A stretch of 61,578 nucleotides of DNA from Veillonella sp. AM51-8BH. Lineage in GTDB: Bacteria > Bacillota > Negativicutes > Veillonellales > Veillonellaceae. The notes below the pieces were generated by a model. It saw only the letters and a list, made by a program, of their open reading frames with translations, searched no databases and had not been told where the DNA came from. The DNA lies in assembly GCF_003463825.1 (NCBI RefSeq), contig NZ_QSDY01000003.1, forward strand, positions 1 through 61,578, read 5' to 3'. The first letter of the stretch is position 1, and each line of letters starts with the position of its first letter. A program made the translations under genes and the position numbers. This document shows, one piece after another, positions 1 to 61,578 of the stretch.

Positions 1-19
1 TTTCACGCTATCTTCAATT

Positions 20-56
20 AAAATACCTCATAATCGCTAAGTATTATGAGTATTTT
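20..56 (-). terminator. Terminator at the end of the capsule operon
   Basis: Inverted repeat with 13-base arms at 22-34 and 43-55, one mismatch, followed on the minus strand by a short T-rich tract. It lies just past the stop of the VanZ-like gene, the last gene of the capsule operon, so it probably ends that transcript. Confidence 0.6.
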
Positions 57-81
57 TATATATTTGTATATTATTAATAAT

Positions 82-528
82 TTAATTTTTAAATGTACTT
101 CGATTATACCTGATGTAAAGGACTAGCTTTACTACTAGAATACCAATAACAACACCAACAGTATCAATCAAAATATCAGAAATCTGAGAGCTACGCCCTG
201 GAGAGAACAATTGTATAAATTCATCAAGACCAGCAATCAACATGCCTAAACCTATGGTCTTTATTACGGTACCGTATGTAATATATCGACGTAGAATCGA
301 ATATAAAACACCACCAAGGATTGTAAACTCTGTGAGATGGGCTAACTTTCGAACAATCCTATTCAAGGTCCATATATTTCCATGAAAGCCTAACTTATTT
401 ACTATAGGAGCAAAGGTCTCTGCAAAGAGCAAGCTAAATCCATCTGAAGATCCGCCATTTTGCATCGAATTATCCCATATAAAAAATACAATTAGACCTA
501 ATAGAATATATAGTATCCAACGTTTCAT
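82..528 (-). CDS. VanZ-like family membrane protein
   Basis: A 148-residue integral membrane protein with about four hydrophobic segments. The N-terminal helix is followed by a conserved stretch with KLAHLTEF (the K-x-x-H-x-x-E signature of the VanZ/phosphotransbutyrylase-like family) and a later DEFIQLFSPGR motif that is also typical of VanZ proteins. The family includes the teicoplanin-resistance protein VanZ, but most members have no known role and often sit at the end of capsule or cell-envelope loci. Here it is the last gene of the capsule operon, 34 bp after ugd. Function is inferred from family only; resistance should not be assumed. Confidence 0.8.
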   Translation of the reverse strand: MKRWILYILLGLIVFFIWDNSMQNGGSSDGFSLLFAETFAPIVNKLGFHGNIWTLNRIVRKLAHLTEFTILGGVLYSILRRYITYGTVIKTIGLGMLIAGLDEFIQLFSPGRSSQISDILIDTVGVVIGILVVKLVLYIRYNRSTFKN

Positions 529-562
529 ATTACACTCCTAAACGCCATAATACATATCTATC

Positions 563-1729
563 TTAATCGCGGTCAAAAATATCTCTTGTATAAACTTTAT
601 CCTTCACATCTTCTAAACTCTTATCCCAACGATTAGCAACTATAACGTCACTAACACGTTTAAAGTCTTCAAAGTTACGAATAACAGGTGAATTAAAGAA
701 ATCTTCTGCATCAAGAGTCGGTTCATACACAACTACAGCAATACCCTTTGCCTTGATACGCTTCATTACACCTTGAATTGCAGATGCTCTAAAATTATCA
801 GAATTCATTTTCATCGTCAAGCGATATATGCCAACAATTTTTGGATTCTTCCCTATAATAACATCTGCAACATGATCTTTACGAGTTCTATTAGCATCTA
901 CAATAGCAGAGATTAAATTTTGTGGAACATCATTATAGTTAGCTAATAATTGCTTAGTATCTTTTGGTAAACAATACCCACCATAACCAAAGGATGGATT
1001 ATTATAGAAGTCTCCAATACGAGGATCTAAACAAACACCATTAATGATTTGACTTGTACTAAGGCCACGAACCTCAGCATAAGAATCTAACTCATTAAAG
1101 TATGCAACGCGCAATGCCAAATACGTATTAGCAAATAATTTAATCGCTTCTGCTTCCGTAGAATCCGTATATAATTGAGGTACATGTTCCTTAATAGCAC
1201 CATCAGCTAATAGTTGTCCAAAACGGCGGGCCCGTTCAGAGTCTTCCCCTACCACAATACGGGAAGGATGTAAATTATCATATAAAGCTTTGCCTTCACG
1301 TAAGAACTCTGGAGAGAAAATCAAGTTCTCTGTATTAAATTCCTTACGCATTTGAACTGTATACCCAACTGGCACAGTTGACTTAATAATCATAACAGCA
1401 TCTGGATTAATATCTAATACTGTTTTAATAACTTGTTCTACAGAAGAGGTATCAAAAAAGTTCTTTTGAGGATCGTAGTTAGTAGGCGTTGAAATAATAA
1501 CATACTCAGCACCTTTAAAAGCTTCTACAGGATCTAATGTAGCTTTAAAGTTTAACTTCTTAGTAGCTAAATACTCCTGCAATTCCGCATCTACAATAGG
1601 CGACTCTTTGCGATTTAGCATTTCAACCTTTTCAGGGATAATATCGAGGGCCACCACTTCATTATGTTGTGCTAATAAAACACCGTTTGAAAGGCCTACA
1701 TAGCCTGTACCAGCAATTGCAATCTTCAT
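563..1729 (-). CDS. ugd: UDP-glucose 6-dehydrogenase
   Basis: Oxidises UDP-glucose to UDP-glucuronic acid with two NAD+. The 388-residue protein starts with the Rossmann motif [10 protein letters not shown] (residues 7-16), carries the middle-domain STPTN and KSTVPVG motifs, and has the catalytic cysteine in [10 protein letters not shown] near residue 252. Length fits the short bacterial Ugd class found in capsule loci. The next upstream gene encodes a UDP-glucuronate 4-epimerase whose stop is directly adjacent, so the two enzymes probably supply UDP-glucuronate and UDP-galacturonate for the polysaccharide. Confidence 0.95.
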
Positions 1730-2827
1730 TTATTTGCCCTCCGTCATGTAAAACTCTTTATACCATATAGCAAATTTCCGTAACCCTTCCCGTAAAGATG
1801 TATTTGGCTTGAATCCAAAATCTTCTTCTAGAGCACTTGTATCTGCATAGGTAACAGGTACATCGCCTGGTTGCATCGCCACTAATTCTTTATGTTCTTC
1901 AAAATTATAATCCTCTGGTAATACGCCAGCAGCAACTAATTCCTCTGAAAGAATACGCACAAAATCTAGAAGATTTTCAGGATGACTATTACCAATATTA
2001 TAAATTGCATACGGAGGAACTGGTAAACCATCGGCACCGTTGCGACGTTCTGGAGCCGCACACATCACCTTAGATACGCCCTCTACTATATCATCGATAT
2101 AGGTAAAGTCACGTTTACAGTTACCATAGTTAAAGATTTTTATAGTGCCACCGCTCCGCAACGTATTAGTAAAGCCAAAGTATGCCATATCTGGACGACC
2201 TGCAGGACCGTACACAGTGAAAAAACGAAGCCCCGTACTAGGGATGTTATATAACTTGGCATACGAATAAGCCAATAATTCATTCGATTTTTTAGTAGCT
2301 GCATACAGAGAAACAGGGTTATCTACTTTATGCTCTGTAGAGTATGGAATTTGTTTATTCGCACCATATACAGAAGAAGATGATGCGTAAACTAAATGCT
2401 CTACTCCGCTTTCACCATTATCATAAGAATGACGACAAGCCTCTAATATATTGTAGAAACCAATAATATTAGACTCGATATACGCATCGGGATTTGTAAT
2501 AGAATAACGTACACCCGCCTGTGCTGCTAAGTTAACAACAACACGTGGTTTATAGGTAGAGAAGATTTCTTCAACAAAGGCCTTATCTGCAATATTACCT
2601 TTTTTAAAGATCCACGTATTTTTATTATCTTTGCTCATCTCGTCAATTTGTTGCAAACGATAATCCTTTAAAGCCACGTCATAGTAATCATTAACAGAAT
2701 CTATGCCGATAATTTGAGTTCCTTCTGCTTCAGATAACAGGGACATAACGAGATTAGCCCCTACAAATCCAGCGGCTCCCGTTACAAGGATCACCGTATT
2801 GTTTAAGTCTACATTTTTTGAAAGCAT
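1730..2827 (-). CDS. UDP-glucuronate 4-epimerase-like NAD-dependent epimerase
   Basis: Extended short-chain dehydrogenase of about 365 residues. It has the N-terminal NAD motif GAAGFVGANL, an active-site YAATK (Y-x-x-x-K) and the TVYGPAGRPDMA segment characteristic of UDP-glucuronate 4-epimerases, which form UDP-galacturonate. I place the start at the ATG at 2827 because AAAGGAG lies just upstream of it; the longer reading frame to 2842 would put that ribosome site inside the gene. It abuts ugd, which makes its likely substrate. Assignment as a glucuronate rather than a glucose epimerase rests on the motif and on the neighbour. Confidence 0.88.
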   Translation of the reverse strand: MLSKNVDLNNTVILVTGAAGFVGANLVMSLLSEAEGTQIIGIDSVNDYYDVALKDYRLQQIDEMSKDNKNTWIFKKGNIADKAFVEEIFSTYKPRVVVNLAAQAGVRYSITNPDAYIESNIIGFYNILEACRHSYDNGESGVEHLVYASSSSVYGANKQIPYSTEHKVDNPVSLYAATKKSNELLAYSYAKLYNIPSTGLRFFTVYGPAGRPDMAYFGFTNTLRSGGTIKIFNYGNCKRDFTYIDDIVEGVSKVMCAAPERRNGADGLPVPPYAIYNIGNSHPENLLDFVRILSEELVAAGVLPEDYNFEEHKELVAMQPGDVPVTYADTSALEEDFGFKPNTSLREGLRKFAIWYKEFYMTEGK

Positions 2828-2853
2828 ATGTACTCCTTTCATAGTTCTGTTAA

Positions 2854-4305
2854 TTATGAGCGTCTTACTTTACTTAATACTTTATCAACGCCAGAAGTGA
2901 TAATAGTGCGCTCAGATGGTATGAGATATAAGATAACTACATACAATACAACGCATAAAATCATACAAGCTATAGTCCACCACACCGCATCATATAAATG
3001 TAAAATACTATATGCAAGAGCACCAACAATAGATGCGGTAATTAGATATACACCTATATTAGTAATCACCCGAAGAGCACTCATATGTATAAATAATGCT
3101 AAGAAAATCATGGCAACCAATAACATTTCCATGCGTACTATTGAGCGAGCATAGACAAATGTACTAAAGTCATACTGAATACAAATATAAATGACTGGTA
3201 TTAATACAACTAAATGTAATATTTGAGTCCAGAATGATAAATTAGGAACTCCTTTTGCACGGAATACTTCAGAAATCAAATTCGCTGTTACTGTCATAAT
3301 AGCGGAACTCAAGGCCCAAGATCCCAATACAATACCTGCTAACTTCCATTGTGGTCCCAATAAGAGATCAACAACAAAGTCTTGGAATACAAACAAGCCT
3401 ATCCCTATAGGTACTAAAAAAAGAGCCATATAGCGTTGGAAGGTAAAGAATGTATTGGAAAATGCCTGTTCATCCTGTTGAACTCGACTTAAAGCGGCAA
3501 ATAATACAGGCGCTAAAGATGAAGTAGCCATAGCCATGACAGTTGTAACAATAGCCATAGGCATTTTGTATATCCCTAAATAATAGGCATCCAAAAAGCG
3601 ACTAATAATGAAGGTATCCACCCATGCGGTAAGCCAAATAGAAAATGCTTCAGCCAATGACCATGCACTATAACTAAACATATTCATAAAGACTCGAGAA
3701 CTAAAGAAGAGATGGATTTGATTTTTCCTACTCTTCAATAAGGCCAAAGCTGTAAATAACTGAGCCCCTAACATACCAGCGATTAAAGACCAATAGTCAT
3801 ATCCCATGAGCGCCATAGGTATGGATATCAATATAGGAGTCAGAATTGTGATGAGCCGAATGTTAAGAAGAAACTTAAAGTTAAAGTCCCGTCTATACAA
3901 TGCCATTTGTACACTACTGAAAGCAGAGAGCGGAATCATGGCTCCCATTATGGCCAATGGTATGCCTAAGCCATCATTTCCAACTAATACAGCCAGTTCA
4001 TCACGACCGACTATAATAGCCCCCCACAAGAGTAAAGAAAGAACTAAGTTAGCAATAAAAGCTACATCTGTAGCCTCCTGTTTTTCTTTATCACTTTGAA
4101 ACTCATGCTGTACAAGAAATTTTTGGAATCCCGCATCAGCTAGCATTTCTGCAAAGGATATAACCATCATAATTGTTGCCAATATCCCAAATGCCGTAGG
4201 TGCTAGCATATGGGCCAATATTATATTTGTTAGTGGTGTAATAAGCTTTGCTAAAACCTCTGTTATGACAGACCATTTAGCAGCAGCTACTATTTTTGTA
4301 TCCAT
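2854..4305 (-). CDS. Wzx-type polysaccharide flippase (lipopolysaccharide biosynthesis protein)
   Basis: A 483-residue, strongly hydrophobic protein with 12-14 predicted membrane helices of the MOP superfamily (polysaccharide synthesis family, WzxC-like). The N-terminus carries the typical LAHMLAPTAFGILA stretch found in these flippases. The family moves undecaprenyl-diphosphate-linked repeat units across the inner membrane for polymerisation. Its ATG overlaps the stop of the capA gene, pointing to translational coupling. Together with the polymerase/ligase gene and the Wzz/Wza-type genes upstream it indicates a Wzx/Wzy-dependent pathway. Confidence 0.88.
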   Translation of the reverse strand: MDTKIVAAAKWSVITEVLAKLITPLTNIILAHMLAPTAFGILATIMMVISFAEMLADAGFQKFLVQHEFQSDKEKQEATDVAFIANLVLSLLLWGAIIVGRDELAVLVGNDGLGIPLAIMGAMIPLSAFSSVQMALYRRDFNFKFLLNIRLITILTPILISIPMALMGYDYWSLIAGMLGAQLFTALALLKSRKNQIHLFFSSRVFMNMFSYSAWSLAEAFSIWLTAWVDTFIISRFLDAYYLGIYKMPMAIVTTVMAMATSSLAPVLFAALSRVQQDEQAFSNTFFTFQRYMALFLVPIGIGLFVFQDFVVDLLLGPQWKLAGIVLGSWALSSAIMTVTANLISEVFRAKGVPNLSFWTQILHLVVLIPVIYICIQYDFSTFVYARSIVRMEMLLVAMIFLALFIHMSALRVITNIGVYLITASIVGALAYSILHLYDAVWWTIACMILCVVLYVVILYLIPSERTIITSGVDKVLSKVRRS

Positions 4306-5443
4306 TATTTTTTATTGATATTCTTAATGCCCCGCAAGAATAATTCATGGTGAGCTTCACATTCCAAGTAATTTTGAATTGCTAAATAACTTGTTTTTCC
4401 TAAAATAAGTTGCATTAATTTTCGTCCAAATAATCCATTTATCGCGCGGATAATAAAAGATCTACCTAAAAATTCACGCAAATATCGCTTTACATGAGTA
4501 TCAGCAAACTCCTTATATGCTTGAACAACAAAATGAGCATCTCTAATATTTTCACTTCGCTTTTTATATTCCGTCAATGTTTCAAGGGCTTCTAATTCAG
4601 TAGCCAAACGAGTGCCCCTTTCGGTACAACGAATTGGCACTTCAGATACAATAAAGGTATCCTTTGTAGCCTCCACACTGATTAATAAGGAATCTTTAAC
4701 AAACTCCTTATGATGTATATAGGATTCGGAGTTAAAGATAAAGTTACCTTGGCCATAAATAATAGTCCCCTTACCATAGTCCTCACGAGAACCTATACAA
4801 TGACTATGTTGACAAATTACAAGGTCTGCCCCTTTATCAACAAATTTTCTACAATATCTTTGTAACATTGGCGATGGATAGCGATAAAACTCCTTCCCAC
4901 CGTGATATAGGACGATAACATAATCACAAGTTTTCTTTAAAGCTTCTACATCATCAAAGCTCTCTAATACATCAAATGGATTAGCCCCCATTGTATGACA
5001 AGAAGCAACGGTAAACTCATGTTCTGCACATAGGTAAAATCCTATACGTATACCTTCTTTTTCAAAGATAAAAGGCTTTTTAGCTGCTTTTACATTAGCA
5101 CCAGCACCTGCATTTTTAATATCATGCTTTTTTAATAACTCCAGTGTAGTAGTTAATCCTTCTACACCATGATCTAAGGAGTGATTATTAGCCAATGTTA
5201 AAAATATAGCTCTAAAGCCTTATAACCATAGATTGTTTTTGTAGGAGACTTTAAATTATTACCAAATTTATTAATCGGAGTAGATGCATCTGTTAAAGGC
5301 ACCTCTAAATTAAATACATTTAAATCAGATTCCTTTAGAAGTCCCAGTAACTCCTTACCAACCAAAGCCTCTCCATTACCAGATTCAAATAATTCTCTAT
5401 TTATATCCGTTGGGACAAAATCAGCCCCGATGTACAGTTTCAA
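4305..5443 (-). CDS. CapA family protein (frameshifted)
   Basis: Two adjacent reading frames make one CapA/PGA_cap protein of the metallophosphoesterase-like fold. The N-terminal part (KLYIGADFVPT, FNLEVPLTD) runs to a stop at 5198; the C-terminal part starts LTLANNHSLDHG and holds VILYHGGKE, ICQHSHCIG and IYGQGNFIFN, all family hallmarks. Adding one T to the T5 run (5200-5204, minus strand) joins them perfectly. I choose the TTG at 5443, after a GGGAGAG site, because family members begin with a similar MK-x-YIGAD; an ATG at 5467 is the alternative. The family is tied to capsule or poly-gamma-glutamate synthesis; the exact reaction is unknown. The frameshift is probably a sequencing error but could be real. 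Confidence 0.8.
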
Positions 5444-6352
5444 GGTGTAACCACTCTCCCAATTCATAATCTTTTGTCATAGGACGAAACTTTTCTAATC
5501 CTGCACCCGGGAAGAATGTTAACTCTCCAATATAAAGTCGTCCCTTTATTTCATAAAAATCAACACGTAAAAACGGACAGTCTTTACTAAGTTCAGTAGC
5601 CAATCTTAGCATTTCTTCATATGTTTCAGGCCTTGTGAACTCAGTTGATACCGGCGGATAATGGCCAAAATGAATGCCCATAGGATTCCAATCGATATCG
5701 TAAAAATTCATACGCGTTCCTGTTTTAGAAAAGCGGTTAGAACATACTACAGTCAATTTTGGTTTGCCATGAAAACAATACATTTTATAATCTAAGATTT
5801 CATTGCTACCTAGCTCAGATAAATATTCCTCTGCTATAATCCGACGAGGAACATCTTTATAAGGCCACTCTCTGGATATACGCGAATAATCCCGTTGTAA
5901 GGATGCACTTAATTTAGCTTTAGCGGCCTCTCGATCAAGGGATGACTTATCTTTACAAATAACGATGCCCCCACTATCATGTGTACATTTCAAAACAAAT
6001 TGATTAGGTAATGCATCAAAGTCAATATCCTCTACAGAATCCCAAACAGCAAGTGTGCGAATATATATTGTTCACCCACACGTTGAGCAATAAAGTTCTT
6101 AGCTTCATATTTATCAACCATTACAGTTTGTATAGGTTCTCTGTAATTAACCTTTAGCCATTGTAACTTTTCGCTAAAAGTTTTGGGATTTTCTAAATCT
6201 AGAGGATAGCCCATGTATTTTGGGAATACTTTCTTTAAAAACTCTTCATCAGATAAAGAATCATAATAACCTAATTTGATTAATACTCTTGTGCGATAGT
6301 AAGGTTTTGTTAAAAAGGACATGCCAACTTTACATAACTTGCTGAGCTTCAT
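5421..6352 (-). CDS. TupA-type ATP-grasp protein of polysaccharide synthesis (frameshifted)
   Basis: The N-terminal frame from 6352 and the C-terminal frame ending at 5421 form one ATP-grasp protein of the TupA-like family (PF14305), about 310 residues. Visible family motifs are PKTFSEKLQWLK, VDKYEAKNF, then FVLKCTHDSGG, EEYLSELG, DYKMYCFHGKP and LRVDFYEIKGRLYIGELTF. Family members are found in capsule and teichuronopeptide loci and are thought to attach amino acids or similar groups to glycans. The break is at a TA repeat (6061-6069): one missing base, or a two-base TA insertion, would restore the frame. A GGAAAGGA ribosome site precedes the ATG at 6352, and the start overlaps the previous gene by 23 bp. 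Confidence 0.8.
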
Positions 6353-7570
6353 TTTTACGTCCTTTCCGAAGCAATTGCACCTCTAAATAAAACATCATCA
6401 TATAAAAATATGTACTCTTACTTTCATAAGACACCATCCCCATATCCATGACGATTTGAGAAAGGAATAAAATGAGCACCATTACGTATTCATTACTATG
6501 AAAATTTCGATAACGAATTAAGTTATAAGCTATATACACATACATTGAGTAATACGCCAATAAGCCGATTATCCCTGTACCCGCTAATAGTTCAATATAA
6601 TTATTATGTAAATAATAATTCTCTTTACCATATAAAAAATAGGTAAGTACAGATGGATTATTTACCCCCACCCCAGTGATGGGCGATTGATAAAATAAAT
6701 CCCACCCTATATCAACCAAGGCTAAACGAATAATGTAGATGAATCACCACCAGTACCGGAGAAAGCATCCACCATACTCGACATACGATCCAGAACCTCT
6801 GAAAACATAGGTAATTGTAAAACTGCAATACCAATGATAGTAAGAGCTAACAATGACCCAATAATCTTAGCAATAGAATTTACTACATTGGCACTACGTA
6901 AACTTTTAAATACAAATAGTAATACTGTACCAACAACAACAAATACTAAAGCTTTACGACTACCAGTAGCTGCTAGAATACCCAATGTAGGTAAGGCTAT
7001 AATATTCCACCAACGAGGTCGATCGTATAACATGTAATACAATGTCATAACGATAGCATTGGCACCTAATAAACCTACAGTATTCGCATTTAATGCATCA
7101 TTTGCAATTCGTGCGGAAGATGACAAAACCGTAATAAAGTAATCTAAGCCATAGAAAGATACCGTGTAAAAACAAACTATATAACCGGTCCACATACCAA
7201 TTTTTAGTAATGTGTCCACCGATGTTTTATCTTGATAACACATGTATAAAATGATAAGCATAAAGAATATCTTGACGATATCAAAACTTCGACTGAGTGC
7301 TACAGATGGCTCAATAGCATTAATAGTACTCAGATAACAGGCTCCAATAAAGAGCAGCATATAACCATGCATCCAAGTAAACCTAAATTTTATAACTCCC
7401 TGCTCTCGTATGAGATAAAAAATAATAAGTCCAAATAGGCATACAAATAATACATAGGCACCATAATTCGCATCGCCAAGGGCAAAGGAAATGGTCAATG
7501 ACAACACTAAAAAAATTAGAGTTATGAACCATATCATGCGGTCAGCAATAGCCGTTATATTTAACTTCAA
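6330..7570 (-). CDS. O-antigen ligase/polymerase (Wzy/WaaL-like) membrane protein (frameshifted)
   Basis: About 412 residues in two frames. The N-terminal part (start TTG at 7570 after AAGGAGGAG) has about ten membrane helices and TGSRKALV, a signature of the Wzy_C/O-antigen ligase family. The C-terminal part carries GVGVNNPS, then YLHNNYIELLAGTGIIGLL, the conserved H-N-x-Y/F-x-E-x-x-x-x-x-G motif. The frames join if one base is added near 6729-6733, giving SSTLIRLALVDIG. It would polymerise or ligate the repeat unit on the periplasmic face. Sequence alone does not separate polymerase from ligase; the capsule context favours Wzy. Confidence 0.82.
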
Positions 7571-7589
7571 TGGTTCTCCTCCTTACAAC

Positions 7590-8657
7590 TCATAAAACAT
7601 CTAACCAACGTTTAGCAATTTTACATAGTGGGAATTTATCACGCACCTTGATAGCTTCCTGTGAAAGTTTTGCTGCTAATGCAGGGTCTTTCAGAATACT
7701 ACGCATAGCTTCATACATGGCCTTTGTATCTCCTACAGGTACCAAGATTCCATTTTCTCCACTATTTATTACCATACGAGCACCACCTACTGGACAGTCT
7801 GTAACTACAGCAGGCAAGCCCATGCCAAGTGCTTCAAGCATAGAGTTTGAAATACCTTCAAAATCAGATGATGAAACATACATAGAACAAGGTGCGACCT
7901 TCTCTAAAATATTACTAGCAAAGCCAGGCAATAAAATTCTATCCTCTAAATTAAGAGATTTAATTTGAGCTCGTAGTTCATCCTCTAAAACGCCTTGCCC
8001 ATAAATGACGAGTTTATACTCTGGGAACTCATCTGCTAGCATACTAAATGCATTGATCATCATAGGCAGATTCTTTTGTGGATGCAAGCGACATGCTGTA
8101 ACAATCGTCTTTTCACGTTCTCCCTCAATTGGTGGTGGCAATTTACCATTAATAGGATTTGGAATGATAACACCACGCTTTTGTACCGATTCAGGGAAAT
8201 ATGAACGAGCATCCTCAGTTTGGAATACTAGAGCATCAGCAAAGCGAAAGGCAAAATTCCGCAACGCTTGTTGATGCCAACCAATAGGCACCTTGCGCGG
8301 ATTATTTCGCTCCGAAAAGACGATGCGATTCTTCACAAACCAAGAGCTAATAGCGAGAATAAAGCTCGATGCCGACAAAAACGATAAGCATGTTGCGTTA
8401 GGTCTTGTCTTCAAAATCTTGATCAGCTCTTTAATTTCCTGAATAAAGCGAATTACTTTATTAGAGCTTGTAGTATGAATCTGAATTTGTTCAATACCTT
8501 CCTCTAAAGCATATTCATTACCATAACGATTAGGGCTTGTTTGGATAACCGTAATATGATGACCATCATGCACCCATTGACGAGCTAACTCTGTTAAAAT
8601 TCGTTCAGCTCCATCATTGCCAAGGGAGATGGTAACAATGATTATTTCCTTTTTCAT
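7590..8657 (-). CDS. Glycosyltransferase family 4
   Basis: A 355-residue GT-B fold glycosyltransferase. The N-terminal domain has NDGAERIL, typical of GT4 acceptor-binding regions. The C-terminal domain has ACRLHPQKNLPMMI, a VIYGQG strand, and the retaining-GT4 donor motif in DFEGISNSMLEALGMGLP (E-x7-E). It resembles the AmsD/PglJ-type enzymes that extend undecaprenyl-linked glycans on the cytoplasmic side. It is the only clear glycosyltransferase in this operon besides the initiating transferase, so the repeat unit is short or other transferases are encoded elsewhere. Its start overlaps the stop of the next upstream gene by 4 bp. Confidence 0.88.
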   Translation of the reverse strand: MKKEIIIVTISLGNDGAERILTELARQWVHDGHHITVIQTSPNRYGNEYALEEGIEQIQIHTTSSNKVIRFIQEIKELIKILKTRPNATCLSFLSASSFILAISSWFVKNRIVFSERNNPRKVPIGWHQQALRNFAFRFADALVFQTEDARSYFPESVQKRGVIIPNPINGKLPPPIEGEREKTIVTACRLHPQKNLPMMINAFSMLADEFPEYKLVIYGQGVLEDELRAQIKSLNLEDRILLPGFASNILEKVAPCSMYVSSSDFEGISNSMLEALGMGLPAVVTDCPVGGARMVINSGENGILVPVGDTKAMYEAMRSILKDPALAAKLSQEAIKVRDKFPLCKIAKRWLDVL

Positions 8658-9703
8658 AGTCCTTCCTCTTGGATATATTCTGCAAGTCTTACATAAGCCT
8701 GCGCCATTGTTACCTTAGGCTGCCAGCCTAAGGACTTTAATTTTTTTGAACTCAAGAACATGTGCACTGTCGGCGCATAGCCTAAGCCTTGTACATCTTC
8801 TGGAATATCAAAAATGACTTCACTCTTATCATGACTTACATGAGTTGCTACCAAATGCGCAATACTTGCTATAGATCGAGTTTCCTCATCATGACATACA
8901 TTGTATGCTTCACCAGCTTCTCCGTCCTTCATAAGGGTTAAAATGCCCGTTAATGCATCAGTAATATAGCAATAATTAGACATAGAATCACCCTTTGTAT
9001 GAAGTACAATATTTTCATTTTTTAGAGCACTCTTAGTGAATTGCATAAATACGCGATTATCTGAAACAGGAACACCAGGTCCAAAAGTTTGTGCCAATCG
9101 AGCTATAACAGCTGGAACGCCAAATTCTACGGCATAAGATTTACAATAACACTCACATAATCTTTTACTTTCAGAATAAGAGCTACGCACATTTAAATGA
9201 TCTAAATATCCTAATCGCTCTTCAGTCATCACCTGTCCCGATTCATAAGGAACACCATACTGTTCCATACTCGATAGATACACAAGTTTCTTTACCGTTT
9301 TATGACGGCCTAGTTCTAGCATAGCTTCCGTCCCATGAATCGAAGTACGAATCGTTTCTACAGGATGCTCCATAAAGAACTTTGATTGTGTTGGTGCTGC
9401 ACCATGTAAGATATAATCACAAGGCACATCAATAGATTCTAAAGAACCATCGATAAGTGTAATAGAATCATTATCTAAATAATCACCTAGAATAGCCTGT
9501 GCTTTGTCATGACTACGTACGTGACCTATTACCTGTATATCTAGACCATACGCTTCATTAGCAAGTATAAGCAGTTTTATAAACATAGAGCCAATGAGTC
9601 CCGTCGCACCTGTCACAAGAATACGTTGATGGCGGAGGAAATCAAAGTGCTCTTTATCTTGTAGTAAAGCTGTTAACTCGCGTTTAATAACGGAATTACT
9701 CAT
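8654..9703 (-). CDS. NAD-dependent epimerase/dehydratase family protein in the polyol cassette
   Basis: Extended SDR of 349 residues. NAD-binding GATGLIGSMF follows an N-terminal helix, and the active-site pair appears as YSESK (Y-x-x-x-K). The ATG overlaps the stop of the IspD-like gene by 8 bp, which implies tight coupling. Pairs of an IspD-like cytidylyltransferase with an SDR of this kind occur in streptococcal capsule loci, where they are linked to CDP-activated sugar alcohols. Here the SDR may make or reduce the polyol-phosphate precursor. That role is inferred from context; an ordinary nucleotide-sugar epimerase remains possible. Confidence 0.72.
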   Translation of the reverse strand: MSNSVIKRELTALLQDKEHFDFLRHQRILVTGATGLIGSMFIKLLILANEAYGLDIQVIGHVRSHDKAQAILGDYLDNDSITLIDGSLESIDVPCDYILHGAAPTQSKFFMEHPVETIRTSIHGTEAMLELGRHKTVKKLVYLSSMEQYGVPYESGQVMTEERLGYLDHLNVRSSYSESKRLCECYCKSYAVEFGVPAVIARLAQTFGPGVPVSDNRVFMQFTKSALKNENIVLHTKGDSMSNYCYITDALTGILTLMKDGEAGEAYNVCHDEETRSIASIAHLVATHVSHDKSEVIFDIPEDVQGLGYAPTVHMFLSSKKLKSLGWQPKVTMAQAYVRLAEYIQEEGL

Positions 9704-10418
9704 CTTGTAATCCTCCTAATTCGCGGTTCTTAATAATACCGGTGAACATATAATAATCAGATGGTGTAGTAATCTTTATATTTTCTGTCTCCCCTAATAC
9801 TGGATATAGGGTGTAGCCATAATGCATCATCATGGACGCAGAGTCTATAAAGTTATGAGTGCCTTCCGCTTTTGCTCGATCATGAACCGATAGAATATCG
9901 TCTAGTTTAAAGCTTTGAGGTGCTTTTGCCATAAGGCATTCACTGCGATTTAAAATACGATTGATAGAACCATTATCTGTAACCATAACGGTTTCAATAG
10001 CAGGTGTAACAGTGATAGCAGACCCTTTTGTTTCTACAGATTCGATATTTCTCTCTATTGTTGCCTTATCTACAAGCGGTCTAACACCATCATGAATTAA
10101 TACGGTAACATCTTCATTAGGAAATAAACGCTTCGCTTCTGCCAATCCATTATATTGAGAATCTAAAGCACTTTCTCCACCGGGAACAATAGATAGAACC
10201 TTTTGTAAACCAGCCTCTTTGATGAGGTTCTGGGTATGTTCAATCCACTCTGCTTTGCAGGCTAGAACAATGCCATCAATTAAGTCCGTTTGTTCAAATA
10301 CATCTAAAGTTTGTATCAAAATAGGTCTACCGTTCCATTCAAGAAACTGTTTTGGCGTCTTACTGTTATTCATACGAGCACCTACGCCACCCGCAAAGAT
10401 TACTGCTATTCGTTTCAT
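9696..10418 (-). CDS. IspD/TarI-like cytidylyltransferase
   Basis: A 240-residue nucleotidyltransferase of the IspD superfamily. Motifs: VIFAGGVGARM (residues 6-16), TPKQFLEWNGRPIL, a central IHDGVRPLV and a C-terminal TTPSDYYMF. IspD makes CDP-methylerythritol for isoprenoids, while the paralogue TarI makes CDP-ribitol. The position between an SDR and a LicD gene inside a capsule operon favours CDP-polyol synthesis over isoprenoid synthesis. A housekeeping ispD would be expected elsewhere in the genome. A good ribosome site (GGAGG) precedes the ATG. Confidence 0.82.
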   Translation of the reverse strand: MKRIAVIFAGGVGARMNNSKTPKQFLEWNGRPILIQTLDVFEQTDLIDGIVLACKAEWIEHTQNLIKEAGLQKVLSIVPGGESALDSQYNGLAEAKRLFPNEDVTVLIHDGVRPLVDKATIERNIESVETKGSAITVTPAIETVMVTDNGSINRILNRSECLMAKAPQSFKLDDILSVHDRAKAEGTHNFIDSASMMMHYGYTLYPVLGETENIKITTPSDYYMFTGIIKNRELGGLQDE

Positions 10419-10427
10419 AGGCCCTCC

Positions 10428-11294
10428 TTAAGGTTGAGCTTCGTTTTTGGCATAATGTATGCCTCTATACTCCTTGTAAGGTGTATTTAAATCAGCAAAT
10501 ACAGCATCATGTTTAGCTACGCGCTGTTCTACTGGTGGTAGTTGCATATAATCGCCCCAAATGAGACGTAAATATCTTTCATACCCTTTCATAACTGGTA
10601 TTTGATGACCTTCAAAATCTTTATACACAACAGATTCGAAGTCTTCTCTAGGATGGCGCAGCTTCATGCCCTTCAAACTACCAATTAGCTCAGTACACTC
10701 CTTACTCGTATTGAAATCATATTTAGTCATTTGCTTTTCTGCAAATCGCCATATATAGTAACGTAATGACTGACTAGAGAATACCTTATAAATACAGCCT
10801 GCTAATGCACGATACATCGGTCCTTTATTATCCGGCAATCGTTGTGCATTGAAAAGTGCAAAGGTCATAGCCCACATCAGTTGTAGGGCTCGACTAATTT
10901 GACCTGGTGCACAGCCATCAATGGGCATAATTTCAAGAGCTAAACCGTGACAAATATCTTCGTGCATACTATGACGATTAATAAATGTCGTGTTGTTATC
11001 TCGAATAGAAGCACCCGCATCATGATAGATATGATTTCGATCAGTTCGACAATACGTATACCGTTCTGTATCTGCATATTTAGGCCATAATTCAGCTAAT
11101 TTTTCATAATCGGGACGTGGCATAAATAAATCTAAATCATCATCCCAAGGGATGAATCCATTATGACGTATAGCCCCAATGAGACCACCGCCACAGAGGT
11201 AAAAGCGCAAATTATGTTTGTCACAAAACTCTTTAAAGTACAGCAACATAGCAAGCTCTTTTTCTTGTATTTCCTTTGTCATAGATGTACTCAT
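10428..11294 (-). CDS. LicD family phosphotransferase
   Basis: About 288 residues of the LicD/FKTN family, which transfers phosphocholine or phospho-polyols from CDP donors onto glycans. The signature region is visible: CGGGLIGAIRHNG followed by IPWDDDLDLFMPRPDYEKL, with its metal-binding acidic cluster. The ATG at 11294 follows AGAGG and is preferred over an upstream TTG in the same frame. The gene directly follows the sugar transferase and precedes the IspD-like gene, so donor synthesis and transfer are encoded side by side. The actual transferred group is not visible in the sequence. Confidence 0.88.
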   Translation of the reverse strand: MSTSMTKEIQEKELAMLLYFKEFCDKHNLRFYLCGGGLIGAIRHNGFIPWDDDLDLFMPRPDYEKLAELWPKYADTERYTYCRTDRNHIYHDAGASIRDNNTTFINRHSMHEDICHGLALEIMPIDGCAPGQISRALQLMWAMTFALFNAQRLPDNKGPMYRALAGCIYKVFSSQSLRYYIWRFAEKQMTKYDFNTSKECTELIGSLKGMKLRHPREDFESVVYKDFEGHQIPVMKGYERYLRLIWGDYMQLPPVEQRVAKHDAVFADLNTPYKEYRGIHYAKNEAQP

Positions 11295-11305
11295 AGGGAC
11301 CTCTT

Positions 11306-11992
11306 TCAACGTAATACAGCTAATACTGTATCAACCATCGTTTTAATATCTTGTAGAAAAGAAAATTCTTTAATACTCTTTAAATTCCAAGCCATCTTGC
11401 CTGGTAATACCTCATTAATATAGACTTCATCAACATTTTGAGCATTTTGTAAAAGTTGATCTTCATCTTTATAAGCAATGCTTGCCACACTAGTTACACC
11501 AGCTGGCAATAATAGGGTTGCCTTCATTTCATCGGTATAAGCCGCCACATAGCGAGGCACTTCTGGTCTTGTGCCGACAAAGCTCATATCGCCTAAAAGG
11601 ATATTGATAAGCTGAGGCAATTCATCAAGACGACAACTACGAAGCATATTTCCAACCTTAGTAACGCGCATATCATTTTGTGATGTTACTTGAGCACCTA
11701 ATGATTCCGCATTTTTTACCATTGTGCGGAACTTATAAATACCAAAGGTACGACCATACTGTGTAACACGTGTTTGACGAAAGAAAACCTCTCCTTCGCT
11801 ATCCCGTTTAATCATAATGGCTAACACAAGAAATACAGGGCTCAATATAATGAGCATCCCTGCGGCCATAAGGCGGTCAAAAATACTTTTACATAAAAGG
11901 CTCCCACGCTTTTGATTTAACAATTCAAAATAAGGACGCACAGCTTCACACTGCAACTCTTTTGGGAGATCGTGAAAGTTTTTTACTAGCAT
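11306..11992 (-). CDS. Undecaprenyl-phosphate sugar-1-phosphate transferase
   Basis: A 228-residue bacterial sugar transferase (PF02397; PglC/WbaP catalytic domain). One hydrophobic segment near residues 44-63 (LMAAGMLIILSPVFLVLA) is followed by the motifs FFRQTR, YKFRTM, RLDELPQL and DMSFVGTRPEVP. These enzymes load the first sugar phosphate onto undecaprenyl phosphate and so start repeat-unit assembly. It lacks the long N-terminal membrane region of WbaP. The dehydratase and aminotransferase in the operon suggest that the first sugar is a 4-amino-4,6-dideoxy-N-acetylhexosamine. That is an inference. Confidence 0.9.
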   Translation of the reverse strand: MLVKNFHDLPKELQCEAVRPYFELLNQKRGSLLCKSIFDRLMAAGMLIILSPVFLVLAIMIKRDSEGEVFFRQTRVTQYGRTFGIYKFRTMVKNAESLGAQVTSQNDMRVTKVGNMLRSCRLDELPQLINILLGDMSFVGTRPEVPRYVAAYTDEMKATLLLPAGVTSVASIAYKDEDQLLQNAQNVDEVYINEVLPGKMAWNLKSIKEFSFLQDIKTMVDTVLAVLR

Positions 11993-13184
11993 TCGGTAAT
12001 AATCCTTTTAAATGTTTCAATGATATATTTAACTTCTTCATCTGTTAGCAATGTATGAAGAGGTAATGTGATTTCATTTTTAAACTGATTATAAGCATTT
12101 GGATAATCATCAATAGTGAATCCTAAATTCTTGTAAGCCGTATGCATCGGAATTGGTTTGTAATGCACATTCGTTGCAATGCCAGCTTCAGCCATAGCTC
12201 AATTACCTTGTTGCGATATTCAGCATCTCGACCATCTAGTCGTACTAAATATAAATGTCCACTGCTTTGATGATCATCCGTATAGTGGTGTAATAATGTA
12301 ACCGGTAAATCCTTAAACGCTGCATCATAGGCTTCGATGATTTCTTTACGACGGGCTAACAGTTTTGGGTATCGTTCAAATTGAGCTAATCCAATAGCCG
12401 CCATAATATCGGTCATATTGCATTTATAATAGGTACCTTTAATATCATATTCCCAAGCGCCTGCTTTTGTTTTAGCAAGAGCATCCTTATCTTGACCATG
12501 CAAAGATAATAATTGGAATTGCTTATAAATAGCTTCATCATCGATACCATCTATGTGTCGCCATGTAGCACAGCCCCCTTCAGCAGTTGTAAAATTCTTT
12601 ACTGCATGGAAGGAAAAACTGCTGAAATCAGCTACATTACCTGTTGGTGTACCTTTATATGAGGCCCCAAAGGAGTGTGCACAGTCCGCTACAATAGGAA
12701 TATGTGCCAATGCTTTTTGAATATCATTAGATGGTGTAAAGAGAGATTTCTTTTCTTCTACAATGGAACGCAAACGATCGTAGTCACAAGGGACACCAGC
12801 AATATCTACGGGGATAATAGCTTTTGTTTTTGGAGTAATAGCACGAGCCACTGCATCGTAATCCATTTCAAATGAATCTTTTTGGGTATCTACAAGAACT
12901 AATGTAGCCCCCACATGAACAACAGGACTTGCACTAGCTGTATAGGAATAAGCACTAGTAATTACTTCATCGCCGGGGCCAATACCTAATACACGAAGAG
13001 ACATCTCAAGCGCCGCGGTAGCAGAGTTTAAACAAACAGCTTTAGGTGTACCTAACTGTGCCGCAATCTTTTTCTCTAATTCTTTTGTGCGCGGACCAGT
13101 TGTAATCCAACCACTTTTTAAGGCTTCTACAACTTCATTGATTTCTAACTCTGTAATATCGGGAGGGGAAAAATTAATTTTCAT
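11986..13184 (-). CDS. DegT/DnrJ/EryC1/StrS family aminotransferase (frameshifted)
   Basis: PLP-dependent sugar aminotransferase, about 399 residues once joined. The main frame runs from 13184 and shows TTGPRTKELEK, the PLP region VADCAHSFGASYKG and the lysine-bearing SFHAVKNFTTAEGG. The last part (MAEAGIATNVHYKPIPMHT) lies in another frame ending at 11986. Adding one base near 12195-12199 (gag-ct-atg, minus strand) joins them. The ATG at 13184 sits behind GAGGTGA. With the FlaA1-type dehydratase it probably makes UDP-4-amino-4,6-dideoxy-GlcNAc. No PglD-type acetyltransferase is visible nearby. Confidence 0.85.
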
Positions 13185-13258
13185 ATACAATCACCTCATG
13201 ACTTTCTGTACCTTATGGATACGCTTGATTTATCAAATCAAATTTATATTAATTACTA

Positions 13259-13870
13259 CTACGCATCAATTACGATGGATCCTAGTAGAGGAATACCAAC
13301 CTGAGTCAGTCGTTTTTTTGCTTCTATTAGATCTTTAGGACTAGCTACTTCATTTTTAACAACAAGCATAACGCCATCGGATTTTTCCGCTAATACAATA
13401 GCATCCGTAACATCTAATACAGGCGGTGTATCAATGATAACCACATCGTATTCATCGCGAATATATTCCCAAATTGTAGATAACTTACTAGAATCTACTA
13501 CTTCAGAAGGATGCTCAACTATCTCGCCGGCAGTAAGCACATCCAAATGAGGAATTATATTACGATGAATGGTTAAATCTTCATCCATGATAACTGCATT
13601 GGTGAGACCTTTATTTTGTACATTGAATGCTACATGCTGTACTGGATTACGTAAATTACCATCTACCAAAAGAACTTTATTATTATTCTTTGATAGAGCT
13701 ATTGCCGTATTCGCCGCTACCTCAGAGGTACCTTCTCCACTTGTAGCCGCTGTAATACAAATTATCTTACAATTATGTTGATTGCATACGTATTGTAAAT
13801 TGCTGCGCAATGTACGATATGCCTCTACAAGCGGTGTATCACCACGTTCATTAGAAATTAGTCTTATCAT
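13259..13870 (-). CDS. CpsD/CapB-like P-loop protein with degenerate kinase motifs
   Basis: A 203-residue relative of bacterial tyrosine kinases (CpsD/CapB, the Wzc cytoplasmic domain). It keeps EAYRTLRSNLQY, which normally contacts the chain-length protein, and the Walker B strand VVIIDTPPVLD. The Walker A loop reads SGEGTSE instead of GEGKS/T, so the usual lysine is absent. The Walker A' reads VDGNLRNP where D-x-D is normal. The C-terminus ends at GSIVIDA without a tyrosine cluster. The gene is adjacent to and downstream of the Wzz/GumC-type gene, the usual partner. It may be a regulatory pseudokinase; some exopolysaccharide ATPases also carry GEGTS, so activity is uncertain. Confidence 0.8.
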   Translation of the reverse strand: MIRLISNERGDTPLVEAYRTLRSNLQYVCNQHNCKIICITAATSGEGTSEVAANTAIALSKNNNKVLLVDGNLRNPVQHVAFNVQNKGLTNAVIMDEDLTIHRNIIPHLDVLTAGEIVEHPSEVVDSSKLSTIWEYIRDEYDVVIIDTPPVLDVTDAIVLAEKSDGVMLVVKNEVASPKDLIEAKKRLTQVGIPLLGSIVIDA

Positions 13871-13871
13871 A

Positions 13872-15317
13872 TTAACCTCTCACTTTGCGCCATAATGCTA
13901 CGATACGATTACTAGGTTCTTCATATTCCTTTTCTTCATGATTTGGAATGACACCTAAGTTTTCAATACCAAGAATCTCATTGATTTCTTGTACGGATTG
14001 AACCTTGCGATTACAGAAGAACTGACCCAATGTGTAAAGGCAACCAAGAATAAGTCCTAAAATTGCAGAGCCTAATAAAACAAGTACTTTACGAGGAGCA
14101 ATAGCTTTTTCTGGCAATGTAGGGGCATCTACGATTTGCACTTCATTTGGCACCATTACTTCTGCTACCTTAGCTTCTTCTAAGCGTTTTGATAGCATTT
14201 CGTAAATATCTTGTGCTACATCTACATCACGTTTGGCTTGAATATAACCACGTTCTTTTTCTGGTAAGTTTTTCATAGCCTCTTCGTTTTCTTTATCAAG
14301 TTCAGCTAATGTAGACTCTTTGCCTTGTGCTACGGCTAAAGCCGCTTCATTTCTGAATTTATCGGCCAACAAACCTTGTTGAGCAGAATTGCTAGATGGT
14401 GCTTGTTGAGATTCAATAGCATTAATCTCAGCATTTAAACCACTTTTTGCTTCTTCAATTTGTTGGTTAAGTTCTTTCATCGCTGGATGCTCATCAGTAT
14501 ATTTGCCAACATAGGAAGCCCTACGAGATTCTAAATCGGCTAGTTGACCTTTATAAGCCTGAACAGTAGCACTATCAGCAATACTTTTACCCGCAGAACC
14601 CAATTGCTCATTAATACTACCCAATGCTGCTTGCGCTGTTTCTAAATCAAGTTGATTTTGAGCTTTCTCACGATCGATAAGGGTAATCTTATCCGTTAAG
14701 CCCTTCATTTGATCTGCGGTGGAGTAAACCTTGTTATCCACTTGGAATTGTTGCAATTTCTTTTCTGCTTGCTCCAATTCTTCTTTTGCAGTTACTACGC
14801 GTTTTTGCAAGAACTCCCGTGTCGTCCGTTGCTCAACATGTGAAATGTCTGCTAAGCGATTCAAGAATGTATCAATTAATAATTGATTTGCCTCTTGTGC
14901 TTGCTCTGGACTTTTACCTGTGACACTCACTTGTAATAATTCAGTTTCTTTATATGGTTTTGTTTCGATACGCGTTTTAACAAACTCTTCGTATGTAGGT
15001 GCTTTACCTGTTCCCTCTGGATCCTCAATCGCTGAAATAACAGGTTCTACAACATTACGACTCTTTAAGATTTCTGCATCTGTATTCATCAATTGGCGTG
15101 CCATAGAATCAGAATAACCATTAGCACTTGATAATACAGAATTACTTAAACCTTGAGATTGTTTAATGCGCAACATAGATGTAGATTGATAGGTAGATGG
15201 TGCTAACAGGCTATATGCACCACCTAATACAATACAAGCAACCGTTACATTGATAATTTTACGGCGCCGTTTAACGAGGACTCTACCGACCTCTTTTAAA
15301 TCAATAATTTGTTCCAC
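13872..15317 (-). CDS. Wzz/GumC-type polysaccharide chain-length/co-polymerase protein
   Basis: About 481 residues. One N-terminal membrane helix follows a basic KRRRK stretch; a large periplasmic region rich in coiled coil (roughly residues 165-385) comes next, then a second helix (VLVLLGSAILGLILGCLY) and a short cytoplasmic tail. This is the layout of polysaccharide co-polymerases. I use the GTG at 15317, preceded by AAAGGGG; the longer frame up to 15398 has a non-membrane leader and no ribosome site. The kinase-like domain is a separate downstream gene, two bases away, as in Gram-positive CpsC/CpsD rather than fused Wzc. Confidence 0.85.
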   Translation of the reverse strand: MEQIIDLKEVGRVLVKRRRKIINVTVACIVLGGAYSLLAPSTYQSTSMLRIKQSQGLSNSVLSSANGYSDSMARQLMNTDAEILKSRNVVEPVISAIEDPEGTGKAPTYEEFVKTRIETKPYKETELLQVSVTGKSPEQAQEANQLLIDTFLNRLADISHVEQRTTREFLQKRVVTAKEELEQAEKKLQQFQVDNKVYSTADQMKGLTDKITLIDREKAQNQLDLETAQAALGSINEQLGSAGKSIADSATVQAYKGQLADLESRRASYVGKYTDEHPAMKELNQQIEEAKSGLNAEINAIESQQAPSSNSAQQGLLADKFRNEAALAVAQGKESTLAELDKENEEAMKNLPEKERGYIQAKRDVDVAQDIYEMLSKRLEEAKVAEVMVPNEVQIVDAPTLPEKAIAPRKVLVLLGSAILGLILGCLYTLGQFFCNRKVQSVQEINEILGIENLGVIPNHEEKEYEEPSNRIVALWRKVRG

Positions 15318-15437
15318 CCATATACCCCTTTCTGTGAAAGTATACAAACAACAGGGTCTCTCCCTTTTAGGAATATGTACTGTATATCTCCCTCTCACGT
15401 AGATTACAGTTTTAAATAAATGATTGTAACTAAATGG

Positions 15438-17263
15438 TTATACATTATGATTTGGATGATATGTAGGAACAATATCTTGTAATACATTGATTACATCCAA
15501 ATCAGATTTGCACGTTTCAAAGCGCTCGATTTCACCACTTAACCATTCTTGGTCTACATCTTCTAATGCAGCTTCAAAAATCTTCTTATGTGTAGTTGTG
15601 TTAGTGCCTTCTTCAGCAGTTAATAATTCTTCATATAGCTTTTCACCTGGACGTAAGCCAGTAAATTCAATACGAATATCTTTATCAGGCTCATATCCAG
15701 AAAGACGAATCATATTCTTTGCTAAATCAACAATTTTCACTGGTTCACCCATATCTAATAAGAACACTTCACCACCATTCCCCATAGCACCAGCTTGTAA
15801 AACAAGTTGGCTTGCTTCTGGAATAGTCATAAAGTAACGAGTCATTTCGGGATCTGTAACAGTTACAGGGCCGCCAGCTTCAATTTGTTTACGGAATAAT
15901 GGAATAACAGAACCTCGACTACCAAGAACATTACCAAAGCGAACGGTAATAAACTTTGTATCGTAATTATGATTCATACCAAGTACAACCTTTTCTGCCA
16001 CTCGCTTCGTAGCACCCATGACACTTGTTGGATTTACCGCCTTGTCTGTGGAAATCATAACAAAACGTTCAACACCATGTGCCCCTGCTACATCTGCTAC
16101 ATTACGAGTACCATAAATATTATTTAGCACCGCTGCAATTGGTTGGATTTCCATAAGTGGTACATGTTTATGAGCTGCAGCATGGAATACTACATCTGGT
16201 TCATAGTCAGTAAAAATTTGGTCTAACTGATTTTTATCTCGAATATCAGCAATAATGGGAACCAAAGTCCCTTCAGGTACAATGGATCGCAACTCTTGGT
16301 GAATAAGATAAATACTATTTTCACCATGTCCTAGTAACAATAGTTTTTTAGGTTTTACCCGCAGTACTTGACGACAGATTTCAGAACCAATAGAACCACC
16401 TGCACCAGTAACAAGAACTACTTTATCCTTAAGATATGGTTCCACCTTAGATGTATCGAGATGAATTTCATCACGCTCTAATAAGTCCTCGATAGAAACA
16501 GGATGAAGATGGGATACAAGGACTTCGTCATCTAGTAACTGGTACATCCCCGGCAATGTATTAATCTTACATTTAAGAGGAGAGCAGATTTCCATAATCT
16601 CACGAATGACATCGCGCTTTACAGATGGCATGGCAATGATAATTTCTTCAACCTTATATCTTGCTACAAGCATTGGAATATCTTCACGATTCCCTAAAAT
16701 TCTAAAGCCATTCATAAGACGGTTATGTTTAAACATATCATCATCAACAAACCCAATGATTCTTCGAGACCGCTTATGATAACGTTCGATTTCACGAGCT
16801 ATCGTTGCACCGGCATCACCAGCACCTATAATGAGTGTATTTACTTGGCCACTTTCACCATCGTCCCCATTACTATAATGAAGTGCCACATAATGAAGTA
16901 ACATACGTCCCATACCAACGGTACCGGTAGTTAAAAACCATGTAATAAAATAGATAGAACGTGGTAAAGATTTGCCAAAAGCAAACATGGAGGAATAAAA
17001 GATTGCTGTACCAATAGTTGTAGCTACAAAAACAGCTAAAACCTCTCTCATCCCTGCATAACGCCATATGCGCGTATATAGGTGCATAACCAAGAACATC
17101 AACATATATGAAACTAATAATAATGGCAATGCATCTACCATTGATCAATATATCGAGGTTCTATATAACCGTCAAATCTAATAAATAAACTGATAAATGC
17201 AACAATAACAATCGTCGCAATATCGGCAATAAACAGTATGGCTGGTAATAAATATGAACGCAA
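15438..17263 (-). CDS. FlaA1/CapD/WbpM-type nucleotide-sugar 4,6-dehydratase (frameshifted near the start)
   Basis: Membrane-bound UDP-GlcNAc-type 4,6-dehydratase of about 608 residues once joined. There are four N-terminal membrane helices, a first Rossmann domain (IIGAGDAGATIARE), then the SDR domain with VTGAGGSIGSEICRQ and an MGATKR active site, the Met-for-Tyr version typical of this group. The long frame starts at 17141, but the first helix (YLLPAILFIADIATIV) is encoded upstream in another frame beginning with TTG at 17263 behind AAGGGGG. Restoring one G at 17138-17139 gives DQWVDALPLLL and a normal family length. The product would feed the DegT aminotransferase. Confidence 0.87.
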
Positions 17264-17299
17264 AAGAACGCCCCCTTATATGTGAGATAAACCCTATCC

Positions 17300-18043
17300 T
17301 TAATTTTTGCCGATTCGAGATACCATGTATGCGCCGGTCAAGATTGGAGCAATATCACGAGCAAAGTTGATGCGGCTATTTTTAGTCAAGTAAAGAACAT
17401 CCCCTTCACGCATAATATAGTTTTCGGACATATCTCCAGTTTGTAACATACGATTTAAATTTATAGGAATTGGTTTTTCAGGATTATCTTGATGAATCAA
17501 GTAAATTTTCTTTTTAGCTGTATCCCAGTTAAAGCTACCAGCAGCACCAATAGCATCGATAACGGTACTAGACTTAGTCAATGTATAGGCACCAGGTTTA
17601 TTAATCTCACCGAATACATACACACGAACACCACCAAGTTTCGTAACATTTACAGTAATATCTGGATTAATAATGTAACGAGATAGACCTTGCTGTAATT
17701 GAGCCGTAAACTCATCGACGGTTAATCCATCTGCTTTTACTGGTCCCACCATAGGGAATGATACATATCCATCAGGACGGACAGTGTACATGATGTCGTT
17801 CCCATTACGTGTACCAAGATCCGCTTGTTGTACAACTTGAATGGTTAGTTCATCCCCTTGACGTAGACGATACTCTTTATCTGAGCTCACAACAGATGCA
17901 CTCGTTTCTAGTGGTGCATGACCTTCTGTTTGTAATGCTTTAGCATTGTAGGACTGTTCTGTTGTTACATTAACAGGTGCAGCCATAGATGTTGTTGTGG
18001 CACATAAGAATGCTGCCATCATCATATACTGTTTTTTATTCAT
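17300..18043 (-). CDS. Wza-like polysaccharide export protein
   Basis: A 247-residue exported protein with a signal peptide (MNKKQYMMMAAFLCATTTSM, cleavage near AAP). The Poly_export domain (YRLRQGDELTIQV, VRPDGYVSFPMVGPV) is followed by one SLBB domain (VYVFGEINKPGAYTL) and a C-terminal segment. The family forms or supports the outer-membrane channel for capsule or EPS. There is no lipobox cysteine, and it has one SLBB domain where E. coli Wza has more. It is the first gene of the operon, so expression of the whole locus probably starts upstream of 18043. Confidence 0.87.
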   Translation of the reverse strand: MNKKQYMMMAAFLCATTTSMAAPVNVTTEQSYNAKALQTEGHAPLETSASVVSSDKEYRLRQGDELTIQVVQQADLGTRNGNDIMYTVRPDGYVSFPMVGPVKADGLTVDEFTAQLQQGLSRYIINPDITVNVTKLGGVRVYVFGEINKPGAYTLTKSSTVIDAIGAAGSFNWDTAKKKIYLIHQDNPEKPIPINLNRMLQTGDMSENYIMREGDVLYLTKNSRINFARDIAPILTGAYMVSRIGKN

Positions 18044-18310
18044 ACTTTACCTCTTTGATTTACATACAACCCACTCAATACATCACTTATTTTCTAAGAT
18101 TATTAATCCTAAAAAATCGGTTAAGTCATTTTATCATTATTTTAAATTTTCTTCCATAAACGCAGACCATTCTGAGCTAACTTCATCAAAACTTTAAGAA
18201 GGAATCCCGTAAATATAAGGTTTTCACCATCTATTCATGGGTATTTTTTTACTCACTTCACTCACATTTCACCCGATTTTTCATTTATTTTCGATAAATA
18301 AATTAAATAT

Positions 18311-18340
18311 ATATAAACTCAATTCACCATCGCTTCACAA
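18311..18340 (-). promoter_or_regulatory. Possible capsule operon promoter
   Basis: On the minus strand, TTGTGA (18340-18335) is followed by an 18-base spacer and TTATAT (18316-18311). It would give a leader of roughly 260 bases before the Wza-like gene. The match is modest and the region is AT-rich, so other start points are possible. Confidence 0.3.
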
Positions 18341-18374
18341 AATCATCAAAATCTCATCAAATTTATTGATGAAA

Positions 18375-18424
18375 CAAAAAAATAAGGTGTATATACTAGC
18401 TTTCTAGTATATACACCTTATTTA
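18375..18424 (-). terminator. Terminator of the liv operon
   Basis: Perfect 19-bp inverted repeat (arms 18381-18399 and 18404-18422) with a 4-base loop. On the minus strand it ends in a run of seven T. It lies about 40 bp after the livF stop and insulates the liv operon from the capsule operon. Confidence 0.85.
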
Positions 18425-18460
18425 AAATTTTAGATAAGTACTACTGACTTAAGGTATTAA

Positions 18461-19171
18461 TTATTCAACACGACCGCCTAAATATGCTTCCATAACGCGA
18501 GGATCATGACGTACTTCATCAGCTGGACCAGATAATACCATTTTACCTGTTTCCAATACATACGCATAATCAGCAATTTTCAATGCTTGTCGTACATTTT
18601 GTTCTACCAAAAGAACAGTAGTTCCTTCAGCACTAATTTCTTTGATAGTTTCAAAGATTTCATTTACTACTAATGGTGCAAGACCCATTGATGGTTCATC
18701 CAATAGTAAGAGCTTTGGACGTGCCATAAGTGCACGACCAATAGCTAACATTTGCTGTTGACCACCAGATAGAGTACCACCTAATTGGTAACTACGTTCG
18801 TCAAGGATTGGGAAGCGTTTAAATACTTTTTTAATATCTGCTTCAATCTCATTATCGTTACGGATATAAGCACCCATTTCTAGGTTTTCATAAACGCTCA
18901 TATCTTGAAGAATTTGACGACCTTCAGGAACTAAGGAAATACCACCATGTACAATTTGATGTGTTTTATGGCCAGTAATATCTTGGCCTTCAAATAATAC
19001 TTTACCAGATGTTGGTTTTACAAGCCCCATGATGGTTTTCATAGTTGTAGATTTACCGGCACCATTGGCACCAATCAAAGATACAATAGAGCCTTGAGGC
19101 ACTTCTAAACTAATATCTTTTAAGGCTGTAATATGTCCATAACCAGCCACGATGTTTTCTAGCTTTAACAT
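18461..19171 (-). CDS. livF: Branched-chain amino acid ABC transporter ATP-binding protein LivF
   Basis: A 236-residue ATPase with Walker A GANGAGKST (residues 34-42), signature LSGGQQQML, Walker B LLLLDEPSMGLAP and a downstream switch region. The sequence ends in the ARG/GLU-type LivF tail (MEAYLGGRVE). It is the second ATPase of the high-affinity leucine/isoleucine/valine importer and the last gene of livKHMGF. It starts one base after the livG stop and is followed by a strong terminator. Confidence 0.95.
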   Translation of the reverse strand: MLKLENIVAGYGHITALKDISLEVPQGSIVSLIGANGAGKSTTMKTIMGLVKPTSGKVLFEGQDITGHKTHQIVHGGISLVPEGRQILQDMSVYENLEMGAYIRNDNEIEADIKKVFKRFPILDERSYQLGGTLSGGQQQMLAIGRALMARPKLLLLDEPSMGLAPLVVNEIFETIKEISAEGTTVLLVEQNVRQALKIADYAYVLETGKMVLSGPADEVRHDPRVMEAYLGGRVE

Positions 19172-19172
19172 A

Positions 19173-19934
19173 TTACGCCTCCTCTTTACCTAAGTAAGCT
19201 TCAATTACAGCCTCATTATTTTGAATTTCTTGAGGTGTACCTTCAGCAATCTTTTTACCAAAGTTGAATACTACCAAACGATCACAAATATTCATCATCA
19301 ATTCCATAGCATGTTCAATTACGACAACAGTAATACCAAGATCGCGAATCTTACCAATCAATTGGCGCAATGCTTCTGTTTCACTATCGTTCATACCTGC
19401 TGCTGGCTCATCGAGCAAAATTAATTGAGGATGCGTTGCCAAAGCACGTGCAATTTCAAGGCGACGTTGTTTACCATATGGCAAAGATGTAGCTACCTCT
19501 TCAGCATCTTCTTCAAGACCTACTAGCTTTAAGAACTCATAAGCAATGCCACGACAACGTTCTTCTTCAATGCGTTGGCGTTTAGTTCTTAAGAAACTAG
19601 CAATGAAACCAGAACCTGTTCGGCAATGCATACCTGTTAAAACGGTTTCCAAAGCTGTCATATTGCCAAAGAGACGAATATTTTGGAATGTACGAGCTAT
19701 ACCCATTTCAACTGTTCTATGTGGTTTAATGCCTACAACAGACATACCATCAAATACGATTTCACCAGAACTTACAGGGAATACACCTGTAATCAAGTTA
19801 AAGAGTGTAGTCTTACCAGCACCGTTTGGACCAATAACACCAAATACTTCGCCTTGTTTTACGCCAAAGGATATACCGGTGAGAGCTGCAACGCCACCAA
19901 AGCTTTTACTTACGTCATTTAATTCTAATAGCAT
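19173..19934 (-). CDS. livG: Branched-chain amino acid ABC transporter ATP-binding protein LivG
   Basis: A 253-residue ATPase with Walker A GPNGAGKTT, the LivG-specific region GIARTFQNIRLFGNMTALE, the signature variant LPYGKQRRLEIARAL and Walker B LILLDEPAAGMN. Pairs with LivF on the cytoplasmic face of the LivHM permease. The ribosome site is a strong GGAGG, and livM ends 11 bp upstream. Confidence 0.95.
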   Translation of the reverse strand: MLLELNDVSKSFGGVAALTGISFGVKQGEVFGVIGPNGAGKTTLFNLITGVFPVSSGEIVFDGMSVVGIKPHRTVEMGIARTFQNIRLFGNMTALETVLTGMHCRTGSGFIASFLRTKRQRIEEERCRGIAYEFLKLVGLEEDAEEVATSLPYGKQRRLEIARALATHPQLILLDEPAAGMNDSETEALRQLIGKIRDLGITVVVIEHAMELMMNICDRLVVFNFGKKIAEGTPQEIQNNEAVIEAYLGKEEA

Positions 19935-19945
19935 TCAGTTCCCTC

Positions 19946-20959
19946 CTATCCTTGTTTTTCTTCTTGTTGTTTACGTTTATACGCTTCAAAACGTTCTGTT
20001 AATACTTGTGATTCAGGAATATATGGAGCTTTTTTAAAGCCTAATTTACGGCTAATTTTATCTACCATAGATTCTGTTAAAATACCATCTGGGCGAACTG
20101 CCATCAAGATAACAAGCAATGCACCGTAGATGATGTCCCGATAATCGGATAAGAAGCGCAATACTTCTGGCAATAATGTAAGAATAAAGGAGCCTAATAC
20201 GGAACCCCATACAACATTAGAACCACCAAATACAGGGAATAATAAGATTTGTACTACCTTATGGTAGCTAAAGTCTGTAGGATTGATAAAGTTTGTAATA
20301 TGAGCATACAAACCACCGCCAATACCAGCGATGAAAGCACCAATAATAAAGGCCATCATCTTGTAGTATACAACGTTAATCCCCATTAATTCTGCTGCAT
20401 GATCATCAGCCTTAATCGCTGCAAAGGCACGACCAACGCGGCTATTATTAATGCGTACACAGAAGGCAATAATCAATACTAAGATTGCCAATAGGATAAT
20501 GATAGCCATTAAGTTGCCCCATGCAACAGCATCAATACCCATCAAACCATCGATATCAAGTTCATAGGCTAAGTTTGTTAATTCTTGAGGAATGGATGGA
20601 ATACCAGAAAGGCCTAATGCACCATTAGTAATATCCAAGTTCAAGAAAATAACACGCACCACCTCGCCAAAACCAAGAGTAGCAATGGCAAGATATAAAC
20701 CGCGAAGACGTGTTGTTGGTAAACCGATAATAACGGCTACAAGACTGGCAACTAGGCCACCAATGATAATGCCTACAACGATAGGCAAATCAGCCTTCAA
20801 AGAAAGGATAGCGCCTACGTATGCACCAACGCTCATAAAGCCAGCAGCCCCTAAAGAAAGCTGACCACTTGCAAGTGTAAAGTAAATAGAGATACCCATG
20901 ATGGCATTGATGATGAAGAACATCACGATCTGTAGATAATACGGGTTCAATAAATCCAT
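19946..20959 (-). CDS. livM: Branched-chain amino acid ABC transporter permease LivM
   Basis: A 337-residue permease with about nine membrane helices. It shows LGAAGFMSVGAYVGAI and the ABC-contact loop NNSRVGRAFAAIKADDHAAELMGI, characteristic of LivM. The C-terminal tail is basic and glutamine-rich (YKRKQQEEKQG). Its ATG shares a base with the livH stop, consistent with coupled translation of the two permease subunits. Confidence 0.94.
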   Translation of the reverse strand: MDLLNPYYLQIVMFFIINAIMGISIYFTLASGQLSLGAAGFMSVGAYVGAILSLKADLPIVVGIIIGGLVASLVAVIIGLPTTRLRGLYLAIATLGFGEVVRVIFLNLDITNGALGLSGIPSIPQELTNLAYELDIDGLMGIDAVAWGNLMAIIILLAILVLIIAFCVRINNSRVGRAFAAIKADDHAAELMGINVVYYKMMAFIIGAFIAGIGGGLYAHITNFINPTDFSYHKVVQILLFPVFGGSNVVWGSVLGSFILTLLPEVLRFLSDYRDIIYGALLVILMAVRPDGILTESMVDKISRKLGFKKAPYIPESQVLTERFEAYKRKQQEEKQG

Positions 20960-21840
20960 TATGGTCTCCCCCCTTTATCTTTAGAACCAAACAAGCCTTG
21001 TGGGCGCCAGAATAATAATAGGATGATGAGGCCAAAGGCCACAGCATCACGGAATGTAGATGCGCCATAGGCAACAGAGAAGATTTCTGCTACGCCTAAA
21101 ATGAAGCCGCCAACCATAGCGCCTGTAATATTACCAAGGCCACCTAAGATAAGCACTGCAAGGCCTTTAAAGCCGATGATAACGCCCATTGTAGGCTCAA
21201 TAGCATTAAAGGACAAACCTACTAATACGCCTGCAGCAGCACCTAAGGCAGATGCAATCATAACAGTAACAGATATAATCATGGTTGGATTAATACCCAA
21301 CAAAGCTGCCGTTTCAGTGCTCATGGATACAGCGCGGATAGCCTTACCAATTTTAGTTTTCTTAATAACTACATTAAGAATTAACATTAACACAACAGAA
21401 ACGCCTAAGCCAATAATTTGTACCATGGAAATTTTGAAAGCTCCAAAGTCGATTAGGCCACCAATATAATCTGGTGGGAAAGATCTTGTTTGAGGGCCCC
21501 AAAGCAATAATGCCAAACTTTCAAGGAAAATAGAAACACCAATGGTACTAATAAGTGGTGCCAAGTGAGACACCTTTTTCTTGCGGAGTGGACGAAGCGC
21601 CACAAATTCTAAAAGATAACCGAGGATAGCACCGACAGCCATAGCTACGATAAGGGCTACAAAAATGTTAACGTCAAAAACAGTTACCATAAAAAGACCA
21701 ACGAAGGCACCTATCATAAAGATGCCTCCGTGTGCCATGTTGATGATATTTAAAACGCCAAACACAAGTGTTAAGCCAATAGCGAGTACAGCATATAAGC
21801 TACCGAGGGTTAACCCGTTAACTAATTGTTGTAAAAACAC
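20959..21840 (-). CDS. livH: Branched-chain amino acid ABC transporter permease LivH
   Basis: A 293-residue permease with about eight membrane helices. The N-terminal VNGLTLGSLYAVLAIGLTLV and NMAHGGIFMIGA motifs are classic for LivH, and the cytoplasmic loop TKIGKAIRAVSMSTETAALLGI would contact the ATPases. It lies 16 bp after the livK stop. Confidence 0.95.
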   Translation of the reverse strand: MFLQQLVNGLTLGSLYAVLAIGLTLVFGVLNIINMAHGGIFMIGAFVGLFMVTVFDVNIFVALIVAMAVGAILGYLLEFVALRPLRKKKVSHLAPLISTIGVSIFLESLALLLWGPQTRSFPPDYIGGLIDFGAFKISMVQIIGLGVSVVLMLILNVVIKKTKIGKAIRAVSMSTETAALLGINPTMIISVTVMIASALGAAAGVLVGLSFNAIEPTMGVIIGFKGLAVLILGGLGNITGAMVGGFILGVAEIFSVAYGASTFRDAVAFGLIILLLFWRPQGLFGSKDKGGRP

Positions 21841-21856
21841 TATATTACCTCAACTT

Positions 21857-23005
21857 TTATTTTTTTAATGCGTCAAATTGACCGTTTTTAATTTGTAAAA
21901 CTTGAACTTCCATGGAAGGATCGCGTTTTTCGTTGAACTTGAATTGACCAGTTACACCAACGAAGTCAGCAATATTTTTCAAAGCTTCGCGGAATTTTTC
22001 ACGATCTGTAGTAGAACCTGCTTTTTTCAAAGCTGCTTCATAGAGGTATACTGCATCATAAGCTTGAGCTGCGAATTGGTCTGGTTCTTTACCGTATTTA
22101 TCTTTGTAAGCTTTACGGAAGTCTTTTACCTTTTGATCGTCTTTGTTAGGGAACCAAGGTGTACCTACGATAACACCATCAGCTGCAGCACCTGCAATTT
22201 TAATGAATTCAGGGCTGTTAAAGCCATTGGAACCAATTACAGGTTGATTCATACCCATTTCACGCATTTTTTTCATGATCAATGCGCCTTCTTGGTAAAG
22301 AGAAGCAACTACGATAACATCAGGTTTTGCTTGTTGAATCTTAGTTAATTGTGCAGAGAAATCAGTATCTTTATCTGCAAATGTTTCAGTATCAACAATT
22401 TGTACGCCTTCAGATTCCAATGCTTTACGAGCTGTATTATTTACAGATACCATTTGGTCATTGTTGTTGGAGTACATAATAGCTGCAGTTTTGAAGCCTA
22501 AAGTTTTATGTGCTTCTTTAATTGCAGTATCTACTGCCAAGGATTCAGGTACAGCATTACGGAAAATGTAATCGCCGATATCTGTAATACCTTCAGCTGT
22601 TGTAGATGTACCAAGAGCTACGATTTTGCTTTTGTTTGCTACAGGACCAGCTGCCATCATTTCACCAGATAACATTGGGCCGATAACAGCTACAACTTTA
22701 TCCTTAGAAATTACTTTATTCATTGCATTAATTGCTTCGTTTTTATCACCTTTAGTATCTTCTACTAATAAGTTGATTTTTACAGCATTTGCATCAGCGT
22801 TGATTTCGCTTACTGCCAATTCTGCACCAGCTTTAATGGATTCACCATACGCTGCTGCACCACCAGTTGTTGTTGTTAACAATGCAATTTTAGCTTCATT
22901 GCTATTTGCATTACCTGCATCTTTATTACTGCCACAACCAGCAGCAACTGCCATTACACCAGCAAGACCAAAAATGGCTGCTTTTTTTAACATGGATTTA
23001 TTCAT
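21857..23005 (-). CDS. livK: Branched-chain amino acid ABC transporter substrate-binding lipoprotein
   Basis: A 382-residue periplasmic binding protein of the LivJ/LivK family. A lipoprotein signal peptide ends in the lipobox VAAGC (Cys about residue 24), so it should be membrane-anchored. The mature part begins with a glycine/asparagine-rich linker, then the Peripla_BP_6 fold, with IGPMLSGEMMAAGPVANKS and the C-terminal DAVYLYEAAL region. First gene of the liv operon, with its own promoter upstream. The exact amino-acid preference cannot be read from sequence. Confidence 0.93.
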   Translation of the reverse strand: MNKSMLKKAAIFGLAGVMAVAAGCGSNKDAGNANSNEAKIALLTTTTGGAAAYGESIKAGAELAVSEINADANAVKINLLVEDTKGDKNEAINAMNKVISKDKVVAVIGPMLSGEMMAAGPVANKSKIVALGTSTTAEGITDIGDYIFRNAVPESLAVDTAIKEAHKTLGFKTAAIMYSNNNDQMVSVNNTARKALESEGVQIVDTETFADKDTDFSAQLTKIQQAKPDVIVVASLYQEGALIMKKMREMGMNQPVIGSNGFNSPEFIKIAGAAADGVIVGTPWFPNKDDQKVKDFRKAYKDKYGKEPDQFAAQAYDAVYLYEAALKKAGSTTDREKFREALKNIADFVGVTGQFKFNEKRDPSMEVQVLQIKNGQFDALKK

Positions 23006-23048
23006 GCTACACCCTTCCTTTGAAACATAAAACTTTAAATCTATATCT

Positions 23049-23078
23049 ATATTATTAGAGTTTTTAATTTTTTGTCAA
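23049..23078 (-). promoter_or_regulatory. Promoter of the liv operon
   Basis: A perfect TTGACA (23078-23073) and TAATAT (23054-23049) are separated by 18 bases on the minus strand, about 45 bp before the livK start. Just upstream, an imperfect AT-rich inverted repeat with a T-tract near 23080-23112 may be the terminator of the ABC-F gene. Confidence 0.65.
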
Positions 23079-23114
23079 TTAAAATAACTCTATAATAATA
23101 TATACTATTATAAG

Positions 23115-25034
23115 TTATTCAGATAATCGCTCCCATTTCTCATACAATGTATCTAACTCACTTTGTGTAGATTCAATTTGTATGGAAATTTTGGACATTT
23201 CATCTAAATCTTGCTGTACTACAGGATTAGCCAATTGCACTTCATACATCTTCATAGTTGCTTCTAAACGAGCAATTTCAGATTCTACCTCAGCTAATTG
23301 TTTTTCCACCATATATGCATTCGGTTTCTTCTGAGGTTCCTCTGTCGGTTCTGATGTTGAAAGTACTGGTTCATCAAGTGAAACAACTTTATTTTCAACT
23401 TTATCACTCTCTGAGTTCTGCTCATTAGCTAATGCTAATAAATCTTCTTGTTCTTTCAGCTTTTCTTTATAGTACGAGTAATTACCAAGATATTCAGTAA
23501 TTTTTCCATCATCTAAAACAATGGTTTTTGTAGAAACTTGATCTAAGAAATATCTGTCATGGGAAATAATAAAACATGTACCTTCAAATTGTTGCAAGGC
23601 TTGTTCCACAATTTCGCGCGTTGGAATATCTAAATGGTTTGTCGGTTCGTCTAAGATAAGGAAATTATCACCTTGAAGGAATAATTTTAGCAATGCCAAC
23701 CGAGCTCTCTCACCACCAGATAAGTCACCTACAAGCTTAAATACATCATCCCCTTTAAATAGGAATGAACCTAATACATTACGGGCCTTCTCTTCAGTAT
23801 AGTTAAAGTGATTCATAATCTCTTCTACTACCTGCCAAGAATCATGTAGTTCTTCATGCTCTTGCGAGAAGTATCCCACTTGTACGCGATTACCGATATC
23901 TACGTGACCATTCTCAGGAAATAATTCACCTACAATAGTTTTTACGAGTGTTGATTTACCCGCCCCATTAGGACCAATAAGAGCTACTGATTCACCTCGT
24001 CGAACTACAAGTGATATATCATCAATGATAGGACTTTCACCATACCCTACTGATAAATGATCTAACACAAGAACCTTATCAGCACTCATCGCTGCAGGAG
24101 GGAAAGAAAATTGTAAATGATGTGAGGTTACCGGTGCATCAAGTCGTTCTAAACGGTTAAGTTGAGACTGCCGTCCACGAGCCATTTTAGATTTTATACC
24201 TGCACGGTATTTATCTATATAGGCCTCGGTCTTCTTGATGTACTCCTGTTGTTTCTCATAAGCCACCATATCTGCTTTAAAACGTTCATCCCGTTGTTGA
24301 ATATAGCGGCTATAATTACCACGATAGGTTGTAGCCTTATGGTTATCTAGTTCTACAACACCAGTGACAATACGATCTAAGAAATAGCGGTCATGGCTGA
24401 CAATGAGAATACCGCCAGGATAGGCAGATAAATAACCCTCTAGCCACTCTAACATGTCCATATCTAAATGGTTAGTAGGTTCGTCTAAGAACAAAAAATC
24501 TGGACGGCGTACCAAGGCTTTAGCTAAATTAATGCGAGTCTTTTGACCACCAGAAAAAGCACTAGCTGGCTTATCTAAATCCTCATCGGTAAAACCAAGT
24601 CCATAAATGATACGTTTAGTCTTTTGCTCATAATCATAGCCACCTAGCCATTCTAAACGATTTTGCAAATAATCCAATCGCTGCAGATCCGATTCACTAG
24701 CTTCTTCAGACTCCAAACGCGTGGTAAGTTCTTTTAGTTGCTCCTCTAATACATGGACATCGGCCCAAGCTTTTTCAATTTCTGTAGCTAAACTATCATC
24801 TCCTAGATTTACATCTTGTTGTAAGTAACCAATACTGGCTACAGGAGACTTAACTACATTGCCTTCATCTAATTCTTCATAGCCTAATATGCATTTTAAC
24901 AAGGTGGATTTCCCAGCCCCATTAGGTCCTACCAAGGCTAGTCGCTCACCTTCTTTTATCTCAAAAGACACATTGGAAAATACTTGGCGCACCCCAAATG
25001 ATTTTCCAAGGCCTATCATTCGAATGCGTTCCAT
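23115..25034 (-). CDS. ABC-F family ATPase
   Basis: A 639-residue soluble protein with two ABC domains in tandem. Each has Walker A GPNGAGKST, a signature (FSGGQKTRINLAKAL and LSGGERARLALL) and Walker B with DEPTNHLD. A charged linker between the domains (about residues 245-300) is the P-site tRNA interaction motif of ABC-F translation factors, and the C-terminus is a coiled coil. There are no membrane helices. ABC-F proteins act on the ribosome; some give antibiotic resistance, others resolve stalled translation. This looks like a housekeeping YdiF/Uup-type member; resistance is not implied. It starts 27 bp after the secretin gene. Confidence 0.9.
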   Translation of the reverse strand: MERIRMIGLGKSFGVRQVFSNVSFEIKEGERLALVGPNGAGKSTLLKCILGYEELDEGNVVKSPVASIGYLQQDVNLGDDSLATEIEKAWADVHVLEEQLKELTTRLESEEASESDLQRLDYLQNRLEWLGGYDYEQKTKRIIYGLGFTDEDLDKPASAFSGGQKTRINLAKALVRRPDFLFLDEPTNHLDMDMLEWLEGYLSAYPGGILIVSHDRYFLDRIVTGVVELDNHKATTYRGNYSRYIQQRDERFKADMVAYEKQQEYIKKTEAYIDKYRAGIKSKMARGRQSQLNRLERLDAPVTSHHLQFSFPPAAMSADKVLVLDHLSVGYGESPIIDDISLVVRRGESVALIGPNGAGKSTLVKTIVGELFPENGHVDIGNRVQVGYFSQEHEELHDSWQVVEEIMNHFNYTEEKARNVLGSFLFKGDDVFKLVGDLSGGERARLALLKLFLQGDNFLILDEPTNHLDIPTREIVEQALQQFEGTCFIISHDRYFLDQVSTKTIVLDDGKITEYLGNYSYYKEKLKEQEDLLALANEQNSESDKVENKVVSLDEPVLSTSEPTEEPQKKPNAYMVEKQLAEVESEIARLEATMKMYEVQLANPVVQQDLDEMSKISIQIESTQSELDTLYEKWERLSE

Positions 25035-25061
25035 TCATAACCTCCTAATCATTACCCTTTA

Positions 25062-26447
25062 TTATACCACAATTGCCCGAACTAATATTAGCATCTCTAT
25101 AGAATCTTTTGTTTTTCTACTATGTCGGAATAATTTACCTAGTAAAGGAATATCTCCTAAAATAGGTACTTTTTGAATTTGATGTTGATCGCGATTATCC
25201 ATAAGTCCACCTATAACGAGTACCTCTCCAGGTTGTAACCGCACCCGTGTATGTGCTTGCCGCGTACTAATTTTATAAGCTTTCATTTCGGATACCATGA
25301 TAGGTGTACTTACTTCAGCGTGAATTTTTGCATCTACACCGCCATCTCCAGTAATAATAGGCGTGTAATTTAACTTAATCCCCACCTCTTCATAACGTGT
25401 AGAACGCTTACGTTCGCCATTCACTTCGGACTCTTCTATAACAGGGATACGTTCACCGATCAAGATATGTGCTGTTTCCCCATTTAAGGCCATAATAGAT
25501 GGCTTAGCAATTAGTGCGGCTTTACCGGAACTTTCCATAAGACTCAACTCGGGTTTTACAAAAAATTTATATGCTTCACCACCGGGTGTTTTACCAAAGG
25601 TTACGGCACCATAAGTATTACTTTTATCTTCACCATGTCCTGTTAAGCTAAGCCACGACCACCGAATGCCTTGCTCCTTTGCATAGGATTGTTCCATGGC
25701 AATGACTGTCGCTTCTAATTGTACTTGCTTAGGCTCCTTATCTATAGCTTTAACCAGTGTTTCTACACGCCGTTTCTCTCCACTGGTCAAATGCGTAATA
25801 ACTTCGTTTTGTTCTGAAAGTACCGCCATTTTATCTTGTTTCACAACAGTGCCCATTATATTTTTTAAAGATTCTGCTGGCAAATGCTCTGGCGTTATAA
25901 CATATAATTCTCTATTTTCGAGTCCTTTGTCATCTGGTTCGATAAGAATCGTATTATATTGTTTTGAAACAGAAAAATGATATAGCCTTCCTAATTCTTT
26001 TATAAGATCCTCTGGCGCTTCACCTTGTACAGTGGCAGTAATGTTGCCGGTTAAAGATTCTACACCCATAACAGATATATGATAACTTCGACAAATCCCT
26101 AATACCGTTTCCTTTAGAGAAGCATTACGAACGGATATCGTAATTGGTTCTTTTGATTTTCTCAGCTCGCCCTTTTCATTAATTACATCCTCCTTTTCTA
26201 TGTCATTATTATTCAATTTAGCATTACTAGTTTGTCTATCTAGCGAGTCCCTATCGCTTTCTAAATTACTAGTTACTGCTGGCCCTGTATTATTCGCTAA
26301 TACTACAGAAGATTCCCCTAATGATGCATATAGAAACAGAACTACTATTATAATTATTTTTAGTAGTATATTAGCTTTGAATAGTTTTTCTCTTACTATG
26401 GTCACTCTACTATGTAAGCAATCCTTGCCTAATTGATTCTTAACCAC
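25062..26447 (-). CDS. Secretin (PilQ/GspD family)
   Basis: A 461-residue secretin with an N-terminal hydrophobic export signal (about residues 28-48). An STN/N0-like domain follows (ITISVRNASLKETVLGI), then an N1-like domain, then the secretin core with VQLEATVIAMEQ, PGGEAYKFFV, KPSIMALNGETAHILIGE and the C-terminal VLVIGGLMDNRDQ and VPILGDIPLLGKLFR. The GTG start at 26447 sits behind AAGGAGG inside the end of the previous gene. It would form an outer-membrane pore. No pilin, motor ATPase or PilMNO genes are present in this window, so the pair with the upstream gene is isolated. Role: type IV pilus, competence or type II secretion. Confidence 0.88.
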   Translation of the reverse strand: MVKNQLGKDCLHSRVTIVREKLFKANILLKIIIIVVLFLYASLGESSVVLANNTGPAVTSNLESDRDSLDRQTSNAKLNNNDIEKEDVINEKGELRKSKEPITISVRNASLKETVLGICRSYHISVMGVESLTGNITATVQGEAPEDLIKELGRLYHFSVSKQYNTILIEPDDKGLENRELYVITPEHLPAESLKNIMGTVVKQDKMAVLSEQNEVITHLTSGEKRRVETLVKAIDKEPKQVQLEATVIAMEQSYAKEQGIRWSWLSLTGHGEDKSNTYGAVTFGKTPGGEAYKFFVKPELSLMESSGKAALIAKPSIMALNGETAHILIGERIPVIEESEVNGERKRSTRYEEVGIKLNYTPIITGDGGVDAKIHAEVSTPIMVSEMKAYKISTRQAHTRVRLQPGEVLVIGGLMDNRDQHQIQKVPILGDIPLLGKLFRHSRKTKDSIEMLILVRAIVV

Positions 26448-27259
26448 CGTGATGAACCTCCTTCAACGATTTCTACACCACTTGTACTTATATTAGAGAC
26501 AGTAACGCCATGCCAAACCATCCCAACAGTAACCATTTGCTCCTCTGTACCTTTTCGTAAAATAGCAATAATCTCATTGCCCTCAACAATACCAACAAGT
26601 TCAACAGGCTGTTCCATACTCGAAGAATTTAACCTACTATGAAACTTTGAATTAATTTGATTATTAGTAAAATCATCACTGCTATCACTAATGGTTTTAT
26701 CCCCTGTGTGTTTATTCTTATTCTGTGTTCTCCTGGTTTTATACCTATTAGTCCGTCCTTTATATGTATCCCTGCCTGAGTACTTACTATTATTAAACCC
26801 TTGCATATCATTAATGCTATCAGCCACTTCATCTACATCCTTAGTATCTTCATGTCTACCATGTACATCATTATCTGGTAAATCTTTAAAAACCTCTCTC
26901 CAAGGATGCCCGCGTTCCACGCTGCTCACATCATATAACAAACGGCCTTCACTTTTAGTTTTTAGATTGTCATCTTTTCTCGTTTCTTTAGCATCACTGT
27001 TATGATGTTTCTGTCTATTATGTGATATTCCTTCTGATGATTCTTTTGAACTTAATCGGGTCTGATTATTTTCCCCACCATTAACATGCTCAGGTTGTAT
27101 ATGAACACGTTCTTCTTCGTGAGGATATAAAACACCAACGATTAATATGCCAACTATAATTACAAGAAAAACAGAAATAATAATTTTATAGTGACGAATA
27201 ATAAAATACTGTTTATCAATCCATAATTTAATGCGTTGTATATAATCTTGTAAGTTCAT
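26429..27259 (-). CDS. PilP/GspC-like bitopic protein, partner of the secretin
   Basis: A 276-residue protein with an N-terminal cytoplasmic stretch, one membrane helix (about residues 28-46), and a long low-complexity, highly charged region rich in Lys, Asp, Ser and Asn (about residues 50-210). The C-terminal domain (about 215-276) has ELVGIVEGNEIIAILRKGTE and VTVGMVWHGVTVSNIS, which resembles the homology region of GspC/PilP clamp proteins that dock on secretin N-domains. The gene overlaps the secretin by 19 bp. Identification as PilP-like is my reading of the C-terminal pattern, not a search result. Confidence 0.6.
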   Translation of the reverse strand: MNLQDYIQRIKLWIDKQYFIIRHYKIIISVFLVIIVGILIVGVLYPHEEERVHIQPEHVNGGENNQTRLSSKESSEGISHNRQKHHNSDAKETRKDDNLKTKSEGRLLYDVSSVERGHPWREVFKDLPDNDVHGRHEDTKDVDEVADSINDMQGFNNSKYSGRDTYKGRTNRYKTRRTQNKNKHTGDKTISDSSDDFTNNQINSKFHSRLNSSSMEQPVELVGIVEGNEIIAILRKGTEEQMVTVGMVWHGVTVSNISTSGVEIVEGGSSRWLRIN

Positions 27260-27306
27260 ATTCCACCTCCTGCTGACATATTCTAGGAGGTCCTTTTAAA
27301 TTCCTA

Positions 27307-27351
27307 CAAAAAAATGACTCTACCAGTCACCTAGGTGACTAATAGAGTCAT
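27307..27351 (-). terminator. Terminator of the pgi-galE unit
   Basis: Two nested palindromic arms meet at a central CCTAGG (27314-27351; outer arms ATGACTCTA/TAGAGTCAT, inner arms AGTCAC/GTGACT), with a run of seven T on the minus strand. It lies 38 bp after the galE stop and before the PilP-like gene, so galE and the secretin pair are probably separate transcripts. Confidence 0.85.
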
Positions 27352-27388
27352 TCATTATATTGACAAATCAAAAGGATTTGTTCTTGTT

Positions 27389-28378
27389 TTATTTGCTTTT
27401 AAAACCATCAGGATGAGATGTATGCCATTTCCAAGCATCTTTGATAACATCGGCTACATTACTGAATTTAGGATCCCAACCAAGTAATTCTTTAATTTTT
27501 TCAGAGGAAGCAATCAATGTACCTGGATCGCCAGCACGACGATCACCATATTGAACAGGAATATCGATACCAGTTACCTCTTTAGCAGTTTCAATAATTT
27601 CCTTAACGGAGAAGCCATTGCCACTACCAAGATTAAACACTTGAGATTCACCACCGTTACGCAAATAATCCATTGCTAACACATGAGCTGTAGCCAAATC
27701 ATTAACATGAATATAATCGCGTACACATGTACCATCAGCTGTATTATAATCAGTACCAAAAACAGTTATGTGCTCTCTTTTACCACGAGCTGCATCTAGC
27801 ACAAGCGGAATCAAATGTGTTTCCGGATGATGATCTTCCCCAATCGTACCAGACGGATCTGCGCCAGCCGCATTAAAATAACGCAATGCAACATACGTAG
27901 AACCATAAATAGCACTATAATCAGATAGCATTTCTTCAATCATCAGTTTAGTACGACCATATACATTAGTTGGATGCAATGGCGCATCTTCACGAATTGG
28001 CACTATCTCTGGTTCCCCATAAACAGCAGCTGTACTGGAAAATACAAAATGTTTTACACCAGCATTACGAGCAGACTCAATAAGATGATATGAGCCAACT
28101 ACATTATTTTCATAATAAATAGCTGGATTTACCATAGATTCACCGACCTGTGAATGAGCCGCAAAATGCATAACACCAATGATATTATGACCTTTCATAA
28201 TATCTACTAATTTTGGATCTGCTATATCCATATTGTAGAACTGTACCCCTTCAGGAATTGATTCTACATGACCGCGCGATAGATTATCTACAATAATAGG
28301 TGTATAACCCGATTGTTGTAAGGCACGTACTGTGTGACTCCCAATATAACCAGCCCCACCTGTTACTAAAATATTCAT
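27389..28378 (-). CDS. galE: UDP-glucose 4-epimerase
   Basis: A 329-residue extended SDR interconverting UDP-glucose and UDP-galactose. NAD motif GGAGYIGSHTVRAL, active-site YGRTK (Y-x-x-x-K), GLE-type RYFNAAGADPSG and the C-terminal GDRRAGDPGTLIAS are all diagnostic for GalE. The gene follows pgi by 10 bp. It provides UDP-galactose for LPS or capsule synthesis, as does galU at 37267. Confidence 0.95.
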   Translation of the reverse strand: MNILVTGGAGYIGSHTVRALQQSGYTPIIVDNLSRGHVESIPEGVQFYNMDIADPKLVDIMKGHNIIGVMHFAAHSQVGESMVNPAIYYENNVVGSYHLIESARNAGVKHFVFSSTAAVYGEPEIVPIREDAPLHPTNVYGRTKLMIEEMLSDYSAIYGSTYVALRYFNAAGADPSGTIGEDHHPETHLIPLVLDAARGKREHITVFGTDYNTADGTCVRDYIHVNDLATAHVLAMDYLRNGGESQVFNLGSGNGFSVKEIIETAKEVTGIDIPVQYGDRRAGDPGTLIASSEKIKELLGWDPKFSNVADVIKDAWKWHTSHPDGFKSK

Positions 28379-28387
28379 AGTTCCCCC

Positions 28388-29824
28388 TTATGAATTCTCT
28401 CCATCCTTTACATGAGCCAATTTTGGACCGATGAGACGTTTATAAACTTCAACACCTGGTTGATCGAAAGCGTCTACACCAGCAAAAATAGATTCAAAGT
28501 AAACAGCCCAACAATGCATAAACATGATTTCCCCTAAATGGAATGCATTTAATGTTGGTACAGTTATCGTCATATTAAAGCGATTGTCACTAGATAAAGC
28601 CTCTCTATTAGCATCTAATGCAATATTGAGAATATCACAAATGCCTACATTACCAAGTGCTTGCAATCGTTCATATTGACTATGTGTATTAGGCACTACA
28701 AGATTATGTTGCCACTCTTTAACCTTAATAAATTGAACGACCTTATTAAGGCGACCTTCTTGATGCTCTTGTACTTGAGCATGCATATCCATAGTTCCTA
28801 CTGCCGCAACTGGTGTACGACCATAAGGTAAGCATGTATTACTCATCTTACCTAACGATTCGGACAATAGCTGTACATACCAATCAGATAAGGAATGAAG
28901 GGCTTCCCCATAAGGCATAAACACCTCAATAATACGACCATAACGTTCGGACGCAATATATTTTAGCAATGCACTTAATAAAGCAGGATTTTTGAAAATA
29001 TCCTCTTCTTGGCAAGCAGCATCCATTGAAGCTGCACCAGCTAAGAACCCCTCAATATCAAAGCCCACAAGAGCCGCCGTTACAAAGCCAACCTCTGTAA
29101 ACACAGAGAAACGACCGCCAACACCATAGGGAATACTATAGGTTTTCCAATGATTTTCTAGTGCCATAGAACGTAGAACTGTAGGATGTTCATCATCAGA
29201 CGTATCGGTAACAGCTACTACTTCATAATTTATATTCCGATCTTGCAATGCTTTTTCCAAAATCATGAAATTAGCCATTGGTTCGATAGTAGAGCCAGAC
29301 TTAGAGGTGATAACGAGCATCACCTTATAGTCGGGTCCTTTTTTCTGAGCTTGATACTCTAAGGTACGAATAAGGCCTGATAAATAATCACCATCTACGT
29401 TAAATCCAGCAAAATACATCCGTGGATATCCGTTGCGTTCTTCCGTACTAAGATTATTCCAAAATGCACCACATTGAACATCAAAAATAACCTTACTACC
29501 CAAATAAGAACCACCAATACCTACAGATACAACTGTATCAATATTATGGCGAGCATAGTCCCTCAATTCATAAAGACGTTTTAGCATTGCAGGTGTATTA
29601 ATACCATCTTCAGAAATATAAGGAAGTTGGTAAAACAATACCGGTTCAGGCAAGCCGTCCTTGGAAACATGGCCTTCTTCAAAGCCTGTAGAGCGTAAAA
29701 TATTGGTATGGCGCCAAACATTTTGTATAGCACGCTCAAAGTTTTTTACGTCTCGTTCTTGTATGCAACTTTCATTATATATGTTAGCGTAATCTAACTC
29801 GAACCCCGATTGTAATCGCAACAT
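28388..29824 (-). CDS. pgi: Glucose-6-phosphate isomerase
   Basis: About 478 residues. It interconverts glucose 6-phosphate and fructose 6-phosphate. Visible motifs: SVGIGGSYLGSK (phosphosugar binding), VITSKSGSTIEP, GVGGRFSVFTEVGF, and the late QVQEHQEGRLNKVVQF region. I use the ATG at 29824, 7 bases after GGAG; an in-frame TTG directly before it is less likely. It pairs with galE and feeds sugar-nucleotide synthesis. Veillonella-type organisms ferment lactate rather than sugars, so its main role is likely gluconeogenic supply to envelope precursors (inference). Confidence 0.94.
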   Translation of the reverse strand: MLRLQSGFELDYANIYNESCIQERDVKNFERAIQNVWRHTNILRSTGFEEGHVSKDGLPEPVLFYQLPYISEDGINTPAMLKRLYELRDYARHNIDTVVSVGIGGSYLGSKVIFDVQCGAFWNNLSTEERNGYPRMYFAGFNVDGDYLSGLIRTLEYQAQKKGPDYKVMLVITSKSGSTIEPMANFMILEKALQDRNINYEVVAVTDTSDDEHPTVLRSMALENHWKTYSIPYGVGGRFSVFTEVGFVTAALVGFDIEGFLAGAASMDAACQEEDIFKNPALLSALLKYIASERYGRIIEVFMPYGEALHSLSDWYVQLLSESLGKMSNTCLPYGRTPVAAVGTMDMHAQVQEHQEGRLNKVVQFIKVKEWQHNLVVPNTHSQYERLQALGNVGICDILNIALDANREALSSDNRFNMTITVPTLNAFHLGEIMFMHCWAVYFESIFAGVDAFDQPGVEVYKRLIGPKLAHVKDGENS

Positions 29825-29908
29825 CAAATATCTCCTTCACTGACATTTTATGTACAATATTCTACTCATTATACCATAAAACAATGAATAAAATATTAGT
29901 TTATGCAA

Positions 29909-30187
29909 TCAATTCACCCACAAACCATAACCAAACCCCACTGCATAAACAGACCATAACAATGCAATAGGGATAGCTAGTTTAAACTTAAGCTTTAAAG
30001 TCTTATGACGCCAAATAACCATGCCCAATAGCGCACCAAGGCCGCCAAAAGCAAATGCTAAAAATAATAATGTGAACTCTGAAATCCGATTATACCCCTT
30101 AATAGCACATAGCTTATCATATCCATACATGCTAAATACAATTAGATTCCATAGCCCTACAGTAACCCAGAATTGTGTATCACTCAT
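29909..30187 (-). CDS. DUF1294 family small membrane protein
   Basis: A 92-residue protein with three hydrophobic segments. It matches the DUF1294 pattern: an N-terminal helix with YGYDKLCAIKGYNRISE, a glycine-rich middle FGGLGALLGMVIWRHKT and a last helix. Function is unknown for the family. It is encoded between a sugar epimerase and pgi. Confidence 0.75.
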   Translation of the reverse strand: MSDTQFWVTVGLWNLIVFSMYGYDKLCAIKGYNRISEFTLLFLAFAFGGLGALLGMVIWRHKTLKLKFKLAIPIALLWSVYAVGFGYGLWVN

Positions 30188-30207
30188 GTCCCTAAACCTT
30201 ATATACC

Positions 30208-31131
30208 TTACTTATGATGAGCTTTAAAATATTCTAATGTTTTTTGTAAGCCTTCATCTAATGTTGTTGAAGCTACAAATCCAAAATCACGTTCTGCCTT
30301 TGCATTACTTAAACGTGAATGTTTGATATCCCCTATGCGTTCGTCTTCATAATGAACCATAAAATCAGCACCACTAATAGATCTGAATCGTGTAATCAAC
30401 TCATTAACAGATGTTCCCGTATTGGTAGACACGTTATAAATACCTGTACAGCTAGTATTGCCCATAGCCTTAATATTAGCTTCTACCACATCTTCTACAT
30501 AAATGAAGTCTCTTGTTTGTTCGCCATCACCATATACGGTTAAAGGCTTACCTTCAACGATTAAACGATTGAAAATACTAATAACGCCACCTTCACCACC
30601 ATCACCTTGACGTGGACCATATACATTGGCATATCTAAAGCATACTGTATTTAATCCAAAAGCTTCACGATAAATACGCAAATACCCTTCTGCGGTAAGC
30701 TTGGTTAACCCATAGAAGGATGATGGCATACCACTAAGTTCTTCAGTCAATGGTAATACTGCTAAATCCCCATACACAGCAGCCGAAGAAGGCATTAAGA
30801 ATTGTTCAACTTTCACCTTACGACAGGCATCAAGTACATTAATAAGCCCTAACAAATTAACATCACAGTCATAACTTGGATTCTCCATAGAGGATTGAAC
30901 CATAGTCTGAGCAGCCTCATGAAATACAATAGAAGGCTTAAACTCTTCAAATACAGATAATAATTTTGGATCTCGTACATCCATCTCAATAAATTGAGCA
31001 GAATCATGTACAAAAGAACGCATACCTGTAGATAAATTATCTATAACGAGCACATTGTGCCCCAATTCAATTAATCGATCAACTAGATGGGAACCAATGA
31101 AACCGGCTCCGCCTGTAACACATATATTCAT
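30208..31131 (-). CDS. NAD-dependent UDP-sugar epimerase (GalE-like)
   Basis: Extended SDR of about 307 residues with GGAGFIGSHLVDRL at the N-terminus, an SSAAVYG strand and YGLTK as the Y-x-x-x-K pair. RYANVYGPRQGDGGEGGVISIF is typical of UDP-glucose or UDP-GlcNAc 4-epimerases in this subfamily. The ATG at 31131 follows AAAGGAGGG; the longer frame up to 31167 would hold that site internally. It is a second epimerase in addition to galE at 27389, so a different substrate is likely. Confidence 0.85.
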   Translation of the reverse strand: MNICVTGGAGFIGSHLVDRLIELGHNVLVIDNLSTGMRSFVHDSAQFIEMDVRDPKLLSVFEEFKPSIVFHEAAQTMVQSSMENPSYDCDVNLLGLINVLDACRKVKVEQFLMPSSAAVYGDLAVLPLTEELSGMPSSFYGLTKLTAEGYLRIYREAFGLNTVCFRYANVYGPRQGDGGEGGVISIFNRLIVEGKPLTVYGDGEQTRDFIYVEDVVEANIKAMGNTSCTGIYNVSTNTGTSVNELITRFRSISGADFMVHYEDERIGDIKHSRLSNAKAERDFGFVASTTLDEGLQKTLEYFKAHHK

Positions 31132-31153
31132 AACACCCTCCTTTCTGAGAAAG

Positions 31154-31879
31154 TTAAATTCCCGCACCTTGTTTGGCTAGTACATCAGCCATTTCATTAT
31201 ATGTATCGCCCGTATGAGCAGCCACCTTGTGAAAGTGTACGCGCACACGGTCTTTTATAGAGTCATAAAACGCAGCATAATATTGAGTCAGTGCATTATT
31301 GCGTTTCCATCGTTTAGTAGCCCACATTTCTATTCCCATATAATCATAATATAGGGAACATTCTGGAATACCATGATCAACGGCATATTTCATAACATAC
31401 ATAGCAGCTAGTAGCTCACCAGCTACATTCCAAAATGATGTATATCGTTCATCATTAGAAGGAAATGAAAAAGTCTTCTTAGACCCATTCAAGAAGATAA
31501 CGCCACCAGCACCAACTGTATTGGTACCTTTATTATAACTACCATCAATATAAGCAATAATATGGTCGGCCTTAGTAAAATCTGGTTTCACCATATTTGG
31601 AGATACCTTATTTTGAACTTTAGAACTAAATCCTATAGGTCTAGAATTCATAGATTTAGACTTAACTGCTTGTGGCGATTTAGGTTCGCTCCGTTTAGCA
31701 CTCATAAAATCACTCAAGGATAATCCTGAATCATCTACAAAGGCACGTGCTTCTGCTTCTGTAGAGAAAGATTTGTAGATAGCACCGCCAAAACCCTTTA
31801 CCTGTTTCTCACAGTCAGCCCAGGTAGTATAAACTCCTGGTACACGGCCTTGACGAACTGCATAAAACTTCTTTGCCAT
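31154..31879 (-). CDS. rnhA: Ribonuclease HI with N-terminal hybrid-binding (viroplasmin) domain
   Basis: A 241-residue protein. The N-terminal domain (about 1-50, KKFYAVRQGRVPGVYTTW and FSTEAEARAFV) is the caulimovirus-viroplasmin-like RNA/DNA hybrid-binding domain. A variable linker follows. The RNase H domain (about 95-241) shows the catalytic acidic residues in AYIDGSYN, AGELLAAM and the late KVAAHTGDTYNEMADVLAK. It degrades RNA in RNA/DNA hybrids. The domain order matches eukaryotic RNase H1 and a subset of Firmicute enzymes. It may be translated with the next genes from one transcript. Confidence 0.9.
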   Translation of the reverse strand: MAKKFYAVRQGRVPGVYTTWADCEKQVKGFGGAIYKSFSTEAEARAFVDDSGLSLSDFMSAKRSEPKSPQAVKSKSMNSRPIGFSSKVQNKVSPNMVKPDFTKADHIIAYIDGSYNKGTNTVGAGGVIFLNGSKKTFSFPSNDERYTSFWNVAGELLAAMYVMKYAVDHGIPECSLYYDYMGIEMWATKRWKRNNALTQYYAAFYDSIKDRVRVHFHKVAAHTGDTYNEMADVLAKQGAGI

Positions 31880-31888
31880 ACGTACCTC

Positions 31889-32381
31889 TTAATGATCCAT
31901 TGTAAGTACTACAAATTCAGCATTTACAACAGAGGCCAAATCCTTTGGATTTACCTTCATCTGCATGCCTCGTAGACCAGCGCTTACATATACAAATTCT
32001 TGAGGTTCCATTGTAGCATCAAAATAGGTAGGAAACGATTTTTTCATCCCCACTGGAGAACATCCGCCCCGTAAGTATCCGGTAATACCTAGTAAGTCCT
32101 TAACATGAACCAGTTCTACAGACTTATTATGACTGACACGAGCCGCTTGTTTCATATCTAGCTCTTCAGCCACTGGAATACAGAATACTACAAACCCTGT
32201 TTTATCGCCCTTACCAACTAGTGTTTTAAAGACTTGTTTTTCATCGAGTCCTAAAGCTTCTACTACATGAAGGCCTGCAGCACGCTCTTCAGACCACTCA
32301 TATTCGCTAATACTATAAGGTATCTTATGAGTATCTAAAATACGTAATGCATTTGTTTTTTTATGTTTTCTCTTTACCCAC
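31889..32381 (-). CDS. YbaK/EbsC-type aminoacyl-tRNA deacylase (frameshift at the start)
   Basis: About 164 residues, the usual YbaK size. The intact frame (GLHVVEALGLDEKQVFKTLV, VFCIPVAEELD, KDLLGITGYLRGGCSPVGMKK) is open from before 32370 to 31889 but has no ATG, GTG or TTG until an internal GTG at 32173 that would delete half the domain. A GTG at 32381 with a good GGAGG lies one base out of frame. Removing one G from the GGG at 32377-32379 gives a start reading MVKRKHKKTNALRIL, as in family members. The enzyme hydrolyses Cys-tRNA(Pro). The extra base may be a sequencing error. Confidence 0.78.
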
Positions 32382-32393
32382 TATAACCTCCAT

Positions 32394-32502
32394 ATACTAG
32401 CATAACAAATAAATTTAATCATACCATAATATATTTCTATCGATAAATACTAGCATAACAAATAAATTTAATCATACCATAATATATTTCTATCGATAAA
32501 TA
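32394..32502. repeat. 53-bp tandem duplication (about 2.1 copies)
   Basis: The unit starting TACTAGCATAACAAATAAAT is repeated head to tail with a period of 53 bp and no mismatch, and the match runs three bases past the second unit. It fills the gap between the NdpA-like gene and the YbaK gene. No ORF, hairpin or promoter is obvious in the unit apart from AT-rich stretches. Confidence 0.9.
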
Positions 32503-32514
32503 TATTTTTCATTA

Positions 32515-33513
32515 CTATTTATTTACGATTTTATTAATATTTTTTAGTTCAATACGCAAGGTTCCATCATCATTAGTTTTGATTTCAATGAACTCGCGAT
32601 TTTTCATATACTCTACAGGAAAAGAAATTTCAATGCCCGTATCGGTTTTAATCTTATGATGTTCGCCAACCTTCGTAGCAAACTCTCGATTAACAGGTAG
32701 AGGCCTCATCATATCCGCATCAGCTAATTCTTTCTTAGCCGCCTCTTGTTGAACAGGATTGGCTTTAAATACCTCTTCCACAATGCGAACAGGATCTACT
32801 GTATCAGATACTTCTGCATTTTTCGCAATCATAGACTTTGCAATCGTCAATTCAACGACACCATCTGACTCATGGGCTTGAGCCACCTTATCTACGATAG
32901 CTTTCACCTTTTTCACCGTATCTCTAGAAGATTGGTTAGTGCCTAATTGCAATACCTTATCTGCTAAGATATAGGATACTTCACCATCAAATTCACCTTT
33001 TGGTTCAAAAATTCGAACGCTAAAATCATGCAAATTAATCGATGCAAAGGCGCGTAACTTTTGTGAAGGCATAGGCAACACAGCCTTATGAGAAACAAGT
33101 TCTGTAGCTAAACTGCCATCATCTTCACTAAATAGTTGATGAGTAAAAGCATCATGAGCTTGGCACAGAAGAATGCAGATATAAGATGCATCCGTAACAG
33201 CTTCACAAATAATCGTATCGATAACAACGGAGTCCGTCGCTTGTTTCATATAGGTAAACAAGCTTTCACCTAAATTCTTAGATAACTCTATAAACTTGAG
33301 GTCTCCATTTTTATAATCGACTAATTGTTTACCAAATGGACTTGCATCATGCAAGGTACCTGTTCTAGCACCGGGGTCTTTGAACGCCTTAACTACATGA
33401 TTTGCAATATAATCATGAATAGCTTGATCGCCAACCTTTAATTCATGTTCAGAGTATACAGCTAAAGAAGACGTAAAATCGAAAATCTCTAGCGCCGCCT
33501 TATTAATCTGCAT
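32515..33513 (-). CDS. Nucleoid-associated protein (NdpA/YejK family)
   Basis: A 332-residue protein of the 37-kDa nucleoid-associated family (PF04245). Family-like features include the N-terminal DAIHDYI-type region, the repeated FARTG-like FKDPGARTGTL and the mid-protein IIDTI/AFTHQ stretch. No membrane helices. In E. coli, YejK binds DNA and interacts with topoisomerase IV; the family's general role is poorly understood. The start follows an AGGAGG site. Confidence is moderate because the family is divergent. Confidence 0.72.
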   Translation of the reverse strand: MQINKAALEIFDFTSSLAVYSEHELKVGDQAIHDYIANHVVKAFKDPGARTGTLHDASPFGKQLVDYKNGDLKFIELSKNLGESLFTYMKQATDSVVIDTIICEAVTDASYICILLCQAHDAFTHQLFSEDDGSLATELVSHKAVLPMPSQKLRAFASINLHDFSVRIFEPKGEFDGEVSYILADKVLQLGTNQSSRDTVKKVKAIVDKVAQAHESDGVVELTIAKSMIAKNAEVSDTVDPVRIVEEVFKANPVQQEAAKKELADADMMRPLPVNREFATKVGEHHKIKTDTGIEISFPVEYMKNREFIEIKTNDDGTLRIELKNINKIVNK

Positions 33514-33540
33514 GATGCCTCCTTATAACAGTAAAAACGA

Positions 33541-34836
33541 TTACCCTTTATTATACCACTCTTTTAGCTTTCGTTTATCAACTTTTGAGCATTCTGTAAG
33601 AGGTAACATAGGAATAGAGTAGATGGATTTTGGCCATTCTATGGAAGGTCTATGATGCCGAATTGTTTCCATAACATCGGCGACTAGAACATTATCCTCC
33701 AACACCATATATGCTACAAAATCTTCCCCTTTTACATCATCTATGATATCGATAATAGCTACTTCTGAGACACCATCTATAGATTGCAAATAAGTTTCCA
33801 TGGAGGGAATAGATATTTTATAGCCCCCCTTGTTTACCACATCGCCTTGTCGCCCAGTAAACATAAGATACCCCTGTGTATCTATATAACCACAATCATT
33901 AACGGTATATGTATCGGAAATACCTTCAATATGATATTTTGTAGTTACATATATAACCCCATCATCTGCTTTAATTCGGACCGTTGGGAATGGCCTGCCC
34001 ACAGTGCCTTCTCGGTCTAGCCACTCTTTACCTGTGCAATAGGTTATATAGTTAAGCTCAGAAGCACCATAATACAGAATAAACTCCATATTAGGACATA
34101 GCTGTTGCAACTGCTCCATCAAATGACGATCAAGCACTTGTGAGCCAGCAATAATATAGTTAATCGCAGATAATTTACATTTACAATGCCTTATGAGCAA
34201 TCTAAGTTTTGTAGGAAGAGCATAGATATGATCTACTTCATATCTTTCAAGCAGCTCAATCCATCGAGTAGGACGCAAGGAACTGGTAGTAACAATAGTC
34301 CCCCCTGCCCATAAGACAGCAACAACCATATTACTAACACCAGTAAAACTAAAGCTGCCTTGCAAAAAGATTTTTGTATCTTCATTTATATGAAAGATAT
34401 TATTTTGAATATCAAAAAACTCTCGCCACGATTCCTCTTTTCTCCACAACGGTTTAGGACGCCCCGTAGTACCTGATGTAAGTACACCAAAATCAGTTAA
34501 TGGTAACACGCCTTCATCAGCTATAATATGAGCTAATTCGTCTATATACTCAGTATCCATTTCATTATGGCATACCATAGGAATGTAACATCTATACAAT
34601 GCACCTAACCATTGTACAAGTTGTTCTAAAAAGGATTGACTCTGAATTAAAAGAACTTTATTTTTTAATGTTTCTTTAACTTGAGTAAGATGTACGATAC
34701 CACTAGTATCATCAAGATCTATTGAAAGAATAGCATCATACAATTCACCATATGTATACTGTATATCATCTACAATAAGAGCAACCTTATGAGGCTTTAA
34801 GTCTTTATATTGTCGTAACCGTTCAATAATTGTCAT
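33541..34836 (-). CDS. AMP-forming acyl-CoA ligase (ANL superfamily)
   Basis: A 431-residue adenylate-forming enzyme, short for the superfamily. Visible motifs in order are the P-loop TSGTTGRPKPL, LYYGASELN (A5), the YIDTQGYLMFTGR hinge (A7/A8) and a C-terminal TECSKVDKRKLKEW that holds the catalytic lysine. It should activate a carboxylic acid to an acyl-CoA through an acyl-AMP. It is the last gene of the hot-dog/bioY/thiolase/ligase operon. The B. subtilis genes yhfT (ligase) and yhfS (thiolase) also sit with a bioY and were predicted to be biotin-regulated. Substrate unknown: a dicarboxylate such as pimelate or a fatty acid is plausible. Confidence 0.82.
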   Translation of the reverse strand: MTIIERLRQYKDLKPHKVALIVDDIQYTYGELYDAILSIDLDDTSGIVHLTQVKETLKNKVLLIQSQSFLEQLVQWLGALYRCYIPMVCHNEMDTEYIDELAHIIADEGVLPLTDFGVLTSGTTGRPKPLWRKEESWREFFDIQNNIFHINEDTKIFLQGSFSFTGVSNMVVAVLWAGGTIVTTSSLRPTRWIELLERYEVDHIYALPTKLRLLIRHCKCKLSAINYIIAGSQVLDRHLMEQLQQLCPNMEFILYYGASELNYITYCTGKEWLDREGTVGRPFPTVRIKADDGVIYVTTKYHIEGISDTYTVNDCGYIDTQGYLMFTGRQGDVVNKGGYKISIPSMETYLQSIDGVSEVAIIDIIDDVKGEDFVAYMVLEDNVLVADVMETIRHHRPSIEWPKSIYSIPMLPLTECSKVDKRKLKEWYNKG

Positions 34837-34837
34837 T

Positions 34838-35944
34838 TTACATTCGTTCCATAATCAAAGCAGTTCCTGTACCGCCTGCACCGGCAATAGCACACAAACC
34901 ATAGCGACCATTACAAGATTCTAAAGCAGCCATACAATGAAGAGCTAATATAGCACCAGAACAGCCATAAGGATGTCCATACGCTAAGGCACCACCCAAT
35001 TTATTATATTTTTCTAAATGCTTAGGATAGGCCTTATTGAAGAGAACATCAATGATAGCAAAGGCTTCGTTCCACTCTACTACATCAATATCATCCATCG
35101 TTAGACCAGTGCGTTTTAAAATCGCTTCTGTGCTTTCTAAAGCTCCTTCTGGACTAAACTGAGGATTTCCCGCCCAAGGCATAATACTATGAATTCTAAA
35201 GGGCCCTTTTTCATTAGATACGTATACAAAAGCCGCGCCATCATGAGTTAAACAAGCATTGCCTGCATTTGTAATGGAATTAGGTCCTAATAAAGGCTTC
35301 ATACGTGATAATAGTTTCTCATTCATCTTAGGGCGAATACATTCATCTACACATGCTTTTCCATCGATGGTAATAGGCATAATATAAGATTGCAAATATG
35401 GATTATCTAAGGCCTCAATGGCCCGTTGGTGACTGCCAATAATGTATGGATATAAATCTTCCTTGAGTACATTATGCTTTTGAATCGTCCTCTCTGCCCC
35501 TTCTAACATAGCTAGAGGAGAACAATCGTTAGGGCTAAACTGAGCAACCTTATATAGGCCTTCACGATTATCACCAGCTGCATACATCCTATCGGGCTGT
35601 AATGAAGAACTTTCAATACCACCAGCAATAGCCGAATCCATAACACCTGATGCAATATGTGTATAGGCCATCTCAATACTCATCAAGGCTGATGCACATT
35701 GCATATCTACGGTAATCCCAGGAACAGAATTCGGTAAATTAGTCATGAGCCCCATAAGGCGACCAATATTCCCACCTGTACCAACTGCATTACCACAAAA
35801 GATCCCATCCACTTGTGAAATATCATAACGATTGATTAATTCATTAATGAGTTGAGCTCCTAACATTTCAGGTCTCATATTTCTATATTGTCCATGTAAT
35901 ACGCCTATAGGGATTCTAAGCCCACCATGAATATATACTGACAT
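34838..35944 (-). CDS. Thiolase (acetyl-CoA acetyltransferase family)
   Basis: About 368 residues of the thiolase superfamily. The nucleophile Cys is in VDMQCASALMSIE; other active-site blocks are NEAFAIIDV, GGALAYGHPYGCSGA (His) and CAIAGAGGTGTALIMERM (Cys). The start at 35944 has GGAG upstream; the longer frame to 36001 crosses the terminator hairpin and is unlikely. Thiolases either condense or cleave acyl-CoAs. With a MaoC-like hydratase and an AMP ligase in one biotin-type operon, a chain-extension route to a biotin precursor, or fatty-acid scavenging, is possible; neither is shown. No 3-hydroxyacyl-CoA dehydrogenase gene is nearby. Confidence 0.86.
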   Translation of the reverse strand: MSVYIHGGLRIPIGVLHGQYRNMRPEMLGAQLINELINRYDISQVDGIFCGNAVGTGGNIGRLMGLMTNLPNSVPGITVDMQCASALMSIEMAYTHIASGVMDSAIAGGIESSSLQPDRMYAAGDNREGLYKVAQFSPNDCSPLAMLEGAERTIQKHNVLKEDLYPYIIGSHQRAIEALDNPYLQSYIMPITIDGKACVDECIRPKMNEKLLSRMKPLLGPNSITNAGNACLTHDGAAFVYVSNEKGPFRIHSIMPWAGNPQFSPEGALESTEAILKRTGLTMDDIDVVEWNEAFAIIDVLFNKAYPKHLEKYNKLGGALAYGHPYGCSGAILALHCMAALESCNGRYGLCAIAGAGGTGTALIMERM

Positions 35945-35967
35945 ATTAGCTCCTATAAGAAAATGCA

Positions 35968-35999
35968 GAAAAGAGGCATCCCAAGGAATGCCTCTTTTC
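35968..35999 (-). terminator. Internal terminator between bioY and the thiolase gene
   Basis: Perfect 12-bp inverted repeat (GAAAAGAGGCAT / ATGCCTCTTTTC) with an 8-base loop and a short T-tract on the minus strand. It lies inside the operon, between bioY and the thiolase, and may reduce transcription of the last two genes. Confidence 0.7.
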
Positions 36000-36010
36000 A
36001 TTATTACATT

Positions 36011-36523
36011 CTAAATTTTAATTTTAGTTGCTAACCAAGAAGCAACGAGACATTTTACAATATCCCCAGGAATGAATGGGAACATTACTACAGGCAATGC
36101 CGCCCAAAGTTCAGTTTTTGTTACAATCATAAAGCCTGCAACGCCAAATAGATATACTACAGGAATAGTAATTACAAGAGAACGCCATGCATAAGAGAAA
36201 AAGCTCTTCTTAGAACCTTTGAATACGCTTAATAATGTATAAGCTATTGGCCAAGAGAAGATAAAGCCCCCTGTTGGTCCTAATAATTTGCCAAGACCTG
36301 CTGTGCCACCAACGAATACTGGTAAACCTACAGCACCAAGTAAAACGTAAATGATAAATACAATAAATGCATCCTTTGGTTGCAATAATAGACCTGTTAA
36401 TGTAGCCACCAAAGTCAATGCAGTTACCATAGCCGGACTAAATGGCAATGGGAACGAAATATATGCTGAAATACATAATAAGGCTGTTAATAAAGCCATT
36501 TTTGTTAAACGTCTTGCTTCCAT
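36011..36523 (-). CDS. bioY: Biotin ECF transporter substrate-binding component BioY
   Basis: A 170-residue membrane protein with about six helices and the BioY signatures YISFPLPFSPAMVT near the N-terminus and GGTAGLGKLLGPTGGFIFSWP in the middle (20 residues quoted). BioY binds biotin and works with an ECF module or alone. Gene 2 of the BirA-box operon, 8 bp after the hot-dog gene. Position and operator support a biotin-regulated unit. Confidence 0.93.
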   Translation of the reverse strand: MEARRLTKMALLTALLCISAYISFPLPFSPAMVTALTLVATLTGLLLQPKDAFIVFIIYVLLGAVGLPVFVGGTAGLGKLLGPTGGFIFSWPIAYTLLSVFKGSKKSFFSYAWRSLVITIPVVYLFGVAGFMIVTKTELWAALPVVMFPFIPGDIVKCLVASWLATKIKI

Positions 36524-36531
36524 AATTACCT

Positions 36532-37098
36532 CTAACTAATACATCTTTGTTTTAAAGATGTTAAATCTTCATTTTCACCAAAAAACGTAGCAGAAAATGC
36601 CAATGTGTCACCTACATAACCTTCTACATGAGCATCTTCAGAGTTTTCCACCAAAGTTACCTGATCATCTGCAATAACGGGTGCATGAAAATAAATAGCC
36701 ATCTGCTGTGCAGATTTACTAATATTCCAATAATTCCATAAATTTTCTAAAATCATACAACCAGGCACTACATAGGGCGATTCACGATGAATTTCATTGG
36801 TATCGTTAATATCATTTACAAATCGTATGATATCCTCCTTAGAGAAAGATATCGTCCGATCATTCTCTTCTTCATGAATTATTGAACGAATACGAAATTT
36901 TCTCGGTACCGGTCGTAAATCAACTATTAAAAAACCTGATTTGTCTAGAATACCAATTGTAGTAGTTTTAGCAACTTGATATAAAATGCCACAGATAGAT
37001 TGATCACTACCCGAAGCATCATAATGCATGTGCTTAATAACACTATGCCCTGGTAATCCAAAATCATTATTACACAATGTTGTAAAGAGCGATCTCAT
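36532..37098 (-). CDS. Hot-dog fold protein, MaoC-like hydratase-related
   Basis: A 188-residue soluble protein with no close relative that I can name. The segment at about residues 83-150 has FSKEDIIRFVNDINDTNEIH, then VVPGCMILENLW, and a C-terminal QQMAIYFHAPVIADDQVTL. This resembles the MaoC/(R)-enoyl-CoA hydratase pattern, with the D-x-N-x-x-H arrangement of the hydratase-2 motif. The N-terminal 80 residues are less typical. It is the first gene behind the BirA-like operator and ends 9 bp before bioY, so its product is probably used in the same pathway. A hydratase or thioesterase role is inferred. Confidence 0.55.
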   Translation of the reverse strand: MRSLFTTLCNNDFGLPGHSVIKHMHYDASGSDQSICGILYQVAKTTTIGILDKSGFLIVDLRPVPRKFRIRSIIHEEENDRTISFSKEDIIRFVNDINDTNEIHRESPYVVPGCMILENLWNYWNISKSAQQMAIYFHAPVIADDQVTLVENSEDAHVEGYVGDTLAFSATFFGENEDLTSLKQRCIS

Positions 37099-37131
37099 AT
37101 AATCACAGTCCTTTATTTATTCAATAAATTG

Positions 37132-37188
37132 ATTATAATCAACATTATTTTATTAGTCAACAAAATCACCTTAGTTTTGTTGACAATA
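37132..37188 (-). promoter_or_regulatory. Promoter with overlapping BirA-like operator
   Basis: On the minus strand TTGACT (37160-37155), a 17-base spacer and TATAAT (37137-37132) form a near-consensus promoter about 35 bp before the hot-dog gene. An inverted repeat covers 37151-37188, with arms TATTAGTCAAC and GTTGACAATA separated by 17 bases. This fits the BirA box (TTGTTAAC-N-GTTAACAA) apart from one to two changes per arm, and it overlaps the -35 box. BirA-biotin would block polymerase, so biotin should repress the four-gene operon. Confidence 0.75.
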
Positions 37189-37211
37189 ATACAAAAATAT
37201 CGCCATTAAAT

Positions 37212-37246
37212 AAAAGAACCCATGGTAACATCCACAGGTTCTTTCT
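37212..37246 (-). terminator. Terminator of galU
   Basis: Inverted repeat with arms AAGAACC and GGTTCTT (plus a partial inner stem) and a T-rich stretch on the minus strand, about 20 bp after the galU stop and upstream of the biotin-operon promoter. Confidence 0.65.
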
Positions 37247-37266
37247 TATATACATATATAGCTTCA

Positions 37267-38130
37267 CTATTTAAGGTCTAGTTCTTTCAAATATGCTTTG
37301 AAGTTCTCACCTAACTCTTCATTACGAAGGGCATACTCAACAGTAGCTTTCAAGTAACCTAATTTATCGCCTGTATCGTAACGAATACCTTCATAAGCTA
37401 ATGCATACGTATCGGTTTTAGATGCTGCTAGAGCATCAGTTAATTGAACTTCATTACCTACGCCTGGTTTTGTATTTTCTAAAATATTGAAAATATCTGG
37501 CGTTAAAATGTAACGACCTAATACTGCTAGTCTAGATGGTGCATCTTCTTTTTTTGGTTTTTCCACCAAATTATGAACGCGATATAAATTATCCGCTAAT
37601 GCTTCACCAGATACAATGCCATAAGAGCTAACTTTATCTTCAGGTACAAATTGAGCCCCTAAGATAATACCAGGATGTTCATCGTAACACTCAATTAACT
37701 GTTTAAGGCATGGATTTTCAGGATTATATACAATATCATCACCAAGTAATACAGCAAATGGTTCATCACCAATAAAGGCTTTTGCACATAGTACAGCATC
37801 GCCAAGACCACGAGGAGCTTTTTGACGAATAAAGTGAACTTTAATATCTGCTAAGTCTTTAATCATAGCCAATTGTTTATTTTTACCTTGGCTTTGTAAA
37901 AGCAATTCTAGTTCCACACTGCTATCAAAATGATCTTCAATAGCGCGTTTATTACGGCCTGTAATGATTAGGATCTCTTCAATACCAGAATCTAATGCTT
38001 CTTTTACAATATATTGGATAGCAGGTGTATCCACGATAGGAAGCATTTCCTTTGGTTGTGCTTTAGTAGCTGGTAAGAAGCGTGTACCAAAGCCAGCTGC
38101 TGGAATAACGGCTTTTCTAATACGTTGCAT
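37267..38130 (-). CDS. galU: UTP--glucose-1-phosphate uridylyltransferase
   Basis: A 287-residue nucleotidyltransferase making UDP-glucose. It shows the N-terminal signature AVIPAAGFGTRFLPATKAQ, KEMLPIVDTPAIQYIVKEA, the substrate loop VLLGDDIV and the late VEKP and GNEVQLTDAL blocks. UDP-glucose is the common precursor for ugd and galE in this window. The stop is followed by a terminator; the LptD-like gene is 14 bp upstream. Confidence 0.95.
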   Translation of the reverse strand: MQRIRKAVIPAAGFGTRFLPATKAQPKEMLPIVDTPAIQYIVKEALDSGIEEILIITGRNKRAIEDHFDSSVELELLLQSQGKNKQLAMIKDLADIKVHFIRQKAPRGLGDAVLCAKAFIGDEPFAVLLGDDIVYNPENPCLKQLIECYDEHPGIILGAQFVPEDKVSSYGIVSGEALADNLYRVHNLVEKPKKEDAPSRLAVLGRYILTPDIFNILENTKPGVGNEVQLTDALAASKTDTYALAYEGIRYDTGDKLGYLKATVEYALRNEELGENFKAYLKELDLK

Positions 38131-38143
38131 AGTTATCTCCTAA

Positions 38144-39697
38144 TTAAAAGTCTTTGCCAACAAATTTGATTTTCCATTGATCATTATTGCTTCTATGTGC
38201 ATCCTTATAAGTTAAGTACAAGTCAAAGGAATGTAAATCACGATGCCATGTATAATATACAGAGTCTATCTGACCACTCATCATATTTGTTTTAACACTT
38301 ACAGACACATCATCTAAGCGAGTCAATTTATAGTTACCGCCATAGATGAGCTCTTTAGGAAGCTCTGTAGTATCAAATCGATATGGAGAGTTATTATAAG
38401 AAATATTACGTTGATTATAGCTAACCCATACATTAGCACGATTTCCCACTTTAGAGCGGAATCTAGCGCCCCAGTAAGGCATGCTACGAATCGTGCCATC
38501 GTAACCATAGTAGTCGCGTTGGTAACCGCCCAAGAAGCGTAAATCAGCATTTTTACCAAGCTTAATTGGATCATGAGATATTTCTGTATAGTATTCCTTA
38601 TGGGAACCTTTTACAGAACCTTCTTTCCAATAACCGGCATTAACGCCACCGCGTACAGTTACTGGTGATTTACCCACATGATACGTATGAGTATCTAAAC
38701 GTGCCTCACCAATCTTTTCAACCCATACCGTTTCATCATTATATTCATTAGATTCTTTACTGTACCCAATTGACGCAGTAGCCCAAGGCAAGTAGTGTCT
38801 ATAACCAACTTTTGGTTTAAAGCCTGATTTTGAATACCAGCGATAATCGATATAAGCTTCACCATGCTTACCAATTGGATAATCAGTACTACCATGCAAG
38901 CCAAGTCCATCATCACTACTATATGTAGGCTTTGGAACTAATGAGAATATACTGAATTTTCCTTCTTTATCATGGCGCAAGGATGCTGTATAAGAAGGTA
39001 AAGATAAAACCTTAAAGTTTTTAATGTAGAAAGACGGTTTTTTAATAATGACTTTATCGCCAGGATACACCTTGATATCTTGACCTTCTACACGATAATC
39101 TGGTGTATGTTTAAAGGCCATCGCATGTTTTGTGGTAACCATGCCTTTATCCATATGACCAGTTTCACCATCAAATGTAGCATTTTGCCCCTTCACATAG
39201 TAAGGATCATTCCAACCAAACGCTTGGTCAGCTGTAAAATGACGGTCACTAGTCCGATATGTCATATTTTGACCTGTAATATCCTTTGTTTTACCGCCAT
39301 TTTCCAAAAAGCGATACCCACCAACAGTACGGTATTCTGTAGTTTTTGTATTACCTTCTATACGTGGTGCCATCAAGGTTTGATTACCTTGAGTCACTAC
39401 TACATCACCTTGTGCATATACATCACCAGTGGACCCAGTATAGGACATTTTATCTGCATCAATACGAGTCGGCAATTGTTCTGTAGGTTGATCAGACTTT
39501 GCCTTTTCACCACGACGTACAACACGGATATTACTATTTTCAGGTGTAGATGCTTTAGAGATTTCTCCAAGATAGGATTGATCAACGCTATCCAATTGAT
39601 CTTGATATACCGTGGTTGACTCCGTAGCGGCCCATACTGGTTGTGCTAAACAAAAAACACAAGCCGCTGCCAGCCATTGTACTTTACGTTTCCTCAT
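38144..39697 (-). CDS. LptD/OstA-like outer-membrane protein
   Basis: A 517-residue exported protein with a signal peptide (cleavage near VWAATE). An OstA/LptA-like beta-jellyroll domain (about 75-180) has IDADKMSYTGSTGDVYAQGD, VVVTQGNQTLMAPRIEGN and FTADQAFGW. A C-terminal beta-strand-rich region (about 250-517) has alternating aromatic residues and ends in a final Phe (VGKDF), as outer-membrane barrels do. The C-terminal region is much shorter than the barrel of E. coli LptD (784 residues in total). It may be a reduced LptD or a related paralogue. The neighbour galU and two exported proteins suggest an envelope role. Confidence 0.72.
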   Translation of the reverse strand: MRKRKVQWLAAACVFCLAQPVWAATESTTVYQDQLDSVDQSYLGEISKASTPENSNIRVVRRGEKAKSDQPTEQLPTRIDADKMSYTGSTGDVYAQGDVVVTQGNQTLMAPRIEGNTKTTEYRTVGGYRFLENGGKTKDITGQNMTYRTSDRHFTADQAFGWNDPYYVKGQNATFDGETGHMDKGMVTTKHAMAFKHTPDYRVEGQDIKVYPGDKVIIKKPSFYIKNFKVLSLPSYTASLRHDKEGKFSIFSLVPKPTYSSDDGLGLHGSTDYPIGKHGEAYIDYRWYSKSGFKPKVGYRHYLPWATASIGYSKESNEYNDETVWVEKIGEARLDTHTYHVGKSPVTVRGGVNAGYWKEGSVKGSHKEYYTEISHDPIKLGKNADLRFLGGYQRDYYGYDGTIRSMPYWGARFRSKVGNRANVWVSYNQRNISYNNSPYRFDTTELPKELIYGGNYKLTRLDDVSVSVKTNMMSGQIDSVYYTWHRDLHSFDLYLTYKDAHRSNNDQWKIKFVGKDF

Positions 39698-39734
39698 GGT
39701 TACTAGAACTCCTCTTGCTTTAAGAATTTGTTAA

Positions 39735-40853
39735 TTATTGATTACGCTTTACAACTACGATAGGTTGAGAAACATTTTCTACCGGTTCTTCTTGTTCTTC
39801 TACTGCTGCTGGTTCCTCTGTTGTTGTTTCATTTTCATCAACAGCCGCTTCATTAGTGTCTACAGTCTCTTCAGATTCATCGGCCGTATTAGGTACAGTT
39901 ACTGCTTCAGCCAATTCATCATCACTGTGAGCCAAACCATCACCACCAATTACAAGACCTTGAATTGTAACAGAATCTTGAGGTTGTACATAAATAGTTG
40001 CACCAGCAGGGTATTCAATATTTTTACCCTTAACAAAGGCACCACCTACTAAGCCTACTGGTCCAAGTAAAACAGCACCAGCTACGGATGCACCAGCTGC
40101 TTTAACTTCACTGCGAGTTTTATCCTTAGCTTCTTTACCTTGTACTGCAGTAAATTCAGTACCATCAATAGCAGGGATTGTGTCAAATGTGATGTCTAAT
40201 ACACCATTACGACCAAAGGAACGAGCCTTTTTCAAGGATGTAATTGTACCAGATCCTACTGTACCTGCAGGTACCAATAACACATTGCCATCCATTACAT
40301 TTTCAGCTACTGTGAAAGCAACAGTGTCGCCTTCATGGCTAGTTTTAGAAGAAACAGCGTCATTCAAGGTAACTTTGAAGACTTGGTTACCAGCTAATGT
40401 ACCAACTTGGTTAGTAAGCGTTACATTGCTACCATATACTTTTGTTTTCAAAGAAATGATACGTTTTTGTAAAGAGCCGCTACCAATACGACCATTAACG
40501 CTACGTTCCATCTTTTCTACGCGATCTACAAGAGAACCTGCGTTAATGCTATTTTGATATGTATATTCAAGCGCATCCATTTCTTCGCGCAAAGAAATGT
40601 TTGTGCCACTACCTTCTACGGAGTTATAGAGGGAATCAACACGTTTGCTCAATGTAGCAGAATTGCCATTGAAACCAGTACCATACACGGTTTCATCAAG
40701 TTGATTAATGCGGTCCACTACAGCACCATCTTGTACTGCACCATATACAGTAGTTTCCAAAACATTTGTTTTCTCTGTAACTGTGCCAGGAGCAGCAAAT
40801 GCAGTGCCTGAAATCAAGGATGCCATTAAAAGTGTAAGTACTTGCTTCTTCAT
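39735..40853 (-). CDS. Exported protein with N-terminal VYG repeats and acidic tail
   Basis: About 372 residues with a Sec signal peptide (cleavage near AFAAPG). Residues about 22-145 carry roughly six copies of a 20-24-residue unit of the form L-x-x-x-V-Y-G-x(4-6)-G-x-x-x-x-R-I/V, for example VLETTVYGAVQDG and QLDETVYGTGF. A middle domain of about 150 residues ends in a glycine/alanine-rich hydrophobic stretch (GASVAGAVLLGPVGLVGGAF), then a long acidic tail (residues about 300-360) and KRNQ. The start is the ATG at 40853 behind GGAGG. I do not recognise the family; repeats and tail suggest a surface or periplasmic role. Confidence 0.7.
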   Translation of the reverse strand: MKKQVLTLLMASLISGTAFAAPGTVTEKTNVLETTVYGAVQDGAVVDRINQLDETVYGTGFNGNSATLSKRVDSLYNSVEGSGTNISLREEMDALEYTYQNSINAGSLVDRVEKMERSVNGRIGSGSLQKRIISLKTKVYGSNVTLTNQVGTLAGNQVFKVTLNDAVSSKTSHEGDTVAFTVAENVMDGNVLLVPAGTVGSGTITSLKKARSFGRNGVLDITFDTIPAIDGTEFTAVQGKEAKDKTRSEVKAAGASVAGAVLLGPVGLVGGAFVKGKNIEYPAGATIYVQPQDSVTIQGLVIGGDGLAHSDDELAEAVTVPNTADESEETVDTNEAAVDENETTTEEPAAVEEQEEPVENVSQPIVVVKRNQ

Positions 40854-40896
40854 AAATTCCTCCACAACGTATCTAATGTATAACTGTTATACAACA

Positions 40897-40928
40897 GAAT
40901 AAGCACGGGCCTAAGACCGTGCTTATTC
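40897..40928. terminator. Hairpin between two exported-protein genes
   Basis: Perfect 12-bp inverted repeat, GAATAAGCACGG and CCGTGCTTATTC, with an 8-base loop. It has no T-run on either strand, so termination is plausible but not strong; it could also stabilise the 3' end of the upstream gene's transcript (40962-41408). Confidence 0.5.
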
Positions 40929-40961
40929 CCTGAGTCTACTATTTTATATGCTCAGTGGCCA

Positions 40962-41408
40962 TTAAATTTTCAAATCGATAATCGCAGATACACCTACGCC
41001 TTGAACACGAGATGCACCAACTGGGTTTGTGCTATCAACAGGTACTAAACCTTTAACACGAACCATACCGTTAAAGCTACCTTCTACTTGGGCAACGGCT
41101 TTAACTTGTTCAATGCTAGATGCAGGACCAGTAACTTGAGCAGCACCGATATAACCTTTTGTACCAATACTGATGATAGGTACAACTTTAGTTGTATATT
41201 CTGTGCTTAAGTTATTTTGTTTCAATAATTTATTCAAGAAAGAGTCAATTTGTGGACCGAATTTGTTGATAACAATACCGATACCACCAATTTTAGCTGC
41301 ACCGCCAAGAATACTGCTAAGGCCGCCAGCTTGAGTAGTCAAGATACCGCCAAATGCAGTTGTAGTTAAACAAATCCCTAGAACAGCTGTAATAATCTTC
41401 TTTTTCAT
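40962..41408 (-). CDS. Exported protein of unknown function
   Basis: A 148-residue protein with an N-terminal signal sequence (MKKKIITAVLGICLTTTAFG). A glycine-rich patch (GGLSSILGGAAKIGGIGIV) is followed by an amphipathic helix and a C-terminal region with repeated GYIGAAQVTG, VRVKGLV and SRVQGVGVS, probably beta strands. No family recognised. It precedes the VYG-repeat gene on the same strand and is separated from it by a hairpin. The 254-bp gap to hypE upstream shows nothing that I can name. Confidence 0.7.
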   Translation of the reverse strand: MKKKIITAVLGICLTTTAFGGILTTQAGGLSSILGGAAKIGGIGIVINKFGPQIDSFLNKLLKQNNLSTEYTTKVVPIISIGTKGYIGAAQVTGPASSIEQVKAVAQVEGSFNGMVRVKGLVPVDSTNPVGASRVQGVGVSAIIDLKI

Positions 41409-41662
41409 AATAAGCCTCCTATAGATACTTATATTTTAACAAATTCTATACATAGATTCTAGTGAAAGTATAAGAACTTACACATAAAGATACTAGCATT
41501 GTATAAAAGTCCGATGAACAATCAATGAATTTTACACAACTTAATTTAATGCTACCATCATAAAGAATTAGTGTCAATATCAAGTCTAACTCATACTCTA
41601 TAGGCCTAAAATAGTTCTTATCTTTACATATCTTTACGACTTAGAGAAACTCAATTATATAA

Positions 41663-42670
41663 TTAGCAGATACGAGGAACTTGATCTTCACCTAACAAAT
41701 CGATTAAGCGAACACCACCAATAGCAGTTTGCAAACCAACCTTACCAATATTCTTATCTAATGTTTTGCCAATTAGCACCGATTCTTTACCTTCTTCAAA
41801 GCTGTGAAGAATAGATAGAACTTCATCTGTAACGGATGGATCTACTACGAGTACAACCTTTCCTTCATTTGCTAAATATAACGGATCATATCCCAAAATA
41901 TCACAAACAGATTGTACTTCGGCGTGAATTGGTATAGCCGCTTCTTCTACCTTAATACCCACTTGGCTTTGATCTGCAATTTCTTTTAAAACAGTCCCTA
42001 AGCCACCCCGTGTAGGATCTCGCAATAGAGCCACTTGAGGTCCCACTTTATCAAGTACAGCATGAACCATGTTATTTAAAGGAGCACAGTCAGTTTTTAA
42101 CGCATCAGATAGATCCAATCCAAATCGTTGTCCCATAACAGCAATAGAATGATCGCCAATAGCACCAGATAAAATAATATCCATTCCCGCTTTCACACGA
42201 TGCGGACCAATATCAATCCCCTCCGGAATCATGCCAATCCCCGCTGTATTTATGTAGATTTTATCTACCTCGCCCTTTTTAACAACCTTAGTGTCTCCTG
42301 TAACAATTTGTACATTTGCAGCTTTAGCCATATCCGACATAGTATGAAGAATTTCATCTAGCTCATCAAAAGCCAATCCTTCTTCTAAGATAAGTCCACA
42401 ACTCAAATATTGTGGAATAGCACCATTCATGGCTAAATCATTCACAGTACCACAGACAGCTAATTTACCAATATTACCGCCAGGGAAAAACGTTGGTTGT
42501 ACTACATAGGAATCTGTAGAAAACGCCATACGTCCTGCTGTAACGGGAAATTGAGCACCATCATGTAAAGGAGCCAATAAATCATTTGTAAAGTATTTCA
42601 AAATAAAACGCTCGGTCAATTCATGACTAAATCGACCGCCATTCCCATGGACTAAGCGAACTCGTTCCAT
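41663..42670 (-). CDS. hypE: Hydrogenase maturation protein HypE
   Basis: About 335 residues. HypE dehydrates the thiocarboxamide on its own C-terminal cysteine to a thiocyanate that becomes the cyanide ligand of [NiFe]-hydrogenase. The sequence ends in VPRIC, the required C-terminal cysteine. AIRS-type motifs are visible: FSTDSYVV, TGDTKVV, RDPTRGGLGTVLKE. The ATG at 42670 has GGGAGG upstream and lies one base before hypD's stop; the longer frame to 42727 overlaps hypD. No hydrogenase structural gene lies in the window. Confidence 0.94.
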   Translation of the reverse strand: MERVRLVHGNGGRFSHELTERFILKYFTNDLLAPLHDGAQFPVTAGRMAFSTDSYVVQPTFFPGGNIGKLAVCGTVNDLAMNGAIPQYLSCGLILEEGLAFDELDEILHTMSDMAKAANVQIVTGDTKVVKKGEVDKIYINTAGIGMIPEGIDIGPHRVKAGMDIILSGAIGDHSIAVMGQRFGLDLSDALKTDCAPLNNMVHAVLDKVGPQVALLRDPTRGGLGTVLKEIADQSQVGIKVEEAAIPIHAEVQSVCDILGYDPLYLANEGKVVLVVDPSVTDEVLSILHSFEEGKESVLIGKTLDKNIGKVGLQTAIGGVRLIDLLGEDQVPRIC

Positions 42671-42671
42671 A

Positions 42672-43790
42672 TTAATCCTCCCACGTCGATCCACCACTGG
42701 AATAACCGTATTTATACCACGCTGCACAACTACCTTCTACAGATACCATGCAAGCACCAACAGGGTGGTCAGCAGTACAGCTTTTACCAAATAATGGACA
42801 TTCACTTGGCTTAATAAGCCCTTGCAATACACGACCACATTGGCACCCTTTTGGATCAAGAGAAGGCTTTTCAAGCTGGATAGGTAATGCACGTTCCACA
42901 TCATAGGCTGCATATGCATCCTTTAATCTTAAGCCAGAGTTTGGAATAACACCGATACCACGCCACGCATCATCACATACATCATATACTTCTTTGATCA
43001 TCGCTTGCGCTACCGGATTCCCCTTCTGCATAACTACAGAATGATAGGTATTACCCACCACAAAATTACCGGTTTTACGTTGCTCTAAAATATTTGCTAT
43101 AGCAGATAAAATCTCAAGTCCATCAAAGCCAGCAATACAAGACGGTATGTGATATTCTTCAGGTAAGAATCGGTATGGCTCTTCACCAATAATAACGCTT
43201 ACATGACCTGGCAAAATAAATCCGTCAATATGACCTTCTTGTTTATCTAATAAAGCTCGTAATGCAGGAGGCACTAATTTATGAGATACAAGGAAGAAAA
43301 CATTCTTCAGCCCTGCTGCATGAACTGCTTTTACAGTTGCACAAATAACGGCAATAGTCGTTTCAAAACCTATAGCCAGAAATACTATTTTCTTATCTGG
43401 GTATTTTTTACTAAGTTCTACCACCTCTAAAGGGGTATAAATGACATGAATATGGGCGCCCTTTGTTTGAGCCTCACTAAGACTGCTATAGCTACCAGGA
43501 ACCTTTAACATATCCCCAAAGGTAGCAATAATAACATCATCCCGTTCAGCATAGGCTAACGCCTTATCCATATACGTTTGATCTGTTACACATACAGGAC
43601 ATCCTGGTCCACTTACAAGTTCAATGCCACTTGGCAATAATTGTCGAAGACCTTCACGGAAAATCGATACAGTATGTGTACCACAAACCTCCATAAGCCT
43701 TACGGTTTCCCCAGGCTCATGAAGGGCATTGATACGTTTTAATAACGCATCAGCACTGTTCTGCTTTTCCTGCAAAGTAAGCTTCTTCAA
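42672..43790 (-). CDS. hypD: Hydrogenase maturation protein HypD
   Basis: A 372-residue Fe-S scaffold protein on which the Fe(CN)2CO group is built. The conserved blocks are MEVCGTHTVSIFREGL, SGPGCPVCVT, PGHVSVIIGEEPY, HSVVMQKGNPVAQ and the C-terminal cysteine-rich CQCGRVLQG and CPLFGKSC. The start is a TTG at 43790 (GGAG upstream) inside hypC, a 41-bp overlap. No closer ATG is seen in frame near the family N-terminus. Confidence 0.93.
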   Translation of the reverse strand: MKKLTLQEKQNSADALLKRINALHEPGETVRLMEVCGTHTVSIFREGLRQLLPSGIELVSGPGCPVCVTDQTYMDKALAYAERDDVIIATFGDMLKVPGSYSSLSEAQTKGAHIHVIYTPLEVVELSKKYPDKKIVFLAIGFETTIAVICATVKAVHAAGLKNVFFLVSHKLVPPALRALLDKQEGHIDGFILPGHVSVIIGEEPYRFLPEEYHIPSCIAGFDGLEILSAIANILEQRKTGNFVVGNTYHSVVMQKGNPVAQAMIKEVYDVCDDAWRGIGVIPNSGLRLKDAYAAYDVERALPIQLEKPSLDPKGCQCGRVLQGLIKPSECPLFGKSCTADHPVGACMVSVEGSCAAWYKYGYSSGGSTWED

Positions 43791-44001
43791 GTTCTTCTAG
43801 CTCCTTAAAGGCCTCTAATGTTTTTTGTGCCTCTTCTTCATCAACAATTTGTACAGCAAAACCCGCATGGACTAACAACCAGTCCCCTACCTTTGCTTCT
43901 GGTACGAGGAGTAAGCTGCAGTCACGGGTGGCACCTGTTAATTCAACAGTGCCAATAACATCATTCACAGCTACTAACTGTGCTGGTACAGCTAAGCACA
44001 T
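43750..44001 (-). CDS. hypC: Hydrogenase maturation chaperone HypC
   Basis: An 83-residue protein beginning MCLAVPAQLV, the HypC signature whose second-residue Cys carries iron, then an OB-like domain and an acidic C-terminal tail (KELEELEEAYFAGKAEQC). It is a partner of HypD. It follows hypF by about 140 bp and overlaps hypD. Confidence 0.94.
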   Translation of the reverse strand: MCLAVPAQLVAVNDVIGTVELTGATRDCSLLLVPEAKVGDWLLVHAGFAVQIVDEEEAQKTLEAFKELEELEEAYFAGKAEQC

Positions 44002-44143
44002 ATTATCTCCTTAAATATTACTTAATAATAAATTCTATGGGTATACTTGTATGAAAGTAAACTCACAATATATAAATATTTCTAATATAATTGTATCACA
44101 ATTGTAGTAATTATTAAGTGATACTAACTACAAGAATATATAA

Positions 44144-46422
44144 CTATTTCTGATTGCCAATCCATAGTTGACCAAAGGCTAATCCGCCATCATTGGAAGG
44201 AACCGCTTCATTCATATACAAATCGCCTACATGCCAAGCGCGATATATCAGCTCTACTAATTTGCGATTTTGAAATACACCGCCTGATATGGCCGCATCA
44301 CCAATATTATATCGCTCCATTAAATCGGCTGAAGTTTCACATAATGCAATGGCAACGGTTTTATGGAATGATGCTGAAAGATGAGCTTTAGATTCACCTT
44401 TAACGACACCATCCATAATAGATTGAACAGTTGGAGTAAAATCAAGAATTCGACCGTCATAGTTATAATCAAGCAATGTGCCTTTTTCATCACCACATAA
44501 AGCTTCTAATGCAATAGCAATTTGCGCATCATAGGTATGAATCATGCCTAGTCCTAAAAGAGAACCTACTGCATCAAATAAACGTCCACAGCTCGTTGCT
44601 TGAATCATAGGCATTGTAGATTGTAATGCTTTATCTAATATTTCCCAACCTTTAGGTAGCCTGTTCATCCAATCTTGGTAAATAGGTGGAATATCATTAC
44701 CATAATAATTTCTGATATACCATAAGGCTTGACGCCATGGCTCAGAAACCGCTTTTTCTCCACCTGGTAACGGCGCTTCATGGATATGAGCTAATCGCTG
44801 ATATTCGTTGCCTTTACAAAGAAGGAATTCACCGCCCCATACGCTTCTATCTGGACCATATCCAGTACCATCCATGGCAATACCTAGTACAGGTCCTTCT
44901 AGATTGTGTTCTGCCATAACTGATGCAATATGAGCATGATGATGTTGGACAGGTATAACAGAAATCTGTGAACTTTTACCAATACGTTCTCCTAAGTGAG
45001 AAGAGAAAAATTGAGGATGACTATCTACAATTATTTTCTCTGGTTGTATAGAAAATAATTTCTCATATCGGTCAATAGTCCACTCCAAAGTTGCATGAGT
45101 AGATGCATTCTGTAGATCACCAATATGTGGTCCTACAAGAACTTCAGAACCTTTATTCACAGCGAAAGCATTTTTTAAATCACTCCCCATGGCTAATATC
45201 GAAGTTTGCCCTGAAATTTCACAATGAATAGGTTCTGGCACATAGCCACGACTACGACGAATAAATCGAGGTTTCTTATGAATAACAGTTACAACAGAAT
45301 CATCGAGAGGTGCATAAATTTTCCGATTGTGGGCCAAAAAATAATCAGCCACTGACCCTAACTCTTCAAATGCTTGATTATCATCATATAAAACGGGATC
45401 ACCGCTACGATTGCCGCTCGTCATGACCCACGCCGCATCTGATGGTAATAGTACCTCATGCATCGGTGTATATGGTAACATTACGCCAAGCATATGATTA
45501 TCTGGCGCTACATGGGTACTCAAATGGACTAAGCTATCCTGATTTCTTTCTAATAATACGATAGGACGTTCCATTCCAGTCAAAATATCTAGTTCTACAT
45601 CACTAAGATGGACTAGCTCGATTGCCGTATCTAGAGACCCCACCATAATTGCTAGTGGTTTATGTGGTCTGTTTTTACGCTTACGTAAGCGTTGGACCGC
45701 TACATCATTTCGAGCATCACAAACTAAATGATAGCCGCCAATCCCCTTTATAGCGATAATACTACCTTCGTTGATTAATTCACGGGTTGTATTCCATACA
45801 TTTACTGTATCTACAACCGTACGATTAGGTTTATATAGAGTATAATGCGGCCCACAAAGAGAACACGCATTAGGTTCAGCACGATAACGGCGCCCCTCTA
45901 TATCCTCATATTCAGCCTTACAAGCTTCACACATAGGAAACTCATCCATCGTCGTTCGCTCACGATCATAAGGTAGAGATTTAATAATCGTATACCGAGG
46001 ACCACAATTTGTGCAATTAATAAAAGGATATTCTTTCCTACGCTTGTCCCGTTCTAGTTCTTTAAGACAGTCATCACATGGCGCTGTATCAGCACTAATA
46101 AACGTACTAACCTCTTCTCCTAATGGAGAGGGCTTCACAGAGAACTCAACTTCATTGTTTTGTATAGTAAGATGTTCTACCCGTTGACTTGTAATGCGGC
46201 ACAATCGAGGTTGGTCATCTTGAATCGCATCTAAAAACAACTGCAAATCACTAGTACAACCTTGTATCTCGACGTAAACACCTTGGCTATCATTATATAC
46301 AAAACCTGTTAAACCTAGGGAATGTGCCACATAGAAACAAGGGGCCGGAATCCGACCCCTTGAACTATACCGGTATAACGAATTCCCCAGCGTTCTATAG
46401 TTTGATTACTATTTTGTTTCAT
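44144..46422 (-). CDS. hypF: Carbamoyltransferase HypF (frameshifted near the N-terminus)
   Basis: About 759 residues. HypF makes the carbamoyl group for HypE from carbamoyl phosphate. The N-terminal acylphosphatase domain (IVQGVGFRPLVS) lies in the frame starting at ATG 46422 behind GGAG. The rest (MAHSLGLTGFVYN onward) is in a frame one base off. Adding one base at 46329-46333 joins them with the normal spacing. Zinc-finger motifs CDDCLKELERD, CTNCGPRY, CEACKAEY and CSLCGPHY, the YrdC-like domain (IAIKGIGGYHLVCDA) and the Kae1-like VIPVQHHHAHIASV are all intact. The frameshift is probably a sequencing error. Confidence 0.92.
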
Positions 46423-46457
46423 ATAAACTCCTACTATAGACGGAGAATTAATGGCTA

Positions 46458-47867
46458 TTAACCTAATGCTACAGGAATACTGCCATCAATGCCAGCTTGT
46501 TCTAGCTCGGCTTGAATCATAATAGCGCATTCAATACGTTTCTTTTGTAAGCGGCAGCCAAATTCATAAGGTGTTTCTAAATCGCCACCTAATGTAATGT
46601 TGTTAGCATGACAACCACCAGAACAGAAGAATTTCGCCCAACATTCAGCACAAGTTGGTTTAGAGAATACATGTGTATTACGGAAATCTTTAGGAATTTC
46701 TGTATTTTGTAATCCATCATACACATTGCCAAGCACATATCCATCTTTACCTACGAATTGATGACATGGGTAAATATCGCCATTAGGTACGACTGCCATA
46801 TATTCATGACCTGCCCCACAACCACGCAGGCGTTTAGCCATACATGGACCGCGATACAAATCCATACGGAAGTGGAAGAAGTTAAACTTCTCGCCCCAAC
46901 CATCTAATTGACGTTGTAAATAAATATCTGCTAATTTTTCATATTCTTTTTCCAATACAGGCCAATCCTCTTCGCGAAGAACATAGTCCCCTTCTTCACC
47001 TACTACAGGCTCCATGGATAAATGTTCGAAGCCAAGATCAGACATAGCCATAACGTCTTTTGTAAAGTCTAAGTTTTTATGTGTATACGTACCACGTACG
47101 TAGTATTCAAGGCCATGGCGTTGTTTTACTGCATTGATAAGGTTTTTAGCAATATATTTGTAAGATTCCGCACCACTACCAGCTACAGGACGCATCGCAT
47201 TATGTACAGATTCACGACCATCCAAAGATAATACAAGGCTCATCTTATGTTCGTTTACATAGTCGATTTTATCTTGTGTTAAGAGCATGCCATTTGTAGT
47301 CAATGTAAGCTTGAAAATCTTATTGTGCTTTTCTTGAATGGATTCAATATATTCAACTGTTTGTTTTACTACATCCCAGTTCAATAAAGGTTCCCCACCA
47401 AAGAAATCAATCTCACAATGTTGACGAGGGCCACTCATTTTAATGAGGAAGTCTACAGCACGCTTCGCCACATCAAAGCTCATTAACTCGCGTTTTACAC
47501 CGCCGTAATCACCTTGGCTGGCAAAACAGTATTTACATGCCAAATTACAATCATGAGCAATATTTAAGCATAGTGCCTTAACAATAGGTTTTTCACCTAC
47601 TACAAGTTTAAACTCAGTACTCATTGGAGCAAACAGTTGCTCTGCCTTAATGAGCTCATCTAACTCATCCATAATCTCATCGAGTTCTACTGCATCTTCT
47701 TTAGCATCTAAAGCAGCATGTACTGCATCGCGATTAGTGCCATCATATATGTCAAGAACTCTATCAATGAGTTCGTCGATAACGTGAATAATACCGCTAT
47801 TTACATCTAAGCAGTAATAGTTATCCTTCATCCGAAACTTATGGATCATTGGTTTTAATTCTAACAT
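46458..47867 (-). CDS. SCIFF peptide maturase (radical SAM thioether-forming enzyme)
   Basis: About 469 residues. An N-terminal region (about 1-85) is followed by the radical SAM motif C107-x3-C111-x2-C114 (HDCNLACKYCFASQG) and the SPASM-type C-terminal Fe-S ligands (CGAGHEYMAV, IYPCHQF, CAECWAKFFCSGGCHANN). It matches SCIFF maturases (TIGR03974), which build Cys-to-Thr thioether bonds in the six-cysteine peptide SCIFF. The peptide gene lies upstream at 48034-48177, separated by a terminator. I use the ATG at 47867 behind TTGGAGG; a longer frame up to 47933 lacks a ribosome site. Confidence 0.92.
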   Translation of the reverse strand: MLELKPMIHKFRMKDNYYCLDVNSGIIHVIDELIDRVLDIYDGTNRDAVHAALDAKEDAVELDEIMDELDELIKAEQLFAPMSTEFKLVVGEKPIVKALCLNIAHDCNLACKYCFASQGDYGGVKRELMSFDVAKRAVDFLIKMSGPRQHCEIDFFGGEPLLNWDVVKQTVEYIESIQEKHNKIFKLTLTTNGMLLTQDKIDYVNEHKMSLVLSLDGRESVHNAMRPVAGSGAESYKYIAKNLINAVKQRHGLEYYVRGTYTHKNLDFTKDVMAMSDLGFEHLSMEPVVGEEGDYVLREEDWPVLEKEYEKLADIYLQRQLDGWGEKFNFFHFRMDLYRGPCMAKRLRGCGAGHEYMAVVPNGDIYPCHQFVGKDGYVLGNVYDGLQNTEIPKDFRNTHVFSKPTCAECWAKFFCSGGCHANNITLGGDLETPYEFGCRLQKKRIECAIMIQAELEQAGIDGSIPVALG

Positions 47868-48003
47868 GGTACCTCCAAATAATATGTATGGTAAAAGTTC
47901 TACTATATAGAACTTTCTAGATAATTGTACCACATTTCCGCGTTAAACGTTATGAAAAGAGTCATAAAGATATACCATACAAGGTATGTATTAAAAACAT
48001 AAA

Positions 48004-48027
48004 TAAAAAAGGCCCGCTAAGCGAGCC
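48004..48027 (-). terminator. Terminator between the SCIFF peptide and its maturase
   Basis: Hairpin GGCTCGC-TTA-GCGGGCC on the minus strand (48027-48011), with one G-T pair, followed by a T-run of six. It sits 7 bp after the peptide stop and about 140 bp before the maturase, so most transcripts should stop here and leave the peptide in excess. Confidence 0.8.
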
Positions 48028-48033
48028 TCTTTA

Positions 48034-48177
48034 TTATTTTTGTTTGCAAACTTGGTTACCAACTGTGCAGCTTGTTTTGCAAGCGGATTGGCAAGATGTT
48101 TGACATTCCCCACAACCGCCAGTTTTAGCAGTTTTTTGTAAGGATTCAGTGTTGATAGTACGAATACGTTTAGCCAT
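48034..48177 (-). CDS. Six-cysteine peptide SCIFF (ranthipeptide precursor)
   Basis: A 47-residue peptide with cysteines at 22, 25, 29, 33, 37 and 44 and threonines at 16, 19, 27, 35 and 38. The sequence opens MAKRIRTINTESLQKTAKT, then runs through GGCGECQTSCQSACKTSC, the SCIFF family signature (six Cys in about 45 residues; TIGR03973). The described Cys-Thr thioether of this family would correspond to C33-T38 here by spacing (inference). The ATG at 48177 has GAGGAGG upstream. The tight link to the maturase downstream supports the call. The mature product's activity is unknown. Confidence 0.93.
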   Translation of the reverse strand: MAKRIRTINTESLQKTAKTGGCGECQTSCQSACKTSCTVGNQVCKQK

Positions 48178-48211
48178 GGTTATCCTCCTCAATACTTATC
48201 GAATGATATTT

Positions 48212-48241
48212 ATTTTATCATATTTATGAAAAGCCTGTAAA
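48212..48241 (-). promoter_or_regulatory. Possible promoter of the SCIFF gene
   Basis: TTTACA (48241-48236), an 18-base spacer and TAAAAT (48217-48212) on the minus strand, about 35 bp before the SCIFF start and just past the end of the ECF gene. The match is moderate. Confidence 0.4.
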
Positions 48242-48244
48242 ATA

Positions 48245-49045
48245 CTATTTAGTTATGTTTTCTTCTACAGGTTTTGTTTCATTTACTTCTACAGTTGCAG
48301 ATTTATTTGTATTTGCTGCACCTGTTGTTGCTGTAGTAGTTGTAACATCCTCAGATTTTGATTTCTTTGGCGTATCCTTACGTAATACCTTTCTCAATGC
48401 CATTGCAACTGGTGTTACGATAACAGCAGCAAACACTGCTTCTGGAATACCATGTGTAACAGATAAGAATACAATAGACCCTAATACTTGATCTGGACTA
48501 AGATTCATTTTAACAGCAAACATATCTGCGTAAAGCAAGAAAATAAGCCCCATAACCATAATTGTATGGAATACGGTACCCATGAAAGCAGATACGATGA
48601 TGCGTGGACCTTGCGGTGCTTTCCATAATAGTAAATATACTAAATATGCTAATACTGGGAACAATATACGTGGTAGCACAGAAATAATTGGATTAATAAA
48701 TAGAGGGGATAAAATATTCGGTGCTGTAATATTTTGCCACAAGCTATAGCAACCAAAGATGAAGCCTACAAAAGCACCCACTTTAGGTCCCTCTACGATA
48801 GCACCAATAAGTGTCGGTACATGCAACGTAGTTACATTAAGAGGGCCTAATGGAATAATACCATAGCCAGAAACACCTAATGCAATAGTAATCCCCGCTA
48901 ATAGACCAATAATTGTTAATTCTCGAATCGTAATGCCACTCTTCTTCTGCTTTTTGGTCTCTTTACGTTCAACTTGCTTCATTTTTTCATTGTCTTGGAT
49001 TGATACAGTTGAGTTATCATCCACTGGACGTTCAATGTTGTTCAT
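48245..49045 (-). CDS. ECF transporter S component (vitamin/cofactor type)
   Basis: A 266-residue integral membrane protein with a charged N-terminal tail (about residues 1-35, KKQKK), then about five to six helices and a hydrophilic Thr/Lys-rich C-terminal tail. The segment TTLHVPTLIGAIVEGPKVGAFVG (quoted here only as TLHVPTLIGAIVEGPKVGAF) fits ECF S components (PF12822). The bound vitamin cannot be read from sequence. No EcfA or EcfT gene is close, so it probably shares a common ECF module. It follows two membrane-protein genes in one apparent transcript. Confidence 0.8.
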   Translation of the reverse strand: MNNIERPVDDNSTVSIQDNEKMKQVERKETKKQKKSGITIRELTIIGLLAGITIALGVSGYGIIPLGPLNVTTLHVPTLIGAIVEGPKVGAFVGFIFGCYSLWQNITAPNILSPLFINPIISVLPRILFPVLAYLVYLLLWKAPQGPRIIVSAFMGTVFHTIMVMGLIFLLYADMFAVKMNLSPDQVLGSIVFLSVTHGIPEAVFAAVIVTPVAMALRKVLRKDTPKKSKSEDVTTTTATTGAANTNKSATVEVNETKPVEENITK

Positions 49046-49094
49046 AGATCCTCCTTCGTTCTCATTCCTTACGGATATAAGTCGAAACTAGAAA

Positions 49095-49937
49095 TTAAAT
49101 ACGTTCACGGCGTCGTGAAATAATACCACGCTCTACCAATGCACCTATAATCACTGCTACACCTGTCATACCAGCTTCTAACAAAGTTGGGGTAACAAAC
49201 ACTAGTGGATTACCTTGATACGTTGGAAAAACGGTGGGAACTAAAGATAAAATAAACTCTGGAATATAACCACCATATAAAATATGGGCATTCATAGCGA
49301 GCCATAAACCAGCAGTTAAAACAATACGAAATAATCGTATACCTTTATAGGCTATTTCTCTTGGGTATAAATAGAATACGAATACCAATAAGGATATAAG
49401 TAATGACACCAATTCTGCAAAGAGTATATTCACATTCATAGATGACGCATACATGAAATAAACCATTGGATCTTGTAGATCAATATAGAGAAGTGAACCA
49501 ATATATAAGAACGGAATTGGAATAGTATATCCAATTATATCGAGTGCTTCATCTACCATTCCCCATCGATGATTTCGATTGAAAAACTTAGTAGCTAACA
49601 ATCCACAAAGTTCAATAAGTACTTGAACAATAAAATACACCACGAAGAGAAGCAACGCTGTTACAATTCCACTATCTGCAGTAAAGCTAAAGGGCGTATG
49701 AAGAAATGAAAATACAGTCCACCAAGCCCAACTATACGTATGATATCCCATACTCAATGGTAGATCGTCATTAAATTTAGCATTCTTAAGTCTTCGTACC
49801 ATAAGAGGTATTACGAGGGACAACACAGGGAATACTAAGATTGGTAAAGCTAGCGCTCCACTCAAAGAAAGAACTGTCGTTACAGCACTTACAAATAATG
49901 CACAGACAACGGTAAATAACCAGAAACTCTTATTCAT
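49095..49937 (-). CDS. Membrane protein of unknown function
   Basis: A 280-residue protein with about eight predicted membrane helices. Distinct features are a conserved-looking SMGYHTYSWAWW stretch, a cytoplasmic FFNRNHRWGMVDEALDIIG loop and a C-terminal basic RRRERI. No family recognised. Its start overlaps the stop of the next upstream membrane-protein gene by 8 bp, and the ECF S component follows after 49 bp, so the three may act together. Confidence 0.65.
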   Translation of the reverse strand: MNKSFWLFTVVCALFVSAVTTVLSLSGALALPILVFPVLSLVIPLMVRRLKNAKFNDDLPLSMGYHTYSWAWWTVFSFLHTPFSFTADSGIVTALLLFVVYFIVQVLIELCGLLATKFFNRNHRWGMVDEALDIIGYTIPIPFLYIGSLLYIDLQDPMVYFMYASSMNVNILFAELVSLLISLLVFVFYLYPREIAYKGIRLFRIVLTAGLWLAMNAHILYGGYIPEFILSLVPTVFPTYQGNPLVFVTPTLLEAGMTGVAVIIGALVERGIISRRRERI

Positions 49938-50334
49938 TACGGCCTCCTACTAAACGAGTAAGACCATATGCCAAAAGCAAGCTAATAGTAACACCAATAT
50001 ACATAGCTACTAAAAAAGCTACATCTCGACCAACGGTAGGCCAGCTCCATAGCATCGATAAATCTACACCAAGAAAAATACCTTTATAGCTAATACCGTG
50101 GATTATAATCCAACTTATAACATAGGCAATACGGCTAATCGATTTACCACCGTCAAAGGTACTACTTTTAAACGATAAATATGCCCAAGGCATTATTAAC
50201 GATAAGAGCAAATACCATACAAGTGCTACTGTTGCACTCGATCCATTATGAATCATATACGCAATAATAGGAATTACTACGATAAATATATTCAAGTAGA
50301 TGGATCTTTTACAAATATCTATTAATGTGTTCAT
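49930..50334 (-). CDS. Small membrane protein of unknown function
   Basis: A 134-residue protein with about four hydrophobic segments, opening with a membrane helix (YLNIFIVVIPIIAYMI) and a middle loop (KSSTFDGGKSISRIAY). No family recognised. First gene of the apparent unit that continues with the 280-residue membrane protein and the ECF S component. GGAG precedes the ATG. Confidence 0.6.
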   Translation of the reverse strand: MNTLIDICKRSIYLNIFIVVIPIIAYMIHNGSSATVALVWYLLLSLIMPWAYLSFKSSTFDGGKSISRIAYVISWIIIHGISYKGIFLGVDLSMLWSWPTVGRDVAFLVAMYIGVTISLLLAYGLTRLVGGRNE

Positions 50335-50401
50335 AAAGCTCTCCTATGATATGTAATCTCTTTGTATTTTACAATAATCATAGATAAATGTCATCAAAAA
50401 A

Positions 50402-50443
50402 GAAAAACCTCCATACAGGTAAATGAATACCTTATATGGAGGC
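50402..50443 (-). terminator. Terminator of the P1B-type ATPase gene
   Basis: Arms CCTCCATA and TATGGAGG with an inner AGGTA/TACCT stem, and on the minus strand the sequence TTTTTC followed by T6. Located 7 bp after the ATPase stop, so strong termination is expected. Confidence 0.8.
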
Positions 50444-50449
50444 TTCTAA

Positions 50450-52588
50450 TTAAGCTACTACGGAGTCAGCTGTTACATCAATTGTAGGAACAGTTTCCTT
50501 TGTTTCTTCTTTTTTCAACAATGGAGTCATGCTTTCTAAGCCGATACCCAATGTGAATAGATTATGCAACCATGCTGTTTGGCTTGGCGGCATAATACCG
50601 AGTACGCCACCACCTACAAGAGCACCGTTGAAACCAACGATACCATTGTAATTAGCTTTGATACGTTTCATCAATGCCATAGAAATGCGGCGTAAATCTA
50701 CAAGAGCTTGTAGATGATCGGAAGAAATAGTAACATTTGCAATTTTTTGAGCGATTGGTGCGCCTTCATTCATAGCGATACCAACATGTGCTTCAGAAAT
50801 TGCTGGGGAATCGTTAATACCATCCCCTACCATCATAACAGTATAGCCTTCAGCTTTTGCTTGTTTTACATAAGCTGCTTTATCTTCTGGCAATACTTCA
50901 GCATGCAATTCATCGATGCCGAGTTCGTCAGCTACACGTTGTGCATTACGTTTGGAGTCGCCAGTCATCATGACAACCTTTTTAATACCCAATGTGTGTA
51001 AATCAGCTATAACTTGTTTTGCTTCCTCACGAACAGGGTCTTTAATACAAATAACCGCTGCTAGTGTACCTCCAATAGCGAGGTAAATATGGGAAGATGA
51101 ATTTGGTAAATTGTTGAATTTTTCTTGTTCATCTGCAGGAATTTTTGTCTTTTCATCATCAAAGATGTAGTGAGCACTACCAATGCGTACACGGTAGCGA
51201 CCAACTTTAGATGCAATACCATGAGCTACAACGTATTCTACGTCGGAGTGCATTTCCTTGTGAGGCAAGTCATGATCCTTAGCAGCGCGTACAATTGCTT
51301 TTGCCATGGAGTGAGGGAAATGTTCCTCAATACATGCAGCTAATTTCAACATTTCATCTGCATCATGACCGTTGAACGGGATGATTTGTTCAAACTCAGG
51401 TTCTGCTTTTGTAAGAGTACCAGTTTTATCGAACACAATCATATCTGCTTGTGCAATTTGTTCTAAGAACTTACCACCTTTAACAGTGATACCGCGTTTA
51501 GATGCTTCTTGCATAGCGGAAAGTACTGCCAATGGAATGGATAATTTTAGAGCACAAGAGAAGTCAACCATAACGAAAGACAATGCTTTCATTACATTTC
51601 GAGTCAACAAATATGTTAAACCAGCACCAATAAAGCTAATTGGAACTAATTTATCTGCCATGCGGTATGCTTGTTGTTCCATACCGGATTTCATTTGTTC
51701 AGACTCTTCAATGAGGTTAACGATTTTTTCGTAACGAGATGTTTTGGATGTACTACGTACTTCTACAATAGCTTTACCGTCTTCAACAACAGTACCTGCA
51801 TATACAGAACTGTCTTGATCGCGACGAACCGCTTCTGGTTCACCAGTCATGGAGCTTTCATTAACAAGAACAACACCATCGATAACGACGCCATCCAAAG
51901 GAATCACTTCGCCTTGGCGAATAATAATTTGATCACCTGCCACAACTTCGTTAACTGGCTTGCTCACTTCAATGTCATCAACTAAAACCCATACTTTATC
52001 TACGTTCAAGGACATGCTTTGAGCGAGATTTAATACAGATTTACGGTGAGTCCATTCTTCTAAGATATCACCAATACCTAATAGGTACATAACAGCGCCA
52101 GCTGTAGGGTAATCCTTTTGAAGTAATGCAGCACCAATAGCTACACCATCAAGTACTTCGACAGTTAACTTACGTTGCCACAATGTTTTAATAGCCTTAC
52201 CAATAAATTTAATACCATCAAACCAAGCCCATGCAGCTGCAATAGGCGCAGGAAGCACTGCTTTTTTACCTAAGTAAAGTGCAGTACGGTTGATCATCAT
52301 TTCACGGTATTTTTTATTTACCAAGCGAGGAGAATATTCGTTTAAAGCAGGAGCTTCAGACAAATCTAAATCGCGTAGACCTAGCACTGCATCACGCACA
52401 GCATCAACATCGCCAGTATGTTTAATGGCGATTTGACTGCTACGAGTGTAGAAGGTTACATCTACAATTGCATCATTAAGGAGTAATGTATCCTCTACAT
52501 AAGCTGCTTCAGCCTCTGTAAAGTGATGACCAGTTACCTTAACATGCAAGCGATTTCTGAGTTTTTTTACTACAGAAAATTGTAACAT
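50450..52588 (-). CDS. P1B-type heavy-metal-translocating ATPase with SCALKLS motif
   Basis: A 712-residue cation pump. N-terminal domain of about 100 residues without a C-x-x-C metal-binding motif; A-domain MTGEPEAV; membrane metal motif SCALKLS, where CPC or SPC is usual; phosphorylation site FDKTGTLT; HFPHSMAKAI; hinge GDGINDSP. The motif places it outside the classic Cu and Zn/Cd groups. It is in the same direction as feoAB and downstream of DUF6110 and a Cys-rich protein, so export of Fe(II) or another divalent metal is a reasonable guess. Its specificity is not shown by the sequence. Confidence 0.88.
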   Translation of the reverse strand: MLQFSVVKKLRNRLHVKVTGHHFTEAEAAYVEDTLLLNDAIVDVTFYTRSSQIAIKHTGDVDAVRDAVLGLRDLDLSEAPALNEYSPRLVNKKYREMMINRTALYLGKKAVLPAPIAAAWAWFDGIKFIGKAIKTLWQRKLTVEVLDGVAIGAALLQKDYPTAGAVMYLLGIGDILEEWTHRKSVLNLAQSMSLNVDKVWVLVDDIEVSKPVNEVVAGDQIIIRQGEVIPLDGVVIDGVVLVNESSMTGEPEAVRRDQDSSVYAGTVVEDGKAIVEVRSTSKTSRYEKIVNLIEESEQMKSGMEQQAYRMADKLVPISFIGAGLTYLLTRNVMKALSFVMVDFSCALKLSIPLAVLSAMQEASKRGITVKGGKFLEQIAQADMIVFDKTGTLTKAEPEFEQIIPFNGHDADEMLKLAACIEEHFPHSMAKAIVRAAKDHDLPHKEMHSDVEYVVAHGIASKVGRYRVRIGSAHYIFDDEKTKIPADEQEKFNNLPNSSSHIYLAIGGTLAAVICIKDPVREEAKQVIADLHTLGIKKVVMMTGDSKRNAQRVADELGIDELHAEVLPEDKAAYVKQAKAEGYTVMMVGDGINDSPAISEAHVGIAMNEGAPIAQKIANVTISSDHLQALVDLRRISMALMKRIKANYNGIVGFNGALVGGGVLGIMPPSQTAWLHNLFTLGIGLESMTPLLKKEETKETVPTIDVTADSVVA

Positions 52589-52604
52589 ATGTGCAATCCT
52601 CTAA

Positions 52605-52865
52605 TTATTTGTTTTCTTCAAAGATTTCTTCGTTGCGTGCTTCGTTGATTTCTTGAGCTTCTGCCAATACATCAGATGCGGATGCTTGTACTTTTTCAGC
52701 TGTTTCTAATACAGTTTCTTTAGCGCGAAGACCAGCTGCTACGATACCAGCATATACTTTTTTAGCATCTTTAGAAGTTAATACTTTAAGACCTACAGTA
52801 CCCAATGCAAGACCTGCTGCGAATAAGTTAGCGTTTTTAAGATTTTTTTGATCGATGTTGAACAT
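52605..52865 (-). CDS. DUF6110 family protein
   Basis: An 86-residue protein with a hydrophobic helix (NLFAAGLALGTVGLKVL), then a KDAKKVYAGIVAAGLRAK segment and an alpha-helical acidic tail (VLETAEKVQASASDVLAEAQ). This fits DUF6110, a family seen next to metal ATPase genes in anaerobes. Its stop lies 17 bp before the ATPase start. Role unknown; it could be a small subunit or membrane partner of the pump. Confidence 0.75.
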   Translation of the reverse strand: MFNIDQKNLKNANLFAAGLALGTVGLKVLTSKDAKKVYAGIVAAGLRAKETVLETAEKVQASASDVLAEAQEINEARNEEIFEENK

Positions 52866-52916
52866 GATAATATTCCTTTCTACTAAATATGATAAAAAAT
52901 TTAATTACTATATTTG

Positions 52917-52944
52917 AAAAGAGGAGCCATTATAGAGACCCCTC
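52917..52944 (-). terminator. Weak terminator between the Cys-rich gene and DUF6110
   Basis: Imperfect hairpin with arms near GAGG and CCTC followed by TTTT on the minus strand, about 25 bp after the Cys-rich gene. It could trim transcription of DUF6110 and the ATPase. Confidence 0.4.
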
Positions 52945-52969
52945 ATTCAAATTCAGAATTCGTATTAGC

Positions 52970-53176
52970 TTACTTAGCAGTACGTTTAATGCCTAGTGCT
53001 TTATTGGAACCATCACAGCTGCAGTTACCACCGCAACCAGAAGATTTTTTAGAGCCAGACTTGGAGCTACCGCCACCACAGCCACAGCCACCTTTACCAG
53101 ACATTTGTTTGTAAAATTTATTACCGATATAAGCTAATGCTAATACAACTATGAGTCCTATAACAAGATTATCCAT
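52970..53176 (-). CDS. FeoB-associated Cys-rich membrane protein
   Basis: A 68-residue protein. One N-terminal membrane helix (LVIGLIVVLALAYIG) is followed by a basic stretch and two clusters of Cys and Gly (GGCGCGGGSS and SSGCGGNCSCDG) and a lysine-containing tail. This is the layout of the FeoB-associated Cys-rich protein family (PF12669). It is the first gene of the DUF6110/ATPase group and lies just past feoB. It may bind or pass Fe(II) or handle metal at the membrane. Confidence 0.85.
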   Translation of the reverse strand: MDNLVIGLIVVLALAYIGNKFYKQMSGKGGCGCGGGSSKSGSKKSSGCGGNCSCDGSNKALGIKRTAK

Positions 53177-53205
53177 TATTATGCCTCTTTCTCAATATCT
53201 ACTAA

Positions 53206-53305
53206 ATTATAATATGTGTATTAGTGATAAACAAGATAAAAGCAATATCTAAAGGATATTTCCCTTTTCTCATTATCATTTAACCACGAATATTGATAAT
53301 TATCA
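53206..53305 (-). promoter_or_regulatory. Promoter and Fur-like sites of the Cys-rich/DUF6110/ATPase unit
   Basis: TTGTTT (53234-53229), a 17-base spacer and TATAAT (53211-53206) on the minus strand, about 30 bp before the Cys-rich gene. Upstream lie TGATAATTATCA (53294-53305) and ATTATCATT (53272-53280), fitting half sites of a Fur box. The promoter is good; Fur control is plausible but the sites are some 40-70 bp from the -35 box. Confidence 0.5.
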
Positions 53306-53407
53306 AGTATTATTTTTAAATTACTTATAACAAAATCGCAATTTTTAAATTCATTTTTGTTTAAAGAATCTAAAGGTGGCTAAACTCTCCTATTTAGCGA
53401 CTCTAGA

Positions 53408-55780
53408 TTAGAAACCTAATGCGCGACCAATGTTATAGAAGATGAAACATGCAATCCATGCAAATGTATTTTCATAGCAGAACATGAATGCAACCCATTT
53501 CCAAGAACCTGTTTCACGTTTGATAACAGCTAATGTTGCCAAACAAGGTGGGTAAATTAATACGAACAACATCATTGTTAATGCAATCAATGGTGAGAAG
53601 TTTGGATCATTTTGTAAGTAATCAGTCAATGGAGCTGGATTTTTATCATCACCACCTACTGCATATACTGTACCCAATGTAGAAATTACTACCTCTTTAG
53701 CCGCTAAACCAGCTACGAGAGATAAGCCCATTTTCCAGTCGAAGCCCAATGGTTCAAGTACTGGGTTGATTGCTTTACCAAAGGATGCTGCATAGGATTG
53801 TTCAATTTTTTCAGCAGCTTGTTCTTTATCAAGTTTGTCATTTTCAGCATCTAAGTTAGCACTGTTTTTATACATTGCCCATGCTGCTGGGAACAAGTCT
53901 TTATTTTCATCTTTAATATCATTGAATAATTCAGGTGCTTCAGAATCATCCTCTACTGCTACTTCAGGTTCATCTTCTCCTGCTTGCTTAGCAGCATCAG
54001 TAGCATCTTGTACAGTAGATTTCATATCTTCAACAATTTTATCAACTGCATCTTTTTGGTCATCTGTAGCAATACCGAATTGAGATAATGTAGCTGCATC
54101 TTTTACTTCATACTCTTGAGCAACTTGTTCTTTCACTGCATCATAATCTTTGGAGTATTCTACATCCATTGGATATGCAGTGATGAACCAAATCAAGATG
54201 GAAGCAGCCATAATGAAAGTACCGGCTTTAATGATGTACAATTTAGCACGTTCATACATGTGCATCCATGTAGCTTTCAATGTAGGCAAATGATATGGAG
54301 GTAATTCCATTACAAATGGTTCTGCTTCACCAGCAAATAAGAACTTACGGAAAATTTTTGCAAAGATAATACCGAAGATGATACCCAAGAAGTATACAGA
54401 GAATACAACTAAAGTACTATCCCAACCATTTGGGAAGAACGCATTTGCAAATAAGATATACACTGGCAAACGTGCAGAACAACTCATGAATGGTGTAATC
54501 AAAATCGTAACCATTCGATCCTTGTAGTTGTCGAGGATACGGGCACCCATTACGGATGGTACGGAACAACCGAAACCCAATAATAAAGGAATAAAGGATT
54601 TACCATGTAAGCCACATGCGCGCATTACACGGTCAATAACGAAGGCTGCACGAGCCATATAACCTGTATCTTCCAAGAAAGAAATGCCAAGGAAGAGTAA
54701 TAAAATTAATGGTAAGAATGAAAGTACCGCACCTACGCCGGCAATAATACCATCAGATACGAGTGACTGTAATTGGCCCTCTGGAATAGTCTGAACCGCA
54801 TAAGCTTGTAATGCAGCGAAACCATCCTCGATCCAACCTTGAGGAATACCACCAACGAAGTTAACGAACGCAAACAATAAGTACATAACAACCATGAAGA
54901 TTGGTAAGCCCCAAATTCGATGCGTTAAGATTTTGTCATAACGGTCAGAGCGTGTTTCCAATTGAGTTGGCGCTTGTGTTAAACATGTATTATATACTTC
55001 TACTGCAAAGCGGTGACGATATTCTTGGAAGACAATATCAAGATCAACTTGATCCTTAATTTCTTCACGAATAGCTTCAGCCTTTTGAATAACAGCTTCC
55101 GTATTATCAAAGCGCATAACTTTGCCAATAACGTCAGCATCTTTTTCTAACAACTTAACAGCAATCCAACGAAGTGGATATGTAACAGTGCCCGCTTGTT
55201 TTAGCAATTCTACAAGCTCACTAATTTTACCTTCTAACAAATCACCATAGTTAATTGTTACACCAGGAGCTTTTTGAGAAGCAGCTACACTAATTATTGC
55301 TTCTAACAAGTCTTTTGTACCAATGTTTGTACGACCTACTGTGCTAACAATTGTAGCCCCTGTCATTTCTGCCATTTTTTTTAGGTCGTATTTGATGCCC
55401 ATTTCTTCAGCAACGTCAGCCATGTTTAGAGCAATAACCATTGGCTTTTCAAGTTCCAATAATTGTGCAGCTAAATATAAGTTACGTTCCAAGTTAGATG
55501 CATCAAGAACATTAACAATAACATCTGGGTTATCATTTACGATAACATTACGCGCTACTAACTCATCCAAGGAACGTGCAGTTAAGCTATATGTACCTGG
55601 TAAGTCAATAAACAATAACTCATGGCCATCAAAGTTCGTATGGCCTTCCTTTTTTTCTACTGTAACGCCGGCATAGTTACCAACGTGTTGCTTCGCCCCT
55701 GTGATATTGTTAAACATTGTAGTTTTACCACAGTTAGGGTTACCTGCTAAGGCAATGCGAATTTGCCCATTTTCTGCCAT
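53408..55780 (-). CDS. feoB: Ferrous iron transport protein B
   Basis: A 790-residue Fe(II) permease. N-terminal GTPase domain with G1 GNPNCGKTT, G3 DLPGTYSL, G4 NMAD and the helical regulatory part, then a polytopic region with the Gate motifs (GFGCSVPSVMGARIL, SCSARLPVY). Between the later helices is an unusually acidic hydrophilic insert of about 130 residues (about 545-680; AAKQAGEDEPEVAVEDDSEA). The C-terminus has the typical YPPCLATLAVI and CYENTFAWI. The start ATG is preceded by GAGG and is 9 bp after feoA's stop. The insert is longer than I expect for the family. Confidence 0.95.
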   Translation of the reverse strand: MAENGQIRIALAGNPNCGKTTMFNNITGAKQHVGNYAGVTVEKKEGHTNFDGHELLFIDLPGTYSLTARSLDELVARNVIVNDNPDVIVNVLDASNLERNLYLAAQLLELEKPMVIALNMADVAEEMGIKYDLKKMAEMTGATIVSTVGRTNIGTKDLLEAIISVAASQKAPGVTINYGDLLEGKISELVELLKQAGTVTYPLRWIAVKLLEKDADVIGKVMRFDNTEAVIQKAEAIREEIKDQVDLDIVFQEYRHRFAVEVYNTCLTQAPTQLETRSDRYDKILTHRIWGLPIFMVVMYLLFAFVNFVGGIPQGWIEDGFAALQAYAVQTIPEGQLQSLVSDGIIAGVGAVLSFLPLILLLFLGISFLEDTGYMARAAFVIDRVMRACGLHGKSFIPLLLGFGCSVPSVMGARILDNYKDRMVTILITPFMSCSARLPVYILFANAFFPNGWDSTLVVFSVYFLGIIFGIIFAKIFRKFLFAGEAEPFVMELPPYHLPTLKATWMHMYERAKLYIIKAGTFIMAASILIWFITAYPMDVEYSKDYDAVKEQVAQEYEVKDAATLSQFGIATDDQKDAVDKIVEDMKSTVQDATDAAKQAGEDEPEVAVEDDSEAPELFNDIKDENKDLFPAAWAMYKNSANLDAENDKLDKEQAAEKIEQSYAASFGKAINPVLEPLGFDWKMGLSLVAGLAAKEVVISTLGTVYAVGGDDKNPAPLTDYLQNDPNFSPLIALTMMLFVLIYPPCLATLAVIKRETGSWKWVAFMFCYENTFAWIACFIFYNIGRALGF

Positions 55781-55789
55781 GTGAACCTC

Positions 55790-56023
55790 CTATTGAACCT
55801 CTACATCAATCATGCCAGCTTCGCTTGTACGAAGTGCTAATTCAAAGTTTTTTACTTTGATTTCCACCGGATCCCCCAAAGGGGCAAACTTCATAACATG
55901 GATTTTTGTACCATTTACAAGACCCATGTCAATTAGACGATGCTTAACATTACCACTGCCATGTAGTGCAACAATAAGACCAGACTCACCTGGTTTCATG
56001 TCTTTTAACTTTTTGATAGCCAT
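55790..56023 (-). CDS. feoA: Ferrous iron transport protein A
   Basis: A 77-residue SH3-like protein: LKDMKPGESGLIVAL, then HRLIDMGLVNGTKIHVM and the PLGDPVEIKV motif of FeoA. It regulates or supports FeoB. The ATG at 56023 sits behind TTAGGAGGTG; the longer frame to 56068 lacks such a site. Its promoter lies at 56102-56129. Confidence 0.93.
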   Translation of the reverse strand: MAIKKLKDMKPGESGLIVALHGSGNVKHRLIDMGLVNGTKIHVMKFAPLGDPVEIKVKNFELALRTSEAGMIDVEVQ

Positions 56024-56101
56024 ACGACACCTCCTAATTATTGTACCTAACAACCTCATATTAAACACACCAAATAATAATGCGTATTAATATCTTAAAT
56101 T

Positions 56102-56129
56102 ATTATATCAAAGAAATCATTAATTTCAA
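56102..56129 (-). promoter_or_regulatory. Promoter of feoAB
   Basis: TTGAAA (56129-56124), a 16-base spacer and TATAAT (56107-56102) on the minus strand, 79 bp before feoA. The -35 box lies inside the 31-bp tandem repeat, whose second copy brings another TTGAAA upstream. Confidence 0.6.
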
Positions 56130-56172
56130 CAATTATTATCAAAGAAATCATTAATTTCAACAATTATTATCA
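56106..56172. repeat. 31-bp tandem repeat upstream of feoA (about 2.2 copies)
   Basis: Head-to-tail repeat, period 31 bp, exact over 67 bp. The unit contains TTTCAACAATTATTATC, which on the minus strand includes GATAATAATTG, similar to half of a Fur box. The repeat overlaps the feoAB promoter, so each copy adds a potential iron-regulator site and a -35 box. Confidence 0.85.
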
Positions 56173-56211
56173 TTTTTTTGGTAATTTTCTATCTCATATA
56201 TATATTTTTTT

Positions 56212-56247
56212 CTCATATTAAATATGAGGATTGATTTATCAATCCTC
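56212..56247. other. Two overlapping inverted repeats
   Basis: CTCATATT/AATATGAG (56212-56228) and GAGGATTGAT/ATCAATCCTC (56226-56247) share three bases, so only one can fold at a time. No T-run follows on the minus strand, and on the plus strand the T-run comes before the repeat. Not a clear terminator; role unknown. Confidence 0.5.
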
Positions 56248-56328
56248 CATGAACCCCTATATGGTATGGTAGCATTCGCGCTGTCACCAATAAAAAAAGA
56301 ATACCTAAAAAATAAGAATCACTACTAA

Positions 56329-56347
56329 GATAATCATTATTGATAAT
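56329..56347. promoter_or_regulatory. Fur box, first copy
   Basis: GATAATCATTATTGATAAT fits the 6-1-6 Fur core GATAAT-N-ATTATC with one mismatch, plus a third GATAAT hexamer. It lies about 220 bp upstream of the feo promoter and 300 bp upstream of the helicase promoter. Confidence 0.6.
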
Positions 56348-56434
56348 TTAATCATTCTCATTTATATTTTTAAAATTTATTCAAAGCTGTCACCAATAAA
56401 AAAAGAATACCTAAAAAATAAGAATCACTACTAA

Positions 56435-56453
56435 GATAATCATTATTGATAAT
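56435..56453. promoter_or_regulatory. Fur box, second copy
   Basis: Identical to the site at 56329-56347 and exactly 106 bp away as part of the tandem duplication. Together the two could hold several Fur dimers between feoA and the helicase. Confidence 0.6.
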
Positions 56454-56649
56454 TTAATCATTCTCATTTATATTTTTAAAATTTATTCAAATATAAATAT
56501 TTTAATGTTTTTTATTCTCATAAACATCTATCTACATCGTCATTTCTTAATCTATTATCAATTAGTATCTTTAACAATCGCATCATTAGTTTTACAAATT
56601 TACTATAGCGCCATGCAAAATTAGTACGCTATGTAATGATTCAATTTAT

Positions 56650-56678
56650 TTGCCCCTACTATGTGCATAAGGTATAAT
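56650..56678 (+). promoter_or_regulatory. Promoter of the DEAD-box helicase gene
   Basis: TTGCCC (56650-56655), a 17-base spacer and TATAAT (56673-56678) on the plus strand, 33 bp before the helicase ATG, with GAAAGGA as ribosome site. Confidence 0.6.
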
Positions 56679-56710
56679 TAATATAATATGTATTATAGAA
56701 AGGACGATCC

Positions 56711-58008
56711 ATGAAATCTTTTAAATCTCTAGGCGTTTGTGATGAACTCATCCAAGCCCTTCAAAAACAAGGTATCAAGGAGCCAACTCCAATTCAAGAA
56801 CAAGCCATTCCTGTTGTATTTAAAGGGAATGATGTTATAGCAAAAGCTCAAACAGGCACAGGCAAAACATTAGCCTTCTTATTGCCGATTCTACAACGTG
56901 TTCACACTGATGTGCATCAAGAACAAGTGCTCATCATTGCACCTACCGTGAGCTTGTAAAACAAATTTCCGATGAGGCAAAAGAAATAGGTTCTATTTTA
57001 AATGTAGACATCCTCCCTCTCATCGGCGGTAAAACGATTGAAGCACAGTTACAACAATTAGGACGTCGCCCTCAAGTTATTTTAGGCACTCCTGGTCGCC
57101 TATTGGATCACGCAAAACGGGGTTCACTCCACTTAGATTGCATTCGTCGTGTCGTACTCGATGAAGCTGACCAAATGCTTCACATGGGATTCTTACCGGA
57201 CATTGAAAACCTCATTAGTCAAACAGATGCTAATAGACAACTTTTACTATTCTCTGCAACAATTCCTGATAAGATTAGAAATCTTGCAAAAGCGTATATG
57301 TCTAAACCGGCTTCTGTAACAGCTGAGGGTAAACATGTAACACTTGAATCTATCGATCAACGCGTATACATGATGAACACAGAAGAAAAAACGCAACGTC
57401 TCATCAAAATGATCGAAGAAGACAACCCATTCTTAGCAATTGTGTTCTGTAATAAGCGTGAAGGTGCTGTTCGCTTATCCTATGAGTTAACTGCAGCAGG
57501 CCTAAATATTGCTGAAATGCATGGCGATTTGACACAAGGTCGACGCACTCAAATATTACGTGATTTCGCAAAAGCTAAAATACAAATCTTAGTAGCTACA
57601 GATATTGCGGCTCGCGGCATTGACATCGAAGGCATTACACATGTTTATAACTACGACGTACCACGCGACGTAGATTACTATATCCACCGTATTGGCCGTA
57701 CTGGTCGTGCAGGCAACTCTGGTGTAGCTGTTACATTTGCTACACCGCAAGATGAATCTTGGTTACGTCGTATTGAGCGCGCCATCCAAGCAACGCTTAC
57801 TAAATACACTAAAGATGGACAAATTAAGACTAAAGGTAATGCAAGTGCGGCACCTAAACGTGCAAAAGTATCTGGCAAACCTAAGATTACAAGTTCCTAT
57901 CAATCTACAAAGGCTAAAGCTCATAAAGCTCGTGGCCATAAAGGTGCTAATACACGCCAACGCCGTACGTCCACATCACAAACAGGACGTCGTGGTAAAC
58001 GCAGATAA
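56711..58008 (+). CDS. DEAD-box ATP-dependent RNA helicase (frameshifted)
   Basis: About 432 residues. The Q motif (IKEPTPIQEQAIP), Walker A AQTGTGKT, motif GTPGRLLDH, DEAD (LDEADQMLHMGF), SAT (LFSATIP), then ATDIAARGIDI and HRIGRTGRAG. A stop at 56957-56959 comes right after APTVSL; one added C at 56946-56947 (ACC to ACCC) gives APTRELVKQI, the normal motif Ia, and restores the full protein. The C-terminus is a basic Lys/Arg-rich tail (KAHKARGHKGANTRQRR) for RNA binding. A csdA/deaD/cshA-type housekeeping helicase, likely helping ribosome assembly or cold growth. Confidence 0.9.
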
Positions 58009-58012
58009 AATT

Positions 58013-58047
58013 AAAGACGCGTACAGAACATCTGTACGCGTCTTTTT
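58013..58047 (+). terminator. Terminator after the helicase gene
   Basis: Arms GACGCGTACAGA and TCTGTACGCGTC (58016-58042) with a short ACA loop, then TTTTT. A-tract on the other side makes it usable in both directions, so it may also end topB transcripts. Confidence 0.85.
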
Positions 58048-58072
58048 ATGTTCTTAACTAATATACATCTTA

Positions 58073-60381
58073 TTATTTATTAGCATAAATGCTTGGCACT
58101 CCATTCACATCGGAGCATTGTGTCTTGCATTGAGATCGATTACTGCAAACCCAGTTAATACGTCCTCTCGCCTCTTGCTTAACAAAATACCCTTCTTTAC
58201 ATCGTGGACATTTATATTGTTTATCTTCGTCAGCTACAATGATATTACTTTCACCCTTTGAAACATCACCCTCAACCGGTTGTGTATGTTTACAAGCAGG
58301 ATAATTAGTACAGCCTAAAAAAGCACCAAATTTACCATTACGCTGTTGCATTCTGCCCTTATTACACTTAGGACAGACCGGCAAAGAAGATAGATCTACA
58401 TCAGAATTATCCATCGGACGTTTCCGGTTTTGATTCGTTATAGTGCGAACTACATTGGGCATCATTTGACCAGAATTTACCTGTTTATCAAAGCCAAGCT
58501 TATCAATCAACAACTGTAAAAACTTAACTTGATCAGACAAGAAGGAATCTAAGGTATCCTCCCCTTCGCTCATGAGGGCCAAACGTTCTTCCCATACAGC
58601 CGTTTCATCAGGATATAACAATTCATCAGGCAAAGCATCTACTAAAAGGTAGCCCGTTTCCGTAGGTGATAGAACTTGCTTCTTACCAGATGTTTTCATA
58701 AAGCCACGACTGATAAGTTCGTCAATAATATTGGCACGAGTCGCCTCTGTACCAATACCAGATACAGCCTTTAATTGCTTTTTCAAGTCTTCATTTTTTA
58801 CAAACTTGTGAATTTCCTTCATCGCTTGTAACAACGTAGACGGTGTAAAGCGAGAAGGCGGCTTAGTTTGCTTCGCCTCTACAGAGGAATCCGTGTAAAG
58901 CACAGAATCATTTTTCTTAACCGCAGGCAAATGATCTGTTTCTTCAATAGCCTCTTTTTTAGAGTCTGTTTCTGCACCACGTTCATCAGTTAAATCAGGT
59001 TCATCATTATCTGTCACAGATTTAGACTTTTGTCGTTTATAAAGTAATTTCCATCCTTCGTCTATAACTACACGGCCATTGGCAACAAACTCTTCTTTGC
59101 ATTGCTCCACGACGATTTTAGTTTGCTCATAAATATGTTCGCCATAAAACTGAGCAATATAGGCCTGACTAATGAGGAAGTAAATATTGCGTTCCTCACG
59201 GGACAAACTATTTATATTACAAGCTACGGTCGTAGGAATTATAGCATGATGGGCTGTAATCTTCTTTTCATTCCAAGCGCGGCTCTTAATGGAGCGGTCT
59301 GCATCAGTAGCCCACTGTGCTAGTCTTTCATCTCCTGCATTCTGTAAATTATTGAGAATTGCATTGCGGTCACCATATTGATTTGGTGGTAAATATTCAC
59401 AATCAGAACGAGGGTATGTAGTCAATTTCTTTTCATATAGTTTCTGTGCTGTATCAAGTACAGTTTGCGGATCATAGGAAAAAGCTTTACCAGCTAATAC
59501 CTGCAAAGATGATAGAGACAATGGTAAACGCTGTACATCTTTCTTTTTAGATTTTGTAACAGCTTTAATAACTCCATCTGACCCCGCCTGTAAGCGCTCT
59601 ACTAATTCATCGGCTATGGCTTTATTAATAAGACGTCCATCTGGGTCAAGCCCCTTTTGTTCGTCTGTAGGCTGCCACGTAGCCCAGAATACACCATTTG
59701 GATGATTATATAAAACCTTTAATGTAAAATAATCGACCGGTTTAAATGCCGCTAGTTCTCGCTCTCTGCGCACCACAAGGCTAATGTTGGAGTCTTAACA
59801 CGACCGATAGGTAATGTTACTTTATTACCTTTATAACGTTCAGACAATGTATAGGCACGAGATAAATTCATGCCAATAAGCCAGTCTGCACGTGCTCTAG
59901 CCAATGCAGATTGATATAGATTGTGAAAGTCTTTATTATCCCGTAGATCATTTAATGCGGCACGAACAGATTTTTCGTCCAATGCATTTAGCAAGATACG
60001 TTGTACAGGTTTTGTATTTCCTACATAATATAATACTTCATCAACCAACAATTGACCTTCCCTGTCCGGGTCACCTGCGTTGACGATAATGTCCGCTTTA
60101 CCGATTAATTCTTTTACAGTCTCAAACTGTTGACGACTACTATCCGTAACGAGTAATTTCCACTCATCAGGCACAATAGGTAAATCTTGAGGGCGCCAGC
60201 GAACATATTTATCATCGTAATCACCAGGTTCTGCTTGATGTAATACGTGACCTACAACCCATGTCACCACATCATCGCCTTGAATAAAGTAGCCATTCCG
60301 TTTTTGGATATTCTTATTTTCCGGCAAGCACTTACTAATTTCGCGAGCCATGGATGGCTTTTCCGCAATAAATAACCGCAT
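58073..60381 (-). CDS. topB: DNA topoisomerase III (frameshifted)
   Basis: About 769 residues, a type IA topoisomerase of the TopB group. The Toprim part starts MRLFIAEKPSMAREISK, with NAGDPDREGQLLVDEVLYY, and runs into the second frame, which has the active-site region TYPRSDCEYLP (Tyr), SGIGTEATRANIID and two C-terminal zinc-like blocks (CPKCNKGRMQQRNGKFGAFLGC, given here as CPKCNKGRM and FLGCTNYPAC). The frames meet at 59771-59776; restoring one G (LALVVRRERELAAF) rebuilds the protein. It decatenates single-stranded or nicked DNA. Confidence 0.92.
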
Positions 60382-60557
60382 GGTCCCCTCCTTAACATAA
60401 AATAACGGCTATTCCCCTAAGCCGCTCTTTGAAATCTCATTATACTACAATTTAGTGGTCATAACTACCAAAATCATGTATAATTTTAAAGATATGAATG
60501 ATGTGAAAGTTATATAATAAGACAAGGCTTTTACAAACGAAACAATAGAGGTGAACT

Positions 60558-61578
60558 ATGACATTTTTAGAAGAAGTGCAACGTCGTCGTACGTTTGCTA
60601 TCATATCTCACCCGGATGCGGGTAAAACTACATTAACAGAAAAACTACTTTTATACGGTGGTGCCATTCACTTGGCGGGGTCAGTTAAATCTCGTAAAAC
60701 AGCAAAACACGCCGTATCTGACTGGATGGAAATCGAAAAACAACGTGGTATCTCCGTAACGAGTTCCGTATTGCAATTCGACTACGATGGCTGTCGTGTC
60801 AACATCCTCGATACCCCTGGTCACCAAGATTTCTCTGAAGATACATACCGTACATTAATGGCTGCCGATAGTGCTGTCATGCTGATCGACGTTGCAAAAG
60901 GTGTCGAAGCGCAAACGAAAAAACTATTTGCCGTATCTAAAGAACGCGGTATCCCTATCTTTACCTTTGTAAACAAAATTGACCATTTCGGTCGCAGCCC
61001 ATTTGACTTGATGGAAGAAATCGAGAACGTTCTTGGCATTCGTACATGCCCTATGAACTGGCCAATTGGTATCAACGGTGAATACAAAGGTGTATACGAT
61101 AGAGAGCACGAAACTATCGAGCTATTCGCAAAAGACGAAACACATGGTCAAGAAAAGTTAGCCTCTGAAAAAGGTGCTTTAACGGATCCTCGCATGAAAG
61201 AATTATTAGGTGATGACGTATACCAAGCATTGCTTGATGATATTGAATTATTAGACGTTGCTGGCGATCCATTCGATTTTGATAAGGTTCGTGCAGGCGA
61301 ATTAACGCCAATGTTCTTCGGCTCTGCTATGACTAACTTTGGGGTAAAACCATTCTTAGAAAAATTCTTAGAACTAGCTCCATCCCCTGCTCCACGACAA
61401 GCCGTAGAAGAAATGGTGCAACCTACAAGCGAAGACTTCTCCGCCTTAGTATTTAAAATCCAGCCAATATGGACCCTATCACCACGACCGTATCGTATTT
61501 ATGCGTATCTGCTCTGGTAAATTCGAAAAAGGTATGTCCGTATTGCATCGCCAATCTAACAAAACGATTCGCTTGTCT
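60558..61578 (+). CDS. prfC: Peptide chain release factor 3 (partial; frameshifted)
   Basis: The GTPase that recycles RF1/RF2 after termination. The window holds about 340 residues and ends inside the gene. G1 [11 protein letters not shown]3 DTPGHQDFS and G4 NKID are visible. The frame is lost near 61462-61464 and again near 61473-61476. Adding one base at each place gives [17 protein letters not shown], the normal RF3 sequence, and then [12 protein letters not shown] to the end of the window. The ATG at 60558 follows GAGG. topB starts 176 bp away in the other direction. Confidence 0.9.

What the first reader, a model, noticed from the sequence alone, without database searches (positions are those of the whole stretch)
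36011..37188. BirA-type operator controls a hot-dog/BioY/thiolase/AMP-ligase operon (33541-37188)
The sequence shows a near-consensus promoter (TTGACT-17-TATAAT) overlapped by an inverted repeat TATTAGTCAAC-17-GTTGACAATA that resembles the BirA box, directly before four genes: a MaoC-like hot-dog protein, bioY, a thiolase and an AMP-forming ligase. In B. subtilis, yhfU (bioY), yhfS (thiolase) and yhfT (ligase) were predicted to be biotin-regulated, so the last three are an established set; the hot-dog gene as first gene is the additional element. The set has the parts of a reverse-beta-oxidation-like loop (condense, dehydrate, activate) that could make a pimeloyl-type precursor. An alternative is scavenging of exogenous acids when biotin-dependent acetyl-CoA carboxylase is limiting. 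Either would be a little-studied use of biotin regulation.
Basis: partly seen in the sequence, partly recalled or inferred. Interest (0 to 1): 0.75.

Follow-up and report, generated by a model that had tools for sequence, protein, structure and literature searches.

The report
Biotin-controlled acyl-chain elongation gene set
In Veillonella-like bacteria a biotin-shortage switch sits before a biotin importer gene and three enzyme genes that look like a small carbon-chain building kit; relatives that lack key biotin-making genes keep the kit, so its job is probably not the biotin-precursor synthesis first proposed.

Summary
A BirA-type operator (37151-37188) overlaps a TTGACT-17-TATAAT promoter before hot-dog, bioY, thiolase and AMP-ligase genes. 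The box plus a -10 recurs before this operon or bioY in 37 of 38 genomes examined; boxes also precede bioB in 26 genomes and bioW-bioF in 8 of 9 loci. The hot-dog gene adjoins bioY in 35 of 35 Veillonellales loci read and models as a short MaoC-type double hot-dog dehydratase.

New: (1) the thiolase homologue keeps Cys83, Asn292 and His324, but its base cysteine (Z. ramigera Cys378) is Ala, Gly or Pro in every bioY-linked member read; a tree splits these from Cys-bearing thiolases on one branch. (2) Two relatives carry a FabZ-like gene instead of the hot-dog gene; one adds FabG-like, FabK-like and ECF genes. (3) Thiolase+ligase occur without bioF/bioW in 7 of 30 carriers and are missing from 13 of 36 bioF/bioW genomes.

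I read it as a BirA-controlled two-carbon elongation module tied to BioY. The pimelate idea is weakened; the substrate is unproven. BirA control of yhfS-yhfT and bioY is already known.

The parts
37151..37188 (-). BirA-type operator: inverted repeat TATTGTCAAC-17-GTTGACTAATA
   Evidence: exact match, 0 of 100 shuffles; same box type before the bioY operon in 37 of 38 genomes
37132..37160 (-). promoter TTGACT-17-TATAAT; its -35 lies inside the right half of the operator
   Evidence: 11 of 12; -10 at 17 or 18 nt in 37 of 37 boxed upstreams
36532..37098 (-). hot-dog protein, 188 aa: short MaoC-type double hot-dog, likely 3-hydroxyacyl-thioester dehydratase / R-enoyl hydratase
36787..36804 (-). 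codons of D99-T-N101-E-I-H104, the hydratase-2-like motif (motif recalled)
   Evidence: D 32 of 32, N 32 of 32, H 28 of 32 aligned proteins, Tyr in 4
36011..36523 (-). bioY, S component for biotin uptake
   Evidence: PF02632 E 4e-34, 118 bits against cut-off 25
35968..35999 (-). terminator-like hairpin between bioY and the thiolase gene, 14-bp stem
   Evidence: conserved with both-sided changes in 4 of 14 pairs over 8 sequences
34838..35944 (-). thiolase homologue (YhfS-like), 368 aa
   Evidence: TIGR01930 293 bits, cut-off 240.55; PRK06690 second best, below cut-off
35696..35698 (-). codon of nucleophile Cys83 of the thiolase homologue
   Evidence: C in 22 of 22 order sequences that reach it
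34883..34885 (-). codon of Ala354, where true thiolases have the base cysteine (Z. ramigera Cys378)
   Evidence: A 17, P 5, G 1 of 23 order sequences, no Cys; alignment to PDB 8gqh
33541..34836 (-). AMP-forming acyl ligase (YhfT-like), 431 aa, short N-terminal part
   Evidence: PF00501 E 1.4e-22 and PF13193 E 5.8e-8; best NCBIfam model PRK07638, below cut-off; P-loop-like TSGTTGRPK at residue 120

Best explanation
A BirA-repressed unit, turned on when biotin is short, that couples a BioY importer to a small two-carbon acyl-elongation module. (a) BioY takes up its ligand. (b) The AMP ligase turns a carboxylic acid into an acyl thioester. (c) The thiolase-fold enzyme takes the acyl group on Cys83 and joins a two-carbon unit, most likely by decarboxylating a malonyl thioester, because the cysteine that deprotonates acetyl-CoA in true thiolases is missing. 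(d) A 3-oxo reductase from elsewhere in the cell (FabG) acts. (e) The MaoC-like hot-dog protein dehydrates. (f) An enoyl reductase from elsewhere finishes. Because the set stays beside bioY, and is kept without bioF/bioW and in one genome also without bioB, the substrate is more likely a biotin-related acid (vitamer) than a pimelate precursor. Shown by sequence: operator, promoter, gene set, enzyme families, missing base cysteine, conservation, distribution. Inferred: BirA binding, the reactions and their direction, the partners, the substrate.
For: Operator and promoter; a BirA-type HTH at E <= 1e-3 in 61 of 61 genomes. Thiolase and ligase occur in the same 30 of 61 genomes, and the hot-dog gene in 28 of those 30. 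Hot-dog fold. In 4 of 4 g12 proteins read (genomes without thiolase) the motif His is Tyr. FabA/FabZ-domain ORF after the ligase in two loci that lack the hot-dog gene. G083: ligase, Cys-less thiolase, two MaoC-type ORFs, FabG-like, FabK-like and ECF genes in a row. Base cysteine missing in 23 of 23 order sequences, in 120 of the best 120 YhfS-like hits and in 3 of 3 bioY-linked ones among 80 named loci; one branch, SH-aLRT 99. Persistence without bioF/bioW.
Against: No substrate, binding or expression data. bioF and thiolase are positively associated in the order (Fisher p 0.009, not corrected for descent). All nucleotide-level regulon evidence rests on pattern matches; genome-wide the pattern gives 86 hits against 41 for the reversed control. 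In L255 and L256 the box lies between the hot-dog gene and bioY, so there it would not control the hot-dog gene. G048 has thiolase-ligase away from bioY without a box found in 260 nt upstream. G005 and L253 lack the hot-dog gene; G043 keeps it without thiolase or ligase. Bacillus-type loci L165 and L221 showed no hot-dog gene. The FabA-domain hits are below Pfam's cut-off. G083 has no box, bioY, bioB or bioF found. In G005 the only BioY found lies in this set, so that BioY presumably carries biotin itself.
Confidence: 0.45

Rival explanations
1. Pimeloyl synthesis: the module extends glutarate or a similar acid by two carbons to a pimeloyl thioester for BioF, a BioZ-like route.
For: Same operator type as bioB, bioD-bioA and bioW-bioF; positive association with bioF in the order (23 of 30 carriers); BioZ makes pimeloyl-ACP from glutaryl-CoA (PMC7645780, abstract); the source of pimelate is called unknown (PMC11089781, passage).
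Against: 7 of 30 carriers have no bioF/bioW, 13 of 36 bioF/bioW genomes have no thiolase+ligase; of 9 further carriers 2 pass the bioF cut-off and 1 has hits below it; G005 has no bioB. bioW and a putative S component in front of it suggest that Veillonellaceae can use ready-made pimelate.
Confidence: 0.15
2. Biotin sparing: when biotin is short and acetyl-CoA carboxylase slows, the ligase and its partners take in or rework outside fatty or other acids.
For: The ligase resembles fatty-acid ligases; S. [quoted passage not shown] persistence in a genome without bioB fits.
Against: Does not explain the constant link to bioY or the missing base cysteine; a malonyl-using condensing enzyme would itself need the carboxylase.
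Confidence: 0.2
3. A degradative unit: beta-oxidation of an acid (for example of biotin-like side chains or longer diacids) in which the hot-dog protein is the hydratase and the thiolase cleaves.
For: Ligase plus hydratase plus thiolase is the usual kit (recalled); several nearest folds are enoyl-CoA hydratases.
Against: No acyl-CoA dehydrogenase was noticed among the ORFs read in these clusters (not searched with a model); base cysteine missing; FabZ-, FabG- and FabK-like partners point to synthesis.
Confidence: 0.1

Closest known systems
BirA-regulated yhfS-yhfT and bioY of S. aureus and B. subtilis (PMC6391492, PMC7235819, PMC11089781; passages)
   Same: bioY, a YhfS-type thiolase homologue and a YhfT-type ligase under BirA; the bioY-linked Cytobacillus thiolase also lacks the base cysteine
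   Different: The passages seen describe no dehydratase gene in the set and do not mention the missing cysteine; here a MaoC-like gene is a regular member
BioZ pathway of alpha-proteobacteria (PMC7645780, abstract)
   Same: A dedicated condensing enzyme adds two carbons to a short acyl-CoA in biotin metabolism
   Different: BioZ is 3-ketoacyl-ACP synthase III-like and serves pimeloyl-ACP; here a thiolase-type protein that is often found without bioF
HtdX and other MaoC-type (3R)-hydroxyacyl dehydratases / enoyl-CoA hydratase 2
   Different: 188 aa against 233-245 in the HtdX models; about 10% identity; no Pfam match for the window protein
Thiolase-like protein TLP1 of M. smegmatis (PMC3406046, passages)
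   Same: Thiolase family without the CxG base cysteine
   Different: TLP1 has lost the CxS, NEAF and GHP fingerprints too; here Cys83, Asn292 and His324 stay

Membership tests
BirA regulon | BirA-type inverted repeat overlapping the promoter | tested here: met
   in the window; 37 of 38 genomes, shuffled upstreams 0.03%
BirA regulon | a BirA with an N-terminal DNA-binding domain in the genome | tested here: met
   TIGR00122 in 61 of 61 relatives at E <= 1e-3, 0 over the curated cut-off, G030 only weakly; the window's own assembly is not held
BirA regulon | biotin-dependent binding and repression | not testable with these tools
   needs gel shift and expression data
MaoC-like dehydratase / enoyl-CoA hydratase 2 | double hot-dog fold | tested here: met
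MaoC-like dehydratase / enoyl-CoA hydratase 2 | Asp-His catalytic motif (D-x-N-x-x-H; recalled) | tested here: met
   window has D99, N101, H104; H in 28 of 32 relatives
MaoC-like dehydratase / enoyl-CoA hydratase 2 | match over the Pfam cut-off | tested here: not met
   no match for the window protein; the relative L257 reaches 26.5 of 27 bits
thiolase (acetyl-CoA acyltransferase) | sequence family | tested here: met
   TIGR01930 293 bits, cut-off 240.55
thiolase (acetyl-CoA acyltransferase) | base cysteine of the CxG motif | tested here: not met
   Ala354 in the window; no Cys in 23 of 23 order sequences
YhfS (PRK06690) / YhfT (PRK07638) | score over the NCBIfam cut-offs | tested here: not met
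   window proteins 204 of 498 and 151 of 518 bits; the Cytobacillus pair passes both; profile alignment of the two thiolase groups E 4e-59
pimelate-forming pathway | occurs with bioF, the user of pimeloyl thioesters | tested here: not met
   7 of 30 carriers in the order lack bioF; not excluded inside Veillonella itself

The most novel reading that the evidence does not exclude
A vitamer-repair pathway: bacteria short of biotin import side-chain-shortened biotins (such as bisnorbiotin) through BioY and rebuild the side chain by two carbons with the ligase, a decarboxylating thiolase-fold condensing enzyme, FabG, the MaoC-like (or FabZ-like) dehydratase and an enoyl reductase, giving biotin without de novo synthesis. 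This would explain the tie to BioY and BirA, the independence from bioF/bioW/bioB, and the missing base cysteine.
Probability: 0.18. Interest if true: 0.85.

Novelty: new variant of a known kind. Interest (0 to 1): 0.55.

Why it matters
The papers seen here list the biotin-repressed yhfS/yhfT genes only as putative homologues of a thiolase and a ligase, without a role. The findings narrow it: the thiolase homologue has lost its base cysteine throughout the bioY-linked members read, a dehydratase (MaoC- or FabZ-like) belongs to the set in many lineages, the set follows bioY rather than the biotin-making genes, and one relative carries a nearly complete elongation cycle next to ECF transporter genes. 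That turns an old loose end into two simple assays: which acid does the ligase activate, and does the condensing enzyme use malonyl thioesters? If the vitamer reading is right, it is a new way to obtain a vitamin.

Tried and rejected
Rejected or weakened: pimelate synthesis as the general role; ordinary reverse beta-oxidation (missing base cysteine); the hot-dog gene as a chance neighbour (35 of 35 loci). I first labelled the Cys378-equivalent as residue 355 (note, script); it is Ala354 (corrected).

Led nowhere: the protein search with the hot-dog alignment gave 43 hits; the few that carry names are Veillonella or have no family name. Rodionov 2002 is not held. Paper searches for bisnorbiotin (8 papers) and biotin analogues (1 paper) listed no title on bacterial re-extension of shortened biotin; I looked into passages of two of the eight. 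PMC11203980 says that catabolism of biotin to bisnorbiotin in humans is limited (passage), which speaks against a large supply.

Limits and rows dropped: thiolase carriers are the 30 genomes with identity of 42% or more; 16 others matched at 35% or less and were counted as other thiolases without reading their active sites. Ligase: 30 at E <= 1e-54; six g12 genomes with E 1e-12 to 1e-15 were not counted. bioF: 38 genomes at 1e-60; G029 and G030 (233-238 bits) left out. bioW: 37 genomes; the G014 fragment left out. The upstream count covers 38 of 61 genomes, those whose locus I had read; G013 is broken by contig ends and not included. One search kept 80 of 588 relatives; one search listed 120 of 3326; the phylum search used E <= 1e-85 (10 of 348 genomes) and is no survey. 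The tree used 30 of the 76 Cys-bearing rows and the quick method. The hairpin alignment left out one sequence identical to the window (L032); a ninth Veillonella gap (L040) shows no such hairpin. In the pair count the measure 'further pair types' did not exceed shuffles (439 of 500). The DNA pair counts used a hand-made set of 8.

Full report
WHAT IS THERE. On the minus strand of 33541-37188 lie a promoter with an inverted repeat and four genes. The repeat TATTGTCAAC-17-GTTGACTAATA at 37151-37188 occurs once in the window with up to 3 mismatches; 0 of 100 shuffles gave a match. Its right half contains the -35 of TTGACT-17-TATAAT, the best of 17 promoter-like sites in 32000-38200, a stretch with fewer such sites than its shuffles. 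The genes are a 188-aa protein without Pfam or NCBIfam match at E <= 1, bioY (PF02632, E 4e-34), a thiolase homologue (TIGR01930, 293 bits, cut-off 240.55) and an AMP-binding ligase. The thiolase is best started at 35944.

THE OPERATOR. The window's own assembly is not held; relatives were searched round G001, the nearest genome held. Upstream regions of the hot-dog/bioY unit were taken from 38 of the 61 genomes of the order: 37 have GTNAAC-N13..18-GTTGAC, each with a -10 at 17 or 18 nt (TATAAT in 36, TATACT in G035); G005 has none. Mononucleotide-shuffled upstreams gave 0.03%. Genome-wide, TTGTNAACN{15,17}GTTRAC has 86 hits in 35 of 61 genomes against 41 hits in 27 genomes for the reversed control (palindromic sites count twice), so single hits mean little by themselves; but in 26 genomes a hit lies 107-232 nt before bioB, and boxes lie before a bioD-bioA pair and within 150 nt of the gene in front of bioW in 8 of 9 loci. 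A BirA-type HTH is found in 61 of 61 genomes, never over the curated cut-off and only weakly in G030.

OTHER DEHYDRATASES AND A FULLER SET. In L163 (Ca. Avacidaminococcus: bioY-thiolase-ligase) and L259 (thiolase-ligase) no hot-dog gene of this family was seen, but an ORF after the ligase matches the FabA/FabZ domain (E 4e-4 and 5e-3, both below the cut-off). In G083 the ligase and a Cys-less thiolase are followed by a FAS1_DH-like ORF, a MaoC-domain ORF (E 1e-16), a FabG-like SDR, two ABC ATPase-like ORFs (one scanned), a CbiQ/EcfT protein and a FabK-like enzyme (TIGR03151, 278 of 453 bits). No bioB or bioF at 1e-60 was found there, and no box or bioY near the set, so its tie to biotin is open.

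THE THIOLASE HOMOLOGUE. In Z. ramigera thiolase Cys378 is the base (PMC3406046, passages). Aligned with PDB 8gqh, that cysteine falls on Ala354 of the window protein. Of 23 order sequences none has Cys there (A 17, P 5, G 1), while Cys83 is kept in 22 of 22, Asn292 and His324 in 23 of 23. The best 120 hits of the bioY-linked Cytobacillus protein all have Gly there and keep the other three; two of them are named YhfS. Of 80 named loci, the three with bioY lack the cysteine, L162 lacks it without bioY, and 76 have it with no bioY found. On a tree built without the columns round the site, 34 Cys-less and 30 Cys-bearing rows are split by one branch (SH-aLRT 99). Cys231 and Tyr326 are among the residues typical of the Cys-less rows.

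WHAT IT IS NOT TIED TO. Thiolase and ligase occur in the same 30 of 61 genomes, bioF and bioW in the same 36 (exclusions under Tried and rejected). Both 23; thiolase only 7 (G005, G013, G027, G031-G034); bioF/bioW only 13; neither 18; Fisher p 0.009 for a positive association, not corrected for descent. G013 is only 75% complete. G005 (99% complete) has bioY-thiolase-ligase and no bioB, bioF or bioW. Of nine further carriers two pass the bioF cut-off, one has weaker hits, six have none; eight have bioB. BioY is found in 59 of 61 genomes, often twice; in G005, G027, G033 and G034 the only BioY found is the one in this set. So the set follows bioY and does not need the enzymes that use pimeloyl thioesters.

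THE INTERNAL HAIRPIN. Between bioY and the thiolase gene a 14-bp stem (35999-35968) is shared by the window and seven relatives: 94.4% of cells pair, 4 pairs change on both sides, 0 of 500 shuffles reach either, slid controls are lower, but the number of pair types is not above shuffles (439 of 500). L040 lacks such a stem; f4 loci have almost no gap. It may lower thiolase and ligase expression relative to bioY.

COMPARISON. S. aureus BirA binds and represses the bioY and yhfS-yhfT promoters (PMC6391492, passages; PMC7235819, passage). So biotin control of this kind of set is known; the regular dehydratase, the missing base cysteine, the independence from bioF/bioW and the elongation reading are what is added. 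The literature searches behind this were made, over an open-access library only. PMC6593275 reads incomplete biotin pathways as salvage of dethiobiotin, DAPA or KAPA (passages); side-chain repair is not mentioned in the passages seen.

VERDICT. Observation confirmed; regulation reading supported; pimelate reading weakened; best reading a BirA-controlled acyl-elongation module tied to BioY (0.45), with biotin-vitamer repair as the boldest form (0.18).

Noticed in passing
L122:5636-6136 and 9 further loci (alignment A4): A ~165-aa membrane protein without Pfam or NCBIfam match for the member scanned stands in front of bioW-bioF, with BirA-type boxes in 8 of 9 loci checked. Its AlphaFold2 model (pLDDT 79.2) has 19 ECF S-component chains as its first 19 Foldseek matches, BioY 4dve first (E 2.5e-3, TM 0.69; none at E <= 0.001): a candidate pimelate or precursor importer.
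   Followed up: partly
window 32515-33513: A 332-aa ORF without a Pfam match over cut-off follows the ligase in Veillonella and stays in place in G043 and G054, where thiolase and ligase are missing, so it is probably not part of the set.
   Followed up: partly
L069:7457-10715 (G004) and G007, G009: Three bioB copies per genome, all over the family cut-off, lying close together.
   Followed up: no
G031-G034, G027 and most genomes of family f3: bioB is present although bioF and bioW were not found; this fits salvage of late biotin intermediates. G032 also has a bioA-bioD pair with a box nearby.
   Followed up: partly
L146:1852-2430 and second PF02632 matches: Many Veillonellaceae genomes hold two BioY homologues; in G042 one lies beside bioD with a BirA-type box.
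   Followed up: no
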